From: Myxococcales bacterium
GTDB lineage: Bacteria; Myxococcota_A; Polyangia; Polyangiales; Polyangiaceae
Length of the DNA: 64,000 nt
NCBI GenBank assembly: GCA_023248745.1
Contig: JAHFDZ010000001.1
Span: 16,912 to 80,911, forward strand
Direction: 5' to 3'
Under the pieces are notes generated by a model, which was not told where the DNA came from, searched no databases, and saw nothing but the letters and a program-made list of their open reading frames with translations. The translations under genes and the position numbers were made by a program. This document shows, piece by piece, positions 1-64,000 of the stretch. Each line of letters starts with the position of its first letter. The stretch's first letter is position 1.

Positions 1-589
1 GCAAGTCGAACGCCAACGCCACACCACCGATACCGGCAATGGCACCGCCAACAGAAACGGCCATCACACGGGTCCAAAATACGTCGACACCACATGCGCG
101 AGCCGCGTTCGGCGATTCGCCGCACGCACGGACACGAAGTCCAAATACGGTGCTTCGGAAGACAATAATCGTAACAATGGTAGATCCAATTGCGAGGATC
201 ACGGTCGGATCGATAGGCCAACCGAAGCCCGACACGTTGGGCGAGTTTGAGCTCGACCCGTAGAGCGCGCGGAGCCCAACACGCGTGATTCCTACGGCGA
301 ACAGATTGAGCCCCAAGCCACTCAATAAAGCGTGCACGCCCGCACGCTCCACCAGGAGGCCGTGAACAAATCCGATCATCGCTCCTGCAACAATCCCTGC
401 GATGAGACCGAGCCACGCGCTTGACGTCGCGGCGTGCACCGCAATCGACACGAATGCTGAAACGATGAGCATGCCCTCAAGCGCTATGTTCACCACACCG
501 CTACGTTCGCTCCACACGCCGCCAAGCGCTGCACATCCGTAAGGCGCGGCAATCGCAATCACGTGCGTCGCAGTCACAATCGCGCTCAT
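1..589 (-). CDS. ABC transporter permease (nucleoside/simple sugar type), partial at window edge
   Basis: Minus-strand reading frame runs off the left edge. Its ATG (587-589) overlaps the TGA of the upstream permease (ATGA). Content is hydrophobic and it sits in a permease-permease-ATPase operon. Confidence 0.75.
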   Translation of the reverse strand, partial: MSAIVTATHVIAIAAPYGCAALGGVWSERSGVVNIALEGMLIVSAFVSIAVHAATSSAWLGLIAGIVAGAMIGFVHGLLVERAGVHALLSGLGLNLFAVGITRVGLRALYGSSSNSPNVSGFGWPIDPTVILAIGSTIVTIIVFRSTVFGLRVRACGESPNAARACGVDVFWTRVMAVSVGGAIAGIGGVALAFDL

Positions 590-1644
590 GCCGTCGCCAC
601 CGATCCCAACGTCCGCTTCAGCGTTCCGCTCGCCCATGCGACGACAATGATGATGATCGCTTTGAGAACATCCATCACCTCCATCGGAAGAACGCCATTG
701 AGCGATAGACCTCCTTGCTCAAGCGTCGCGAGGACGAGGGCCGAGATCACGATGCCCTCTGGACGTCCGTCCCCAAGAATCGCAACGGCGATACCGGCAA
801 AACCTACGCCCGCGCCAAGGCCTAACTCGTAGTAGCCCTTGAACCCAAACACCGCCCCAAGCGGAACAAGCGCAGCGATCGCACCCGAAACGAGCATGGC
901 TTGAACGATCCTTCGCTTGATCGGAACGCGCGCGGCTTCGCATGCGCGAGGTCCATTCGCGATAAGCGCCAGCTCACGACCCATTACGGTCCGACGTAAA
1001 ACCACGCCAGCTAAAAGCACGACGGCCAGTCCCACGAAGAGCGCGATGCTCACCGCGCTCCCACGAAATTTCGAGAGGCGGATCGCATCCAGTCTCGCGA
1101 GGTGCAGCGGTACATCGGCAGTGCGAACCGTACCGCGAAGCGCGAGACCTGACGCCAGCGCGAACCCAATGATCGCGTCTGCAATGCGGTTCAAAACGAT
1201 CGTGGACACGACTTCATGCGCTCCAAAGCGCACCTTCAACAAAGCCGGAATCAAGGCCCAGAGGCAACCGATCGTCAAGGACGTTGCCAAAATGACGATC
1301 CAATGTGCGATCACGAATAGAAAATGCGCACTGTGCGATCCATTTTGAACGGCCCGTGAAAACAACGTCGCCATTGCCGCGGAGCCCAGACCCGCAAGTG
1401 CCGCTTGCCCTTCTACGCCCACGTTAAAGAGGCCTGCACGCAGCGCAAACGTGACCGCTGCACCGGCAAGCATCAGCGGTGTAGCTTTGTAGAGCACTTG
1501 CCCAGCGCCGTACCAGGTACCCCAGGTGCCGCGGTACAGAATGACGAGCAACTGCAAAGGCGACTCGCCGTATGCCAGCGCCGCCAAATTGAACGCGAGC
1601 CAGGCGGCACACAATCCGATGAGGCCGGCCGTGAGCGCCTTCAT
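586..1644 (-). CDS. ABC transporter permease (nucleoside/simple sugar type)
   Basis: 352 aa, multi-TM, 'FNVGVEGQAALAGLGSA' permease signature; overlaps the ATPase gene start. Confidence 0.85.
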   Translation of the reverse strand: MKALTAGLIGLCAAWLAFNLAALAYGESPLQLLVILYRGTWGTWYGAGQVLYKATPLMLAGAAVTFALRAGLFNVGVEGQAALAGLGSAAMATLFSRAVQNGSHSAHFLFVIAHWIVILATSLTIGCLWALIPALLKVRFGAHEVVSTIVLNRIADAIIGFALASGLALRGTVRTADVPLHLARLDAIRLSKFRGSAVSIALFVGLAVVLLAGVVLRRTVMGRELALIANGPRACEAARVPIKRRIVQAMLVSGAIAALVPLGAVFGFKGYYELGLGAGVGFAGIAVAILGDGRPEGIVISALVLATLEQGGLSLNGVLPMEVMDVLKAIIIIVVAWASGTLKRTLGSVATA

Positions 1645-3092
1645 GCGGTGCCTCCGAGCATCAGCACACCAAATTCCTCGTCCGATAGCCCAGAATCAAA
1701 GCTACCGACGATTCTTCCCTTTGCGATCACCGCGATACGGTCGCAGTGCGTTCGAAGCTCGTTGAGGTCTGCACTCATCACGAGCGTCGCAACACCCGCC
1801 GCAGCTGCACGATCAATTTGCTCCCACAGCCCGGAGGCTGCCTCAACGTCGACACCACGCGTGGGATGGGCAATCACAAGCGCTCGCGCTCCGTTTGCAA
1901 CCGCCTGCAGCGCCCGAGCAACCACAATCTTTTGCTGATTTCCGCCGGAAAGTGCGCGCGTCTTAATGGTCACATCGGGAGGCTCGATTCCCGCAAGGAA
2001 TGCAAGTGCGTCGGCGCGACGTCGCACGTTGCCTTCGTCGATGAAGCCGCGATGGGCACTGCGTTCGAGGTCACCGAGCAATAGATTGTCTTCAACAGAG
2101 GCCTCCATCACGAGTCCTTCAGTCTGTCGATCGCCATAGACCATCGCGACATTTGAAGGCGTGATGGTACCGCTTTCTAATTCTCTAAGGCCTCCGATGG
2201 CCTCAAGCAGCTCTTCTTGACCGTTGCCTTCGACGCCCGCGAGCCCAACAATTTCGCCTGCCCGCACCTCAAGTGAGGCGCCTCGCAAACGTGGAGGAAC
2301 GCAGACATTCGAAAGGCAGAGCACTGGCTCGCCACACGCACGCACTGTCTTGCGCCGCGTTGCTACTTCTTCTTTGCCCATGATCGCGGAGGCCAGCGCA
2401 TGGGTGGAAGCCGGGGCCTGCAAAAAGTTAAACTCCTTGACGACTTTCCCATGACGCAACACGACAGCTGAAGCGCCATGCCGAACAACCTCGTCCAACT
2501 TGTGGCTGACAACGATGACGCATCGCCCTCGACCGACGAGCGCTTGCAACGCCTCGTACAATCGGGTGGCTTCCTGAGGCGTGAGTACGGCCGTTGGCTC
2601 ATCGAGAACAATCACGCGCGCATCGCGATAAAGCGCTCTCCCGATCTCGAGGCGTTGCTTGTCGCCAACGTCGAGCGCGCCCACACGCGTATCGAGGTCA
2701 ATCGAAAAACCTAACTCGTCAAGCGCCTTTCCTGTCTTCCGCTTTGCAAGATCCCAATCGATGCGTCCAAAACGCACAGGCTCATTGCCGAGCACAACGT
2801 TCTCAATTGCAGTCATCTCGTTGATCAACGCAAAGTGCTGCGCAACCATCGCAACACCACGATTTGCAGCCTCGCGGGTCGTAAAGGTGGCGAGCGGCAC
2901 GCCGCCAATGGCGATCACTCCCCGATCGGGCGCAAGCAATCCTGTCGCGCAACGAAGCAACGTGCTCTTGCCAGCACCGTTTTCTCCCAGCACAAAACTT
3001 AGCGCATGGTCAGGCAAATTGACCGTAACGTCTGAGACAGCCGCTTTGCCCGAGAAACTCTTACTGACGTCGCTGAATGAGATCGCCGTCAA
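1641..3092 (-). CDS. Nucleoside/sugar ABC transporter ATP-binding protein, two ABC domains
   Basis: 483 aa; Walker A 'GENGAGKST', 'VLDEPTAVLTP', and a second degenerate domain with 'LSGGNQQKIVVARAL'. Confidence 0.9.
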   Translation of the reverse strand: MTAISFSDVSKSFSGKAAVSDVTVNLPDHALSFVLGENGAGKSTLLRCATGLLAPDRGVIAIGGVPLATFTTREAANRGVAMVAQHFALINEMTAIENVVLGNEPVRFGRIDWDLAKRKTGKALDELGFSIDLDTRVGALDVGDKQRLEIGRALYRDARVIVLDEPTAVLTPQEATRLYEALQALVGRGRCVIVVSHKLDEVVRHGASAVVLRHGKVVKEFNFLQAPASTHALASAIMGKEEVATRRKTVRACGEPVLCLSNVCVPPRLRGASLEVRAGEIVGLAGVEGNGQEELLEAIGGLRELESGTITPSNVAMVYGDRQTEGLVMEASVEDNLLLGDLERSAHRGFIDEGNVRRRADALAFLAGIEPPDVTIKTRALSGGNQQKIVVARALQAVANGARALVIAHPTRGVDVEAASGLWEQIDRAAAAGVATLVMSADLNELRTHCDRIAVIAKGRIVGSFDSGLSDEEFGVLMLGGTA

Positions 3093-3122
3093 TTTGCCCG
3101 CCAGATCGTCAACGCGTCGGTC

Positions 3123-4142
3123 TTACCCGGCAATGCTTCGGACATGCGGCCGCACGACACCACGCAATGCAACACTATCTGATGATCGAGGTGCGCTATC
3201 GCAAGACGCCTGTTCGAGACCCGGGCGAAGCGAAGCCGTTCGTAAGATCATTTCGCAAAGCGTGCCGTAGTCAATGCCGGCACTTGCCGCGATTTTGGGC
3301 AACAGCGAGGTTTCGGTCAAACCGGGCGAAGTGTTCACCTCGAGCACGTATTCGTTCTCACCCTCGGTCACGAGAAGATCGACACGACATGCGCCCGAAC
3401 ATTCGAGGGCGCGATAAGCACGAAGCGCAAGATTCATGACGCCGCCAGCGCGCGTTGCATCAAGCCGCGGCGGGCAGATCGTATCGCTGAGCCCTGGTGT
3501 GTACTTCGCTTCGTAATCAAAGATGCCGTTGTGCGAAACGATCTCAATGCCGCCCAATACGCGGCCGTCAAGAATGCCGACGTGCACTTCCATCCCTTTC
3601 ACGTAGCGTTCGACAAGCAAATTCGAATCGTGCGCGAGGCCGAGCTGAATCGCACTGCGCAACTCTCCCATGTCGTTCGCGCGCGCGAGACCGACACTCG
3701 ATCCTTCGTTCCGCGGCTTTACGATTACGGGGAAGCCAAAGCTGCCATGAACAACATCGAGAGCGTCGAGCGTCTCTTCGGTGGCAACGTAGTAAGGCGG
3801 CGTTGGAACGTTATGTAACCGGAACAGTTCCTTTGATTTCAGCTTGTCCATTGCTAGTGCCGAAGCGAGCACACCCGAACCGGTATAGGGAATCTGCATC
3901 CATTCGAGGAGCCCCTGCACGCACCCGTCTTCGCCACCTCGACCGTGGAGCGCGAGAAACGCAATATTGATGTTCGCCTTGCGGATCAAAATGTCGAGCG
4001 GCGCGCAATCATGATCGATCACGATCTTGACCACATCGTATCCGCGATCGGCAAGCGCGCTCGCCACGCCTTCACCTGTGGAGAGAGACACCCGGCGCTC
4101 CGCGCCTAGGCCACCCATCAACACCCCGATGCGTTCTTTCAT
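3123..4142 (-). CDS. ddl: D-alanine--D-alanine ligase
   Basis: 'MGGLGAERRVSLSTGEGV', 'KPRNEGSSVGL', 'EVNTSPGLTETSLLPKIAASAGI'; start placed at the internal Met (MKERIGVLMGG). Confidence 0.9.
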   Translation of the reverse strand: MKERIGVLMGGLGAERRVSLSTGEGVASALADRGYDVVKIVIDHDCAPLDILIRKANINIAFLALHGRGGEDGCVQGLLEWMQIPYTGSGVLASALAMDKLKSKELFRLHNVPTPPYYVATEETLDALDVVHGSFGFPVIVKPRNEGSSVGLARANDMGELRSAIQLGLAHDSNLLVERYVKGMEVHVGILDGRVLGGIEIVSHNGIFDYEAKYTPGLSDTICPPRLDATRAGGVMNLALRAYRALECSGACRVDLLVTEGENEYVLEVNTSPGLTETSLLPKIAASAGIDYGTLCEMILRTASLRPGLEQASCDSAPRSSDSVALRGVVRPHVRSIAG

Positions 4143-4335
4143 CGACTCGCTCCTCGTCGCAAAGGCAATAAGCAAGCGTTACGCCAACTTGCTCGTGCCG
4201 CGATCACGCCGCCTCTGCCGACGACGACGCGAACGCTCGTTTGAACGCGTGTGCAAACAGCCACACGTATTCGACAAAAGCCACACTCTTTCGCATATCA
4301 AGTCGTCGTTTGGTAGGGCAACTTCTGCGGTGGCG

Positions 4336-5133
4336 TCAATCGATCTCAACGACAATAGCCGTGATGTTGTCTTTGCCCCCGCGGCCGTTCGCAAGATCAA
4401 TCAGCTTCGTCGTTGCGGCCTCTGCACCGAGCGGAATGATCGCATCAAGGTCGCCCGGCTTCATGTAACCGTGCAGGCCATCGCTACACAAAAGAAAGCG
4501 TTGTCCCGCCTCGAGTTCGACGAGGCCCGTGTCGACTTGCACGTAGTCACGATTGCCGACAGCCCGGGTGATGACGTTCTTGTGCGGTGACTTCTTGGCT
4601 TCCTGCTCGGTGATGAGTCCGTGTTTAATTTGCCAAGCGACGAGCGTGTGGTCTTCGGTGAGTTGGTCAACTGTGTTGCCAATCACGCGGTAGATGCGAC
4701 TGTCTCCCACCTGCGCCGTAATCGCGAAATCACCCAGCACGAGGAGCGCACTAATCGTGGTGCCCATCCCGCTCTTCTTGCTATCGAGTTCGGCGATCGA
4801 AAAGACCATGTAGGTTGCGGCTTGCACCGCGCTCTCGAGCAAACGGAATGCGGCACGAACGTGTCCTTCGACGAGCGGCACATTCAGCGGCTTGAGCTCA
4901 CCGATGCCGCGCTTGACCATTCCGTAAATCGTGTCGACAGCTTCGCTACTCGCAACCTCGCCAGCGGCATGCCCGCCCATTCCGTCTGCAACGACGTAGA
5001 GGCCGAGGCGATCGTCGCGGAAGAATGCATCTTCGTTCGAAGGCCTTTTGCGTCCGAGATCGGAAAGTCCGTGACTGAGCCGACGAAATGAACTTCGTGC
5101 GATCTCAGGAAGCGGCGACGTGCGCGGCACCAT
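4336..5133 (-). CDS. PP2C-family protein serine/threonine phosphatase
   Basis: 'SNEDAFFRDDRLGLYVVADGMGGHAAGEVAS', 'GDSRIYR', 'LLCSDGLHGYM', 'GGKDNITAIVV'. Confidence 0.92.
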   Translation of the reverse strand: MVPRTSPLPEIARSSFRRLSHGLSDLGRKRPSNEDAFFRDDRLGLYVVADGMGGHAAGEVASSEAVDTIYGMVKRGIGELKPLNVPLVEGHVRAAFRLLESAVQAATYMVFSIAELDSKKSGMGTTISALLVLGDFAITAQVGDSRIYRVIGNTVDQLTEDHTLVAWQIKHGLITEQEAKKSPHKNVITRAVGNRDYVQVDTGLVELEAGQRFLLCSDGLHGYMKPGDLDAIIPLGAEAATTKLIDLANGRGGKDNITAIVVEID

Positions 5134-5222
5134 ATTGAATATGAGTATATCGCTGCAACCTGCATCCGGCCCTTAATTGTAAACGCACCGGATCTGAAGC
5201 GTCCTATAACCGTGGGCCGCGC

Positions 5223-6557
5223 ATGCCTACACCTACATTCCTCGACAAGCTGAACGCTAAGGCGTCCCCCAATGCGCGTTTGCGTTGGGCAGGTGACCAT
5301 CCTTTTGGACGCGATCGCGTCATGCGATACGAGCTCGGAAATGGACTCACGGTCCTTCTCCTGGTCGACAGGTCAGCTCCTGTTGTGAGCTATGCAACTT
5401 GGTATCGCGTCGGCTCAAGGCACGAAAAACCAGGAAAAACCGGACTTGCTCACTTTTTCGAACACTTGATGTTCAATGAAACCGAGCACCTCAAAGCGGG
5501 CGAGTTCGATCGAAAGCTGGAAGAAAGCGGTGCCGAGTCGAACGCGGCAACTTGGCTCGACTGGACCTACTACTACGAAGCGCTCCCTGCCGACCGCGTA
5601 GGCCTTGCCATCAAGCTTGAAGCCGATCGCATGTCGCACCTCGTTCTTCGTGAGCCCCAGGTGGAAAGCGAGCGCGAAGTGGTGTCAAACGAGCGTCGCA
5701 TGCGGGTCGACGACGATCCTGACGGCATCGCCAACGAGCTGCTCTACAAACTCGCCTACACGAAGCACTCGTACCATTGGCCAACGATTGGCTGGATGGA
5801 GGACATCAAGGCGTACACGCCCGCCGACTGCGAAGCCTTCTACCGCGCGTTCTATGCGCCCAACAACGCAACGGTCGTCATTGTCGGTGACATCAAGCCG
5901 CAAAGTGTCCTCGCAAAGTTACAAAAAGCGTACGGCGAAATTCCGTCCTCCGTCGTACCTCCCGAAGACATCGCACCGGAGCCCCCACAACTCGAGCCTC
6001 GAAGCGTCGAAGTCGTCAAGCCAACGACAAACGAAAAGGTGTTCATCGGCTACATGGGCCCATCTCTTGGCGACCACGATCACACGCCGCTCAATGTACT
6101 CGCGGAGATTATGTCCGGTGGACGGGCATCGCGGCTCTACACCAAGCTCGTCACCGAAAAAGAAATCGCAACCGAGCCTCGCTGCTGGGCGGCCACATTT
6201 CGTGATCCCGGCATCTTTGAAATCACGGCCGCAGCGCGTGACGGGCACACCGCGAGAGAGCTCGAACAAGTGATCGTCAGTGAAATTGACAAATTGAGTA
6301 CAGAACTCGTTACCGACGAAGAACTCGAGCGCGCGAAGGCAAGGCTCGAACTGTCGCAAGTGCAATCGCTCGAGACCGCAAGCGGCAAAGCCGAACAGAT
6401 TGGCTTCTATGAAACCGTGCTCGGAGAGCCAAGCGCGGCGTTCATCCGGCTAGAGGCGACACGAAAGGTCAAGAAAGAGGACATTCGCCGCGTAGCCCGC
6501 CGCTACCTCGTCGAACGTGCGCGAAATACCGTCTACCTACTTCCCGAGGCTCCCTGA
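5223..6557 (+). CDS. M16 family zinc metallopeptidase (catalytic member)
   Basis: 444 aa with HxxEH motif 'GLAHFFEHLMF'. Confidence 0.92.
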   Translation: MPTPTFLDKLNAKASPNARLRWAGDHPFGRDRVMRYELGNGLTVLLLVDRSAPVVSYATWYRVGSRHEKPGKTGLAHFFEHLMFNETEHLKAGEFDRKLEESGAESNAATWLDWTYYYEALPADRVGLAIKLEADRMSHLVLREPQVESEREVVSNERRMRVDDDPDGIANELLYKLAYTKHSYHWPTIGWMEDIKAYTPADCEAFYRAFYAPNNATVVIVGDIKPQSVLAKLQKAYGEIPSSVVPPEDIAPEPPQLEPRSVEVVKPTTNEKVFIGYMGPSLGDHDHTPLNVLAEIMSGGRASRLYTKLVTEKEIATEPRCWAATFRDPGIFEITAAARDGHTARELEQVIVSEIDKLSTELVTDEELERAKARLELSQVQSLETASGKAEQIGFYETVLGEPSAAFIRLEATRKVKKEDIRRVARRYLVERARNTVYLLPEAP

Positions 6558-7867
6558 TGCCAGAGTCACAAACACTGAGTAGCGGCACGAGCCTGATCGT
6601 CGAATCGGCGCATACCGTTCCGCTCGTCTCTATGGTGATCGCACTACGCACGGGTCCGGCGCACGATCCAACGGACCGACTCGGCTTGGCACGTATTGCC
6701 CTGCGCATGCTTCGACGCGGAACGAGTAAGCTCACTTCACGCGCGATCGATGAGCGCATCGATTTGCTTGGTGCAGAACTCGCTGTGGACACATCGTCGA
6801 CTTCAATCGCGATGCATGCGCAGGTGATCTCCCGCAATTTCGGCGCCTTCATCGAACTGCTTACCGAGCTACTCAGCGATCCAAAAACCGACACAGACGA
6901 ACTCGAGCGCCTCAAGCGTGAAACTCTCGCCGAGATTACGGAGTCTCTCGACAGCGATCGCGGCCTTGCGCAGCGCGCGTTTTCGCGAGGCTTCTTTGGC
7001 GATCATCCTTACGGACGGCCCGGAAACGGAACGTTGGCTACCGTCGGCCACATCACACAAGACGACGTGAAGCGCTACTACACCACGCACCTCGTCCACG
7101 GCAACGTCGTGATCGGACTCTCCGGCGACGTAACTTCTGCGCAAGCAATTGACGCCGCGAATGCACTTTCGAACGCGCTTCGCACGGGTAAGCCGCTTGT
7201 CGATTCAGTCGGACCTCCACTCATGCCAGACGGCCGCACCATTTGGTTTGCGGACAAGCCCGATCGTACGCAGTCGCAACTCGTGGTCGGCACGCTGGGC
7301 ACGTCGGCAAAAGATCCCGACCACCACGCGCTCATCGTTGCGAACGCAATCTTCGGTGGCACATTTACGTCGCGCCTCATGCGTGAAGTGAGAAGCAAGC
7401 GCGGATGGTCGTATGGCGCGAGCTCTCGCTTAAGCCTCGAAAGAGCGCGGCACGCATTTGCAATGTCGACGGCACCGGGTACAGCCGACACAGGGCCGTG
7501 CCTAGCGCTGATGATCAAGTTGCTCGAAGCGTGGGTCGAAAACGGCGTAACACCGCGCGAAACGAGCTTCATTCAGCGGTATCTCGTTCGTTCGCATGCC
7601 TTCGACGAAGATACTGCAGCCAAGAGGTTACATTTATCCGTCGACACAGAACTCCTTGGCCTTCCGGCAGATTATTATCGTAACTACAAAAGTTCTATTT
7701 CTGCCGTGACGCCAGAAGCGGCCTCCCAAGCTGTGAAGAAGCGCCTCTCGGCCTCTAACTTGGTGATCGCCATTTCAGGAACAGCAAGCGACACGCTCGA
7801 TGCAGTTACAAAAGCCGTGCCCGACTTAGCGGGTGCGCACGTGCTGCCGTTTGCAGAGCTTGGGTAG
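6557..7867 (+). CDS. M16-family peptidase-like protein (non-catalytic partner)
   Basis: 436 aa, M16 architecture without HxxEH; start overlaps the stop of the preceding gene by one base. Confidence 0.85.
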   Translation: MPESQTLSSGTSLIVESAHTVPLVSMVIALRTGPAHDPTDRLGLARIALRMLRRGTSKLTSRAIDERIDLLGAELAVDTSSTSIAMHAQVISRNFGAFIELLTELLSDPKTDTDELERLKRETLAEITESLDSDRGLAQRAFSRGFFGDHPYGRPGNGTLATVGHITQDDVKRYYTTHLVHGNVVIGLSGDVTSAQAIDAANALSNALRTGKPLVDSVGPPLMPDGRTIWFADKPDRTQSQLVVGTLGTSAKDPDHHALIVANAIFGGTFTSRLMREVRSKRGWSYGASSRLSLERARHAFAMSTAPGTADTGPCLALMIKLLEAWVENGVTPRETSFIQRYLVRSHAFDEDTAAKRLHLSVDTELLGLPADYYRNYKSSISAVTPEAASQAVKKRLSASNLVIAISGTASDTLDAVTKAVPDLAGAHVLPFAELG

Positions 7868-7876
7868 TGAGCGCAG

Positions 7877-8776
7877 TCACCAGGCGAAGCCGACCCCTGT
7901 CTCAAGTCGAAGCATCGGCGCAGCCCACTGCCGAACGACGCGATCGGCGAAAGCGATCTCCGCCGGAGGTAGGCCGACACCGACCGCAGCGGAAACTGGG
8001 ATGTACCAATGATCTCCAAGGTTGATCCCCGATTCGATCCTCGCAAATGAGAGTGCGCTCCACTTCGTCTCTCGCTTGCCCACAAAGCCGCTTTCCGCGC
8101 TCCCGCTCACCACAATGTTGGATGCCGCAAGTCCGACGCTGACGCGAAGCCGTAAGACGTCGTCAATCAACCTAATTGTCAAGCTACTTGCCAAACTAGA
8201 AGAGCCAAGTGACGTCGTCCCTTCTGGACCGTGCACGAACCCCAGGGCAATCGGCAGGGTGCCTTCAAGGTTGAGCCCAAGCATACGGCTTGGAAACCAG
8301 GTCACCCTTCCGGCAAGGTCCAATCCTGGCGTGCCTCCTTGCCAAACGACGCTCGGCATGACGCTCAGCTCAAACGAGCGAAGCGTGTTGCGACGCACGT
8401 GGGCCACTTCAGGCGGAGGGCGCACCCCTGTTGGCGTCGAAGCTGATGGTTGAGCGCTGGTCGTCGTCGGGGTCGCACCAGGATTGTTCGGCGGCTTGGG
8501 CGCTGGCTCCTCACCCGGCAAGAGCTCGAGCAGCGCCGCGCGAACGGCCTCTGCCAGCCTCACGCGATCATCACGCGTGAGTGCGCTAAAGACGCGCTTC
8601 TTGCCCGCAATCTCAACAACACACTCGCCTTCGCTTGCGCAACGCACGATTGCCTTCGCGTCACAGGGCGCGCTGCACACGGTGAGTTCGTTCGTGCGAA
8701 GCTCGACTTCGAGTTCCGGCGAGCCTCCTTCAACGAGTACGGCGCGTACGGCAGCAATAGCAAGAACACCGCTCAC
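7877..8776 (-). CDS. Hypothetical protein, possible outer-membrane beta-barrel C-terminal domain
   Basis: N-terminal small Cys-containing domain, Pro/Thr linker, then alternating amphipathic strands ending in aromatic '...LETGVGFAW'; overlaps the FecR-like gene. Confidence 0.55.
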   Translation of the reverse strand: MSGVLAIAAVRAVLVEGGSPELEVELRTNELTVCSAPCDAKAIVRCASEGECVVEIAGKKRVFSALTRDDRVRLAEAVRAALLELLPGEEPAPKPPNNPGATPTTTSAQPSASTPTGVRPPPEVAHVRRNTLRSFELSVMPSVVWQGGTPGLDLAGRVTWFPSRMLGLNLEGTLPIALGFVHGPEGTTSLGSSSLASSLTIRLIDDVLRLRVSVGLAASNIVVSGSAESGFVGKRETKWSALSFARIESGINLGDHWYIPVSAAVGVGLPPAEIAFADRVVRQWAAPMLRLETGVGFAW

Positions 8777-10044
8777 GGCGAGATGACACTCCGCGCGTAG
8801 TCGGCATGCGCACCAGCAGGGAAGCGCGCCAGATAGTTACTCGCGTGCACTTTCGCCGTTGCGCGATCACCTCGCGCAACGCTCAGATCGATCAACCTCC
8901 CGAGCGCCTCTTGCGCAAAGGTGCCGCTTGGCTCGGCCTGAAGGTAGCGCGTAAACCACGAATACGCGTCGGCACCCGACGAGAGGCGCCCCAACTGGAA
9001 CGCGGCTCTTGCGGCCTCGGGTGTACCCGCAAATTGGTCGACGACCGAACGATAGAGACGCACCGCACTTGCAGCGTCGCCTGCCAAACGCGCAACCTCA
9101 GCGAGTTCGACTAGCTCTGGCGCCGTCGCATGATCGCTCGCCTGCACGCTCTTCGCTCTTCGCCACGCCTCGGCATACTGACGCGCCTTTGCAAGTTCGC
9201 GCCATGTGGGCTCTACCGTTGCGATCGGTGTCGAGGCGTCGGCTTCTTGAAGCGCATATGCAGACGGGATCTCTGTTGCAACGAGTGGTGCATGCGTTGG
9301 CTCTGGCTTGTCCGTCAATACAATTGACGATGCCGACACAGTCGGCATAGGCACAATCGATGGGGCAGACGCGGTGTCGCTCGGCGGCACGACCGGAGAA
9401 GACGTCTTCTGCACGGCGAGCCCCTTGGGAACGCAGCTCCACTCCTGCGACTCACCCGCCACGAGCGCAACACCACTCGAAGGCAAGCACGGCCCAAACA
9501 CAACGACACGCCCCTCAAACATCTTCACCTGAACGCGCTGAGCCTCAGGATCCCACGCCGCGTCAAACGACGTGCCTGTTACGCGAATCGCAAAGTCACC
9601 TGCGAGCACAGACCAACGCGTTGCGTCTCGATGAACGACGTGCGCATGCAAGGACCCTCGCTCAAGACGCACTTCTGCGCCATAGGGGTGAAGAGATACA
9701 ACGCGCGCTCTCCCCTGTTTCTCGGTTTGCACCTCGGAACCGTCGCTAAATGTAACACTCGTTCGCTCATTTTCGTTACCCCAGCTTTGCGAGACATCGA
9801 GCATTCGTCCTTCAACTTTGGCGATGAGCGTCTCGTTCTTGCGTTGCGATACGAAGAAGAGACCTGCAGCGGCAATGCTCGCAAGCAAAGCGCCGACAAC
9901 GAGAGCACCGCGACGACGCTTCCGACGACGCGAATGCACATCGCTACGAATCGCTCGGAACTCTGCGTCGATTGACTGCTGCTCACGAGACTCGAACCAT
10001 CCATCGGAGGCGGTGCGCAATTTGGCCCATTGACTTTGGCTCAT
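8773..10044 (-). CDS. FecR-domain transmembrane protein with C-terminal TPR-like region
   Basis: One TM 'GALVVGALLASIAAAGLFFV', FecR-like segment 'SDGSEVQTEKQGRARV...GTSFDAAWDPEAQRVQVKMFEGRV', repeats near the C-terminus; start overlaps the sigma factor stop. Confidence 0.8.
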   Translation of the reverse strand: MSQSQWAKLRTASDGWFESREQQSIDAEFRAIRSDVHSRRRKRRRGALVVGALLASIAAAGLFFVSQRKNETLIAKVEGRMLDVSQSWGNENERTSVTFSDGSEVQTEKQGRARVVSLHPYGAEVRLERGSLHAHVVHRDATRWSVLAGDFAIRVTGTSFDAAWDPEAQRVQVKMFEGRVVVFGPCLPSSGVALVAGESQEWSCVPKGLAVQKTSSPVVPPSDTASAPSIVPMPTVSASSIVLTDKPEPTHAPLVATEIPSAYALQEADASTPIATVEPTWRELAKARQYAEAWRRAKSVQASDHATAPELVELAEVARLAGDAASAVRLYRSVVDQFAGTPEAARAAFQLGRLSSGADAYSWFTRYLQAEPSGTFAQEALGRLIDLSVARGDRATAKVHASNYLARFPAGAHADYARSVISP

Positions 10045-10724
10045 CGCGTGCCCTCCTCTAGCCAGCTCGCGAGCCACGGATCGTCCGCAGCACGGCTGGC
10101 GAATGTTGCATCAGCCCTAGCAAGTCGTCGCTTCACGGTTGCCAGCGAGCATTGAACAAGCTCGGCAATTTCTTCGAGCTTACGTTCGTCAACATAGCGA
10201 AGCGCAAAAACGATGCGCTCGTCTGGGTCGAGCGTATCCAATACGTCGTGGACCGCAGATAGCGCGCGCGAAACTTCTGGCGAAGCTTCTGTTGACTCGC
10301 GCTCGGGCATCAAATCGAAAGACAAGAAGCTTAACCATTTGCGCCTCCGTCGCTTGCGAATGTCCTCGCGCGCAACAAACACCGCGATTGCGCCTAGCCA
10401 ACCTGCAATTGATTGTCCCTCGGCGAGCCGATCGATGCGCTCCAAGCCGCGAACAAACACATCGTGAATCAGATCATCAATGTCGCTCCGCGGGCCAAGG
10501 ACGCGATAGAGCATTCTGGCGACGTAGCCGCGATAGTCGACCAAGAGCTCTCGCTGAGCCCAGCTCTTGCTTGCGCGAAGGCCATCGGCAAGTGCCCGCG
10601 ACTCTTCCTCTTCTGGAAGCGGAAATGAATCTGCAACAGATGCGGACGACACGTTGGGGCTGGAGATAGCAGCGAGCGTGAGCAATGCCACACCAAGTGG
10701 CCGCTTGCGTTCGAAACGGCTCAC
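10041..10724 (-). CDS. ECF-type RNA polymerase sigma factor
   Basis: Region 2 'DIDDLIHDVFVRGLERI' and region 4 'LDPDERIVFALRYVDERKLEEIAELVQCSLATVKRRLARA'. Start uncertain: the first ~30 aa look signal-peptide-like; GTG at 10652 is an alternative. Confidence 0.85.
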   Translation of the reverse strand: MSRFERKRPLGVALLTLAAISSPNVSSASVADSFPLPEEEESRALADGLRASKSWAQRELLVDYRGYVARMLYRVLGPRSDIDDLIHDVFVRGLERIDRLAEGQSIAGWLGAIAVFVAREDIRKRRRRKWLSFLSFDLMPERESTEASPEVSRALSAVHDVLDTLDPDERIVFALRYVDERKLEEIAELVQCSLATVKRRLARADATFASRAADDPWLASWLEEGTR

Positions 10725-10751
10725 GAACCCGCTTTCTCCCTGCAGGTAACG

Positions 10752-10928
10752 CCTAGTCCCTTGACCGGGGCGTAGTGATTGCTTCCTGAGCGAAGTTGAA
10801 GGGACTGGGGAAACTCGCGGGAGCGAGTTTCGGGGTCTTGGGGCAGCGCCCCAGGAAAAAGGCTAGTGCCTTGACCCGCTGCGGAGCAGCGAGCGCATGA
10901 ATCAATGCGCCCCGGTCAAGGCACTAGG
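10752..10928. repeat. Multi-hairpin intergenic element with near-identical ~21-nt terminal inverted repeats
   Basis: CCTAGTCCCTTGACCGGGGCG (10752-10772) vs reverse complement of 10907-10928 (one mismatch). Inner hairpins: AAACTCGC-GGGA-GCGAGTTT (10811-10830), TGGGGC-AGC-GCCCCA (10839-10853), CTAGTGCCTTGACC/GGTCAAGGCACTAG (10863-10876/10914-10927), GCTGC-GGA-GCAGC (10878-10890), GCGCAT-GAATCA-ATGCGC (10893-10910). Confidence 0.85.
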
Positions 10929-13900
10929 GCGTTGTGATCCCTGTCACCGCAATGCTTGGCAAAGGCGCGCAGAGTGGAACCGAACTCGTCGAGAAGTCCG
11001 CAAAATCGTAGCCAATCGTCGTGTCGACGCGACCCAGGTAGTTGAGTGAACCGCCGCCAGTCCCCCCATCTGCAGCCAGACTGGTTGGCTTGAACGAATC
11101 GCCAAAGTAGCCGGTCTCGCTCGTAAACGCGCCGCCGATCGTGATTGCCTGATCGCCGCTGTTGGTGAGCTTGAACTCTGACGCAACGATGTCGCCCGCC
11201 TTCGCAGTGATCGTCATCTGCGTGGGCGATACGACAACGAGAGCGCCACTTTGCGTCATGCTGACGGTCAATCCGACAGCTCCACTTGGCAAGTCGCCGT
11301 ACATGCCTAGCTTGTCGTCTGAAGTGCCGAACTGCGTGGCCCCAACCCAGACGGTGACGCTCAATGATGCACCAGCCTTCAACGTCGTCGCGGCGGTTAC
11401 GCCTTCGGGCAAGCCCTTCTGACCGAAGAGAGTTCCCTTCGAGAATTTGCCATAGAAGTTCGCGATGTCTGCACTTCCCGTATTGGTAACCGTAAAAGTC
11501 TTTTCGGACTGGCCGCCGCAATTGATCTTTCCGAACTCGATCGCGCTCACCGAAAGGGACAACACGCCTGCCACGCCCGTTCCTGAGAGGCGAAACGACG
11601 ATGGCACATCACTACATAGTACGGCGCCTGATTGAGCCGTTACCGTGACGAGAGCAGACTCGGTTCCGTTCGTTTGCGGCGTGTATGTAAACGTTGACGT
11701 CGCGCCGCTTGAACTCACGCTCGCGCTGCTGGGTCCGGTAAAGGCCCCGGTGCCGATGGCAAAGTCGAGTCCTGCAGTTGCGTTACCTGTATTGGCAAAC
11801 GCAACTGAAGAAGATGATGAGCCTGGCCACGCCGTGCTGGCGAACAGGATCGTGGAGCTGCTTGGCGTGCGCGCGAGGATGGCGCCACGCGACGTAAGCG
11901 ATAGCGCGACGTTGTGAACGGTGTCGCCCGAAATATCGGTGGTGATCGCCATTGTGCCGCCGTACGACGTTACAGCACTCACCTTTGACGGAATCGCCGG
12001 TGGCGTAACGACGAGGCTGATCGACCCGCTCGCCGCGACGGTCAAGCCGTTGGGTGAGGTGTACGAGTAGCCCGTTGGAAGCGTAACATTCGTAACTTTG
12101 AAGGACGCGGTTCCGTCATTGCGAACGGTCACTGTTTGCGTTGCGGCTTGCGTACCGCAATTTGCAAAGCCACCGCTATCGCCAAAAGTCACCTGTGCAG
12201 GCGACACACTTGCAACGCCCTTGGTTCCCGTTCCAGTGAATGCAACGGGTGTTGGCAGAGCCGCGCACAGCACACCGGTTGTCGTCGGTGAGATCGCAAG
12301 AGTACCGGTGCGTGTCGTCGTATCTGTTGGGCGGAACACGCTTGTGATCGACGCGCTTGTCTGCCCTGCAATCGATGCGGTGCTCGGCGAGAGACTCACG
12401 GTTGCGTGGCTCGAGACGAGCACCACATTCGCCGAAAGATTGCCGTCGTTGACAACGCTAAACGATGCACTCGATGTGCTGCCAACTGGCACTTGCCCGA
12501 ACGACACTTGAGTCGTGGGCAAGAAACGGAGAATCGCTCCCTGTGCACCCTGCGAAAGCCCGATTGAGTGAGACGCATCGCCTGGCACGTTCGTCCCTAT
12601 CGCAAGCGTGTCGCCATAGTTGCCGGGCACGGGCGAATTCGACGGGATTGCGTTCGGCGTGATCACGAGGGTATCGCTGCCACCCGCCGCGACAGTGCCA
12701 CTCGTTTTGCTCAAGTTGAATGGCGAGGAAGCACCGCGGGCGAGCGTCGCAGACCAGGTGTAGCTCGCGTTGCCTGGATTCTGGAGCGTCAAGGTGCGTG
12801 CGGTCGCAGTGCTGCCGCAATTAGTTGCGCCAAAGTCGAAACTCTGCGCGGAGAGCGACACTTGTCCGCTCGTTCCTGTTCCGGAAAGAGCCACATCAGC
12901 TGGCATCGGCGCGCATAGCGCAACAGAGCCTGCAGCGATTTTGAGCGAGCCCGTCGCAGCACCCGCCGAGGCTGGGCTAAACGATGCGCTTGCACTCACA
13001 GAATCGCCCGCCGCAATCGTCAATGAACCTGACGGGCTCACTGAGAAGCCAGTGCCCGATGCGGTCACGGTGAGCGGCGCGGAAACGTTGCCCGCGTTTG
13101 CGATCGCAACAACGGCACTTTGCGATGTGCTCACGGGCACCGAGCTAAACGCCACCGTGGAGCGGCTAACCGTTACGATCGCGCCTCGTGCAGTTTGCGA
13201 CAGCGCAATAGAGTGCGGGGAATCGCCGACGGCGTTGGTCTTCACGACGATGCCGCCCGCGTAATAGTTCGCCGTAACGGGCGACTCCGAAGGAACGGCC
13301 TTCGGTGTGACGGTCAAGGCAGCTGACGATCCAGGTGCAACCGTGCCGGCAAGCGGCGCCACCGTGTAGTACTTGGCGCCAGCCGCATCGAGCGTCGCGT
13401 CGTATGTGAAGGGACCGTTACCGGTGTTGGAAACCGTGATCTTCTTCGTGCTGCCTTGCGAACCGCAATCGACCTTGCCGAAGTCGAGCGACGCTGGCGT
13501 AACGCCCACAACGCCATTCGTACCTTGACCCGTAAGGGCAACTTGCTTGACTGATGTTCCGCACAGGACGCCCGTCGTCGTGATCAGCGACTGGGATGAA
13601 CTTGGAACCGTTGTTGATGGCTTGAAGCGCGCAAGCAACCCCGCAGCGGTCGCGCCCGGCTTCAGCTCAACCGCAGTCGGAGATCCTGTCCAAGCGATCG
13701 AAAACTGCTTGTCGGCAGGATCACCAAATGTAACCGACACAGCCTTATTTCCGTTGTTCGTGAGCGCGAGCGGCACGTCGGGTGCCTGAGCGCCGACAGG
13801 ATAGCTACCGAAGTCCGCCGACGCGGGAACCAGCGCAAGCTCGGCGCCTGAAGGCGTGAGCGTCACAGGAATCGCCACGCGTTGGTTGTTCTGGTCGTTC

Positions 13901-14334
13901 GTTACAACGTTGAGCGCTGTTTGCACGAGCGCTCCGGCTTTCGCGTTGGCTGCAACGGCGCTCGGCTTGATTGTCAGCTCAACCGTCTCACCAGGTCCGA
14001 GCGAGCCGCTCGTCTTGTCGCTGAGAGAGAACTGTTCTTTCGAGTCAAGCGAGACGTCCCAAGAGAGCGGTTCGGCGCCTGCGTTTCGCAATGTGAGCGC
14101 TTTGCCTTCCGCAGCGGCTCCGCAGTCGACCTCGCCAAAATCGAGCGCCTTCGTGGAGAGCTCGAGCCGAGGTGGCCCCGAAGGCGCCGCATCACTCACG
14201 CCGCCACCACCGTCATTTTCGGCGGGTTGATTCGGCAACGTCGCGTCTGAAAACAGCTGCGAGTAGTCAGACGAACCGAAGCAACCAACTCCCGTAAGCG
14301 ACAAGGCAACAGCGAGCGCGGCGGTTTTTCTCAT
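10924..14334 (-). CDS. Choice-of-anchor D / ASH (ASPM-SPD2-Hydin) repeat lipoprotein
   Basis: 1136 aa; lipobox 'LTGVGC'; repeated 'LDFGKVDCG...TVSNTGN' / 'VLCAALPTPVAFTGTGTKG' Ig-like units. Confidence 0.85.
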   Translation of the reverse strand: MRKTAALAVALSLTGVGCFGSSDYSQLFSDATLPNQPAENDGGGGVSDAAPSGPPRLELSTKALDFGEVDCGAAAEGKALTLRNAGAEPLSWDVSLDSKEQFSLSDKTSGSLGPGETVELTIKPSAVAANAKAGALVQTALNVVTNDQNNQRVAIPVTLTPSGAELALVPASADFGSYPVGAQAPDVPLALTNNGNKAVSVTFGDPADKQFSIAWTGSPTAVELKPGATAAGLLARFKPSTTVPSSSQSLITTTGVLCGTSVKQVALTGQGTNGVVGVTPASLDFGKVDCGSQGSTKKITVSNTGNGPFTYDATLDAAGAKYYTVAPLAGTVAPGSSAALTVTPKAVPSESPVTANYYAGGIVVKTNAVGDSPHSIALSQTARGAIVTVSRSTVAFSSVPVSTSQSAVVAIANAGNVSAPLTVTASGTGFSVSPSGSLTIAAGDSVSASASFSPASAGAATGSLKIAAGSVALCAPMPADVALSGTGTSGQVSLSAQSFDFGATNCGSTATARTLTLQNPGNASYTWSATLARGASSPFNLSKTSGTVAAGGSDTLVITPNAIPSNSPVPGNYGDTLAIGTNVPGDASHSIGLSQGAQGAILRFLPTTQVSFGQVPVGSTSSASFSVVNDGNLSANVVLVSSHATVSLSPSTASIAGQTSASITSVFRPTDTTTRTGTLAISPTTTGVLCAALPTPVAFTGTGTKGVASVSPAQVTFGDSGGFANCGTQAATQTVTVRNDGTASFKVTNVTLPTGYSYTSPNGLTVAASGSISLVVTPPAIPSKVSAVTSYGGTMAITTDISGDTVHNVALSLTSRGAILARTPSSSTILFASTAWPGSSSSSVAFANTGNATAGLDFAIGTGAFTGPSSASVSSSGATSTFTYTPQTNGTESALVTVTAQSGAVLCSDVPSSFRLSGTGVAGVLSLSVSAIEFGKINCGGQSEKTFTVTNTGSADIANFYGKFSKGTLFGQKGLPEGVTAATTLKAGASLSVTVWVGATQFGTSDDKLGMYGDLPSGAVGLTVSMTQSGALVVVSPTQMTITAKAGDIVASEFKLTNSGDQAITIGGAFTSETGYFGDSFKPTSLAADGGTGGGSLNYLGRVDTTIGYDFADFSTSSVPLCAPLPSIAVTGITTP

Positions 14335-14406
14335 GCAATTCTCCCGGCCACGGACTTAGCACGCGCCTTCAAAGCGGCAATCGCCTGTTCGAGCGACAGA
14401 TCCGCT

Positions 14407-15813
14407 TCAGCTAGGCTTTTTTGCCAGCGCTTCCGCGAACTTGGTGTCGTACCTGCCCATACCAAACTCATTTGAACCAAGCACGCGCCGCAGGAACGAA
14501 AGGTTCGTGACACAAGGTTCGATGCGCGTCCCGGCAAGTGCACGATCGAGCGCTTGGATCGCCGCTGCGCGATCGGCTGCCCACACCGCAACCTTTGCGA
14601 CCATTGGATCGTAGAACGGCGTCACCTTGCTGCCCGCAACGACGCCGGACTCGACGCGCAAGTGGTCGGATTGAGCGTCGCCGAAACCATTTGCCCATTC
14701 GAGCGTATCGATAGCCCCTGGTTTTGGAATGAAGCCCTTGCTTGGATCTTCGGCGTAAACCCTCGCCTCGATCGCGTGCCCCTTCGGCGAGAGCTTCGAC
14801 CAATCGGGAAGCCGCTCTCCTGCGGCGACACGCAGCTGCCACTCCACGAGATCGAGACCCGTAACCATTTCTGTAACTGGATGCTCGACTTGCAGGCGCG
14901 CGTTCACTTCGAGGAAGTAGAGATTGCCCTCTGCGTCGGCAATGAACTCGCACGTGCCCGCTCCAATGTAACCAACACTGGTTACAATACGAAGCGCCGA
15001 GTCAAAGAGAGCGCGACGACGAACCGCTCCTGCTTCGCCCACAAAGAAGTGCGCAGGCGATGGCGACTCCTCAATGATTTTCTGATGACGACGCTGCACG
15101 CTGCACTCTCGCTCACCCAGCGCGAATGCTTGGCCATGCTTGTCGCAGAAGACTTGCACCTCAATGTGCCGAGGTTCGCTGGCGTAGCGCTCGATGTAGA
15201 TTCGAGCGTCCGCAAATGCAGCCTTTCCGCGATCGCTGCAGCTTCGAAGCGCACGCTCGAGTCCGCTTTCGTCGGCAACGACTTGCATCCCGATTCCACC
15301 ACCGCCGCCAACCGCTTTGATCACCACAGGATATCCAATGGTTGCAACCGTCGCTTTGACGGCCTCGATAGCCTCTGGCGTATCGATGGCGACTGGCGAG
15401 TCAGTTCCGGGCACAGGGCTGACGCCCGCTGCGAGTGCTACGTGCCGCGCTTTCATTTTGTCGCCAAACGCGTCGAGCACGTCGGGAGTCGGACCGACGA
15501 ACGTTGCACCGGCTTCGGCTACAGCACGCGCAAAGCCTGATTTTTCGCTCAAAAATCCGTATCCGGGATGGACCGCAGTTGCGCCGCTCTTCTTGAGAAC
15601 GTCAATGAGGTTGTCGATAACGAGATAGGAGTCTTTCGGCGAAGGTGGGCCAATGAGAAACGCTTCGTCAGCTTCCTTGACGTGTGGTGCGTGCACGTCG
15701 GCTTCGGAGTAAACCGCAACGGTTGCGATGCCGAGCTTCTTGCACGTACGGATCACACGTCGCGCGATCTCGCCGCGGTTTGCAATGAGGACCTTGGAAA
15801 AGAGAGCAGCCAT
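14407..15813 (-). CDS. accC: Biotin carboxylase (acetyl-/acyl-CoA carboxylase subunit)
   Basis: 'KVLIANRGEIARRVIRTCKKLGI', 'HPGYGFLSE', 'EVQVFCDKHGQAFALGERECSVQRRHQKIIEESPSP', 'EVNARLQVEHPVTEMVTGLDLVEWQL'. Confidence 0.93.
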   Translation of the reverse strand: MAALFSKVLIANRGEIARRVIRTCKKLGIATVAVYSEADVHAPHVKEADEAFLIGPPSPKDSYLVIDNLIDVLKKSGATAVHPGYGFLSEKSGFARAVAEAGATFVGPTPDVLDAFGDKMKARHVALAAGVSPVPGTDSPVAIDTPEAIEAVKATVATIGYPVVIKAVGGGGGIGMQVVADESGLERALRSCSDRGKAAFADARIYIERYASEPRHIEVQVFCDKHGQAFALGERECSVQRRHQKIIEESPSPAHFFVGEAGAVRRRALFDSALRIVTSVGYIGAGTCEFIADAEGNLYFLEVNARLQVEHPVTEMVTGLDLVEWQLRVAAGERLPDWSKLSPKGHAIEARVYAEDPSKGFIPKPGAIDTLEWANGFGDAQSDHLRVESGVVAGSKVTPFYDPMVAKVAVWAADRAAAIQALDRALAGTRIEPCVTNLSFLRRVLGSNEFGMGRYDTKFAEALAKKPS

Positions 15814-15862
15814 GGCGATGTTTTCACCACGGCGGCAGCCGCAGTCAATCGCTCAAAGATTC

Positions 15863-17023
15863 TTACCGAGGGCGATCGGTGTAGGTCTTTGTCTCGCCTG
15901 CAATCCACTGGAAATTGTCGAGCAATACACTCGAATCGAACGACGCGTCGCCAGTGTCCCAAATCATGAAGTCGAGCGTGATTTCTTCGCCCGGCTCGAT
16001 GGGTGCCTGTGTTTCGAGCCAGCCTGTTGCGCCACCGCCCGTGTCTTCCTTTGTGGTGCCCGAATAGCAGTGGACACCAGGGCAGTAGAATCCAGTTCCC
16101 CAAAGCTCACCGTCGCCACCTGCGCATGTGGAACGACCACACGTCGTCGTGCCGCCTTGGCAACGATCGAAGAAGCCATTGTTGACGCTGACGGGTCGCT
16201 GTTGGGGATCGAACGAGATGTTCTCCGCAACGCCGTTGTTGAATGCCTTCGAGGTCAACATCGCGAGGAAGCCGTCGTTGTAGTTCGTGCAAACGTACTC
16301 GGGCCACTCGCCAGACATGAAGTTGAAATTGAACGACAGCCCCTTCGCGTTGCCTGGGGCGCGCAGTTTCATGCGAATCACGATGACGTCATAGACATCG
16401 GTGTCTGCGTCACAACCTGCGATGGACTTTGGGTAACCCGACGGCACGGAACCGCCCATGTACGATCCCATGGTCGCGCCGCTGCGAAAGCACGCGTACT
16501 TATCGTACGTGCCGTTCTTGTTGTTGTACTCGCGCGCCCAGCCAGAGCTCAGCACGCCCAGGCTGCCACCCTCGCGCGGCGTGAGCACACTGCCAAACTT
16601 GGGCATGATTCCATGCTGGCCGTCATTGGGCTTGCCGGTGGTGTTGTAGCCGTCGAGGAACGTCGCCGAAATTAGGCCCCATCCACCGTCGCTCGCCGAA
16701 CGGCAAATACCCAGCGCGCTGGCGAATCCTTCGGCGTTTCCGTCCAGAGCGAGACCGCTGTCGCAAACAACAGCGTTGTCGACCTGACCATCGCCGTCGT
16801 CGTCGCAGTTGTTTCCGGGGATGTCGTAATTGAGCTTCGACGGCGTGCAGACGGCTTCACCGCCATCGCCGGTCGGTGGCAAGGGCGGCCCGGTATCGGG
16901 TCTGTCTCCGCCACCAGACCCACCATCAGCGGGTAAATTCGTAAAACCTTCTCGAACTTTTGCGGTCGAACACGCGAGCAAAAAACAAGCGGCGACGCCT
17001 ACTGCCCTCAAACCCATGGCCAC
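15863..17023 (-). CDS. Choice-of-anchor L domain lipoprotein
   Basis: Lipobox 'ACFLLACS', 'NNCDDDGDGQVDN', 'MKLRAPGNAKGLSFNFNFMSGEWPEYVCTNYNDGFLAML'. Confidence 0.75.
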   Translation of the reverse strand: MAMGLRAVGVAACFLLACSTAKVREGFTNLPADGGSGGGDRPDTGPPLPPTGDGGEAVCTPSKLNYDIPGNNCDDDGDGQVDNAVVCDSGLALDGNAEGFASALGICRSASDGGWGLISATFLDGYNTTGKPNDGQHGIMPKFGSVLTPREGGSLGVLSSGWAREYNNKNGTYDKYACFRSGATMGSYMGGSVPSGYPKSIAGCDADTDVYDVIVIRMKLRAPGNAKGLSFNFNFMSGEWPEYVCTNYNDGFLAMLTSKAFNNGVAENISFDPQQRPVSVNNGFFDRCQGGTTTCGRSTCAGGDGELWGTGFYCPGVHCYSGTTKEDTGGGATGWLETQAPIEPGEEITLDFMIWDTGDASFDSSVLLDNFQWIAGETKTYTDRPR

Positions 17024-17113
17024 GCAGTTTGCACGGGTGTGCCAGAAGGTAAAGCTCGAGCGGAAAACTTGAAGGTAGTTGAGACGCGATGTCGCAGAGT
17101 GCCCCCTGAGTCC

Positions 17114-19030
17114 TTACACGTCGAGGTCTTCCGCTTGAGCTCGGCCTGCGCGATCCATGATGAAGCGAAACCGCGGCGAAGGATCTTTGCCCATCAGTTC
17201 GTTCACGATGCGATCGGTCTCGAGTTCTTCTCCAATTGTAACGCGAAGTGCACGACGCTTGCGTGGATCGAGGGTCGTACTCTTGAGCTCTTCAGCGCTC
17301 ATCTCGCCAAGCCCCTTGAACCGACTGACCTCTGGGCGAACGTTCTTTGGTAACGCCGCGAGTACTTTTTCTTTCTCAACGTCGTCGAGCGCCCAATGCG
17401 TTTCTTTGCCGGCGTCAATGCGGAACAGCGGCGGCATTGCCAAGTAGATATGGCCGTTGCGAATGAGCCCCGGCAAGTGGCGATAGAAGAACGTCAGAAG
17501 CAACGTGGAGATGTGGTAGCCGTCGCTGTCCGCATCCATCAGCAAAAAGATGCGGCCATATCGTAACTTCGCAAGATCGAAATCATTGCCAACACCGCAA
17601 CCGAGCGCAGACACGATGTCTTGAAGCTCCTTGTTCCCGGTGATCGCTTGCATGTTCGCGCGCTCGGCGTTCAGCACCTTTCCACGAAGCGGCAAGATGG
17701 CCTGCGTTCGGCGATCGCGCCCCTGCTTCGCGTTGCCTCCAGCGCTATCGCCCTCGACCAAAAAGAGTTCACTCGTCACCGGATCGGTGCTCGAACAGTC
17801 TGCGAGTTTACCTGGCAGATTGAGTCGGTGACTCACCGCCCCTTTTCGTTTCACCTCACTGATCGCCGCACGGCTCGCCTCACGCGCGCGCGCCGAAAGC
17901 ACGATGCGCGCAATGATGCCCTCGGACGTGCGCTTGTTGTCGTGCAACCATTGCTCAAGGGCGGTGCGAACGGCCGTTTCGACGTGACCTTGCACTTCAG
18001 GGTTGTTCAGGCGGTCCTTCGTTTGCCCCTGAAATTGCGGCTCGGCAACGTAGGCGCTGAGGACCGCGCACATTCCTTCGCGAATGTCTTCGGCCGTAAG
18101 GGTGACGCCCTTGGGTGTTAGCTCGTGCGTCGTCATGTAGTTGCGCACAGCCTTGGCGACGGCTTGCTTCAAACCCGCTTCGTGCGTGCCGCCAGATGGG
18201 GTCGGAATTCCGTTGGCGTAGCTCTTGACGAACTCATCGGTGGACTCGGTCCACTGCAGCGCGAGTTCCATGCGCACAGGCTCTTCGCGCTCGATTGAAA
18301 ACGCCTGCGGATGCACGGCCGCCTTGGCGCGCTCGCCAAGAATCTTCTGCAAGTATTCGACGATGCCACCTGGATGCTCGAGATGGACCCACACGGCAGT
18401 CGGCGACTCGCGAAACGAAATTTTGAGGCCCTTGTGCAGGTACGACTTTGCCTCGAGCCGTTCGAGAATCGTCTGTGCGTTGAAGCTCTCTTTGCTTCCG
18501 AAAATTTGGCTGTCAGGTCGAAAGTGGATCGTTGTGCCGTGCGTTCTTGCAGGCCCCACTTTGACGAGCTTACTGACCGCTGCACCCCGCTCGTACGATT
18601 GTCTATATTCTTGACCACCTCGCCGAACCGTCGCGGTGAGGTGTTCGGAAAGCGCATTGACGACTGACGAACCAACGCCGTGCAAGCCGCCCGATACTTG
18701 GTAGTTCTTGCCGCCGAACTTTCCGCCGGCGTGCAACGTGCACAAAATGAGCTCAAGCGCAGACCGCTTGTACTTCGGGTGCATATCGACCGGGATGCCG
18801 CGACCATCATCGCCAACCGTTGCGCCTTTCTTGTCAGCGTCGAGCGTCACTTCAATGCGTTTGGCATGACCATTGATCGCTTCGTCAACCGAGTTATCGA
18901 CGATCTCCCACAGCAAATGATGGAAGCCTCGCGCGTCGGTTCCACCGATGTACATCGCCGGCCGCTTGCGCACGGGATCGAGACCTTCGAGGACCTCGAT
19001 GTCTTTGGCGGTGTAGGTCGAGTTGCTCAT
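17114..19030 (-). CDS. parE: DNA topoisomerase IV subunit B (type IIA topoisomerase B subunit)
   Basis: 638 aa; '[30 protein letters not shown]', '[35 protein letters not shown]', '[23 protein letters not shown]'; overlaps the A-subunit gene. Confidence 0.85.
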
Positions 19031-21423
19031 GATGACACCTCAGGCAGCGTGAGTTCTGGCGGAACCACTCGAACAATTTGCGAACGCTTGACGATCGCTT
19101 CGCCTCTCGATGCGCGCGCGCCAGCGACGAATGCAAGACTCACGCTCATGCGTTTGCCCTTGTCAGTTTCGATCACAAGCTCGTCACGTGATTTGCTCAG
19201 AAGCACTGCGCCAACGACCGCGTCGTTGTCGTGCAACTTGACGAGCATGACCCCCTTCCCTGCGCCCGAGAGCAGAGGTGATTCTTCGACGTCGGTCGCA
19301 AGACCGAGCCCATTGCGTGTTGCGCACGCGATGTGCTGTTTCTTGTGCGTAAGGGCTACGAAGACCACCTCGTCTCCTTCGCTGAGCCGCGCATACTTGC
19401 GACCGGCGCGCGTCGACGGCTCTCGATGACCTCGTAACGAGAAGCGCAACATTTGGCCCGTCTTCGTCACGACGATCGCAAACGGAGGTTCGGGCTCGCC
19501 GTCTTCACTCGCAACCGGAACGTCGAGAACGCGCGAATCAAAGCTCATCATCGAGACGATGCGTTCACCGTCAGCCATCTTGAAGAGCTTCTGCACAGGA
19601 TCGCCGTAGCCAGTCGTTGCAGGCACATCGACGATGCGGCACACGTAACAAGTTCCGAGATTTGAGAAAAACGCGAGACTCGCTTTGGTACTGCCGAATC
19701 CGAGACCAATCACTTGATCGCCTTCGCGCACGCGAACCGTTGCAAGGTCCTTCACTTCGCGTTGACGCTTGAGCCAGCCTTGTTGGGTGACAAGGACCGT
19801 CGCATCTTCATCGACGATGAACGCCTCGGCAGCGTATTCGGGCTCGTCGGCGACGCCGCCTATCTTTGTGCGGCGCTTCTGCGCGAAACGCGCTTTGACG
19901 CCCTCGAGCTCAGCGCGAATGAGCTTCCAACGAGCAGGCGCACTCTTGAGCAACGCAGCGAGACGCGACGCTTCTTTGCCCTTCTCGGCGAGTTCCTCGC
20001 GGATCAAATTGATCTCGAGCTGCGCCAATCGATAGAGGCGAAGCTCGAGAATCGCATCGACTTGTTCTGAATCGATCTTGAAACGCACCATCAATTTCTC
20101 GGCCGCGTCCTTCTTACCCTGCGACTTTCGAATGATGCGAATCGTCTCATCGAGCGCATCGAAAACGATCGCAAAACCCTCGAGCACATGAATGCGTCTG
20201 CGGAGTTGCTCGAGATCGAAGGCGGTGCGTTTCGTGACGACGTCGAAACGAAATTTCAGGAACTGCGCGAGCATTCCGCGAAGATCAAGTCGCTCTGGCG
20301 TAGGGACGAGCGGATTGTCTGTCGGAATCAGGCAAGTGAGGTTCACCTGCACGTTCGTGGCAAGTGGCGTGTGCTTGTAGAGATACGCCATCACCAACTG
20401 TGGATCAGCTTCCTTCCTGATCTCGAGCACGACACGCGTCTCGTCGGTGCTCTCATCGCGAACGTCGAGCAAGAGAGGCAACTTCTTCGAGATGATGACT
20501 TCTGCAATTTTTTCGACAACTGCACGGCGCTCAACCGCGTAGGGAATCGATTCGATCACGATCTGCGGCCCGCGCTTGTCGGCGTCCTCGATCTTCCATT
20601 CGCCGCGAAGCTTTAGTGAGCCGTGTCCCTGCGCGTAGACTTCTTGCAGCTCAGCGCGCGAAGAGAGCAACTGTCCGCCCGTAGGAAAGTCAGGGCCCTT
20701 GATGAATTTGGTAAGCCCCTTGACCGTCAGTTCGGGGTCATCGATCAGCGCGATGCTTGCATCGATCACTTCGCCCAGGTTGTGCGGAGGAATGCTCGTC
20801 GCCATCCCGACGGCAATTCCGTACGAACCGTTGACGAGAAGGTTCGGAAACCGCGCCGGCAGAATCGTTGGCTCTTGCTTCGTGTTGTCGAAGTTCGAGC
20901 GAAACAACACAGTGCCCTTGTCGAGTTCGTCGAGCAGCTCGAGCGTCGCGAATTGTAACTTCGCTTCGGTGTATCGATAGGCCGCAGCCGCGTCGCCGTC
21001 CGCCGAACCAAAGTTGCCACGACCGTCAACTAGCTTGACGCTCATGGAAAAATCTTGCGCAAGTCGAACCAGCGCGTCGTACACGCTGACGTCGCCATGC
21101 GGATGGTACTTACCAAGCACCTCACCGACGATGAGCGCGCACTTTCGATACTTTGCGTCGGGACGAAGACCGAGCTCGCGCATCGCATAGAGAATGCGAC
21201 GCTGCACAGGCTTCAAGCCATCGCGGACGTCGGGCAACGCACGCGAAGTGATGACGCTTAGTGCATAGTGCAGATATCGACGCTGCGCCTCTTCGGCGAG
21301 CGTGCTGTCGTCGATGGGCTGTGGAGGTCCCCCGTCGTCGCTGCCACCACGGCCACCGCCGCCACGCTTCCGACCACCCCCGCCACCGGTGCCTGATTTC
21401 GAACTTTGGGTTGCTGAACTCAT
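19027..21423 (-). CDS. parC: DNA topoisomerase IV subunit A
   Basis: '[32 protein letters not shown]'; no GyrA-box QxRGGxG in the C-terminal region. Start set at MSSATQSSK; the upstream extension in the ORF track looks spurious. Confidence 0.85.
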
Positions 21424-21668
21424 CTTTTGTCGCTGGAAGAATGAAAACGTCAAACCGTCACGGGAGCTTGGGCTTCCGCTGAGGCTGACATAGCGAAACG
21501 TCCCTGGCCTTCTGTTCAGGCGACTTTTCGATGTATCAGGCGAGCCCTCGCGGTCGCAAGGCGAACTTCGTCGGCTGGTCATGTGTGCAGACCTGGTTGA
21601 CCCTGAGGCTTCGTGTGCGGTACGAGCTTGCCGACCTTGATCTCGCGCCGCTTGGAGCCATCAACTTG

Positions 21669-24293
21669 ATGCTCGTCGTTCGCCATTGGCTTCTGCTGGC
21701 GCGCTTCATCGTGATCTGCTGCGTTTTTTGGCCTATTTTGATCCCGTTTGGCGGCGGTGTCGCGTTTGGCGCCACCGATGGCGGAGCTCCGGATGCGGCT
21801 CCCGCTTCCCGTGACGCAGGCACCAGCGATGCCTCAATTTCAGACGCAAACCTCGCCGATGCATCCACCGCAGCGACGTTAGCGGAAGAGGCACCCATTC
21901 CGCGGTTGCAACCCAACGAAGCGGAGAAAGCTGAGGGGCTGCCCATTGTTCGAATCGTGATCGACAATGGCGCTGGACGGCTACCAGAGACCGAGGTGCG
22001 TGGCTATTTGCACGTCAAACTGAAAGATCTGTTCTCAACCGAGGCGCTGGCCGCCGACGTTCGCGCACTCTGGGAATCCAAGTTCTTTAGCGACATCAAG
22101 GTCGACCTCACGCGCAAGGACGCAGGCGTCGTTGTTCGCTTCGTACTCCAAGAGCGACCAAACATTCGTGAGATCACGTACGCAGGCAACGACGAGCTGG
22201 ACGAAGCAGCGCTGAACGAGCTCGTCGAAGTCAAGGCGAACACCGTGCTCAATCAAGCGGCCCTGCGTCGCAGCGTCGATCGAATCAAGGAAGCCTATCG
22301 CGAGAAAGGGTACTTTCTTGCCAATGTCGTATTCGAGACAGTCCCCTATCGCGACAACGAAGTTGGCATTTCATTCAAAATTACCGAACGTAATCAAGTT
22401 ACGGTTCAACGCATTACAATCATCGGCAACGACCACCTCCCAGAATCTGAACTTCGGGACGTGATGGAAACGGGCCAAGGTTCGTTTTTCTCGTTCGGAT
22501 CGTACAAGCAAAGCCTACTCGAGCGCGACATCCTCTTGATGAGTGCGCTTTACTACGATCGAGGCTACCTCGACGTTCGCTTCGCCACGCCACGCGTGAT
22601 GCTGACGCCCGATCGTGAAGGGCTTGACATCATGCTCGTGGTCACCGAAGGGCCGCGGTACAAAATTCGTCAGCTGCTCATCACAGAGGTGGACGAAGAC
22701 GGCAAAGAGATTGAGCCCCTTGGAGGACGTCGATCGCTGCGTCAGCTCATCTCTGCCCAATCAGGCGACTGGGTTAATCGATCGGCGATCCAGAAGGACC
22801 TACAGGCCGTAAAAACAAAGTATCGCGACGCCGGCTACGCGAACGTCGAAGCCGAACCGCGCGTCGAGATTGATCGCAAAACCAACGCGGTCGACGTTCA
22901 GGTACGCATTCGTCGTGGCGTATTGGTCACAATCGAACGCATCGAGATCAAGGGCAACGTTAAGACCCGCGACAAGGTCCTGCGGCGTGAGTTCGAAGTC
23001 GCCGAAGGAAAGTTGTTCAGCGAGACAGGGCTCGAGGAATCGCGGCGCCGTACGCTCGCGCTCGGTTTCTTCGATCGCGTCGATGTCTCAACGACACAGG
23101 GCTCGGATCCGACGAAAATTGTCGTCACCTTCGACGTGAACGAGCGATCAACGGGCCAGTTCAATGTTGGTGCGGGCTTCTCATCAATCGAAACTTTTAT
23201 TGCGACTGCGACCGTCAATCAGCAAAACCTATTTGGCAATGGTCAGGCGCTTCAGTTGCAAGCGTCGATATCGGGTTTACGCCAACTCGTGTCGGTGCGC
23301 GTGTACGAGCCCTACTTTCTTGATTCTGACTGGTCGTTTTCGACCGAACTTTTTAATCAATATTTTATCTTCAACGACTTCGCGCGGCTAACGCGGGGAG
23401 CGTCGCTCACGTTTGGCTACGCCATCATTCAGCCGAAGTTGCGGCTTGGCGTGACGCTGACCGCACAGCACGACTCGGTCGACAACGCGTCTCAAGGAAC
23501 CTTCTTCGGCGCGACGAGCACAGTGAACCTGCAGCCGCGACTTCCACTCGCCAATTTGTACACGTCGGGGCGCACGATCTCCGTGCGACCGACACTCACG
23601 TACGACTCTCGCGACAATCGAATTTTTCCCACTTCAGGTATATTTTTACAGGCTTCGAGCGAGTTTGCGACCAGCCTCCTCGGTAGCGAACTTCAGTTCA
23701 TTCGGCACCGCCTGACGACGCAGTTCTATGTTCCGCTCGGCGGCAACTCCGGCCAACCGGGTAGTGGCTTCGTGCTCAAGATGCGTAACGACTTCGGCGT
23801 CGTAACGAGTCCGAACGACGTTAGCCTACCCATTTACGCGCGCTTTTTCCTCGGCGGCATTTTCGACATGCGTGGCTATCGGCTCCGCACAATTGGCCCG
23901 CGATTGCCCGTCACGTCGGCGCTTGATCCGAACTCCGCGCCCATCGCAAACGGTGCAGTCATCGGCGGCAATCTTCAAGCGTATACAAATATCGAATTTG
24001 AATTCCCGATCCTCGATAAAGTTGGCATTCGAGGCGTTGCATTTTTCGATGTTGGCAATGCATGGAACCTCGAATCGCGTTTCTGTAAGACGGCTCCGGC
24101 GCCGCAATTCTCGCGAGTCGTCAGCCCCTGTTTCGACGGCGGCAGCCTCTTCTTCCTCCGCACCAGTGCTGGTTTCGGCGTACGCTGGTTCTCGCCGCTC
24201 GGCCCACTGCGCTTCGAGCTGGGCTTCCCGTTGATGCCTCTACCTTACGAGGAAAAGAGCGTCTTCGAATTTACCATCGGCAATTCTTTCTGA
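21669..24293 (+). CDS. bamA: Outer membrane protein assembly factor BamA (POTRA repeats + beta-barrel)
   Basis: Signal-peptide-like N-terminus, POTRA-type repeats ('ITYAGNDELDEAALNELVEVKANTVLN', 'ITIIGNDHLPESELRDVMETGQGSFFSFGSY'), C-terminal barrel ending 'FEFTIGNSF'. Confidence 0.88.
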   Translation: MLVVRHWLLLARFIVICCVFWPILIPFGGGVAFGATDGGAPDAAPASRDAGTSDASISDANLADASTAATLAEEAPIPRLQPNEAEKAEGLPIVRIVIDNGAGRLPETEVRGYLHVKLKDLFSTEALAADVRALWESKFFSDIKVDLTRKDAGVVVRFVLQERPNIREITYAGNDELDEAALNELVEVKANTVLNQAALRRSVDRIKEAYREKGYFLANVVFETVPYRDNEVGISFKITERNQVTVQRITIIGNDHLPESELRDVMETGQGSFFSFGSYKQSLLERDILLMSALYYDRGYLDVRFATPRVMLTPDREGLDIMLVVTEGPRYKIRQLLITEVDEDGKEIEPLGGRRSLRQLISAQSGDWVNRSAIQKDLQAVKTKYRDAGYANVEAEPRVEIDRKTNAVDVQVRIRRGVLVTIERIEIKGNVKTRDKVLRREFEVAEGKLFSETGLEESRRRTLALGFFDRVDVSTTQGSDPTKIVVTFDVNERSTGQFNVGAGFSSIETFIATATVNQQNLFGNGQALQLQASISGLRQLVSVRVYEPYFLDSDWSFSTELFNQYFIFNDFARLTRGASLTFGYAIIQPKLRLGVTLTAQHDSVDNASQGTFFGATSTVNLQPRLPLANLYTSGRTISVRPTLTYDSRDNRIFPTSGIFLQASSEFATSLLGSELQFIRHRLTTQFYVPLGGNSGQPGSGFVLKMRNDFGVVTSPNDVSLPIYARFFLGGIFDMRGYRLRTIGPRLPVTSALDPNSAPIANGAVIGGNLQAYTNIEFEFPILDKVGIRGVAFFDVGNAWNLESRFCKTAPAPQFSRVVSPCFDGGSLFFLRTSAGFGVRWFSPLGPLRFELGFPLMPLPYEEKSVFEFTIGNSF

Positions 24294-24302
24294 GTGTGAG
24301 TC

Positions 24303-26906
24303 ATGGCTGATATCCCGCAAACAACGCCGCACCATAAAATTCCGATTTCGATCCAAGACGAAATGCGTACGAGTTATCTCGATTACGCAATGAGCGTCAT
24401 CATCGGACGCGCGATCCCCGATGTGCGTGACGGCCTGAAGCCAGTTCATCGCCGCATCCTCTACTCGATGTACGAGCAAGGTATTCTGCCGAACACAGCG
24501 CATCGCAAGAGCGCCAAAGTCGTCGGAGACGTGCTCGGTAAGTATCACCCTCACGGCGACAGCAGCGTTTACGACGCGATGGTCCGTCTCGCGCAACCGT
24601 TTTCGATGCGTTACATGCTCGTCGATGGCCAAGGGAACTTCGGCTCCGTCGACGGCGATCCAGCGGCTGCATATCGATATACCGAAGCGCGCCTCTCGCG
24701 CATCGCGATCGAGTTGCTCAGCGACATCGAATCCGAGTCGGTCGACTTCGTTCCTAACTTCGATGATTCCGAGGAGGAACCCAGCGTTCTCCCCGCGCGC
24801 ATTCCGAACCTTCTCGTCAACGGCTCTGGCGGCATCGCCGTCGGTATGGCGACGAACATACCGCCGCACAATTTGAGCGAGATCCTCGCCGCGACCGTTC
24901 ACCTCATTCGCAACCCAAACTGCGTCATCGACGAGCTCATGGCGCTCGTTCCGGGGCCCGACTTTCCGACTGGCGCGCTCATCTACGGCCGCTCCGGTAT
25001 CGAATCTGCACAGCGTACGGGCCGCGGATCGATCGTCATGCGGTCGCGCGTCGAGTTCGAAAAAGTCTCTGGCAAGACCGAGCGCGAGCAAATCGTGGTC
25101 ACCGAAATCCCTTACCAAGTCAACAAGGCACGCGTGCACGCGCGCATCGGCGAGTTGATGCGCGAAAAGAAGATCGAGGGCATCTCCGAAGTGCGCGACG
25201 AGTCCGATCGCGACGGCATCCGCCTTGTCATCGAACTCAAGAAGGACGTAATTCCCCAAGTCATCGTCAACCAACTTTACCGCATGACCGACCTGCAAAC
25301 GTCGTTCGGCGTGATCAATTTGGCGATCATGGGCGGCCGCCCTGCTGTGCTCAATTTGCAGCAGACCCTTGCGGCTTTCGTCGAACACCGACGCGAAGTC
25401 GTCACACGCCGCACACGCTTCGATCTTCGTCAAGCCGAGAATCAGCGCGAGATCATCGAAGGGCTCGGGATGGCGACCACTCAGGTCGACCTTGTCATTA
25501 AGACCATCCGCGAGTCAGACAACAGCGAAATTGCGCGTGAGCGCTTGATGCAGCTTCCGCTCGAAGGCCTCGAAGCCTTTGTGAGGCGTGCAGGTCGCCC
25601 CGATAGCGAGATCGAGGCGACAAAGGCAAAGACACCTTATCGACTTTCAGAACGTCAGGCGAAGGCGATTCTCGAAATGCGTCTTTCGCGTTTGACCGGA
25701 CTCGAGCAAGAAAAGCTTGCAACCGAATATGGCGAATTGTGTAACAAGATCGCTCTTTATCAATCGATCTTGGCAAGCGAGCCAATGCTGCTCGATGTCA
25801 TCGTCAGAGAACTTGACGAAATTCGTGACAAATATTGCAAGAACGACGCAAGGCGCACCGAGATTGTCCCCAGCGAAGCCGACATCAGCGACGAAGACCT
25901 CATTCAAGAAGAGGACATGGTCGTTACGATTTCGCACGAGGGGTACATCAAGCGAACAAGTCCCAGTGAATATCGGGCTCAAAAGCGTGGTGGCCGCGGA
26001 AAGATCGGCATGGAAGCGCGTGAAGAAGACTGGGTCACGCAGCTCTTTATCGCATCGACCCACGCGTACATCTTCTTCTTCAGCGACAAGGGCAAGGTAT
26101 ACGTCAAGAAAGTTTATCAAATACCACTTGGCGGCCGTACGTCAAAGGGACGCGCAATCGTCAACTTCCTTGGTATTGAGCAGGGCGAACGCATCAAGGC
26201 CATTGTCGAAGTTCCCAAAATTGAAAGTGGCAAATTCGTAGTTACGATTACGAAAAAGGGCCAAATCAAGAAAACGGAACTCATCGAATATGAGAACTTC
26301 CGCGAAAAAGGCATTATCGGCGTCAAGGTCGAAGACGACGACGAGCTCCTCTCCGCAGCCCTGACCGAAGGCGCACGAGAATTCATCATCGCAACGAAGC
26401 TCGGTCAATCGATCCGGTTCCCCGAGGATCAAGTTCGACCGATGGGCCGTTCGACGATGGGTGTTCGCGCAATCGATGTTGGCGAAGGCGACGAGGTTGT
26501 CGGCCTCGAGGTCACCGATCCCGAGCGTACGGCCGTTCTCGCAGTCTGCGAAAAGGGCTTCGGTAAGCGCACTGAGATCGAAGAGTTCCGCATCCAAAAC
26601 CGCGGCGGCAAAGGCATCATCCTCATCGACGCGAGCGATCGCAACGGGCCGGTCGTCGGCATCAAGTTCGTAAAGCCCACCGATGAAGTGATGCTCATTA
26701 CCGATCGCGGACAAACCTTACGTACACGCGTAGACGAAATTCGAACCACCGGCAGAAACGCTCAAGGCGTGAAGCTTATGACCCTCGATGAGAGCGAACG
26801 CATCGTCGCGCTCGAGCGCTTGGCCGAAGCGGAAGATGTGGTGCCGGACGAGGGCGGCGGAGACCCCGAAGGCAGCCCATCCGCGCCAGACCCAACCCTG
26901 AACTAA
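24303..26906 (+). CDS. gyrA: DNA gyrase subunit A
   Basis: '[33 protein letters not shown]', '[25 protein letters not shown]', GyrA-box-like 'QKRGGRG'. Confidence 0.95.
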
Positions 26907-26935
26907 CTCCAACTCTTCATCGCCCTGTCCAACCC

Positions 26936-27119
26936 CCTCTCGCCTGATCTTCTCGCCTGCTCCAACACCTCTCGCCTGATCTTCTCGCCTGATCCGGTTC
27001 CTGAACCGCGCCGCGCCGGGCCCGATCAGGATCAGGCGAGATCGATCAGGATCAAGATCAGGTGAAGAGGATCAGAATCAGGTGAAGAGGATCAGGATCA
27101 GGTGAAGAGGATCAAGATC
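26936..27119. repeat. Tandem plus inverted repeat region between gyrA and nth, GATC-rich
   Basis: 24-nt exact direct repeat CCTCTCGCCTGATCTTCTCGCCTG (26936-26959, 26968-26991); inverted CTCGCCTGATC (26984-26994) / GATCAGGCGAG (27030-27040) around CGGTTC-CT-GAACCG; 20-bp tandem units ATCARRATCAGGTGAAGAGG (27051-27110, three copies plus partial). Confidence 0.9.
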
Positions 27120-27147
27120 AAGTGGTACGTCGAGAAGCAAACACGCC

Positions 27148-27837
27148 ATGACAAAGCGCATCACCGCAAAGGAAGCGAAGAACGCCGCATTCGAAACGTT
27201 GCAACGACTCTTCGCGATTCATCCCGATGCGCATTGTGAACTCGAGCATAAAAGCCCTTTCGAACTTCTTGTTGCAACAGTTCTCAGCGCGCAGACCACA
27301 GACGTTGCAGTGAATAAGGCAACCCCTGCTCTGTTCGCGAAGTACCCCACCGCGGAAGCGCTCGCGAAGGCCACCCCACTTGAGGTCGAACCGCTCATTT
27401 CGACCATCGGCATGTACCGTCAGAAGTCAAAGAACATCGTCAAGTTGGCTGACCTATTGATCAAACGGCACAAAGGACAGGTTCCAAAGTCACTTGATAA
27501 ACTTGTGGAACTACCTGGCGTAGGGCGCAAAACGGCAAATGTAGTTCTCGGCGTTGCATTTGGAGCGCCAGAAGGCGTCGTCGTGGACACGCACGTGATG
27601 CGCATCAGCCAACGGCTCGGATGGACCAAGGAAGCCGAAGCCACAACGATCGAGCTCGCGCTTTGTAAATTGTTGCCGCGCGAGGTTTGGGATCGAACGA
27701 GCCACACGCTCATTTTTCACGGTAGACGCATCTGCGGTGCGGTGAAGCCTCAGTGCGACAGGTGCGGGGTGAGCGACGTGTGCCCGAGCGCAGGTCGTGC
27801 CGTAGAAGTTGGACGTAAGCCGGGAAGAACGCGATAG
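27148..27837 (+). CDS. nth: Endonuclease III
   Basis: 'ELLVATVLSAQTTDVAVNKATPALF', HhH-GPD 'LVELPGVGRKTANVVLGVAFG...VVDTHVMRISQRLG', FeS 'CGAVKPQCDRCGVSDVC'. Confidence 0.95.
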   Translation: MTKRITAKEAKNAAFETLQRLFAIHPDAHCELEHKSPFELLVATVLSAQTTDVAVNKATPALFAKYPTAEALAKATPLEVEPLISTIGMYRQKSKNIVKLADLLIKRHKGQVPKSLDKLVELPGVGRKTANVVLGVAFGAPEGVVVDTHVMRISQRLGWTKEAEATTIELALCKLLPREVWDRTSHTLIFHGRRICGAVKPQCDRCGVSDVCPSAGRAVEVGRKPGRTR

Positions 27838-27843
27838 GGAGCT

Positions 27844-28920
27844 TCACAAACCGTGAAGCTGCGTTATCGCCCAACGTGCCGCCTGTCTCACACCAGCATC
27901 GGCGTGCTCACCCAACGCCAACAACACCTCTCGCGCTCGCACGTCCTTCTGCGCCCCTACGACGAAGCATGCGTTGCGTAGCACGCCTCTGGGGGTCGTA
28001 CGCTTCAGCGGCGAGCTTCCCACGAGCTCCGCGATCTGCATCTCGCTGAGTTGTAACAAGTCAATCGCGTCAACGTCGCTCCACTCGGGCCGCGGCGAAA
28101 ACTGGTCCTTCACGTCTCGCGGCTTTGCCGATGCGTTGAACGGACATACGGTCTGACAATCATCGCAACCGAACAAGTGCTCGCCGATCGCATCAATCAA
28201 GTGGCTCGCCACTTCGCCCCGCTGCTCAATTGTAACATACGAAAGACACTTTTGCGCATCGAGCACAAATGGCCTTGGAAATGCGCTTGTAGGACACGCG
28301 TCGAGACAACGCGTACAGCTGCCGCATCGTTCGGCGATCGGTGTACCAGACAAAAGGTCAAGCGTCGTGACGACTTCACCAATGAGCAACATCGACCCGA
28401 GCCCTGGCACAATGACGAGCCCATTCTTGCCAATGAATCCCAACCCTGCGCGAGCAGCCCACGCGCGCTCGAGGATCGGTGCGTCGTCGGCAAGAGGTCG
28501 AGCCTGCACCGGTGCGTCTTCGGTGCCGAGCGTGCGCACGAACGCAGCCAGCTTGCGAAGTTTGCGGCGCAGGAAGTTGTGGTAGTCGCTACCCCTTGCG
28601 TATCGCGCGATAGAGCGCGCGAGTGGTGGATCTGAGGCCTCCTCTTCGCGACTTCTTTGGTAACGCTGAGCGATACAAATGACGCTCTTCGCGCCTTCGA
28701 GGATATGCGGACCGTTTACCGAATGTCGCGCTTCGCGGTTCTCGGCGAGATAAGCCATCGTGCCGTGCATTCCGGCCTCGAGAAACGCCTCGTACCGCGC
28801 ATGATCAATATCAAGTGGCTCGATCGCGTTCGCAATGCCCACTGCATCGAAGCCAAGCTCTCGCGCTTTGACGTGCACACGTTCGGTTAGATCATGCGCG
28901 GAGGGCACCACGGAACGCAT
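27844..28920 (-). CDS. queG: Epoxyqueuosine reductase
   Basis: 'CGSCTRCLDACPTSAF...LDAQKCLSYVTIEQRG', 'FGCDDCQTVCPFNA'; start placed at internal Met. Confidence 0.92.
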   Translation of the reverse strand: MRSVVPSAHDLTERVHVKARELGFDAVGIANAIEPLDIDHARYEAFLEAGMHGTMAYLAENREARHSVNGPHILEGAKSVICIAQRYQRSREEEASDPPLARSIARYARGSDYHNFLRRKLRKLAAFVRTLGTEDAPVQARPLADDAPILERAWAARAGLGFIGKNGLVIVPGLGSMLLIGEVVTTLDLLSGTPIAERCGSCTRCLDACPTSAFPRPFVLDAQKCLSYVTIEQRGEVASHLIDAIGEHLFGCDDCQTVCPFNASAKPRDVKDQFSPRPEWSDVDAIDLLQLSEMQIAELVGSSPLKRTTPRGVLRNACFVVGAQKDVRAREVLLALGEHADAGVRQAARWAITQLHGL

Positions 28921-29034
28921 GGTAGAACGCGCAGATGCAAAGCGGGAGAATGAACCCGCGCGTTCTTGAAAAGTCAATTCCATTGACCGTTCATCAGCAC
29001 GTGCAGTTGGGCGTTGCAGACTTGACCGCGAGTC

Positions 29035-29655
29035 TTAGCGCGGCGCAAAAACCGCGCGGCCAAGCGCTTGGATCGCCTCAGGGCCAACAGTGACCTCACC
29101 AGGCGCGACGAGCTTTCGGGCGCCAAGGCCATCGGCGAGAGCAACCGTTAACGTGACGATCGTGCCCACGGACATCGCCATCGGCACACCCAACGCGGTT
29201 ACCTGTTCGCTAAGAAATTCGACGAGCCTGGCGTGATCGGCAGCCAAGCGCGTGGCAACGATTGCCCTGAGCTCTGGATCCTCGAGCCCAATCGCAGCCA
29301 ATTGGCAGAGCACGCGCGCACCTGGCGTGTCGTTGAGTCGCGACGCGAGTATTGCGGCGACAAAACGCTCGATACGACCCGCTGGATCAGGTGCGTTGCG
29401 CGCATCGTCGAGGATGCGCGCAACTGCAACTGCGCAAACCTCGTCAACCATCGCACGCACCAGCTCGGGCTTGTTGCCAAAGTGATACTGGATAACCCCT
29501 TTGGAGATACCAACCGTCTCCGCGATGTCAGCGATCGTCGCTCCTGCAAAGCCTCGCTGAGCGACATGCCCAATCGCAGCCTCGACAAGTTGGTGGCGAG
29601 TACGTTCGGTTCGGGCGTAACGACGCTGCGGTTCCGGGCGCTTCGATTCAGACAC
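29035..29655 (-). CDS. TetR/AcrR family transcriptional regulator
   Basis: 'RHQLVEAAIGHVAQRGFAGATIADIAETVGISKGVIQYHFGNKPELVRAMV'; probable GTG start at 29655. Confidence 0.88.
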   Translation of the reverse strand: MSESKRPEPQRRYARTERTRHQLVEAAIGHVAQRGFAGATIADIAETVGISKGVIQYHFGNKPELVRAMVDEVCAVAVARILDDARNAPDPAGRIERFVAAILASRLNDTPGARVLCQLAAIGLEDPELRAIVATRLAADHARLVEFLSEQVTALGVPMAMSVGTIVTLTVALADGLGARKLVAPGEVTVGPEAIQALGRAVFAPR

Positions 29656-29764
29656 GTGCGTACAATAAGCGTTCGTCGCAATGGATGTGGAACTTCTGGG
29701 GGCGAAGCCGAGCTCGTGAAATCTCGCGAATTCGACGACAATCGGCGTGCTAAGGCAGCGTGCC

Positions 29765-30502
29765 GTGATTGAAACGACGCGTGACATGTTCTTCGGTGGC
29801 AGAATGCTCATCGAGCAGCCAGCCGATCGCAACAGTTACCGCGTGAATATCGACTCGCTCTTGCTCGCAGGTTTTGCCGCCGCGGGAAAGCACGCCGATC
29901 ACGCATTCGATCTCGGCGCCGGCGTCGGCGCCGTGGGGCTTTCGCTGATGCAGTTTAATGTCGCATCACATGTTACATTTATCGATATCTCGCCTGACAC
30001 AACGATCCTTGCCACGCGAAACGCTGAGCACAACGGATGGGCCGCTCGCAGTCGCATCCTCGAAGGCGATGTTCAGAAGCTCGCACTTCTTCACAAAGGC
30101 GAAGCAGACCTCATTGTGACAAATCCGCCCTTTTATGAACCCAATGCGTCTGTGACTCCACGCAGCGAACGGCTCACCCAAGCACGCATCGGTGATCTTG
30201 GCGCTTTTCTCGGCGCAGCACGCCAACTCGGAGGAAAAGGTGCTCGTTCTTGTTACGTTTATCCTGCACAGTACTTATCCGTCCTGCTTGGCTACGCGCG
30301 CGAGCAAGGCCTCGAGCCGAAGCGTATGCGTTTCGTGCACTCACGCGCGAACACCGAAGCACGACTCGTGTTGGTAGAATGCAAAGCCGCGAAACCTGGA
30401 GGCCTTGTCATCGAGCCACCGCTCGTCGAGTGGGAGGGAGAAGCCAGAGCCGAAGAGGTACGCGTGCTTATCGAGGAAGCGCGTCTTCTGCCTCGCAAAT
30501 GA
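29765..30502 (+). CDS. tRNA1(Val) (adenine-N6)-methyltransferase-like SAM methyltransferase
   Basis: 'FDLGAGVGAVGLSL', 'DLIVTNPPFYEP'; TrmN6/YfiC-like layout. Exact start uncertain. Confidence 0.75.
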   Translation: MIETTRDMFFGGRMLIEQPADRNSYRVNIDSLLLAGFAAAGKHADHAFDLGAGVGAVGLSLMQFNVASHVTFIDISPDTTILATRNAEHNGWAARSRILEGDVQKLALLHKGEADLIVTNPPFYEPNASVTPRSERLTQARIGDLGAFLGAARQLGGKGARSCYVYPAQYLSVLLGYAREQGLEPKRMRFVHSRANTEARLVLVECKAAKPGGLVIEPPLVEWEGEARAEEVRVLIEEARLLPRK

Positions 30503-30530
30503 ATCGACGCAAAAACGCATCACTGAGACA

Positions 30531-31100
30531 TCACGACACATCTTGTTCGCCAAGCAACCGGTCGAGCGTGATGGCGCACGCCGATCGAACACTCAGGTGG
30601 TTGTAGTCACTTTCGATCGCACGAATCGGTGGAAGAAAAACTTCGGCCTCCTCAATCGTCGCGTCGAGCAATCCCCACCCTGTACCAAATAGCAAGAGCA
30701 CCGGCTTGCCGGGCCTGCCAAGGGCTGCGCGCGCCTCCGAAAACGGCACGGGCATTCGCGACTCTTTCGCAGACGTCACCCACACTTCGATCGCGCTGCG
30801 TCCACCCATCGACATGAACACATCTTCAAGAGATGGCGTCACAACCACGCGTCGCAACGCCTCAACGCGATCGGGGATGCGCTTTCCACTTGAACCGTTG
30901 ATCCAATGGTCAACTATCTTTTCAATGAGCGCACGCTGAGCATCGATGGGGTGAATCACGAAGTACTGATGAACTCCGTAAGTCCGCGCACTTCGAGCCA
31001 GGTCGTGCACGTCGAGATTCGTAACTGCCGTTGTTGCAACGTCGCCCGTGGGACTCAAGACAGGATGATGCACAAGCGCGATCGAAACAGTGCGACTCAT
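30531..31100 (-). CDS. SAM-dependent RNA methyltransferase (trmD-linked family)
   Basis: '[37 protein letters not shown]', 'LLFGTGWGL', '[20 protein letters not shown]'; overlaps trmD start. Confidence 0.8.
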
Positions 31101-31801
31101 GACTTCGCCTTCAGCGTGTAAGCCTCAAAGAGGTCAGGCCTACGATCACGTGTGCGCGTGAGTGCCTGCTCGCGCCGCCACTTCTCAATGTGCGCATGGT
31201 TGCCGCCTTGCAAAACGTCGGGCACCTGCTCTCCGCGAAACTCAACAGGACGGGTGTATTGCGGATACTCGAGGAGGCCGCCCGCTTCTGGACAGTGCGA
31301 CTCGTCGTGAGCTGACGATGCGTTTCCGAGAACGCCGGGCAGAAGCCTTGCGCAAGTTTCGATGATCGCCATCGCAGCCACTTCGCCGCCCGTAAGCACG
31401 AAGTCTCCAAGCGACACCTCTTCGTCAACATACTTTCCGATACGATCATCAAACCCTTCGTAACGACCGCAAACGAGCACGAGACGAGGTGCCTTCGCGA
31501 ACGTCGCCGCCATCGTTTGGTCGAAGCGCCTTCCTTGCGGGCTCAGGAGCACCCGATGGGCCGGCACTGCGATGTCGTCGAGCGAGTCAAGGCAATTGAC
31601 CATTACGTCAACGCGCATGACCATCCCTGCACCGCCACCATAAGGGGTATCGTCAACGCTCTGGTGCTTACCGAGACCAAACTCACGAGGACTTTTGCGC
31701 CTCAGCGTGAGTTTTCCGCTCTGCAGCGCTTTGCCTATGAAGCTAACACTTGCGAAGCTATCGAAAATCTCGGGGAACAACGTAACAACGTCAACGATCA
31801 C
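31097..31801 (-). CDS. trmD: tRNA (guanine-N1)-methyltransferase
   Basis: '[13 protein letters not shown]', '[14 protein letters not shown]', '[11 protein letters not shown]', '[18 protein letters not shown]'. Confidence 0.96.
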
Positions 31802-32346
31802 GCCTCGAGCCCCTCAAGCGAACGCAAGACAATACGGCCGGCTTCCGAATCCACTCGCTCGACAAACGCGTCGGTGAGGGGAACCTCGAGCGCGGGTGAA
31901 CCGTCAAGGCGCTTAACGACAAGAACGTCAACCGTTGGGTAGTTGCGCAAATCTTCAAGCGTCCCGATGGGCGCCTCTTGGTCAAGTAAGTAGACATTTG
32001 CGCCGATAACGTCGCACACATAAAATTCGCCGTCGTCGAGCGCGGGAAAGTCGGTGCGCTTCGCCATCAAACGAACGCCCCGCAGTTCGTCCGCGCGGTC
32101 ACGATCGCTGACAGGCCGCAATTTGAGAAGCAACCCACCATCAACAGGCCGCACACTCTCAACCGGGACGTCGCGCTCGGTACCGTCGGTCATGCGAAGG
32201 CGCACTTCGCGCAGTTGCAAAAGGACGTCGCTATCGGGATTAAATAGCTTTACACGCACCTCACCACGAATGCCGTGCGAGCGCGTGATCTCAGCGAGCT
32301 CGACCCACCGATCCTTCGAGGGAAGAGCAAGAGCTGGCACGTTCAA
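31798..32346 (-). CDS. rimM: 16S rRNA processing protein RimM
   Basis: '[25 protein letters not shown]', '[14 protein letters not shown]'; overlaps neighbours on both sides. Confidence 0.93.
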
Positions 32347-32579
32347 TCGATGATTTCAAGGTGCGCGCGCTTACCGAGCTTGGCAGCTGCAGCACTGAGC
32401 ACGGAACGCAACGCTTGTGCGGTGCGACCTTCTCGACCGATTACCTTGCCGAGATCGGTTTTCGCGACACGTAGCTCGAAAAGGGTATTTTGATCACTCG
32501 CAATTTCGGTAACCGAAACCTGAGCTGGATCGTCGACGAGCTCGCCCGCAACGGATTCGATGAGTGCTTTAAGCGGCAT
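32343..32579 (-). CDS. khpA: KH-domain RNA-binding protein
   Basis: 78 aa, 'AKTDLGKVIGREGRTAQALRSVLSAAAAKLGKRA'; between rpsP and rimM. Confidence 0.92.
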   Translation of the reverse strand: MPLKALIESVAGELVDDPAQVSVTEIASDQNTLFELRVAKTDLGKVIGREGRTAQALRSVLSAAAAKLGKRAHLEIID

Positions 32580-32584
32580 GGCTA

Positions 32585-32833
32585 TCAGACAGCTGCCTTG
32601 GACTTCTTGCGCATGAGATCGCGGAGCGTGTCGCTCTGCTGCGCGCCAACCGATTGCCAGTATGCGAGACGCTCGGTGTTGATTTGGAAGATGCCTTCGG
32701 CTCGCCGCGGATCGAATGTGCCAATGTTCTCGAGAAAGCGACCGCCACGAGGACTGCGATGGTCAGTGACGACAATTCGATAAAACGGGCGCTTCTTAGC
32801 GCCGGCGCGCGCGAGACGGATGTGGACGGCCAT
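32585..32833 (-). CDS. rpsP: 30S ribosomal protein S16
   Basis: 'MAVHIRLARAGAKKRPFYRIVVTDHRSPRGGRFLENIGTFDP'; start at internal Met of the ORF track entry. Confidence 0.96.
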   Translation of the reverse strand: MAVHIRLARAGAKKRPFYRIVVTDHRSPRGGRFLENIGTFDPRRAEGIFQINTERLAYWQSVGAQQSDTLRDLMRKKSKAAV

Positions 32834-32928
32834 GGTCTTCCTGGTTTTCCTTATGGTTTCCGAGCCAATAGGTCGGGGGGACCGGATGTACGGGACACGC
32901 GTGTAGTCGTCAAGGGAAATGCGGCTAT

Positions 32929-33816
32929 TTACCAGCGCACGCGGACGCTGGCTCCGCCCAACGTAGGGGTAATTTCGACTTCTTGTTTCGGAATCGCGAC
33001 GCCGACGAGAATCATTGTCAAACCGCCCGCCATCAGGGCACCCGTCGCGCCCCAAAGAGGCGCCGTATCCGACCGTGCCGTCGACTGGTAAGCAGGCAGC
33101 GAACCCACGAGCGCTACGACGCCGGTGACCGAACCCGCGGTTATCGCAACCCCACCTAGCGTGATGAGCGCGATGGCGCCTTCGCTCAGTTGCTTCTTGT
33201 AGTAGCGGCGCTTTTCGTAGCTTCCTTCGCCCGAGTGCGGCGTTTCAATCGGCTGAAGGCGAGGAATCTCAACCCGAGTGATCTCGTGCTCAAACACGGC
33301 GAATTTCTGAGACCACGCGCGATACCCCGGCGCCGCGACTTGAATCGCGTGCTGGCCTGGATCGAGGGGTAGCGGTTCGCCCAGTTCGCTCGCAGGCACC
33401 AACTCTCCGTCGATTCTTACCGCTCCTTTCGGCGAAAGAGGACCTACAATGATCGCTTTGGGTACGCGCGCGCGCAGTGCTCCGAGTTGCTCATGCGCAA
33501 ACTTGCGGCGTTCATCACGCCCGTCGGCGATCGCCTGCTTTTCGGCTGCCGTATATGCCTGCGTGGCGCGGCCGAGGCGACCCGCCTTTTCCCAACAGAG
33601 CGCGAGGTTGAGCAACGTGCCGCCACGCGGTTCAAGGCGTTGGCTCTCGGAAAGTCGTGCGCATGCTTCTGCAAAATTGCCGTCTCGCATCAGACTACGC
33701 GCTTCATCGAACAGTGTTTGCGCGCGCGTTCCCTGATCTCCACGCGCCGAAAGCGGAAGCAAGAGTGCTACCGAAAAGCATAGACAAGCAACTTTACTTC
33801 CTATCGCCGAGGCCAT
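32929..33816 (-). CDS. TPR/PEGA-like exported protein with TM segments
   Basis: Signal-peptide-like N-terminus, 'AQTLFDEARSLMRDGNFAEACARLSESQRLEPRGGTLLNLALCWEKAGR', PEGA-like 'RIDGELVPASELGEPLPLDPGQHAIQVAAPGY'. Confidence 0.75.
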   Translation of the reverse strand: MASAIGSKVACLCFSVALLLPLSARGDQGTRAQTLFDEARSLMRDGNFAEACARLSESQRLEPRGGTLLNLALCWEKAGRLGRATQAYTAAEKQAIADGRDERRKFAHEQLGALRARVPKAIIVGPLSPKGAVRIDGELVPASELGEPLPLDPGQHAIQVAAPGYRAWSQKFAVFEHEITRVEIPRLQPIETPHSGEGSYEKRRYYKKQLSEGAIALITLGGVAITAGSVTGVVALVGSLPAYQSTARSDTAPLWGATGALMAGGLTMILVGVAIPKQEVEITPTLGGASVRVRW

Positions 33817-35272
33817 GGCTATCCAGCTCACTACCACCAGCCTTCGGGCGTGCGCTCACCTGACGATCCTGAGGCTCGGGCTGTCTGGGAGCCTCAACTG
33901 GTTTTGGCATGCGCGGTGGATTGCCAAACGTCGCTCGCATTGTTTGACGCGGGAGTTGCGGCTGCGGCACGGAGGCACCTTGCGGCACTTCAAATGTCGC
34001 GGCTGGCAATGGTGACGTCAAGGATTCGAGAGGTGGTACCACTTCTGTCTTTGGCAGGACACCGAGCGTGGCGGGCAACGCAGTCGGCTGTACGGCAGCA
34101 CGCGCTTGAAGAAAAGTGTGCGGCAGCAGTGCAGCGACACCCGCACCGACGACCATCGACACAACCGCTGTGGTCCCCCATACGTAGCCCCGCCGAACAG
34201 GTTTGCGCAGCGTTTTTGGCGCCAGCGGGAGGGAAGTCAAATCAATCAAAAGTTGATCGATTTTCTCGTAACGCCCTTCGGGCGCTTTTGAAAGGCAGCG
34301 TCCTAGAACGCGCTCAAGCTCGGTGCGTAGCGGTTCGGAAAAGCCAACCAGTTTGGGCGTCGGGCCTGACAGGACCTCGGCGCAGAGATCGGCCATCGTT
34401 TCGCCTTTGAACGCGACTTGTCCGGTGAGCAACTCGAAGAGCGTGGCGCCGAGAGACCATTGATCAGCGCGCGCGTCGAGCGAACGCGCGTTGCGGAGCT
34501 GCTCTGGGGCCATATATCGCGGTGAACCGAGGCCCATGCTCACGTGAGAAGAGGTCGCCTCGTAGACGCCTGTCACATTGCTCCCATCGAGAGTCTTGAA
34601 AACTCCGAAGTCAAGTAACTTGATCGAAATGCCGTCTGGGTCTTTGAGGCGAAACAAGTTCGACGGCTTGATATCGCGATGAACGATTCCGCGCGCATGA
34701 ACTTCGCGGAGGGCGCGACATGTCTCAAGCATCACGCCAACCGCATCGACAGGCGACAGACGTCCCTCACGCGCGAGCCATTCGCCAACCGACTCGCCTT
34801 CGAGGCGCTCCATCACCATAAACGGCGCGCCCGTTGGCAAGATGCCAGCGTCAAGCACACGCACAACACGATCGCTCTTGAGCTGCGCACTTACCTTCGC
34901 TTCGCGCACGAAGCGACGGGCAAGCTCAGGATCCTGTGAGCGCGCCACTTTGATGGCAACCCGGCGTTCGAGTGCTACTTGATACGCGTCGAAAACGTAG
35001 CCCATGCCACCAGCACCAAGCAGCCCAATGACGCGGTATTTGCCATCAACAACGTCGTCTTCCTTCAGCGGTAGGACGCCCAGGTTCATCGACGCTTGCG
35101 TCAGCGCAAAGGGCGTTAGGTTATTTCCACGGCCACTTTCTGGATACGCTGCCGCAAGCAATTCCCTGCACTCTGCACACGAATCGACGTGCTCGAGCGC
35201 AGCCGCTCGCTCCACCAAAGGGCACGCGCCGTCAGACAGTTTGAAAATGAGAGAATCCGAGAGACACGCCAT
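33794..35272 (-). CDS. Serine/threonine protein kinase with N-terminal anti-sigma zinc-finger-like motif and C-terminal TM
   Basis: 'GLLGAGGMGYVFDAYQVALERRVAIK', 'IVHRDIKPSNLF', 'LLDFGVFK', 'SPRYMAPEQL'; N-terminal 'HVDSCAECRELL' (HxxxCxxC); TM 'VWGTTAVVSMVVGAGVAAL'. Confidence 0.92.
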   Translation of the reverse strand: MACLSDSLIFKLSDGACPLVERAAALEHVDSCAECRELLAAAYPESGRGNNLTPFALTQASMNLGVLPLKEDDVVDGKYRVIGLLGAGGMGYVFDAYQVALERRVAIKVARSQDPELARRFVREAKVSAQLKSDRVVRVLDAGILPTGAPFMVMERLEGESVGEWLAREGRLSPVDAVGVMLETCRALREVHARGIVHRDIKPSNLFRLKDPDGISIKLLDFGVFKTLDGSNVTGVYEATSSHVSMGLGSPRYMAPEQLRNARSLDARADQWSLGATLFELLTGQVAFKGETMADLCAEVLSGPTPKLVGFSEPLRTELERVLGRCLSKAPEGRYEKIDQLLIDLTSLPLAPKTLRKPVRRGYVWGTTAVVSMVVGAGVAALLPHTFLQARAAVQPTALPATLGVLPKTEVVPPLESLTSPLPAATFEVPQGASVPQPQLPRQTMRATFGNPPRMPKPVEAPRQPEPQDRQVSARPKAGGSELDSHGLGDRK

Positions 35273-35390
35273 TTAAGATGCCCAGTCCACTACCCTTAGC
35301 CCCAGATCACGTTGGGTGTTAGTGACGCTTCGGGCAAATGCAAGCGACTGCGGCGTCTAGTATGGGGGTTGGCGCCCCCGAATAAAACGA

Positions 35391-36197
35391 ATGCGCAATA
35401 TGACAAAAACGGTCGAAGAAGCGTGCGTAGCTGCGGAGGTCCGTCACAGCGGCCTACGCGTGAGCCGGACTCAATTCGCCTCCTTTTTGCGCGACAAGGC
35501 GCTCCTGGCAAACGGCCAGCCGCTTGCTCATGGTGGCGACCTTGCGTTCGCTTTTTGCTGCGCGCGGGGCGACGCAATCGCGATCGCCGCGTTCGAAACA
35601 ACCTATGTTCCGCCGCTCGTTCGGCTCCTGAAGCAACAGGGCTTCTCGCTCGACCTGACCGACGAGGCTGTGCAACGCCTGCGCACTCTCCTTTTGGTTG
35701 GCGATGACGATTCTCCGCCGAAGATCACTGACTACAAAGGCCACGGGCCGCTCGACGCTTGGCTTCGTGTAACGGGTACACGATTGGCGCGAAAGCTCAT
35801 TACGCGCGACAAGCTTGCGAACGCGGAAGGCGATGACGTCCTCCTCGAAACGCGAACGATGGGCGACGATCCTGAACTGGCGTTCATCAAAGGAACCTAC
35901 CGCGGCGCGTTTCGACAAGCTTTTCGCGAAGCCCTCACGACACTTGAACCGCGGGCGAGGACCCTCCTGAAGCAACATACGATCGACGGGCTGAGTATCG
36001 ACGCGCTCGCACCGATTCATGGTGTGCATCGCGCAACGGTCGCGCGCTGGTTGCAACAAGCACAAGTCAATTTGCTGAACGAAACGCGAACGCGCTTTAT
36101 GAAACTCGCAAAGCTTGCGCCTGAAGAGTGCGAAAGCGTCTTGAGGATGGTCGAAAGCCGCCTGGACGTCACCTATCGACGACTCTCCGACATCTAA
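35391..36197 (+). CDS. Sigma-70-like factor, atypical (Myxococcota-type)
   Basis: Region-2-like segment, then region-4-like 'ALTTLEPRARTLLKQHTIDGLSIDALAPIHGVHRATVARWLQQAQVNLL'. Confidence 0.7.
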   Translation: MRNMTKTVEEACVAAEVRHSGLRVSRTQFASFLRDKALLANGQPLAHGGDLAFAFCCARGDAIAIAAFETTYVPPLVRLLKQQGFSLDLTDEAVQRLRTLLLVGDDDSPPKITDYKGHGPLDAWLRVTGTRLARKLITRDKLANAEGDDVLLETRTMGDDPELAFIKGTYRGAFRQAFREALTTLEPRARTLLKQHTIDGLSIDALAPIHGVHRATVARWLQQAQVNLLNETRTRFMKLAKLAPEECESVLRMVESRLDVTYRRLSDI

Positions 36198-36269
36198 ACG
36201 CTGCGACAAAACGTGGGGCACACCGAATAGAGACCGCTCAAACCCCGATGTCGCACACTTTTTTCGCGG

Positions 36270-36710
36270 CTAGCCGTTGATGCTCATCACGCGCGTAAGG
36301 CGCAACGCAAAGAATGGGTGGAGCAGCGCGCCATACAGGACGAGGCGCTTCTCTCGGATCGCTTTGATGAACTCACGCGACGCCTCTTGACCTTGTGCAT
36401 CGTTTTTCGACGCAATGGGTAGGGCGAATCGCGTTGTGATGGGCAAATTGGAGAGACCGAAGATCTCGTCTGTCCCTCCACGAATCGCCATGTCGGGAAC
36501 GCCTACGATGCCGTCGAACACTTCGACTTCGCCGTTTGAAAAGCGCAGCGTGATCGCAACGTCAGCGTCTTCTGCCACGATGGCCGCAACACCTGAGAGT
36601 GCATTGAAACTCGAACGCTTGTGCGGCTTGTCGCTCAAATTCTGACGCAGGAGATCGGAGAGCATCACCGCGAAACCGTTACCTTCTGCGCCTGGGGCTA
36701 GTCGGATCAT
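36270..36710 (-). CDS. Hypothetical protein, 146 aa (possibly SCP2-like)
   Basis: Complete ORF overlapping the downstream M16 gene start; 'AITLRFSNGEVEVFDGIVGVPDMAIRGGTDEIFGL'. Confidence 0.55.
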   Translation of the reverse strand: MIRLAPGAEGNGFAVMLSDLLRQNLSDKPHKRSSFNALSGVAAIVAEDADVAITLRFSNGEVEVFDGIVGVPDMAIRGGTDEIFGLSNLPITTRFALPIASKNDAQGQEASREFIKAIREKRLVLYGALLHPFFALRLTRVMSING

Positions 36711-38185
36711 TTGGGCTTGATGACCTCTCCCTCGGTATCGCGCAACTGTGGCTCACCGAGATTGAGCTCTGAAAGACGTGTTTTGAACCGCTCGAGCGGA
36801 CCAACGATGACCAATGTACCGGTGTCGGTTGCAAAGTACTTTTTTGCGAGCGCACTCAGCGCCGGACCGTCGAGAGACGTTGCCTTGGTCAGGAGCACAG
36901 CATCTGCGTCGAGGGGCTTGCCAAAAATTTCATGCGAGGCAAGGCGTGCGCTCATGGCATCCACCGTGCTGTACGAACGAACAAATTCCGCATTCATGGT
37001 TGCGAGCGTTTTGTTCACTTCTTCGTCGGTGAGACCCTTCTCGGCGAACTCGTGCACATCGGCGAGAAGTGCTTTAGACGCATCGATCGTCGCGTCGGTC
37101 TGAACGGCAGCCCAGGCGACCATGATGCCAGGGCTACTCGAAACGCTGAAAGCCGAACGCGCGCCGTAAGTCCATCCGTGCTTCTCGCGGAGGTCTTGAT
37201 TGAGGCGCGACGTGAACGATCCCCCGAGCGCGATGTTGGCGCGCATCACGCCGGGTAAATCGCGATCGAGAGCGGACAGACCGTGCCGCACAAAGCCCAC
37301 GACCGCTTGTGGAGCGCCAGGCCGGTCGACAACCACGAGCTGCGGCGCTTTGAAGCTCCCGGTCCCAACGCCAAAACCTGGGGGTGAAGGGTGAGTCCAG
37401 TTGCCGAAGGAAGCGTTGAGAATTTGTGTCAACTCAGTTGACGAGACATCACCCGCGATCGCGAAGTGAGCGTTGAACGATTTGTACCGCTTTTCGTAGA
37501 AGTGACGCACGTCAACAATATTGACTTTTGACGCGCCAGCCAGCGTACCCGACCACGGATGCGCGTTAGGCCCGCCATCGAGCGTGACTCTTCGCATCAC
37601 AACCCGCGCAACGGCGTCCGCATCGTCTGCTCGCGACTTGAGTGCGTCCATCCAAAGACCGTGTGCGCGCTTGAAATCGGCGGGAGCGAACCTGGGGCGC
37701 TGAATGACGTCGGAAAGCAGCGCGATCGCCGGCGCCAGATTCTCTTTCAACACCGTGAATGAGAAATACGCAGCGTCAACATCGACATCGATGTGCAGTG
37801 AAGTGCCGAGCGATTCGAAGGCGGCAGCCAATGCCGACCCGTCGTGCTTCCCCGCCCCTTCGTCGAGCATTTGGGCCGTAAAATAAGCGAGGCCTTCCTT
37901 TCCTACCGGGTCGTCCCACGCGCCCGCATTGAAAGCGAGCGTCACACTCACCAGCGGAACGCGGTGCACTTCTAAGAGACGAAACTCGCCTCCATTGGCC
38001 AACGTCCCCGCTGTAGGCGTGGGTGGCGCGAAAGCTGCGGCAACCTGCGACGTGGGCGCGGGTCCAAGAACGTCGGGAACACTTGCCACGACGGGAGGCG
38101 CCGACGGCACTTGAATCGGCGATGGCGGTGGCGTCGCCGCTGGTGCGCATGCGGCGAATGCGAGCAACAAGATCCATCGTTTCAT
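36707..38185 (-). CDS. M16-family peptidase-like protein (non-catalytic partner), lipoprotein-like N-terminus
   Basis: 492 aa; no HxxEH ('GLAYFTAQMLDEG' at the equivalent position); 'LLLAFAACAP'. Confidence 0.85.
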   Translation of the reverse strand: MKRWILLLAFAACAPAATPPPSPIQVPSAPPVVASVPDVLGPAPTSQVAAAFAPPTPTAGTLANGGEFRLLEVHRVPLVSVTLAFNAGAWDDPVGKEGLAYFTAQMLDEGAGKHDGSALAAAFESLGTSLHIDVDVDAAYFSFTVLKENLAPAIALLSDVIQRPRFAPADFKRAHGLWMDALKSRADDADAVARVVMRRVTLDGGPNAHPWSGTLAGASKVNIVDVRHFYEKRYKSFNAHFAIAGDVSSTELTQILNASFGNWTHPSPPGFGVGTGSFKAPQLVVVDRPGAPQAVVGFVRHGLSALDRDLPGVMRANIALGGSFTSRLNQDLREKHGWTYGARSAFSVSSSPGIMVAWAAVQTDATIDASKALLADVHEFAEKGLTDEEVNKTLATMNAEFVRSYSTVDAMSARLASHEIFGKPLDADAVLLTKATSLDGPALSALAKKYFATDTGTLVIVGPLERFKTRLSELNLGEPQLRDTEGEVIKPK

Positions 38186-39525
38186 TTCGCACCCCCTGCT
38201 TTTGGCATGACGCGCAAGACGACGCGCCTATCCACCAGATACGTTGCAACCACTCGCTGCAAGTCCTTCGGGGCTGACGATTCGTAGCGCGCAACGTCCT
38301 GCTTTAGAAATCCGGGGTCACCCTTCTCGGCCTCGTAGGCATTCAAGAGCGCCGCACGGGTTCGCACGGTTTGCAGACCCGAAACGAAACTCGAGAGGAT
38401 CAGATTTCGCGACCGCGTGACCTCGGCTTTTGTTGGGCCCTTCTTCGCAACGTCTTGCAACTCGAGCGCCACTTCTTTTTCGATTGCGTCAAGACTGGCT
38501 GCCGACTTTGCGACCACTTCGATCGTGAACTGCGACCCAAGAAAGCCTGAGCTCTGGCTCGCAGATACCTCTTGAGCAAGTTGCTTCTTTTCGACGAGTC
38601 GCTTGTAGAGACGACTCGCTTTGCCGCTTCCGAGCACGTTCGAGAGCAGGTCGAGGTACGCATCCTCTGCCGAGAGATGCTTTGGTGTTTGCCAGCTGAT
38701 GACTAGCTTCGGAAATTGAACGTTGTCGGTTACAGTTTCACGCACTTCGCGATCGAGACTTGTCTTCGAGTCCGTAAAGTCTGGCGCACCTGGATCGTCT
38801 GGCACGGGTGCGACAGGCATCGTCGCGAACCACTTCTCAATGGTGGCTTTCGCATCGGCAGGTTTGAAGTCTCCCGCCACGACCAATGTCGCGTTCGAAG
38901 GAACGTAGTACTTCGCGAAGAAAGTCTTCACGTCGGCAACGCTCGCCGCTTCGAGATCTTCGTGCGAGCCGATCACAGGGTGATGGTAAGGATGCTTGAC
39001 CGAATAAAGTAACTCTGGAAGTTTCAAACGAACGATGCCGTACGGCGTGTTTTCGCTCGTCTGTCGTCGCTCGTTTTTGACGACGTCGCGCTGGGCATTG
39101 AGCTTTTCGAGCGTCATGAGCGGCCCGATATCGCGCAGACGGTCGGCTTCGAGCCACAAGAAGAGCGGCAGCAGATGACTCGGCCCTTCGTCCCAATACG
39201 CTGTCCGATCCTCACTCGTCCACGCGTTGTTGTGGCCGCCTTCGGCCTCCATCATGCCGTCAAAAGATCCGGTCGGAACTCGCTTGGTACCCATGAACAT
39301 CAAGTGCTCGAACAGATGGGCGAAACCGGTGCGCTTGGGCTCCTCGAATCGCGAACCCACCTTGTAGGACAGCTCAACCACGACGACTGGAAGCGCGTGA
39401 TCTTCGTGGAAGATGACGGTCAACCCGTTGGTGAGCTTCTCTTTGGTAAAGGGAATTGAGAAATCGGCCGCGCTCGCGCTCGAACCAATGGCGGCGCTCA
39501 CAAAAGCAATGGGTACCCAACGCAT
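38182..39525 (-). CDS. M16 family zinc metallopeptidase (catalytic member)
   Basis: 447 aa, HxxEH 'GFAHLFEHLMFMGT'; start/stop overlap with the partner gene. Confidence 0.9.
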   Translation of the reverse strand: MRWVPIAFVSAAIGSSASAADFSIPFTKEKLTNGLTVIFHEDHALPVVVVELSYKVGSRFEEPKRTGFAHLFEHLMFMGTKRVPTGSFDGMMEAEGGHNNAWTSEDRTAYWDEGPSHLLPLFLWLEADRLRDIGPLMTLEKLNAQRDVVKNERRQTSENTPYGIVRLKLPELLYSVKHPYHHPVIGSHEDLEAASVADVKTFFAKYYVPSNATLVVAGDFKPADAKATIEKWFATMPVAPVPDDPGAPDFTDSKTSLDREVRETVTDNVQFPKLVISWQTPKHLSAEDAYLDLLSNVLGSGKASRLYKRLVEKKQLAQEVSASQSSGFLGSQFTIEVVAKSAASLDAIEKEVALELQDVAKKGPTKAEVTRSRNLILSSFVSGLQTVRTRAALLNAYEAEKGDPGFLKQDVARYESSAPKDLQRVVATYLVDRRVVLRVMPKAGGAK

Positions 39526-39607
39526 GGCGCGCCAGCCTACCGCAAGTGTAAGCGGACGTGGCCTTGCACGTTATCGAGGTGTGACGACGCTCGCCCTACA
39601 CTTGTCT

Positions 39608-40240
39608 ATGCTGCCGCGCGTGGATGACGAAGGGGGTCGCGTGCGTGAACTCGAGCGTACCCTTGTGGAACGCTCGCAGCGAGGCGACCGCGTGGCGATG
39701 GGCGAACTGTGCAAGATGCACGGACCAGCGCTTTACCGCTCGGTGTTGCTGCCCCGGCTTGGCAACGCAGCTGCCGCAAGTGATGCACTTGCAGAAACGT
39801 ATGCGCGGGTAATCGAAAAGGTGCACCTCTTCCGATGGCACCCGGCGGGGATTTACCCTTGGCTCCGCACGATGGCGATGAACATTGCAATCGACCATCT
39901 TCGCGCACAACGCCGTTGGAGCGTTATCTCACCAGACGACTTAGAACGCGATCTGGTCGACCATGACGCCGTTGATATGGAAGTGGAACTACTCGCGCAC
40001 CACGACCTTCAAGAAGCTCGATCGCGAGTTCAAACGGGTCTCCGTATGATTCATCCGCGGTATCGCAAAGCGATTGAGCTTCGGATTCTCGAGGACAGAC
40101 CCCGCGAAGAAGTGGCAGCGTTGCTTGACGTCTCACCACCGACGTTTGACGTGCTTCTTCATCGCGCCATGAAAGCCTTGCGCGCGGCCCTTGTCGCCAA
40201 CGCAGATGGAGCGCACGCTAGGAAAGAAGCAAGGCGATGA
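39608..40240 (+). CDS. RNA polymerase sigma factor (ECF-like)
   Basis: 'YPWLRTMAMNIAIDHLRAQRR' and 'IHPRYRKAIELRILEDRPREEVAALLDVSPPTFDVLLHRAMKALRAAL'; start at internal ATG. Confidence 0.85.
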   Translation: MLPRVDDEGGRVRELERTLVERSQRGDRVAMGELCKMHGPALYRSVLLPRLGNAAAASDALAETYARVIEKVHLFRWHPAGIYPWLRTMAMNIAIDHLRAQRRWSVISPDDLERDLVDHDAVDMEVELLAHHDLQEARSRVQTGLRMIHPRYRKAIELRILEDRPREEVAALLDVSPPTFDVLLHRAMKALRAALVANADGAHARKEARR

Positions 40241-40722
40241 TCCCCCCCCAAGACCGCGACGAAGCGGACAAACGAATTACCGATGAAGAGCAGCGCGAAG
40301 CAGAGGCGCTGCGCGTAGCGCTTGAGACTGGGAACACGGCGCAACGAGACGCGAACGTGGCCCGCGCGATCGCAGCAGCGATGCTCCCTTCAGAGCTCAC
40401 CGAAGCGCAGCACCAAGTAGCCTTTGCGCGAGCTGAATGGCTTACCGCGCAGCGAGTCCGAGACGCGAGGAAAAATTGGGTTCGCGGGTTTGTCGCTGCG
40501 ACGGTTACATTTTCGACAGCGGCCGCGATCGTGCTGCTTGTTTGGGGCGCTCGCACCTCAAAGAGTGTTCCTTCAAACGGGTTTGGAACGTCCACGCAAA
40601 GTTTATTCACCGAGCCGTTTGCCCAAGACACAAGCGCATCGACCGAGCGGCTCGATCGCATCGTTGAAGCCCGCTCCCACGCCTTTCGCTACCAGCGCTA
40701 TGAGCAGTGGGGTGTGCGATGA
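40237..40722 (+). CDS. Single-TM protein, candidate anti-sigma partner
   Basis: 161 aa, one TM 'GFVAATVTFSTAAAIVLLVWG'; translationally overlaps the sigma gene. Confidence 0.6.
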   Translation: MIPPQDRDEADKRITDEEQREAEALRVALETGNTAQRDANVARAIAAAMLPSELTEAQHQVAFARAEWLTAQRVRDARKNWVRGFVAATVTFSTAAAIVLLVWGARTSKSVPSNGFGTSTQSLFTEPFAQDTSASTERLDRIVEARSHAFRYQRYEQWGVR

Positions 40723-41243
40723 GCAGGTGGTTCGTGTTCGCGTGGTTGCTTCTCGCAGGCTGTTCGAACCCGCAAATTTCGGACGTTCCAAGTACCGAGG
40801 TGATGTCCTTTCTTTCGGCGACACAAGCGCTCCACCGCCAGGCCGACATCCACGAAAATGCCAATCGACAAGGCGATGCGCTCGCCGCGCTCGAGCGCAT
40901 CATCGCGCTTCCGCAACCTCGCGCGACACCCGAAATTCACGAGGTTCTTGCCGACACGCACGCACGCATCGCGGAAACGCTTCTCAAGCAAGGCAAACTT
41001 GACAAGGCGATTGACCATGTTCGAAAAGGTCTGGCGCACGCTCAGTCGCCCACTTTTTTTCGAGGGCACCTGCTCGAAGTCGAAGGCGCAATTCTCGAGG
41101 CAGAAAGTAAGAACTTGCGTGCGGCCGGCAAAGAATCAGAAGCAGACGAAAAAAGGAAAGCTGCGCTCGCTCGTCTAAATGAAGCGGTGGCGATTCATGA
41201 GAGCGTGATTCGCCATCAGCTTGGCGACGCAGGAACGAAATAA
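40719..41243 (+). CDS. TPR-like lipoprotein
   Basis: 'MSRWFVFAWLLLAGCSNPQ' lipobox; helical repeats; ATGA overlap with the preceding gene. Confidence 0.7.
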   Translation: MSRWFVFAWLLLAGCSNPQISDVPSTEVMSFLSATQALHRQADIHENANRQGDALAALERIIALPQPRATPEIHEVLADTHARIAETLLKQGKLDKAIDHVRKGLAHAQSPTFFRGHLLEVEGAILEAESKNLRAAGKESEADEKRKAALARLNEAVAIHESVIRHQLGDAGTK

Positions 41244-41725
41244 TGAACACTCGAAGGCTACTCATCCTCGCACTGCTAACGGCATTTGCCGTGGCGTGCG
41301 GAGCCGGGCAGCAACCGGCAGCTGCACCGCCATCGGCAACGCAGTCCGAAGCACACGATGCTGCGGCCGCGCGGCAACCCGCACCAGGGGCAACAACACC
41401 AACAGCGACAACAACACCAGGCGCGTCCCCTTTTCCTTCCGGACTACCCACGTCGCCGCTCACTCCCACGAGTCGCTTCGTCGAGCGTGAGCGAATCGTC
41501 CAGGAACTTACCCTGTTGCAAAAGGGCCTCGACCTGTCGCTCAACGCGGGTGTTCGCCAGTGCGATCTCGCATGCCGTGCACTCACTTCGATGGAAAAGG
41601 CCGTCGAAAAACTGTGCCGTATGGCACAAGACGATGCCGAGCAGAAACAGTGCGACGATGCGCGCGGAAGACTGCGCGACGCCACGACGCGCGTGAAAAC
41701 CGAATGCGGCGAGTGCGCACACTGA
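41243..41725 (+). CDS. Hypothetical lipoprotein, Cys-rich C-terminal half
   Basis: Lipobox 'LTAFAVACG'; 'CDLACRALTSMEKAVEKLCRMAQDDAEQKQCDDARGRL...CGECAH'. Confidence 0.65.
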   Translation: MNTRRLLILALLTAFAVACGAGQQPAAAPPSATQSEAHDAAAARQPAPGATTPTATTTPGASPFPSGLPTSPLTPTSRFVERERIVQELTLLQKGLDLSLNAGVRQCDLACRALTSMEKAVEKLCRMAQDDAEQKQCDDARGRLRDATTRVKTECGECAH

Positions 41726-41764
41726 CGCACCTGCAAAGACATAGCGATGATGTGACTGGACCTT

Positions 41765-43237
41765 ATGCTGGTCACCGATGAAGAGGGTCCGTATCCTGCG
41801 GAAACAGTGAGCCGTTCGCGTATGCCTCGGCCTATGCCTTCAATCGTTGGCCAAGGGTTCCTCAATCTTCCTCTCGATGCGCGTGAGGGCTTTCTTCTAT
41901 CGCGCATCGACGGCGTGACTTCGGAAGGGGCGCTCGCTGAACTGACCGGCATTGAACCCGCGTTCGTGCACGTCAGCCTCGACAAGTTTTGGTCACTTGG
42001 TCTGATCGATTTTGAGTCGCCTGACGACGCCCCCCAAAAAGCGCAAGCACTCGAAGGGGCAGAGGAACCACAATCGACCCAAAGCAGCTCGAACCAAGAG
42101 AACGATTTGACACCCGAGCAACGCCTTTGGTGCGAGGCAACCTCGATCGAGTTGACGACGTGCACGCACTACGAGCTCCTGCGTGTACCACGCGATGCCG
42201 ACAAGAAAGCCGTCAAGCGCGCTTACTATGAGCTCGCGAGCCGATGTCACCCGGATCGTTTCTTTCGCAAGAACCTCGGTAGCTACAAGCTACGGCTCGA
42301 AGCGATCTTTGGTCGCATCACGCTGGCGCACGACACCCTGACCAATCGAAAGCAACGCGAGGACTACGATCGGTATCTCACAGACACCGAAACAGCGCGC
42401 GCGCTCGAGCACGCACTTTCAACGTCGCTTATTGAAGGTGAGATCGCGCTCGCCGAAGCCGTTGTGATCGAATCATCCCGTGACGGCGGCCCAGTGGCGA
42501 CGCCGGCTAGACCCAATCCCTTTGATTCACGCGAAGCACCCACCGAGCCGCGCTTTGTTCCAGGAGCCGCGTCCTCTCAGTCGTTGCTCGCACGTCGCCT
42601 CCTGGGAAAACGGCCAGGCTCAACACCGCCAGCGGCAAACGAACCGTCAACCGTTGGAACCGAACAGGCGATGGACAGCCTCAAACGTCGCTATCAACAG
42701 CGCACTGAAAGCGCGCGCAAAGCACAGACCGCAAAGTACGAAAAGCAAGGCGAAGAAGCGACGCAGCGAGGCGACCTCGTTGCCGCAGCCAACGCGTTTC
42801 GTATTGCGATTTCTCTGCTACCCGACGACGCAGAACTCTTAGCGAAGCAGGAAGCCGCTCAGAAGGCCGCCGACACAGTGCTCTGCGAAACTTACGAGCG
42901 ACAGGCGAACTACGAAGAGAAATCCGCCAACTTTCGTGAGGCCGCGCGCAACTGGTGCAGAGTGGCACGCATAAAGACCATGGATGCGAATGCGCACGAG
43001 CGAGCGGCTCATGCGCTCGTGCGTTCGGACGGCGACCTTCACCAGGCGAAGGAACTAGGCATGCGCGCAGTTGAGCTCGAGCCACAAAATGTCGCGCATC
43101 GTGTCACGCTAGCCAACGTTTACCTTGCAGCAGGTTTACCGCTGAATGCGAAACGTGAGCTTTTGGCCGCAAAGCAGTTTGCTCCACAGGATGCTACAGT
43201 TTCTGCGATGCTTAGGCGCATCGCGGAGTCGACGTAA
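41765..43237 (+). CDS. DnaJ-domain protein with C-terminal TPR and N-terminal winged-helix-like domain
   Basis: 'THYELLRVPRDADKKAVKRAYYELASRCHPDRFFRKNLGSYKLRLEAIFGRITLAHDTL' (HPD motif). Confidence 0.85.
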   Translation: MLVTDEEGPYPAETVSRSRMPRPMPSIVGQGFLNLPLDAREGFLLSRIDGVTSEGALAELTGIEPAFVHVSLDKFWSLGLIDFESPDDAPQKAQALEGAEEPQSTQSSSNQENDLTPEQRLWCEATSIELTTCTHYELLRVPRDADKKAVKRAYYELASRCHPDRFFRKNLGSYKLRLEAIFGRITLAHDTLTNRKQREDYDRYLTDTETARALEHALSTSLIEGEIALAEAVVIESSRDGGPVATPARPNPFDSREAPTEPRFVPGAASSQSLLARRLLGKRPGSTPPAANEPSTVGTEQAMDSLKRRYQQRTESARKAQTAKYEKQGEEATQRGDLVAAANAFRIAISLLPDDAELLAKQEAAQKAADTVLCETYERQANYEEKSANFREAARNWCRVARIKTMDANAHERAAHALVRSDGDLHQAKELGMRAVELEPQNVAHRVTLANVYLAAGLPLNAKRELLAAKQFAPQDATVSAMLRRIAEST

Positions 43238-43303
43238 ATGGCCCTGACCTTGGGGCACAGTTGTTTGATCACGACTCTTTGACGACTGCGGGGGCGAGCG
43301 CGC

Positions 43304-45136
<1,833 letters not shown>

Positions 45137-45138
45137 CC

Positions 45139-45867
45139 ATGCAACGACGATCGCCTAGCCGCCCGCCACCCTCACCACTGCCTCAGGCAGATGCGTCGGG
45201 TACCACGCGTTCGGCCGAGCGCATCACGCTCCTTGACGACTCAGTTGAACGTCCGACGATCACGAACGAGGTAGAACTAGAGGCTGCCCGAAAGCAGAGC
45301 GAACGCGAAACGCATCTCCCCGATGTCCAAGAACACCACGACGGCAATCGGTCAAGTCTATTGACCATGGCAAACGCGCGCGCATCAAGTTTGCCTCCCA
45401 GTGAGGCAGAGAGCAGCGGCAGGGTGACCCCGCTCGCACCCTTGCCTGTTTTGGATTTGCCACCACGCCTCAACACGCCTCTCGGTCGACCCGCGCTCAA
45501 TCCGCTCGAAGAGATTCGCGAGCGTCTCGCGCTTGGCGACTATACAGGTGCACTTGCCCAAGCCGATGGTGTACCCACTGGTTCGCCACACTATTTCGAA
45601 GCGATCACGCTCGCGACACACTGCAAAGCGATCCTCCTTCAAATGATGCGCGCGAAGGTAGGGACGTACGAACACGTCCCGTTCACGCTGGTCGATAGGC
45701 AGCAACAAAGGTGGCTGTCTCTCGATCACCGGGCCGGGTACTTGCTTTCGCTCATGGACGGCAACCTCTCGATTCAGGAGGTCATGGACGTTTCAAGTAT
45801 GAGCGAGCTCGACGTGCTCCGCGTGATCTACGACTTGATGAGCCAGAGCGTAATCGCGCTTCGATAG
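45139..45867 (+). CDS. Hypothetical protein with C-terminal winged-helix-like domain
   Basis: 2 bp after dnaK; C-terminus 'SLDHRAGYLLSLMDGNLSIQEVMDVSSMSELDVLRVIYDLMSQSVIAL'. Confidence 0.65.
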   Translation: MQRRSPSRPPPSPLPQADASGTTRSAERITLLDDSVERPTITNEVELEAARKQSERETHLPDVQEHHDGNRSSLLTMANARASSLPPSEAESSGRVTPLAPLPVLDLPPRLNTPLGRPALNPLEEIRERLALGDYTGALAQADGVPTGSPHYFEAITLATHCKAILLQMMRAKVGTYEHVPFTLVDRQQQRWLSLDHRAGYLLSLMDGNLSIQEVMDVSSMSELDVLRVIYDLMSQSVIALR

Positions 45868-45877
45868 TACAGAATCT

Positions 45878-46294
45878 TTACGGATAGCTCGTTCCTAACA
45901 GTCGAAAGGTGATCTCGCGCGTGGCTTCGCCCAACGCAACACTCGCAGCGTTTGCGGCGAGTGCGATAAGCATTGCGTCGAGCGCCCTTACTTTGACGAC
46001 AGCTCTGAGAAAACACGCTTCGGCGAGCCACGCGAAGAGTTCGGCCATCACAACCATCCCGTTGAACGACCACCCCCTGTGCATCCCGAGCGTCGGAAAG
46101 ATGAACCAAACCGCCGGGTGCGTGATGGCACTTGCCGTAAACGCTGCTGCAAATCGGATTCTAGGTTCGGTCGACGAAACGCGAACGCGCAAGGCAAGCA
46201 GGCTGAGGAGCATGTATGTCGGAACCTCAACCGCCTCGGTAAAGAGAAAAGCTCTAAACCACGCGACGAGGTATTCCCAGGATCCGAGCATCAT
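45878..46294 (-). CDS. Small multi-TM membrane protein
   Basis: 138 aa from ATG at 46294; start overlaps the stop of the 331-aa membrane protein. Confidence 0.6.
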   Translation of the reverse strand: MMLGSWEYLVAWFRAFLFTEAVEVPTYMLLSLLALRVRVSSTEPRIRFAAAFTASAITHPAVWFIFPTLGMHRGWSFNGMVVMAELFAWLAEACFLRAVVKVRALDAMLIALAANAASVALGEATREITFRLLGTSYP

Positions 46295-47286
46295 GCGGAT
46301 TTGGCCCTGCCCTCGAGCAACACGAGCGCTGCAATTGCGAACTCGAGATAACCGTGAAAGCTGGCGAACGCCAGGTACGAAAGGCGAGCATGGTCGAGGT
46401 GGATCGCACCAAACACTAGAAATGCGCAGCTGAGCACCGTCGCGAACCAAACGAGCGGCGCGCCAACATCGGCAGTGAGGGCTCGAAATGATGACGCGAA
46501 AGAACGTACTCCCGGCCGGGTGCGCGCGTCATCCGGAATGAGGCGCAGCCACACAACGTAGTGCACACTCTGGGCGAACACGAAGAACGCCGCGAATCGT
46601 AACGCCCATTGCGCACTTTCGAACGGCGCAAGCTGGTAGATCATGTCGTTGAAAGTTGCGCCCGTTTGAAATGGAACCCAAGCGCCTTGTCGAAAGAGCA
46701 GAGCGTCGCCCGCGCCCGAAAGAAGTGCCACGCAACCCAGCGCAAACAAGCCAACAGTGAGCCACGCGTTTCGACCAGTTCGCGCAAAGAGCCACGCGTA
46801 GAGTGCGACACCCACCACGTTGTGCATATGCAAAATTGCGTAGGTTGACGCCAACGGGTAAGTCCAAGCCGCAGCATATGCGGCTGCGAAAATGCCCAGC
46901 GCGACTACCTTTTTCGCGACCGTCGAGCGCGCAACGATGATGGCCCCTAGCACCGGCAAGAGCCCAACTTTTGCCCAGGGCGACAACCAAACAAGTACCA
47001 GCGGGGCGAGCACAAGGAGCACGATCGACCAGCGCTTCGTGTACCCGGGTTGCAAAACCAAATACCGAACGTCGGCAAGCAAGTGCGGAACGCCAAGCAT
47101 CAACGGACCGAGCGCAAACGCAGCCGCTGGAAACGACACTGCGAGGCCGAGCGAAAATAGAACGCCAACGGTCGCGAGGAAGGAAACACGCAGATCGCGA
47201 TCGCGAAGGAGCGTCTTGCCTGCCCTACCGACGAACCGCAACGCCAGGGCGCGCAATACATCAAGTGGCCCAGCAATCGCGCGCAT
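46291..47286 (-). CDS. Multi-pass membrane protein with intramembrane His residues
   Basis: 331 aa, several TM segments, 'LGVPHLLADVRYLV', 'ILHMHNVVGVALYAW', 'ASFHGYLEFA'. Confidence 0.65.
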   Translation of the reverse strand: MRAIAGPLDVLRALALRFVGRAGKTLLRDRDLRVSFLATVGVLFSLGLAVSFPAAAFALGPLMLGVPHLLADVRYLVLQPGYTKRWSIVLLVLAPLVLVWLSPWAKVGLLPVLGAIIVARSTVAKKVVALGIFAAAYAAAWTYPLASTYAILHMHNVVGVALYAWLFARTGRNAWLTVGLFALGCVALLSGAGDALLFRQGAWVPFQTGATFNDMIYQLAPFESAQWALRFAAFFVFAQSVHYVVWLRLIPDDARTRPGVRSFASSFRALTADVGAPLVWFATVLSCAFLVFGAIHLDHARLSYLAFASFHGYLEFAIAALVLLEGRAKSA

Positions 47287-47369
47287 ACCGCCTCATTGTA
47301 TCTGTGATCGCGTGCGAAACACGATGGTCACGTTTGTACGGGGGGCACACGCTCAAAGCGCCACTCGAT

Positions 47370-47672
47370 CTACAAGGTGCGAGCGCTTGACCTTCTACGA
47401 AGGAGGGCAAGTAACCCCATCGCCACAACGCCAAACGAGACGGGCGATGTCGACGTCGATGCGTAGGAGCAACCTCCTTTTGCTGGGTCCGGATCAGGCG
47501 TTGAGCCAGAATCAACCCGCGTTGTCGTTGGCAGGCCGCTGTCGTGAGGCACGGATGCGTCCGCCGCCGCATCTGTTCCAGCGTCGGGCGGTGGAGCAAC
47601 ATTCGCGAGCGCGACGTTAGAAAATGTAACCGAACACGCAACTAATAACGCACCAGTGGCTCTTTTCATCAT
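47370..47672 (-). CDS. Small secreted protein with MYXO-CTERM-like sorting signal
   Basis: Signal peptide; Asp/Ala/Pro-rich middle; C-terminus 'GGCSYASTSTSPVSFGVVAMGLLALLRRRSSARTL'. Confidence 0.65.
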   Translation of the reverse strand: MMKRATGALLVACSVTFSNVALANVAPPPDAGTDAAADASVPHDSGLPTTTRVDSGSTPDPDPAKGGCSYASTSTSPVSFGVVAMGLLALLRRRSSARTL

Positions 47673-47795
47673 GTCAGGCGTGTAACCCAACCGTGCGCGT
47701 TTTGCATAGTCCCACCCGAAGATGAGCCCAATATCCGTTCTCGATCGACCGCCTCAGTTTGCGCAGGGCGATCAACGAGGCTACACCGAGGCTCG

Positions 47796-48794
47796 ATGAA
47801 ACGCATGACTCCGGCAGAGGTCGAACGCCTACGTGCGCGCGTCGAAGAGACATACAAGCGCGCGCTCGACCCAGCGGAGTTGTTGCCAGATTTGCACCGG
47901 CTTGAACATTGCGCGACACCGGGCAGTGAGCCATGGCTATTTGCTTTGCGCGCCAGCAGCGAGGTGCTCCTCGAGCGTTCCCCTTGGCGTGCTTCGCTAA
48001 CCGCGCGAAAGATACTGTCCTCTGTGCCTGGCGACGATCGCGCGTGGGCCACGCTCGGTCTCGCGCAGACGCTACTCGGCTATTATCGCTTTGCGGCGCA
48101 TGCGTATCGTCGTGCGCTCGAGGCAGCTCCTCAAAACCCTTGGTACGCACACAATCTTGGGCACGTTCTCGATGTCGCGCTCAACGACCCAGCGACGGCC
48201 GTCAAGTACCTCGAGTTTGCGTACGGTTCAGCTCGCGACAGTCGCGAAGTTGCGGTGAGCTACGCTCATGCGCTCGCTCGCATCGGCTCGATAGCCGAAG
48301 CCGAACGCATACTCAAAGAAGCATCGGCCGAAGGAACGACCCGTGAAATGGAATCGCTTGCGCGTTGGATCAAAGAAGGCGCTCCAGAGAACCTCGACAA
48401 GTCAAGTGCTCGCCCCTTTCCTGTTCGTGCGACCGAGAGCAAGCCAAAAAGGCGGCGCGACACAACGACGAAGATAAAGGACTCGGTCCAAGCGTCACTC
48501 GAACGTGGCCTCGTACGTCTTCCGTTCGACGATTCGCAACGCGACAAAGCTCGTATTCTCGCGGCAGACGCGCTGTCGCTCGCGCTTCCTCACACGCCCA
48601 AAGAGACCGATGCACGCGCCTACGCGGCCGCGATCGCATCTGCCATCGCATTCGTCAACGAACTTCCCCTTTCATCGACCGAAATCGCCGCTTCATTTCG
48701 CGTGAGCGCGGCAAGCGTGCGTGGCTATTTCACTGAGCTACGAAACCAGCTGGCGCTTCAGCCCGCAGATGCTCGGTACAAGGGCGGCGCGTAA
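47796..48794 (+). CDS. TPR protein with C-terminal cyclin-fold/HTH-like region
   Basis: 332 aa; TPR 'AWATLGLAQTLLGYYRFAAHAYRRALEAAPQNPWYAHNLGHVLD'; C-terminal 'AYAAAIASAIAFVNELPLSSTEIAASFRVSAASVRGYFTELRNQL'. Confidence 0.65.
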   Translation: MKRMTPAEVERLRARVEETYKRALDPAELLPDLHRLEHCATPGSEPWLFALRASSEVLLERSPWRASLTARKILSSVPGDDRAWATLGLAQTLLGYYRFAAHAYRRALEAAPQNPWYAHNLGHVLDVALNDPATAVKYLEFAYGSARDSREVAVSYAHALARIGSIAEAERILKEASAEGTTREMESLARWIKEGAPENLDKSSARPFPVRATESKPKRRRDTTTKIKDSVQASLERGLVRLPFDDSQRDKARILAADALSLALPHTPKETDARAYAAAIASAIAFVNELPLSSTEIAASFRVSAASVRGYFTELRNQLALQPADARYKGGA

Positions 48795-48833
48795 CTTTGG
48801 CGCTCGCATGAAAGACGCGATAAGCGTCTGCCC

Positions 48834-50228
48834 ATGCTCCGTAAGACCGCTTGCGCTCTCGCGCTTTCGCTTCTCTCAACAGCTGCCTACGCTCAGCCCG
48901 AATTGCCTCCCGTTCGTGACGAGGCACTCGAGCCGTCGGCACGCCCTGCTCGCGTACTCAAGAACTGGCAAGAGGCATATCAGCTCCTCGCTGGCCGCTC
49001 GACCCAACTCCAAACCGCCCTCGCCGAAGTCATGCGCGCAGAGGCTGCCGGTCGCACAGCGCTTGCCGCACTTCTTCCTCAGGCAAACGCAGGCGGAACC
49101 TTCACGCATCAGTTGCTGACCAAGACCTACCCCGTCGTCGTAGGAACCGAAACGCGTACCGATCCCGCCACCGGTCTCTCAGTTTCGGTTCCAGTGACGC
49201 GCGATATCGTGACGCCCCAGTCCGACATTTTTGGACTCACCGTGTCGCTCTCACAACCACTCATCGCAGCCGCAAGTCTGCACGCATACGGCACAGCAAA
49301 AGAGAGTGTTGTCGCTTCAAAGCTCTCGCTCGAGGACACAAAGCGCCTGCTGGTGCTTGCCGCCGCAAATGCGATCGTCGCGGTGGTGACCGCTGAGCGT
49401 GTTGCCGAGCTCAATCGTGTGGGACTTCGTCAGGCGTTGGAACGCCTAGCTCTTACGAAACGCAAACAAGAGCTCGGAGCAGCCAACGGGCTCGACGTGA
49501 TTCGCATCGACCAGGACGTTTCAACCTCAAGGGCAACACTGATCACGGGTGACGAATCACTTCGTCAAGCTCGTGAATCACTTGGCCTCGCACTCGGCCT
49601 CCCTGAAGAAGTTGGCGTCGCACCATCGATCGAGCTCGACTCGCTGCTTCACTCCGCAAAGAGTGTCTGCTCTCCAGCAGCTTCGCTCGATGAACGCGCC
49701 GACGTCGCAGCGGCGAAGCAACGATCGAAGATCGCTGATCGGAACGTTGACAACGTCAACCTCCAGTTCCTGCCCACGCTGGGCCTTCAATCGAGCCTAT
49801 CGACGACCACCGCTGATGTTGGCGCTGCATTGCGAACGACTTGGAGCGTGCAAGGCGTCCTCTCGGTTCCCATCTTCGACGGTGGCGTGAAATATGGCTC
49901 GCTTCGTGGCAATCGGGCACTTGCCGAACAAGCACGACAGAGCCTCGAGAGCGCGCGACGCACAGGCACAATTCAGATCGTGCAAGCCAAGCGAGCGGTC
50001 GACGTTGCCATTCGATCGCTCGATGTTTCGAATACCGCTCGCACACTCGCGCGTGAAACGGACCGACTTACTCGCCTTGCATTTCAAGAAGGACGTGGCA
50101 CTAGCCTCGAACTTGTGACGGCGGCGACGCTGCTGCGACAGGCTGAGATCGGCACGGCGCTGCGTGAGTTTGAGGTCGTACGGGCAAAAGTCGGCGCGAT
50201 GCTTGCGGTTGCTAATTGCAACCTGTAG
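48834..50228 (+). CDS. TolC-family outer membrane efflux protein
   Basis: 464 aa; TolC-like helical repeats 'QARESLGLALGLPEEVGV', 'LDERADVAAAKQRSKIADRNVDNVNLQFLPTLGL'. Confidence 0.85.
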   Translation: MLRKTACALALSLLSTAAYAQPELPPVRDEALEPSARPARVLKNWQEAYQLLAGRSTQLQTALAEVMRAEAAGRTALAALLPQANAGGTFTHQLLTKTYPVVVGTETRTDPATGLSVSVPVTRDIVTPQSDIFGLTVSLSQPLIAAASLHAYGTAKESVVASKLSLEDTKRLLVLAAANAIVAVVTAERVAELNRVGLRQALERLALTKRKQELGAANGLDVIRIDQDVSTSRATLITGDESLRQARESLGLALGLPEEVGVAPSIELDSLLHSAKSVCSPAASLDERADVAAAKQRSKIADRNVDNVNLQFLPTLGLQSSLSTTTADVGAALRTTWSVQGVLSVPIFDGGVKYGSLRGNRALAEQARQSLESARRTGTIQIVQAKRAVDVAIRSLDVSNTARTLARETDRLTRLAFQEGRGTSLELVTAATLLRQAEIGTALREFEVVRAKVGAMLAVANCNL

Positions 50229-50250
50229 TCATTTTTTTTGACTACTCAGG
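50222..50250. terminator. Candidate bidirectional hairpin between convergent TolC genes
   Basis: GTAGTCA-TTTTTTT-TGACTAC inverted repeat spanning both stop codons; outer CCTG/CAGG pairs with a small bulge. Confidence 0.55.
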
Positions 50251-51740
50251 GTCGGCGCCACATCGTCCCATCCGCTCATCTGAGCAAGCTGAGCCATTGC
50301 CGTGTTGTAGTCGAGCAACGCCGAAAGGTGATTGATTCGCGCGTTGCCGTATGCGCGCAGCGCGTCAACCAGCGCTCGTTCGTCAGCAGTGCCGAGATCG
50401 ATGCCGTCAGTCACCTCGACGATCCACTTTTTCGACTTCTTCTCGGCGCGATCCCAATTCTCTTCACGAATCTTCGCCTCGGCCGCGGAGCTCCACGCTT
50501 GCTCGACCTCGACCATTTTTCCGCCGAGCGCGAGACGTTCGGTCGATCGCATCTCTTCGAGTTGCGATTCCGCTTGCTGGACACGAGCTTGCTGCGGCAA
50601 TACGTCGAGGTTCCAACGCGCACCGAACGCGGCGCCGTACCAAAAGTGGTTGGCACCATCGGGAACGAACGCGCTTGTCTGAGGCGTTACGCCCGGATTG
50701 ATCGAAAAACTTCCGAATGCACCAATGCCAATGTCAGGGAACAACTTGGCGCGCTGAAAAGCGAGCTGGTGCCGCCTCGCCTCGACACCTGCCCGCGCCA
50801 TATTGATATCCGGGCTAAAGAGCCGCGCCGCCGTCATGTAATGAACCAGCGCGCGCAACGGCCTATCGGGCCTCCTGAGTGAGAGATTGGCGACGTCGAA
50901 TTGACTTTGCACACCAGTCAAAAATCGGAGCGCCGCCATCGCATAGCGCTCGCCCTTCATCGGTTCACCGGACCGGGCCGCGACCTCATCGCGGTATACC
51001 TGCAGCCGGTATATGTCGAACGTGTTAAAGCCGCCTTCCTCCTTTTCGACCTTCTTCTTGAGGTCGCGAATGCCCTTGTCGAGGCGCGTTATCGCATCAT
51101 CGACGAGATCCTTTGCATCGCGCGCAATGAGTATGCCGTAGTAAGCGCGACGCACGTCGAACCGGATCTGCTGACGGGCCTTTTCGACATCCCACTCGAG
51201 CGCTCTGACTTGCCCTGAAGCGGCCGCTTTGATCTCAGTGATTTTGCCGAACGTGTAGAGGGGAACTGTGCCGTTGATATCGAAATTGAAGAACGGTTCG
51301 AGGTTCGAGAAGTTCGTAATGTTGCGCACCGTTACGGGACTCGACGTGTAGAGTACCGTACCGGTGAACGGCGGCGAGACGCCTGCAGATGCGCTTGCCG
51401 ACCACTGAAACCAAGGCGTATATCGCGCTTCGTCGAGCTGTGCATGCGCGTACTTTAGGCGAGCACGGGCAGCCCAGATTTGCGGAGCGTTGCGATCGGC
51501 GCGCGCCAAACACTCTTCGAGCGTGTAGGGGTGGGCGGCGATTGTAATCGTGACCTTGGGTGGATCGTCTTCTTCGTCCTTCGTCTCGTCTTTGTCGTCG
51601 TCCGCGTCGGAATTGGCGGCTTTGGTGCTAGCGGCAAGCTTTGGTCCGCGGGGGGCCCCACCGTCAGCAGGTGGCGCTGCGTCTGCCCAGATGCTCACAA
51701 GCGCGGCAAAAACCGACGAAGTCACGAAAAGCCAACGCAT
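50229..51740 (-). CDS. TolC-family outer membrane efflux protein
   Basis: 'YTLEECLARADRNAPQIWAARARLKYAHAQLDEARYTPWFQWSASASAGVSPPF'; signal peptide from internal Met. Confidence 0.82.
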   Translation of the reverse strand: MRWLFVTSSVFAALVSIWADAAPPADGGAPRGPKLAASTKAANSDADDDKDETKDEEDDPPKVTITIAAHPYTLEECLARADRNAPQIWAARARLKYAHAQLDEARYTPWFQWSASASAGVSPPFTGTVLYTSSPVTVRNITNFSNLEPFFNFDINGTVPLYTFGKITEIKAAASGQVRALEWDVEKARQQIRFDVRRAYYGILIARDAKDLVDDAITRLDKGIRDLKKKVEKEEGGFNTFDIYRLQVYRDEVAARSGEPMKGERYAMAALRFLTGVQSQFDVANLSLRRPDRPLRALVHYMTAARLFSPDINMARAGVEARRHQLAFQRAKLFPDIGIGAFGSFSINPGVTPQTSAFVPDGANHFWYGAAFGARWNLDVLPQQARVQQAESQLEEMRSTERLALGGKMVEVEQAWSSAAEAKIREENWDRAEKKSKKWIVEVTDGIDLGTADERALVDALRAYGNARINHLSALLDYNTAMAQLAQMSGWDDVAPTLSSQKK

Positions 51741-51789
51741 TCGCGGCGACGTTAGCAAAAACGCGTCGCTGCGCATACGCAACTCGCGT

Positions 51790-53277
51790 TCAACCCGCTT
51801 GCTTACGCTTCAGAATGCGACGGAAGTTCGAGCGATCGAGGCCAGCCATGCGTGCTGCCTCACTGAGGTTGCCATCCGCACGACGCAACAATTCGGCGGT
51901 ATAGTCGTCATCGAACGCGTTAAGCATTCGGCGTTTGGCCTCTGCGTAGGGCAACTCGGCGTATCGACTGGCCTCGATCGCAGGGAGCGCGGCCATCGTG
52001 CGCGTCTCCGAGTCTGCTGGATAGTGCGTCGTCGCGCTGTCCTGTGTAAACGGAAGATCAGAGGCCTCAATCCAATCGCCCTGCGAAAGCACGACCGCGT
52101 GTTCGATGGCGTGCTCGAGCTCGCGCACGTTTCCGGGAAAATCGTAAGAACGAAGCGCACGTACCGCGTCAGGACTCAATTTCTTGAGGGGACGCTGCAT
52201 GCGCGCGGCAAACTTCTGAACAAAGTGATGCGTGAGCATCATCACGTCTTCACCGCGTTCACGTAACGGCGGCAGCACAATTTGAATGACGTTCAGGCGG
52301 TAGTACAAATCGCGTCGAAACGATCCGTCAGCAATTTTACTTGCCAGATCAACGTTCGTCGCCGCGAGTACACGAACATCGACGTAGCGCGTGTCGTCGG
52401 ATCCAACACGCTTGATCTCGCCCTCTTGCAGCGTACGCAGGAGCTTGACTTGCGCCGCAAGTGGCAAGTCACCGATCTCGTCGAGAAAAATTGTTCCTTG
52501 GCTTGCCGTTTCAAACAGGCCAGCGCGCGCTGTCTGGGCCCCCGTAAACGCACCTCGAACGTGACCAAACAATTCGCTCTCGACGAGCTCCTTTGGAATC
52601 GCCGCGCAGTTAACCGGAACGAACGCTTTCGTGGCGCGCGCCGAGTTTTGATGAATCGCGCGCGCAACGAGTTCCTTTCCCGTTCCGCTCTCGCCCCGAA
52701 TCAAGACGGTCGATGTCGCCGCAGCCACACCGTCAATTAACTTGTATACCGACGCCATCTTTGGCGACGTGCCGATAATCTCACCGAAGCGCTCTTGTGA
52801 GAGAAGCCGCTCTTCGAGTTTCTGCGCGCGAAGCAAGAGGCGCCGGTGTTCGGCCGCTTTGTTCACCGCATGAACGACCGCATCGTTCGAGTGAAACGGC
52901 TTCGTCAAGAAGTGATACGCGCCCATGCGCATCGCATCGACGGCAGCGTTCACGTCGGCGTGCGCAGTCATCATGATGAACTGCAAATCTGGACGCCGTT
53001 CGCGGAGCTTCTGCAGGAGATCGAGTCCCTGCATGTCCGGCAACATCATGTCGACCAATGCGACGTCAGGCTGTTCGCGCGCAAGATAGTCGAGCGCCGA
53101 TTGCCCATCTTCAACGCCACCCACACGCATGCCCTTCGCCGACAACATGCGAACAAGGCTCGACCGCAGCGTGGGCTCGTCATCGACGACGAGCACGTGC
53201 AAGTCATCTTCATCCGGCTCGAGCGGAGGCGGCGCGGCCGACAGGCTTCGTGGCGGGACGAGTGTCGAGGCGCTCAA
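51790..53277 (-). CDS. Sigma-54-dependent NtrC-family response regulator
   Basis: Receiver '[19 protein letters not shown]...[14 protein letters not shown]', AAA+ '[15 protein letters not shown]', 'GAFTGA', Fis-type HTH '[21 protein letters not shown]'. Confidence 0.95.
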
Positions 53278-53288
53278 GCCTCTCTAAT

Positions 53289-54374
53289 TTATCGCCCGCG
53301 CGACCTTGTGGGAAAGCCCATCTTCATGAGCTTCTTTCCGTATGTGCTTTTCGTGCGCTTTGCTCCCTCATCGCGCGACATAAGCGCCACAGTGTCGTAC
53401 TCGGCCAGGTGGGTCGGCCGCGGCGGCGAAAAACTCCGCAGCGCGGCGCCCCATACGCTCACTTCAAGCCGACGATGTGTAAGGACGTGAACAACTTCTC
53501 CGCGAAGCGCGACGGCCTCACAACTTGCGCCCAACGAACGGCTCAGTCGCTTCGCACACGCCTCAGGCGTCTCGTCCTTCTGTAACTCGATCGAAGGCAT
53601 TTCCCACATTCCTGCAAAAATGCCGCTCTCATTGCGACGCGCAAGGAGCACGTCTCCGTCATCCGCAAGCAAGGCAAGCGCAACGCGAGATTGCACCGTT
53701 GGCGCCCGCTTTGCGCTCATCACTGGAAGTTCGTGCTCGCGCCCGTTCGCGTGCGCATGGCATTCCTTGGCGAGCGGACAGATCAAACAACGAGGTGCGC
53801 GCGGGACGCACACCGTCGCACCAAGTTCCATCAGCGCTTGATTCCACGAACCGGGATCGTCCTTCGCAACGATGGTTCCGGCAATTGACCAAATGCGGTC
53901 CATGCCCTTGGGCTTGCGCAGATCGTCGTCGATTCCAAAGAGCCGAGAAAATACGCGCGCAACGTTGCCGTCAACGAGTGGCGTCACCTCTCCAAACGCG
54001 ATGCTCGCAACCGCACCGGCCGTGTACCGACCGATACCTTTCACTTCCCGTAGCGCTGTCGCCGTACGCGGAAAGGGCTGCCTTGCGATCGCCTTCGCGC
54101 CTTCATGAAGCATGCGCGCACGCCGGTAGTATCCAAGGCCGCTCCAAAGCGAGATCACCTTGTCCTCCGTCGCTTCGGCGAGAGCTTCAACGTTGGGAAG
54201 CTCCTTGAGGAACCGATCGAAATAGGGGATCACCGTATCGACACGCGTCTGCTGCAGCATCACTTCGCTCAGCCAAATTGCGTACGGATCCTGCGTACGT
54301 CGCCACGGCAAATCGCGGGCGTTCTTTCGATACCAGGCGAGCAGCGCCTTTTGAATACGCTCGTTCGACGTCAC
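53289..54374 (-). CDS. mutY: A/G-specific adenine glycosylase
   Basis: 'WYRKNARDLPWRRTQDPYAIWLSEVMLQQTRVDTVIPYF', FeS 'CVPRAPRCLICPLAKEC', NUDIX-like C-terminus; probable GTG start. Confidence 0.93.
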   Translation of the reverse strand: MTSNERIQKALLAWYRKNARDLPWRRTQDPYAIWLSEVMLQQTRVDTVIPYFDRFLKELPNVEALAEATEDKVISLWSGLGYYRRARMLHEGAKAIARQPFPRTATALREVKGIGRYTAGAVASIAFGEVTPLVDGNVARVFSRLFGIDDDLRKPKGMDRIWSIAGTIVAKDDPGSWNQALMELGATVCVPRAPRCLICPLAKECHAHANGREHELPVMSAKRAPTVQSRVALALLADDGDVLLARRNESGIFAGMWEMPSIELQKDETPEACAKRLSRSLGASCEAVALRGEVVHVLTHRRLEVSVWGAALRSFSPPRPTHLAEYDTVALMSRDEGAKRTKSTYGKKLMKMGFPTRSRGR

Positions 54375-54422
54375 AGACTCGCTATGCCCGAACGTCTCAG
54401 GCGATGCTACGGGCAAGTCACG

Positions 54423-54752
54423 ATGAGCGAATTTGTTGAGATCAACGTCGAAGAAGGCTCTGGCATTGACGAGGGCGTATGCCTGCGTTTCAAGCGAACC
54501 GCTGCGCCCTCTCGCGAAGTATTCAACCTTCTTTACGAAAGCGAGAGCGGTCAAGACGGCACGTGGAGTGCGCTGGCCGTTGATGCGTCCGGCGCTACGG
54601 CACCGGCCCACGGCTACCTCGTTGAAGACTCCAGTGATGGCGTCGTGTGGCTCATCGCGGGTGGCAATGCGGGCTTGCTCCTCACCCACGCCGAAACGGG
54701 AGAAACCGAGCGTGTCGCCTACCTCGTGCTTGATCGAAATGTCGTTTTGTAA
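54423..54752 (+). CDS. Hypothetical acidic protein, 109 aa
   Basis: Internal ATG of a longer ORF that otherwise overlaps mutY; 'MSEFVEINVEEGSGIDEGVCLRFKRT'. Confidence 0.5.
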   Translation: MSEFVEINVEEGSGIDEGVCLRFKRTAAPSREVFNLLYESESGQDGTWSALAVDASGATAPAHGYLVEDSSDGVVWLIAGGNAGLLLTHAETGETERVAYLVLDRNVVL

Positions 54753-54767
54753 CTTATTTTATTACAA

Positions 54768-56108
54768 TTAGGCCATCTCTAGAAACAGGCGATCGGGATC
54801 CTGCAGGTATCCAATGATCTCATACGCAAACGCAGCGCCGACGTGCCCATCGACGATGCGGTGGTCAAACGAAAGCGAGAGCAACATGACATCGCCAATC
54901 ACAATCGATCCGTCGCGCACGACGGGTTTCGTCTTGATCTGATGCACCCCGAGAATGCCAACTTCCGGAAAATTGATAATTGGAGTCGCGAACAGGCCTC
55001 CCTGCGAACCGAGAGACGTAATCGTAAACGTGGAGCCCGAAAGGTCTTCAACCTTGCTCTTGCCGGCTTTCGCGTCTGACGCCACGCGCTCGATGTCCCG
55101 CGCGATATCGATGATGCTTTTGCGATCGCAGTCCCTCACCACGGGAACGATCAACCCCGCGTCTGTCGAAGCGGCAATTCCGATATTGAAGTACTTGCGA
55201 TAGACAATTTCTTGCGTCGACTCGTCGAGCGCGCTGTTCAAGATCGGGTGCTTCTTGAGCGCTGCAACGGTCGCCTTAACGATGAAAGGCAAGAAGCTGA
55301 GCTTCACGCCTTGAGCTTCCGCGGCAGGCTTGAGGCGCGAACGGAGCGCTTTGAGTGCGGTCACGTCGCACTCTTCGACAAAGGTGAAGTGCGCAGCGGT
55401 TTGTGTCGATTGCGCCATCTTCGTTGCGATTTTGCGGCGCATGCCCGCAAACGGAATGCGTTCCTCGAGCGCGGCGTGCGCAGCCGTCGGCGGAGTGATT
55501 TTCACGGTGTCGCGCGCAGGAGCCGGAGCAGCAGAGGAACTCGTGGCGAGCGGCGAACCACTTTGGGCGCTTGCCGACGACGAAGAAGGCGGAGCGTACC
55601 CCTCGACGTCCGCTTTCGTTACGCGTCCTTGCGGACCTGTCGGGGGAACGACGCGAAGATCCACGCCCCGATCGCGTGCGACTTTGCGAGTCGCTGGCGT
55701 CGCGAGAGGCTTGTCATTGAAGTACGCCGTTCCGGAACTTGACGATGCTCGCGGCACCGAAGCCCTAAGGCTTGTGATGCCTGGCAACGATTCGCGAATG
55801 TCACCCACTGCGGTCGCTGCGGGCCCTTCAGAGGGTGCGGTGGGCGCTTGAATCGCTGCTGCACCACCCCCCAACTCGAACACGACTAGCGGCGCGTGCA
55901 CGAGCACGATCCCGCCAATTTTTCCGCGCGTCTCCACGATCGTGCCCGCCTTGGGCGCCGTGATGGTGACCGTTGCTTTGTCGGTCATGATCTCGACCAT
56001 CGGCTGGTCTTCTTTGACCACGTCTCCTGGCTTTACCAACCAGCTGACGACCTCACCTTCAGTGACGCCTTCACCGATATCCGGAAGCTTGAATTCCCAG
56101 CGAGCCAT
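54768..56108 (-). CDS. 2-oxoacid dehydrogenase E2 (dihydrolipoamide acyltransferase)
   Basis: Lipoyl domain 'EIMTDKATVTITAPKAGTI', E3-binding 'VDLRVVPPTGPQGRVTKADVEGY', catalytic 'SFDHRIVDGHVGAAFAYEI'. Confidence 0.93.
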   Translation of the reverse strand: MARWEFKLPDIGEGVTEGEVVSWLVKPGDVVKEDQPMVEIMTDKATVTITAPKAGTIVETRGKIGGIVLVHAPLVVFELGGGAAAIQAPTAPSEGPAATAVGDIRESLPGITSLRASVPRASSSSGTAYFNDKPLATPATRKVARDRGVDLRVVPPTGPQGRVTKADVEGYAPPSSSSASAQSGSPLATSSSAAPAPARDTVKITPPTAAHAALEERIPFAGMRRKIATKMAQSTQTAAHFTFVEECDVTALKALRSRLKPAAEAQGVKLSFLPFIVKATVAALKKHPILNSALDESTQEIVYRKYFNIGIAASTDAGLIVPVVRDCDRKSIIDIARDIERVASDAKAGKSKVEDLSGSTFTITSLGSQGGLFATPIINFPEVGILGVHQIKTKPVVRDGSIVIGDVMLLSLSFDHRIVDGHVGAAFAYEIIGYLQDPDRLFLEMA

Positions 56109-56129
56109 CTCAACTCCACTTAATTGTAA

Positions 56130-57104
56130 CTAGAACTGCGCGGTTTCGAGGACTGCCGGCAAAATGCGATGCGCAAGCGGCAGGTACTCCATCTCAAGTT
56201 GATAAGGAAAAGGTGTATCGAACCCAGTAACGCGCCTTGGCGGCGCTTCAAGATGCACGAACACGCGCTCGTTGATCAGCGCAATCAGCTCAGCACCAAA
56301 CCCGCAACTGCGCGGAGCCTCGTGCACGACGACGACGCGGCCCGTCTTTTTTACGCTCGTCTCAATGCTTTCAATATCCACAGGCCACAGCGTTCGCAGA
56401 TCGATCACTTCGCAATCGACGCCTGCCTTTTCGGCCTCATCGGCTGCGGCGAGCGCCTCGTAGAGCATCGCGCCCCACGCAATGATGGTCACGTGCTCCC
56501 CAGCCCGCACAACCTTCGCTTGTCCGATCGGAACTTCGAAATCGCCCTCGGGAACCTCTCCTTTCGCAGCGCGATAAACGCGCTTTGGCTCAAAAAAGAG
56601 CACCGGATCGGGATCTCGAATCGACGCAAGCAACAGACCTTTCGCATCCGCAGGCGTTGCAGGCGCCACAACTTTGAGGCCCGCAACATGAATGAACAAC
56701 GATTCAGGGGATTGCGAGTGGTAAAGGCCGCCTCGAATGCCCCCTCCGACCGGCACGCGAATCACCAACTTCGCGGGGTATTCGCCACCCGACCGGTAAC
56801 GAATTTTGGCAAGTTCACTGACGATTTGGTCGTACGCAGGAAAGATGAAATCGGCGAACTGAATTTCTGCAACGGGAATGAGCCCATAGAGTGCCATTCC
56901 AATCGCAGCACCGATGATCCCATTCTCGGCAAGGGGCGTATCGATCACGCGATCCTCGCCAAATCGCTCGTAGAGCCCCTGCGTTACGCGAAACACACCG
57001 CCCACTTTGGCCACGTCTTCGCCGAGCACGACAACACGATCGTCCCGCCCCATTTCAAGCGTGAGCGCATCGTTAATGGCCTGAACCATGTTGACCTGGG
57101 GCAT
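56130..57104 (-). CDS. 2-oxoacid dehydrogenase E1 component, beta subunit
   Basis: '[66 protein letters not shown]'; start at MPQVN. Confidence 0.93.
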
Positions 57105-57226
57105 CACGCTGTCTCCGGCCCGGCCACGATACTCAAGATGGTGGACAGATGGATGACAAAGGGCGCGAATCGGAAAAGCGCTCATTTCGATCACTTGTTG
57201 TAAAAATTGTGCGACACTGACATCCG

Positions 57227-59155
57227 ATGTTGAGGCAGCCATTCCCTGTGGCCTCACTGACTGCCGGTTCGCCGTCAGGCTCCATGCGGCCGCCCGCGGA
57301 AAGCCGACGGTCGCTTCCGCCTGAGTTCGGCGAAGTTCACGCGACACCTGCTGTACTTGCCCTCGTCGATCGCTTGGTCGCACTTGGCGATACGCCTTTC
57401 GTAGCCGGCTGGATGGACGCAAACTTCGGCGGCAGGGCGCGCTACGAGCTGCCACTTGCGGTGCGGATGATGCGCGTTTGGCGTGAAGCGGGTCGCATTG
57501 ACCGCACGCGCGCGTTGCTTGGTGCCCTCGCTCCGACGTCAAACAATCCAACGCTCGACTCTGCGCGTCTCTCCATCGAGAAGGCCGCGCTCTTTCTCCT
57601 CGAGCAGCGCCTCGAACACGTCGAGGCCGAACTTCGCGCAGCTGGACGCATTCTTAATGATGTCGCGCGCGGAGGCGCCACGCGCGAGCAAGTCGAACAT
57701 CATGTCCTCAGCGCCGAGCTCGAATGCGCGCAAGGTCGACGCAGCCAAGCCTCTGCAACCGCAAAACTCGCCGAACACCTCGCCGAACGCCTCGAAGATT
57801 CGTCAAGCCGCGCGAGTTTGGGCACAAGCCTCGGTCGCCTATGCCTGCGTCTTCGGGATCCGAAAGCCGCCGCGATTCACCTTCGTGCCGCACTCGAGCG
57901 GTTGCCACCACGCAGCCCTGTCGCCCTCACATCCGAAGCCAACATGGCATTCGCCATGGCCATCACCGGCTCTCACCTCGAAGCACGCGAGCACGCTCAC
58001 GCTGCAATCGCGATTGCAACAGAGCTCCGATCACCCGGACTCCAAGCCGACGCCTACGACATTCTTGCACTCGCCGAACTCCTTGCCGATCGGCCAATGG
58101 TTGCACTCGACGCGATCGACGAAGGACTCCTTCTCGCTTCCGACCAAGAGCGCAACCTCAGGCGCACCCTCACACTGCATCGAACGTTGGCCCTCGCGAT
58201 CTTAGGGCGAGCCGAAAATGCGCGCGAGTGGTACGGGCGCCTCGAACACATGGGGGCCACCCGCGAAGACAGTTCGCTCGAACATGAGATCGCGATGGCC
58301 TCATTGCGAGCACGCATCGAGGAAGCCGACAGGCGCTACGGGGACGTTATCGATTTGGTGCGACCGTTCGCCAACTCAAGCGCAGATAGTTATCTCTCGG
58401 GTGTCATGTGGCTAACCGCAGCGCGGGCCGCAGAACAATCCGGTGACACACAGGCCGCGCTTGAGTGGGTCGAGAGTGCGTCGCTTTTGGGCCACAAGCA
58501 CGGTTGGGTCTATCCAGAACGCGAACGCTCCGCGAACTTGTGGAGCATGGCGCTTCGCTCGGGCGATAGCCGCGTCGTTCGCTACGCCGAGCATTTGCTC
58601 ACAGTTCCAGAAGCCGCGTCGATGACGTCGCTTCCACCACCCTCGTCGCGACTCTCTCTTCTGTCGATGGCGCCGTCCACGCGCTCACTCGAGCCACCCG
58701 GCAGTTCTATCGAGTTGAGCCAGTCAGGTGAAACGCTCGTGTATGTGACAACGCCCGGTGGCGTTTCGCGCGTCGCACTATCCGACGTGAAACAGAACAC
58801 CGAGAGTGCCAATTTAGTCGTCGATACGTTACATCACATGTTACGAATTGGTGATCGCGAAGTTTCACTCGAGCGCCGTCGTGCACTCGAACCCTTGGTC
58901 GTTGCCCTCCTCCGTCGCGCACGCGAGGGCTTGAGTGGCGACGATATCTTGCGGGCCGCTGGCGGTCCTGGTCCCGAATCTGCTGATGCGGAACACCGCG
59001 TGCGCGTTCTTATCTCACGCGTGCGCGAACTCTTCGGCGACCCAGGTGCAATCGAACGCGTCCGCGATGCTGGCGAGCACGGTAAGACGCGCTACCGAGT
59101 GGCCGGCAACCTTCAGTTCGCCCTCGTTGAGCCGCTTTTTTCTGCGGGTGGTTAG
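57227..59155 (+). CDS. TPR-containing protein with C-terminal winged-helix (OmpR/SARP-like) domain
   Basis: 642 aa; repeats in the N-terminal two-thirds; C-terminal '[54 protein letters not shown]'. Confidence 0.7.
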
Positions 59156-59172
59156 GTCAACCTCCGGAACCT

Positions 59173-59988
59173 TCAATGCGCTGAACCGTCCTCAACGGAC
59201 GTTGATCCGCGACGCATCCAAAGCACTGCCAATGCGAGCACCGCGGCAATCGTCATCGCGACAATTTGTCGAAGCGAAAACGCGATCGACGCCTCTTGAG
59301 CCTTGCCTTGCAGCAACGGGAGCGCTGCGATTAGCAGGTAGCTCGCGTGTGCAACCATCGAGACAGCAACGCTCTGCGACCAGGCCCTGACGCAGCCGAG
59401 AACGAGGCCGAAAGCCACCATCGGAATGATGGCTCGCGGTGAAACCCATGAAAGCGCAAAGGCGATCGTTGAAACGACGACGGGCACAAGACTCCGTCCA
59501 GAGGAGCGCGACGACAACCCGCTAAAAATAAGACCGCGAAAAAACAATTCTTGCGCCAAAGGAAAGAGCAGGACACTAACGACGCCTATTTTCAATCGTT
59601 GACCAGGCGTTCCGTTTGCAAACATGAGCGCATTGGCCGCTGCTTCTGAGGCAGTTTGCGGGAAGCGGCGTGCAGCCAACGTATCCAATCGGTCAATCAG
59701 CGGAACGATCCCAACACCGACTGCGATGGCCGCGCAGAAATCCAACGTCTTCGGTGACCCGAGACCAAAAATCACGCGCAACGATCCCTCTGGCGCATGC
59801 ACCCGGATGGCAACAAATGCGATACCAAAATGCGCAACGGCCATCGCCAAGCCAAAGCTCAGAACATCTGGCGCCACGTCCTCTCGACCCCCACTCAGCG
59901 CGTGGAGCACGATGAATGCCACGACGACCGCCGTCGACCAACCAGCCGCGGCGATGGGCGTAAGCTCGCGCTGATAAGCCGATGACAT
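59173..59988 (-). CDS. CPBP-family intramembrane metalloprotease
   Basis: Multi-TM; 'LFPLAQELFFRGLIFSGL' and 'VSMVAHASYLLI'. Confidence 0.8.
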   Translation of the reverse strand: MSSAYQRELTPIAAAGWSTAVVVAFIVLHALSGGREDVAPDVLSFGLAMAVAHFGIAFVAIRVHAPEGSLRVIFGLGSPKTLDFCAAIAVGVGIVPLIDRLDTLAARRFPQTASEAAANALMFANGTPGQRLKIGVVSVLLFPLAQELFFRGLIFSGLSSRSSGRSLVPVVVSTIAFALSWVSPRAIIPMVAFGLVLGCVRAWSQSVAVSMVAHASYLLIAALPLLQGKAQEASIAFSLRQIVAMTIAAVLALAVLWMRRGSTSVEDGSAH

Positions 59989-60153
59989 CGGCGAGCAGTG
60001 TAACCTCGATCGCATGGTCGTGGGGCCGCAAGACGCTCGAGCCCATCAGCCAGGGCCGACATTTGAACGCGTCTCGCTCGAGAAGACGATGCGCGAAGAG
60101 CCCTCTCCCCTCTTTAGTTGTGCGAGGGTCACCATGCGCGAGATGATGAGCCT

Positions 60154-60612
60154 GTGTCAGGCGTATTCAAGAAACTTCGATGGTTACAAATAGCCGTTGG
60201 CGTCATCTTCGTATTCGCTGGCGTTGGCAAATTGCTGCTTCCCGTGTTGATCCCGATCCTTAAGCCTGGCGCACCAGATTTTGCGGCCGTACTTGATGCG
60301 GTTCATGTGCCCTTGCCGAAGTTGACGGCAGTCGCCATATGCTTGCTCGAAATTGTCGGTGGCCTCGCGCTGATAGGTAAGCGTCTTGTCCTTCCGGCCT
60401 CCGTCCTCCTTGCGGGCAACATGGGCGGCGCGCTCGTGTCGGTCAGCGTGCCGGCGCACCTTGGTCGTCCGGTGCAACTCGGCGGGCTTACAATTGGCAA
60501 CGAGTGGTGGCGATTGCCGCTGGAGTTGGGACTGGTCGTGTCGCTTTCGATCATCGCAGTGCTCGAGCTGCAACGGTTGCGTGCGATGCGCGATTCAACG
60601 CGCCAATCTTAG
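60154..60612 (+). CDS. DoxX-like membrane protein
   Basis: Four TM; 'LQIAVGVIFVFAGVGKLL', 'AICLLEIVGGLALIGKRL'; GTG start assumed. Confidence 0.7.
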   Translation: MSGVFKKLRWLQIAVGVIFVFAGVGKLLLPVLIPILKPGAPDFAAVLDAVHVPLPKLTAVAICLLEIVGGLALIGKRLVLPASVLLAGNMGGALVSVSVPAHLGRPVQLGGLTIGNEWWRLPLELGLVVSLSIIAVLELQRLRAMRDSTRQS

Positions 60613-60680
60613 GAGCCGCTGAGGCCGCGCCGCACAAAGGCCCTTTCGCACCCAAGTGAGCATGGTTACCGTGTTTCACC

Positions 60681-61385
60681 ATGAACTACGGCTCACAAGG
60701 ACGACCGCTCTCCTATCGGTTTGGGCAATCGGACGCGGCTGCAAACGACGCACTGTGGGTCACCTATCGGTGGATGTCTCTAGGCCTCGCACTCACGGGC
60801 GTTGTGGCGATGGGCGTCGCAAGTTCGCAGGCAGCGCTCCAAATCGTGGTGGGCAACCCCATCGTCTTTTACGGTCTGCTGTTCGCTCAGCTGGGCCTCG
60901 TTTTCACCTTCTCCGCAGTGGCACAACGAGCGAGCACGGCTGTCACGGCCGCGATGTTCTTTCTCTACGCGGCGTTGACGGGAGCCACCTTCAGCGTACT
61001 TTTTCTGCGCTACACGCTTGGTTCGATCGCGGGTGTGTTCTTCGTCACAGCTGGCGCCTTCGCTGGGCTGTCAGCCATCGGACTCTTCACGAAGCGCGAC
61101 CTGAGCGCCGTCGGACGGTTTGCCATCTTCGCGCTTATCGGCGTGTTTCTCGCGTCGATAGTCAACATCTTCTTGCACAGCACAGGTCTTGGCTTCGCCA
61201 TCAACGTCATCGGGGTCGTGCTCTTTGCAGCCCTCACCGCTTACGACACGCAGAAGCTCAAGATGATGTTCGCAAGCGGCGAAGCCCACGCAAACCTTCC
61301 GCTCGTCGGCGCGCTGACGCTCTACCTCGACTTCATCAACATGTTCCTCTTTCTGCTCCGACTCGGTGGTAGCCGAAGGGACTAG
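60681..61385 (+). CDS. Bax inhibitor-1/YccA family protein
   Basis: Seven TM; 'TYRWMSLGLALTGVVAM', 'FTKRDLSAVGRF', 'LTAYDTQKLK', 'LTLYLDFINMFLFLLRL'. Confidence 0.92.
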   Translation: MNYGSQGRPLSYRFGQSDAAANDALWVTYRWMSLGLALTGVVAMGVASSQAALQIVVGNPIVFYGLLFAQLGLVFTFSAVAQRASTAVTAAMFFLYAALTGATFSVLFLRYTLGSIAGVFFVTAGAFAGLSAIGLFTKRDLSAVGRFAIFALIGVFLASIVNIFLHSTGLGFAINVIGVVLFAALTAYDTQKLKMMFASGEAHANLPLVGALTLYLDFINMFLFLLRLGGSRRD

Positions 61386-61517
61386 CCCATCGCACCTCAT
61401 CGCACGGAACCCCCAGTTGAGCTGCGCCTCTGCTGAAGAACGTGTCGACAATGGTCGTCTAACCCTAGAAGCGAAGCATCCGCCGACAGTTGATGCTCGC
61501 CAAAGGGGAGACCAAAA

Positions 61518-62231
61518 ATGATCGTTCGCAAGCTCGTCACCACGCTTGGGCTCGTTGCAGCCACTGTCGCGATGTTGCCATCTGAAGCGCGTGCCGATTC
61601 TTGGTGCTGGACGAGCAGCAGCACCAACGGCCGCGTCTACACCCGCAAGCTTGCCTATGATGCGTGGGTCAAAGCCAAGGGTGCTGGCCTTGGCGCAACA
61701 CCCAAGGGAACGATGCTCACGCCTATCGTGATCGACGGGAAGTCCCCGCAAGTGAGCGCCCATTATCTCGGGAGCTTCAGCGACACCAAGCTTGCTGAAG
61801 CTCCTTACTGGGCCGGAGAAACGGGGACGCTCACGTTTGCGCTGCTGAAGGAAAAAGACCCAACGTCGTACACCATTTCAAACCGCCTCGGCCTGGCCGA
61901 TCGGATGGGCGCCACCGTACACATTTGCGTCTACAAAACGCCGCGCTCGCGAACCGACAACAACCCTTGGGACTGGATCGAAGAATCCAATCGCTCAGCA
62001 TCGGACGAACCCAACCTCAACTCGCCGTCGGCTTCGCTCTCGATCCCCGGACCCGCGATGGTTGCCACCGTGCGCACGGCGATGGTGAAGAAGATGTCGC
62101 ACAAAGAGTTCGCCGTGGCCTTCGTCTTGCGTGAAAGCATGAACTACAGCGGGCGGCTCAAGCTGAACATCAAGGCGACCCGCGTTCCTGCGCCTCCAGA
62201 AGTTTCGAAGCCCAAAGAGGACGAAGAGTAA
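61518..62231 (+). CDS. Hypothetical secreted protein
   Basis: 237 aa, signal peptide 'LVTTLGLVAATVAMLPSEARA', charged C-terminus; RBS-like GGGGAG upstream. Confidence 0.65.
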   Translation: MIVRKLVTTLGLVAATVAMLPSEARADSWCWTSSSTNGRVYTRKLAYDAWVKAKGAGLGATPKGTMLTPIVIDGKSPQVSAHYLGSFSDTKLAEAPYWAGETGTLTFALLKEKDPTSYTISNRLGLADRMGATVHICVYKTPRSRTDNNPWDWIEESNRSASDEPNLNSPSASLSIPGPAMVATVRTAMVKKMSHKEFAVAFVLRESMNYSGRLKLNIKATRVPAPPEVSKPKEDEE

Positions 62232-62243
62232 AGAATATTGACG

Positions 62244-63839
62244 TTACGTTAGGTGCGCGGGGACTCCTCGCCTCACGACCGTGTCGCGTGCGAGTTTAGC
62301 ATCGGCTTCTGGATAGTCGATCGTCGTATGGAGGCCGCGGCTCTCTTTTCGAGCCGAAGCACACTCGACTACGAGCTGCGCGACGGTTGCGATATTTCGT
62401 AACTCGAGAAGATCTCTTGTGACGAAGTAGCGCCAGTAGTATTCGGCGATCTCTTCCTGCAAGAGGGCTATGCGTCGCGCCGCTCTTCGCAGGCGCGAGT
62501 TGGATCGCACGATGCCAACGTAGTTCCACATCGTGCGACGAAGTTCGTCCCAATTCTGCGTAATCACGACGGCGTCATCGCTCGGAACCGCTTCGCCGAC
62601 CTGCCACTCAGGGACCTCAGGGAAGGGCGTACCGCGATCGATTTCGCGCAACGCAACAGCCGCTCGATGCGCAAAGACTAACCCTTCGAGCAACGAATTG
62701 GACGCGAGTCGATTTGCACCATGAAGGCCGGTGCAGCTCACCTCCCCTACCGCCCAAAGGCCCGGAATCGACGTCCGCCCATCAAGGTCGGTCGTCACCC
62801 CGCCGCACATATAGTGAGCGGCAGGGACGACTGGAATGGGCTGCTTCGCAATGTCGATCCCGTACTTCATGCATTGTGCGTAGATGCCAGGAAAGTGCTC
62901 CTCGAGAAATGCGCGGGGATGATGGGTAATGTCGAGCAAAACGTAATCGGCGCCGCTACGTTTCATCTCGTAATCGATCGCGCGCGCAACAACGTCGCGC
63001 GGCGCAAGCTCAAGGCGGCTGTCGTGCAGCTCCATGAAGCGCACACCGTCCTGAGTGAAGAGCTTTGCGCCCTCGCCCCGTAGCGCTTCGGTGATGAGAA
63101 AATTCTTCGCCTGGGGATGAAAAAGACACGTCGGATGAAACTGGTAGAATTCCATGTTCGCGATTTCGGCGCCCGCGCGAAATGCCATCGCAACGCCGTC
63201 GCCTGAAGCGACGTCCGGATTGGTTGTGTAGAGGTAGACTTTACCCGCGCCACCTGTCGCGAGAATGGTCGCACGCGCCAGGAGTGTGTCGACTTTGCCC
63301 GATCGCTCATCGAGTACGTACGCACCTGCGCAAACCTCGGGTCCTCCAAACTTTGCGAGGGTGATCAAATCGATCGCCATCTGATGTTCGAGCACTTCGA
63401 TGTTGGGCGATTCTGCAACGCGTTCGAGCAGGGCCCGTTCCACTTCGCGACCGGTCATGTCGCTTGCATGCGCGATACGTCTCGCGCTGTGGCCGGCTTC
63501 GAGGTGAAGGTCCAATTCGTCACTGCGAGCGATCACATCAAACTTTGCGCCGAGGGCGCGAAGCTGTTCGATGCGCGCGGGTCCTTCTTCAACGCACATT
63601 TCAACCGCTTGCGGATGACAGAGACCCGCTCCTGCAACCAGGGTGTCCTTCGCGTGCGCTGCGAACGAATCGGCTTCGTCCAGAACCGCGGCGATCCCAC
63701 CTTGTGCATATTTGGTGTTCGACTCGTCACGTGCGCGCTTCGTCACGACGACTACGCGCCCCACATTCGCAGCTTCAAGGGCGAACGTCAGACCGGCGAC
63801 ACCACTACCTAAGACGAGAAAGTCACATTGCTTGACCAT
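62244..63839 (-). CDS. nadB: L-aspartate oxidase
   Basis: 'DFLVLGSGVAGLTFALEAA', 'NTKYAQGGIAAV', 'MEFYQFHPTCLFHP', 'YMCGGVTTDLDGRTSIPGLWAVGEVSCTGLHGANRLASNSLLEGLVFAHRAA'. Confidence 0.96.
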   Translation of the reverse strand: MVKQCDFLVLGSGVAGLTFALEAANVGRVVVVTKRARDESNTKYAQGGIAAVLDEADSFAAHAKDTLVAGAGLCHPQAVEMCVEEGPARIEQLRALGAKFDVIARSDELDLHLEAGHSARRIAHASDMTGREVERALLERVAESPNIEVLEHQMAIDLITLAKFGGPEVCAGAYVLDERSGKVDTLLARATILATGGAGKVYLYTTNPDVASGDGVAMAFRAGAEIANMEFYQFHPTCLFHPQAKNFLITEALRGEGAKLFTQDGVRFMELHDSRLELAPRDVVARAIDYEMKRSGADYVLLDITHHPRAFLEEHFPGIYAQCMKYGIDIAKQPIPVVPAAHYMCGGVTTDLDGRTSIPGLWAVGEVSCTGLHGANRLASNSLLEGLVFAHRAAVALREIDRGTPFPEVPEWQVGEAVPSDDAVVITQNWDELRRTMWNYVGIVRSNSRLRRAARRIALLQEEIAEYYWRYFVTRDLLELRNIATVAQLVVECASARKESRGLHTTIDYPEADAKLARDTVVRRGVPAHLT

Positions 63840-64000
63840 TGGTCCACCTGATTCGCACCCAGTTCATGCGCAAAAGCACACATCGAGCGACCCTGCTGGT
63901 TCCCAAAAGAGACTCGAACGGCCTCAATACTATGACAGGGTCGAGACAGGGGGGTGACTCGAGAGATACGGTGGACGTGCCGTCTATCAAACGAGGACCA

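Follow-up and report, generated by a model that had tools for sequence, protein, structure and literature searches.

The window, that is, the whole stretch of 64,000 nucleotides of DNA that was analysed, encodes a sigma factor of gmx1, a large family in myxobacteria, and, divergently from this gene, a transmembrane Hanks-type Ser/Thr kinase whose first 45 residues are, on good support from profiles and models, a zinc anti-sigma (ZAS/zf-HC2) type domain with predicted zinc binding. The pairing of gmx1 sigma factors with such ZAS-kinases is lineage-wide and conserved across Myxococcota, a conclusion that is well supported by the loci surveyed below. The ZAS-kinase is probably an anti-sigma factor that spans the membrane and is switched by a built-in kinase domain, in which the ZAS domain would hold the sigma factor and phosphorylation in cis would release it. 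The features of the locus are collected in Table 1. The source genome is a draft of 6.1 Mb in 459 contigs, and the relatives that have names in the genome collection are myxobacteria. An earlier note on this DNA had placed the kinase divergent from a sigma-like gene, with its stop overlapping a TPR/PEGA gene, and the coordinates of the open reading frames agree with this layout; the TPR/PEGA frame starts at a GTG at 33837 or, likelier, at an ATG at about 33816, and the kinase stop is overlapped.

Table 1. Features of the gmx1 sigma/ZAS-kinase locus (positions in the window)
Feature	Position	Strand	Description
gmx1 sigma ORF	35391-36197	+	268 aa
ZAS-kinase ORF	33794-35272	-	492 aa; ZAS, linker, Hanks kinase domain, TM helix and a tail of ~105 aa
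Exported TPR/PEGA-like protein	32929-33837	-	two C-terminal hydrophobic stretches; overlaps kinase stop codon
Divergent sigma/kinase intergenic region	35273-35390		118 bp; promoters would be expected here
ZAS/zf-HC2 domain, kinase residues 1-45	35138-35272	-	zf-HC2 profile, alignment, AF2 and PDB profile matches
Linker, kinase residues 46-76	35045-35137	-	Ser/Thr-containing; low-confidence AF2 helix 54-63; putative autophosphorylation region
Hanks Ser/Thr kinase domain, residues 79-336	34265-35038	-	PF00069; invariant catalytic columns
Single TM helix, residues ~363-384	34121-34186	-	hydropathy and sequence reading

The product of the sigma gene is an ECF-like (group 4) sigma factor and a member of TIGR03001 (Sig-70_gmx1), which it matches at 197 bits over model positions 6-242 of 244, the curated cut-off being 154.6 bits. 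Pfam recognizes its sigma4 part as Sigma70_r4_2 (28.9 bits), and gives no recognition of its sigma2 by PF04542. An AF2 model built from 43 homologues (mean pLDDT 88.7) has ECF sigmas as its best Foldseek matches, several of them solved with anti-sigmas (6in7, 4cxf, 5wuq, 1or7), at a probability of 1.00 with E values of only 2e-3 or worse and with low TM-scores, as is expected with two flexibly linked domains. The gmx1 family profile, when compared with the PDB, spans sigma2 to sigma4 of AlgU (the best match, E=1e-10), RpoE, SigE and SigW. Hence, of the initial description as an atypical sigma-70-like protein, the sigma factor stands, while "atypical" alone says too little, since the protein falls into a named family and ECF sigma structures are matched by its model. 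The protein bears an N-terminal helical extension (residues 1-45) and a conserved C-terminal helical one (residues ~240-268), the latter lying past the region over which solved ECF sigmas can be aligned. Among 195 gmx1 sigmas, Ser/Thr residues are near-invariant in the C-terminal extension (S249 in 87%, S256 in 91%, S/T261 in 95%) and T216 is found in the HTH of 98%; the extension may offer phosphosites or a docking surface. A second ECF sigma factor, this one canonical (TIGR02937, E=1.9e-19), is encoded about 3.2 kb past the gmx1 gene, at 39413-40240 (+), with a small ORF and two zinc-peptidase-family-like genes in between.

A likeness to the Vibrio EcfP/PknT pair had been suggested for this locus, and it fails at the sigma2.2 region. 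In ECF43 sigmas, sigma2.2 is without its acidic motif and must carry a phosphate (PMC8999054, PMC13147305, PMC8103513); the region is uncharged in this type and includes a conserved Thr as phospho-acceptor. By contrast, gmx1 sigmas retain the motif, with Asp or Glu at position 92 in 195 out of 195 and position 91 acidic in 74%. Across positions 84-100 of the same 195 proteins, no conserved Ser/Thr was found (35% or less at any position). Since the acidic motif is kept and a conserved phospho-acceptor is missing from this region, the EcfP/PknT mechanism was rejected. With the RNAP-binding acidic motif in place, a sigma factor is expected to be active whenever it is free, and would thus need a negative regulator.

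The kinase itself was correctly described as a Hanks domain followed by a C-terminal TM helix (PF00069, E=3.7e-40; hydropathy for the helix), and its tail beyond the membrane is predicted to be periplasmic. The catalytic residues K108, E124, H198-R199-D200, N205 and D221-F222-G223 are all present, in columns that are invariant in the alignment, and are intact in most ZAS-kinase members, so that the kinase is apparently active. The HxxxCxxC peptide quoted in the earlier note does occur at the N-terminus, although it covers only the second half of the predicted ligand set, which in full reads C3-x24-H28-x3-C32-x2-C35, with C3 outside the quoted stretch. Each of 28 aligned kinases has the four ligands in the same columns, as it has the catalytic residues, HxxxCxxC being a selection criterion for this alignment and, in A4, the first Cys too; the unbiased figure comes from kinases for whose selection that Cys was not required, in which it lies exactly 25 residues ahead of the His in 114 of 133. 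The search against zf-HC2 gave similarity for the family, with the domain found by Pfam in 23 of the 28 homologous kinases, and put the protein encoded in the window just below the cut-off (PF13490, 20.3 bits and E=6e-4 against 22.2 bits).

AF2 predicts three helices for the ZAS (6-13, 19-31 and 33-42) with pLDDT of about 90. When a profile of 60 ZAS domains was compared with the PDB, the matches were 3hug (E=2.9e-8), which we take to be RslA (the entry was deposited merely as a conserved membrane protein), DdvA (8rlz, 1e-6) and, more weakly, ChrR (2q1z, E=0.011) and RsiW (5wuq, E=0.04). Residues 5-42 of the query align to ChrR 8-45, in register with the zinc ligands of ChrR, which are H6, H31, C35 and C38. 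The profile of the kinase ZAS domains also picks up the N-terminus of a 991-aa CHAT-domain protein (PDB 8rot, chain B; E=3.7e-5), a hint that a protease may carry this domain as well. For helix 4 of the class I domains, no conserved counterpart was found among the ZAS-kinase linkers. In the window kinase its place is taken only by a low-confidence AF2 helix at 54-63, and the linkers of the family vary, their median length being 28 aa while 10% have no more than 16 aa. These linkers contain 16.3% Ser/Thr against 8.6% in the kinase domains, a difference to be read with the fact that disordered linkers are often Ser/Thr-rich anyway.

The sigma/kinase pairing was followed through loci collected by a DNA pattern scan. 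Genes of the gmx1 family score above the cut-off in 85 of 184 genomes of the order, and 201 distinct gmx1 sigmas were collected from the matches listed at the top, which is no random draw; linkage was scored at the 106 of these loci with at least 3 kb of flank on both sides. Among these listed matches, a Ser/Thr kinase (STK) lies nearby at 90 of 106 loci, one whose catalytic domain is preceded by HxxxCxxC at 83 and one with the exact 24-residue spacing at 71, and the orientation of 133 sigma/kinase pairs is divergent in 78, tandem in 44 and convergent in 11. No HxxxCxxC was found in 17 control STKs that lie beside TPR/PEGA genes and away from gmx1. The proposal that the anti-sigma domain is built into the kinase is thus borne out by the PF13490 similarity, the anti-sigma profile matches in the PDB, the ligand spacing and the 0/17 controls. 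In the genome of the window, which has 91 STK matches above the cut-off, all four gmx1 genes (C257, C36, C265 and C200) face a divergent zf-HC2 start; in three cases the kinase is complete, and in the fourth the contig ends within the gene. In three genomes, each of the 20 zf-HC2 matches adjoins a sigma gene, gmx1 or other. A congener has a sigma 88% identical at one contig end and the kinase-TPR pair (TPR protein 69% identical) at the end of another contig, which is consistent with the same locus split by assembly. At about 17-18 of the 106 loci, again among the listed matches, there is no ZAS protein within ~4-5 kb (L074, L075, L051, L195, L200, L204, L222 and L231 are among them), and a shared replacement partner was looked for at these ~18 loci and none was found. 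A long-tailed ZAS-kinase at L276:857-3862 (-) lies beside a non-gmx1 sigma-like gene with a sigma4 match only, and so the arrangement is not strictly confined to gmx1.

Of the two domains, it is the ZAS and not the kinase domain that forms the module linked to the sigma factor. This assignment of the sigma-facing part rests on four observations: the ZAS occurs without a kinase at a few gmx1 loci, as ZAS-1TM (L057) or ZAS-4TM (L224); sigma distances correlate best with ZAS distances; the ZAS comes and goes among kinase domains; and zf-HC2 elsewhere in these genomes adjoins other sigma factors. The distance correlation is r=0.53 for sigma and ZAS, 0.43 for sigma and kinase domain, and 0.29 for ZAS and kinase domain, which belong to the same polypeptide; the first exceeds the last in each of the 500 subsamples drawn, the mean for shuffled pairs is 0, and the order is unchanged for sigma distances above 0.45 only (0.23, 0.18 and 0.07). 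The published value for ECF/ASDI pairs is r=0.82, with a range for non-interacting controls that includes 0.53 (PMC7406223), and the measures differ; being below the former and inside the latter, our value supports a linked unit and does not prove contact. In a kinase-domain tree of 149 rows (FastTree), which contains long branches, ZAS presence changes at least seven times on well-supported branches, and the rows nearest to the window kinase by path are non-ZAS kinases beside TPR/PEGA genes. Residue covariation between ZAS and sigma is weak, with R36-D199 as the top pair, and was not used for placing the interface, the strongest shuffled maximum being greater than the observed one. Among single loci, a complete 62-aa gene at L046:5916-6104 (+), divergent from a gmx1 sigma, encodes a ZAS alone and is possibly a minimal anti-sigma factor; a protein beside a gmx1 sigma at L258:2720-4429 (-) has about six predicted TM helices between ZAS and kinase domain; and L063:2784-4988 (-) has a ZAS and two tandem kinase-domain matches, the first maybe degenerate, with similar lengths at L219 and L265.

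In the mechanism that we favour, the N-terminal zinc domain would bind the divergently encoded gmx1 sigma and keep it off RNA polymerase until an envelope signal reaches the periplasmic tail or the kinase; the kinase would then phosphorylate in cis, likeliest in the Ser/Thr-rich linker at the place of helix 4 or, alternatively, on the bound sigma, and the sigma would be freed. Class I anti-sigma domains contact sigma2 mainly through helix 4 (PMC7406223), and there is a precedent in trans for phospho-release in the mycobacterial RshA, a ZAS anti-sigma that PknB phosphorylates near helix 4, interfering with SigH binding (PMC4601284). This model is weakened by the lack of conservation of helix 4, the weak covariation, a correlation of 0.53 rather than 0.82, and the ~18 of 106 loci without a ZAS. 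Tentatively, and with somewhat less than even confidence, the loci can be taken together as a Myxococcota-wide signalling class whose anti-sigma factor would itself be a receptor-like Hanks kinase; the ZAS-sigma core would be constant, the kinase and the sensor exchanged, and autophosphorylation of the linker in cis would open the complex.

The chief rival takes the ZAS for a mere dock that brings the sigma factor to the kinase, the phosphorylated sigma being the active form; the kinase would then regulate positively, like the kinases of the EcfK/PknS and EcfP/PknT pairs. The intact catalytic residues of most of these kinases, the near-invariant S249, S256, T261 and T216 of the sigma and the phosphorylation by ECF43 kinases of their own sigmas (PMC13147305) all speak for it; yet sigma2.2 of the gmx1 sigmas is still acidic and lacks a conserved Ser/Thr, so that the ECF43 charge mechanism is unneeded, and at some gmx1 loci the ZAS protein comes without any kinase, which leaves this reading rather unlikely. 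The same kinase-less ZAS-TM proteins would suit an ordinary anti-sigma factor of the membrane that lets go of the sigma through proteolysis or through zinc or redox loss, with a kinase domain serving other targets, and so would the repeated exchange of kinase domains and the inclusion in the ZAS family of redox-sensing and membrane-bound anti-sigmas. Given that the kinase is kept at 83 of 106 gmx1 loci with its catalytic residues usually intact, however, we consider this improbable. A last reading, with the two genes neighbours by coincidence and the zinc motif unrelated to the sigma factor, could appeal to the zf-HC2 score of the kinase just below the Pfam cut-off, but it is close to refuted by the same 83 loci, by the motif's occurrence in none of the 17 control STKs and by the 20 of 20 zf-HC2 matches beside sigma genes in three genomes.

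Compared with known systems, the ZAS-kinase shares with the zinc class I anti-sigmas (ChrR, RsrA/RshA, RslA and RsiW) the domain, as judged by profile, the ligand pattern C/H-x24-H-x3-C-x2-C and a gene adjoining that of an ECF sigma; it differs from them in that a Hanks kinase replaces the sensor, cupin or plain TM, and in that helix 4 is not conserved. With the ECF43/STPK pairs EcfP/PknT and EcfK/PknS it shares a sigma gene adjoining that of a transmembrane Hanks kinase, whereas the sigma belongs to a different family that keeps the sigma2.2 acidic residues and the kinase carries an anti-sigma domain. The SigH/RshA/PknB system of Mycobacterium likewise brings a kinase and a zinc anti-sigma to bear on one ECF sigma, with phosphorylation interfering with binding (PMC4601284); there, PknB is separate and acts in trans, whereas in the ZAS-kinase the kinase is fused to the anti-sigma domain. 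The TIGR03001 family is already named. In the literature searched, no published account of it or of its kinase partner was found, nor a description of zf-HC2 with a kinase domain and a sigma factor, and we thus found no description of the fused partner, of which a mention in ECF reclassification or myxobacterial kinome papers is possible. If the Myxococcota-wide class put forward above is real, it would provide a one-protein route from kinase to ECF sigma factor, distinct from ECF43; if ZAS-kinases are the missing gmx1 anti-sigmas, a sizeable set of kinases would gain a predicted partner and output, and control of transcription by Hanks kinases would become testable in one two-gene system.

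The third gene of the locus has a different distribution. Its Pfam matches (TPR_16, TPR_2 and PEGA) are all weak and below cut-off. Of 59 related genomes, 56 have homologues of the gene, often by the dozen. A conserved linkage of all three genes had been considered; in relatives it holds for sigma and kinase (83 of 106 loci), while the TPR/PEGA gene is discarded as a dedicated third component, since away from gmx1 17 of 20 homologues follow a non-ZAS STK in the same orientation, with no gmx1 sigma. The gene lies beside a ZAS-kinase in a minority of pairs (L039, L040, L061, L076, L250, L264 and L266 among them), and is best read as a general STK companion with no sigma specificity.
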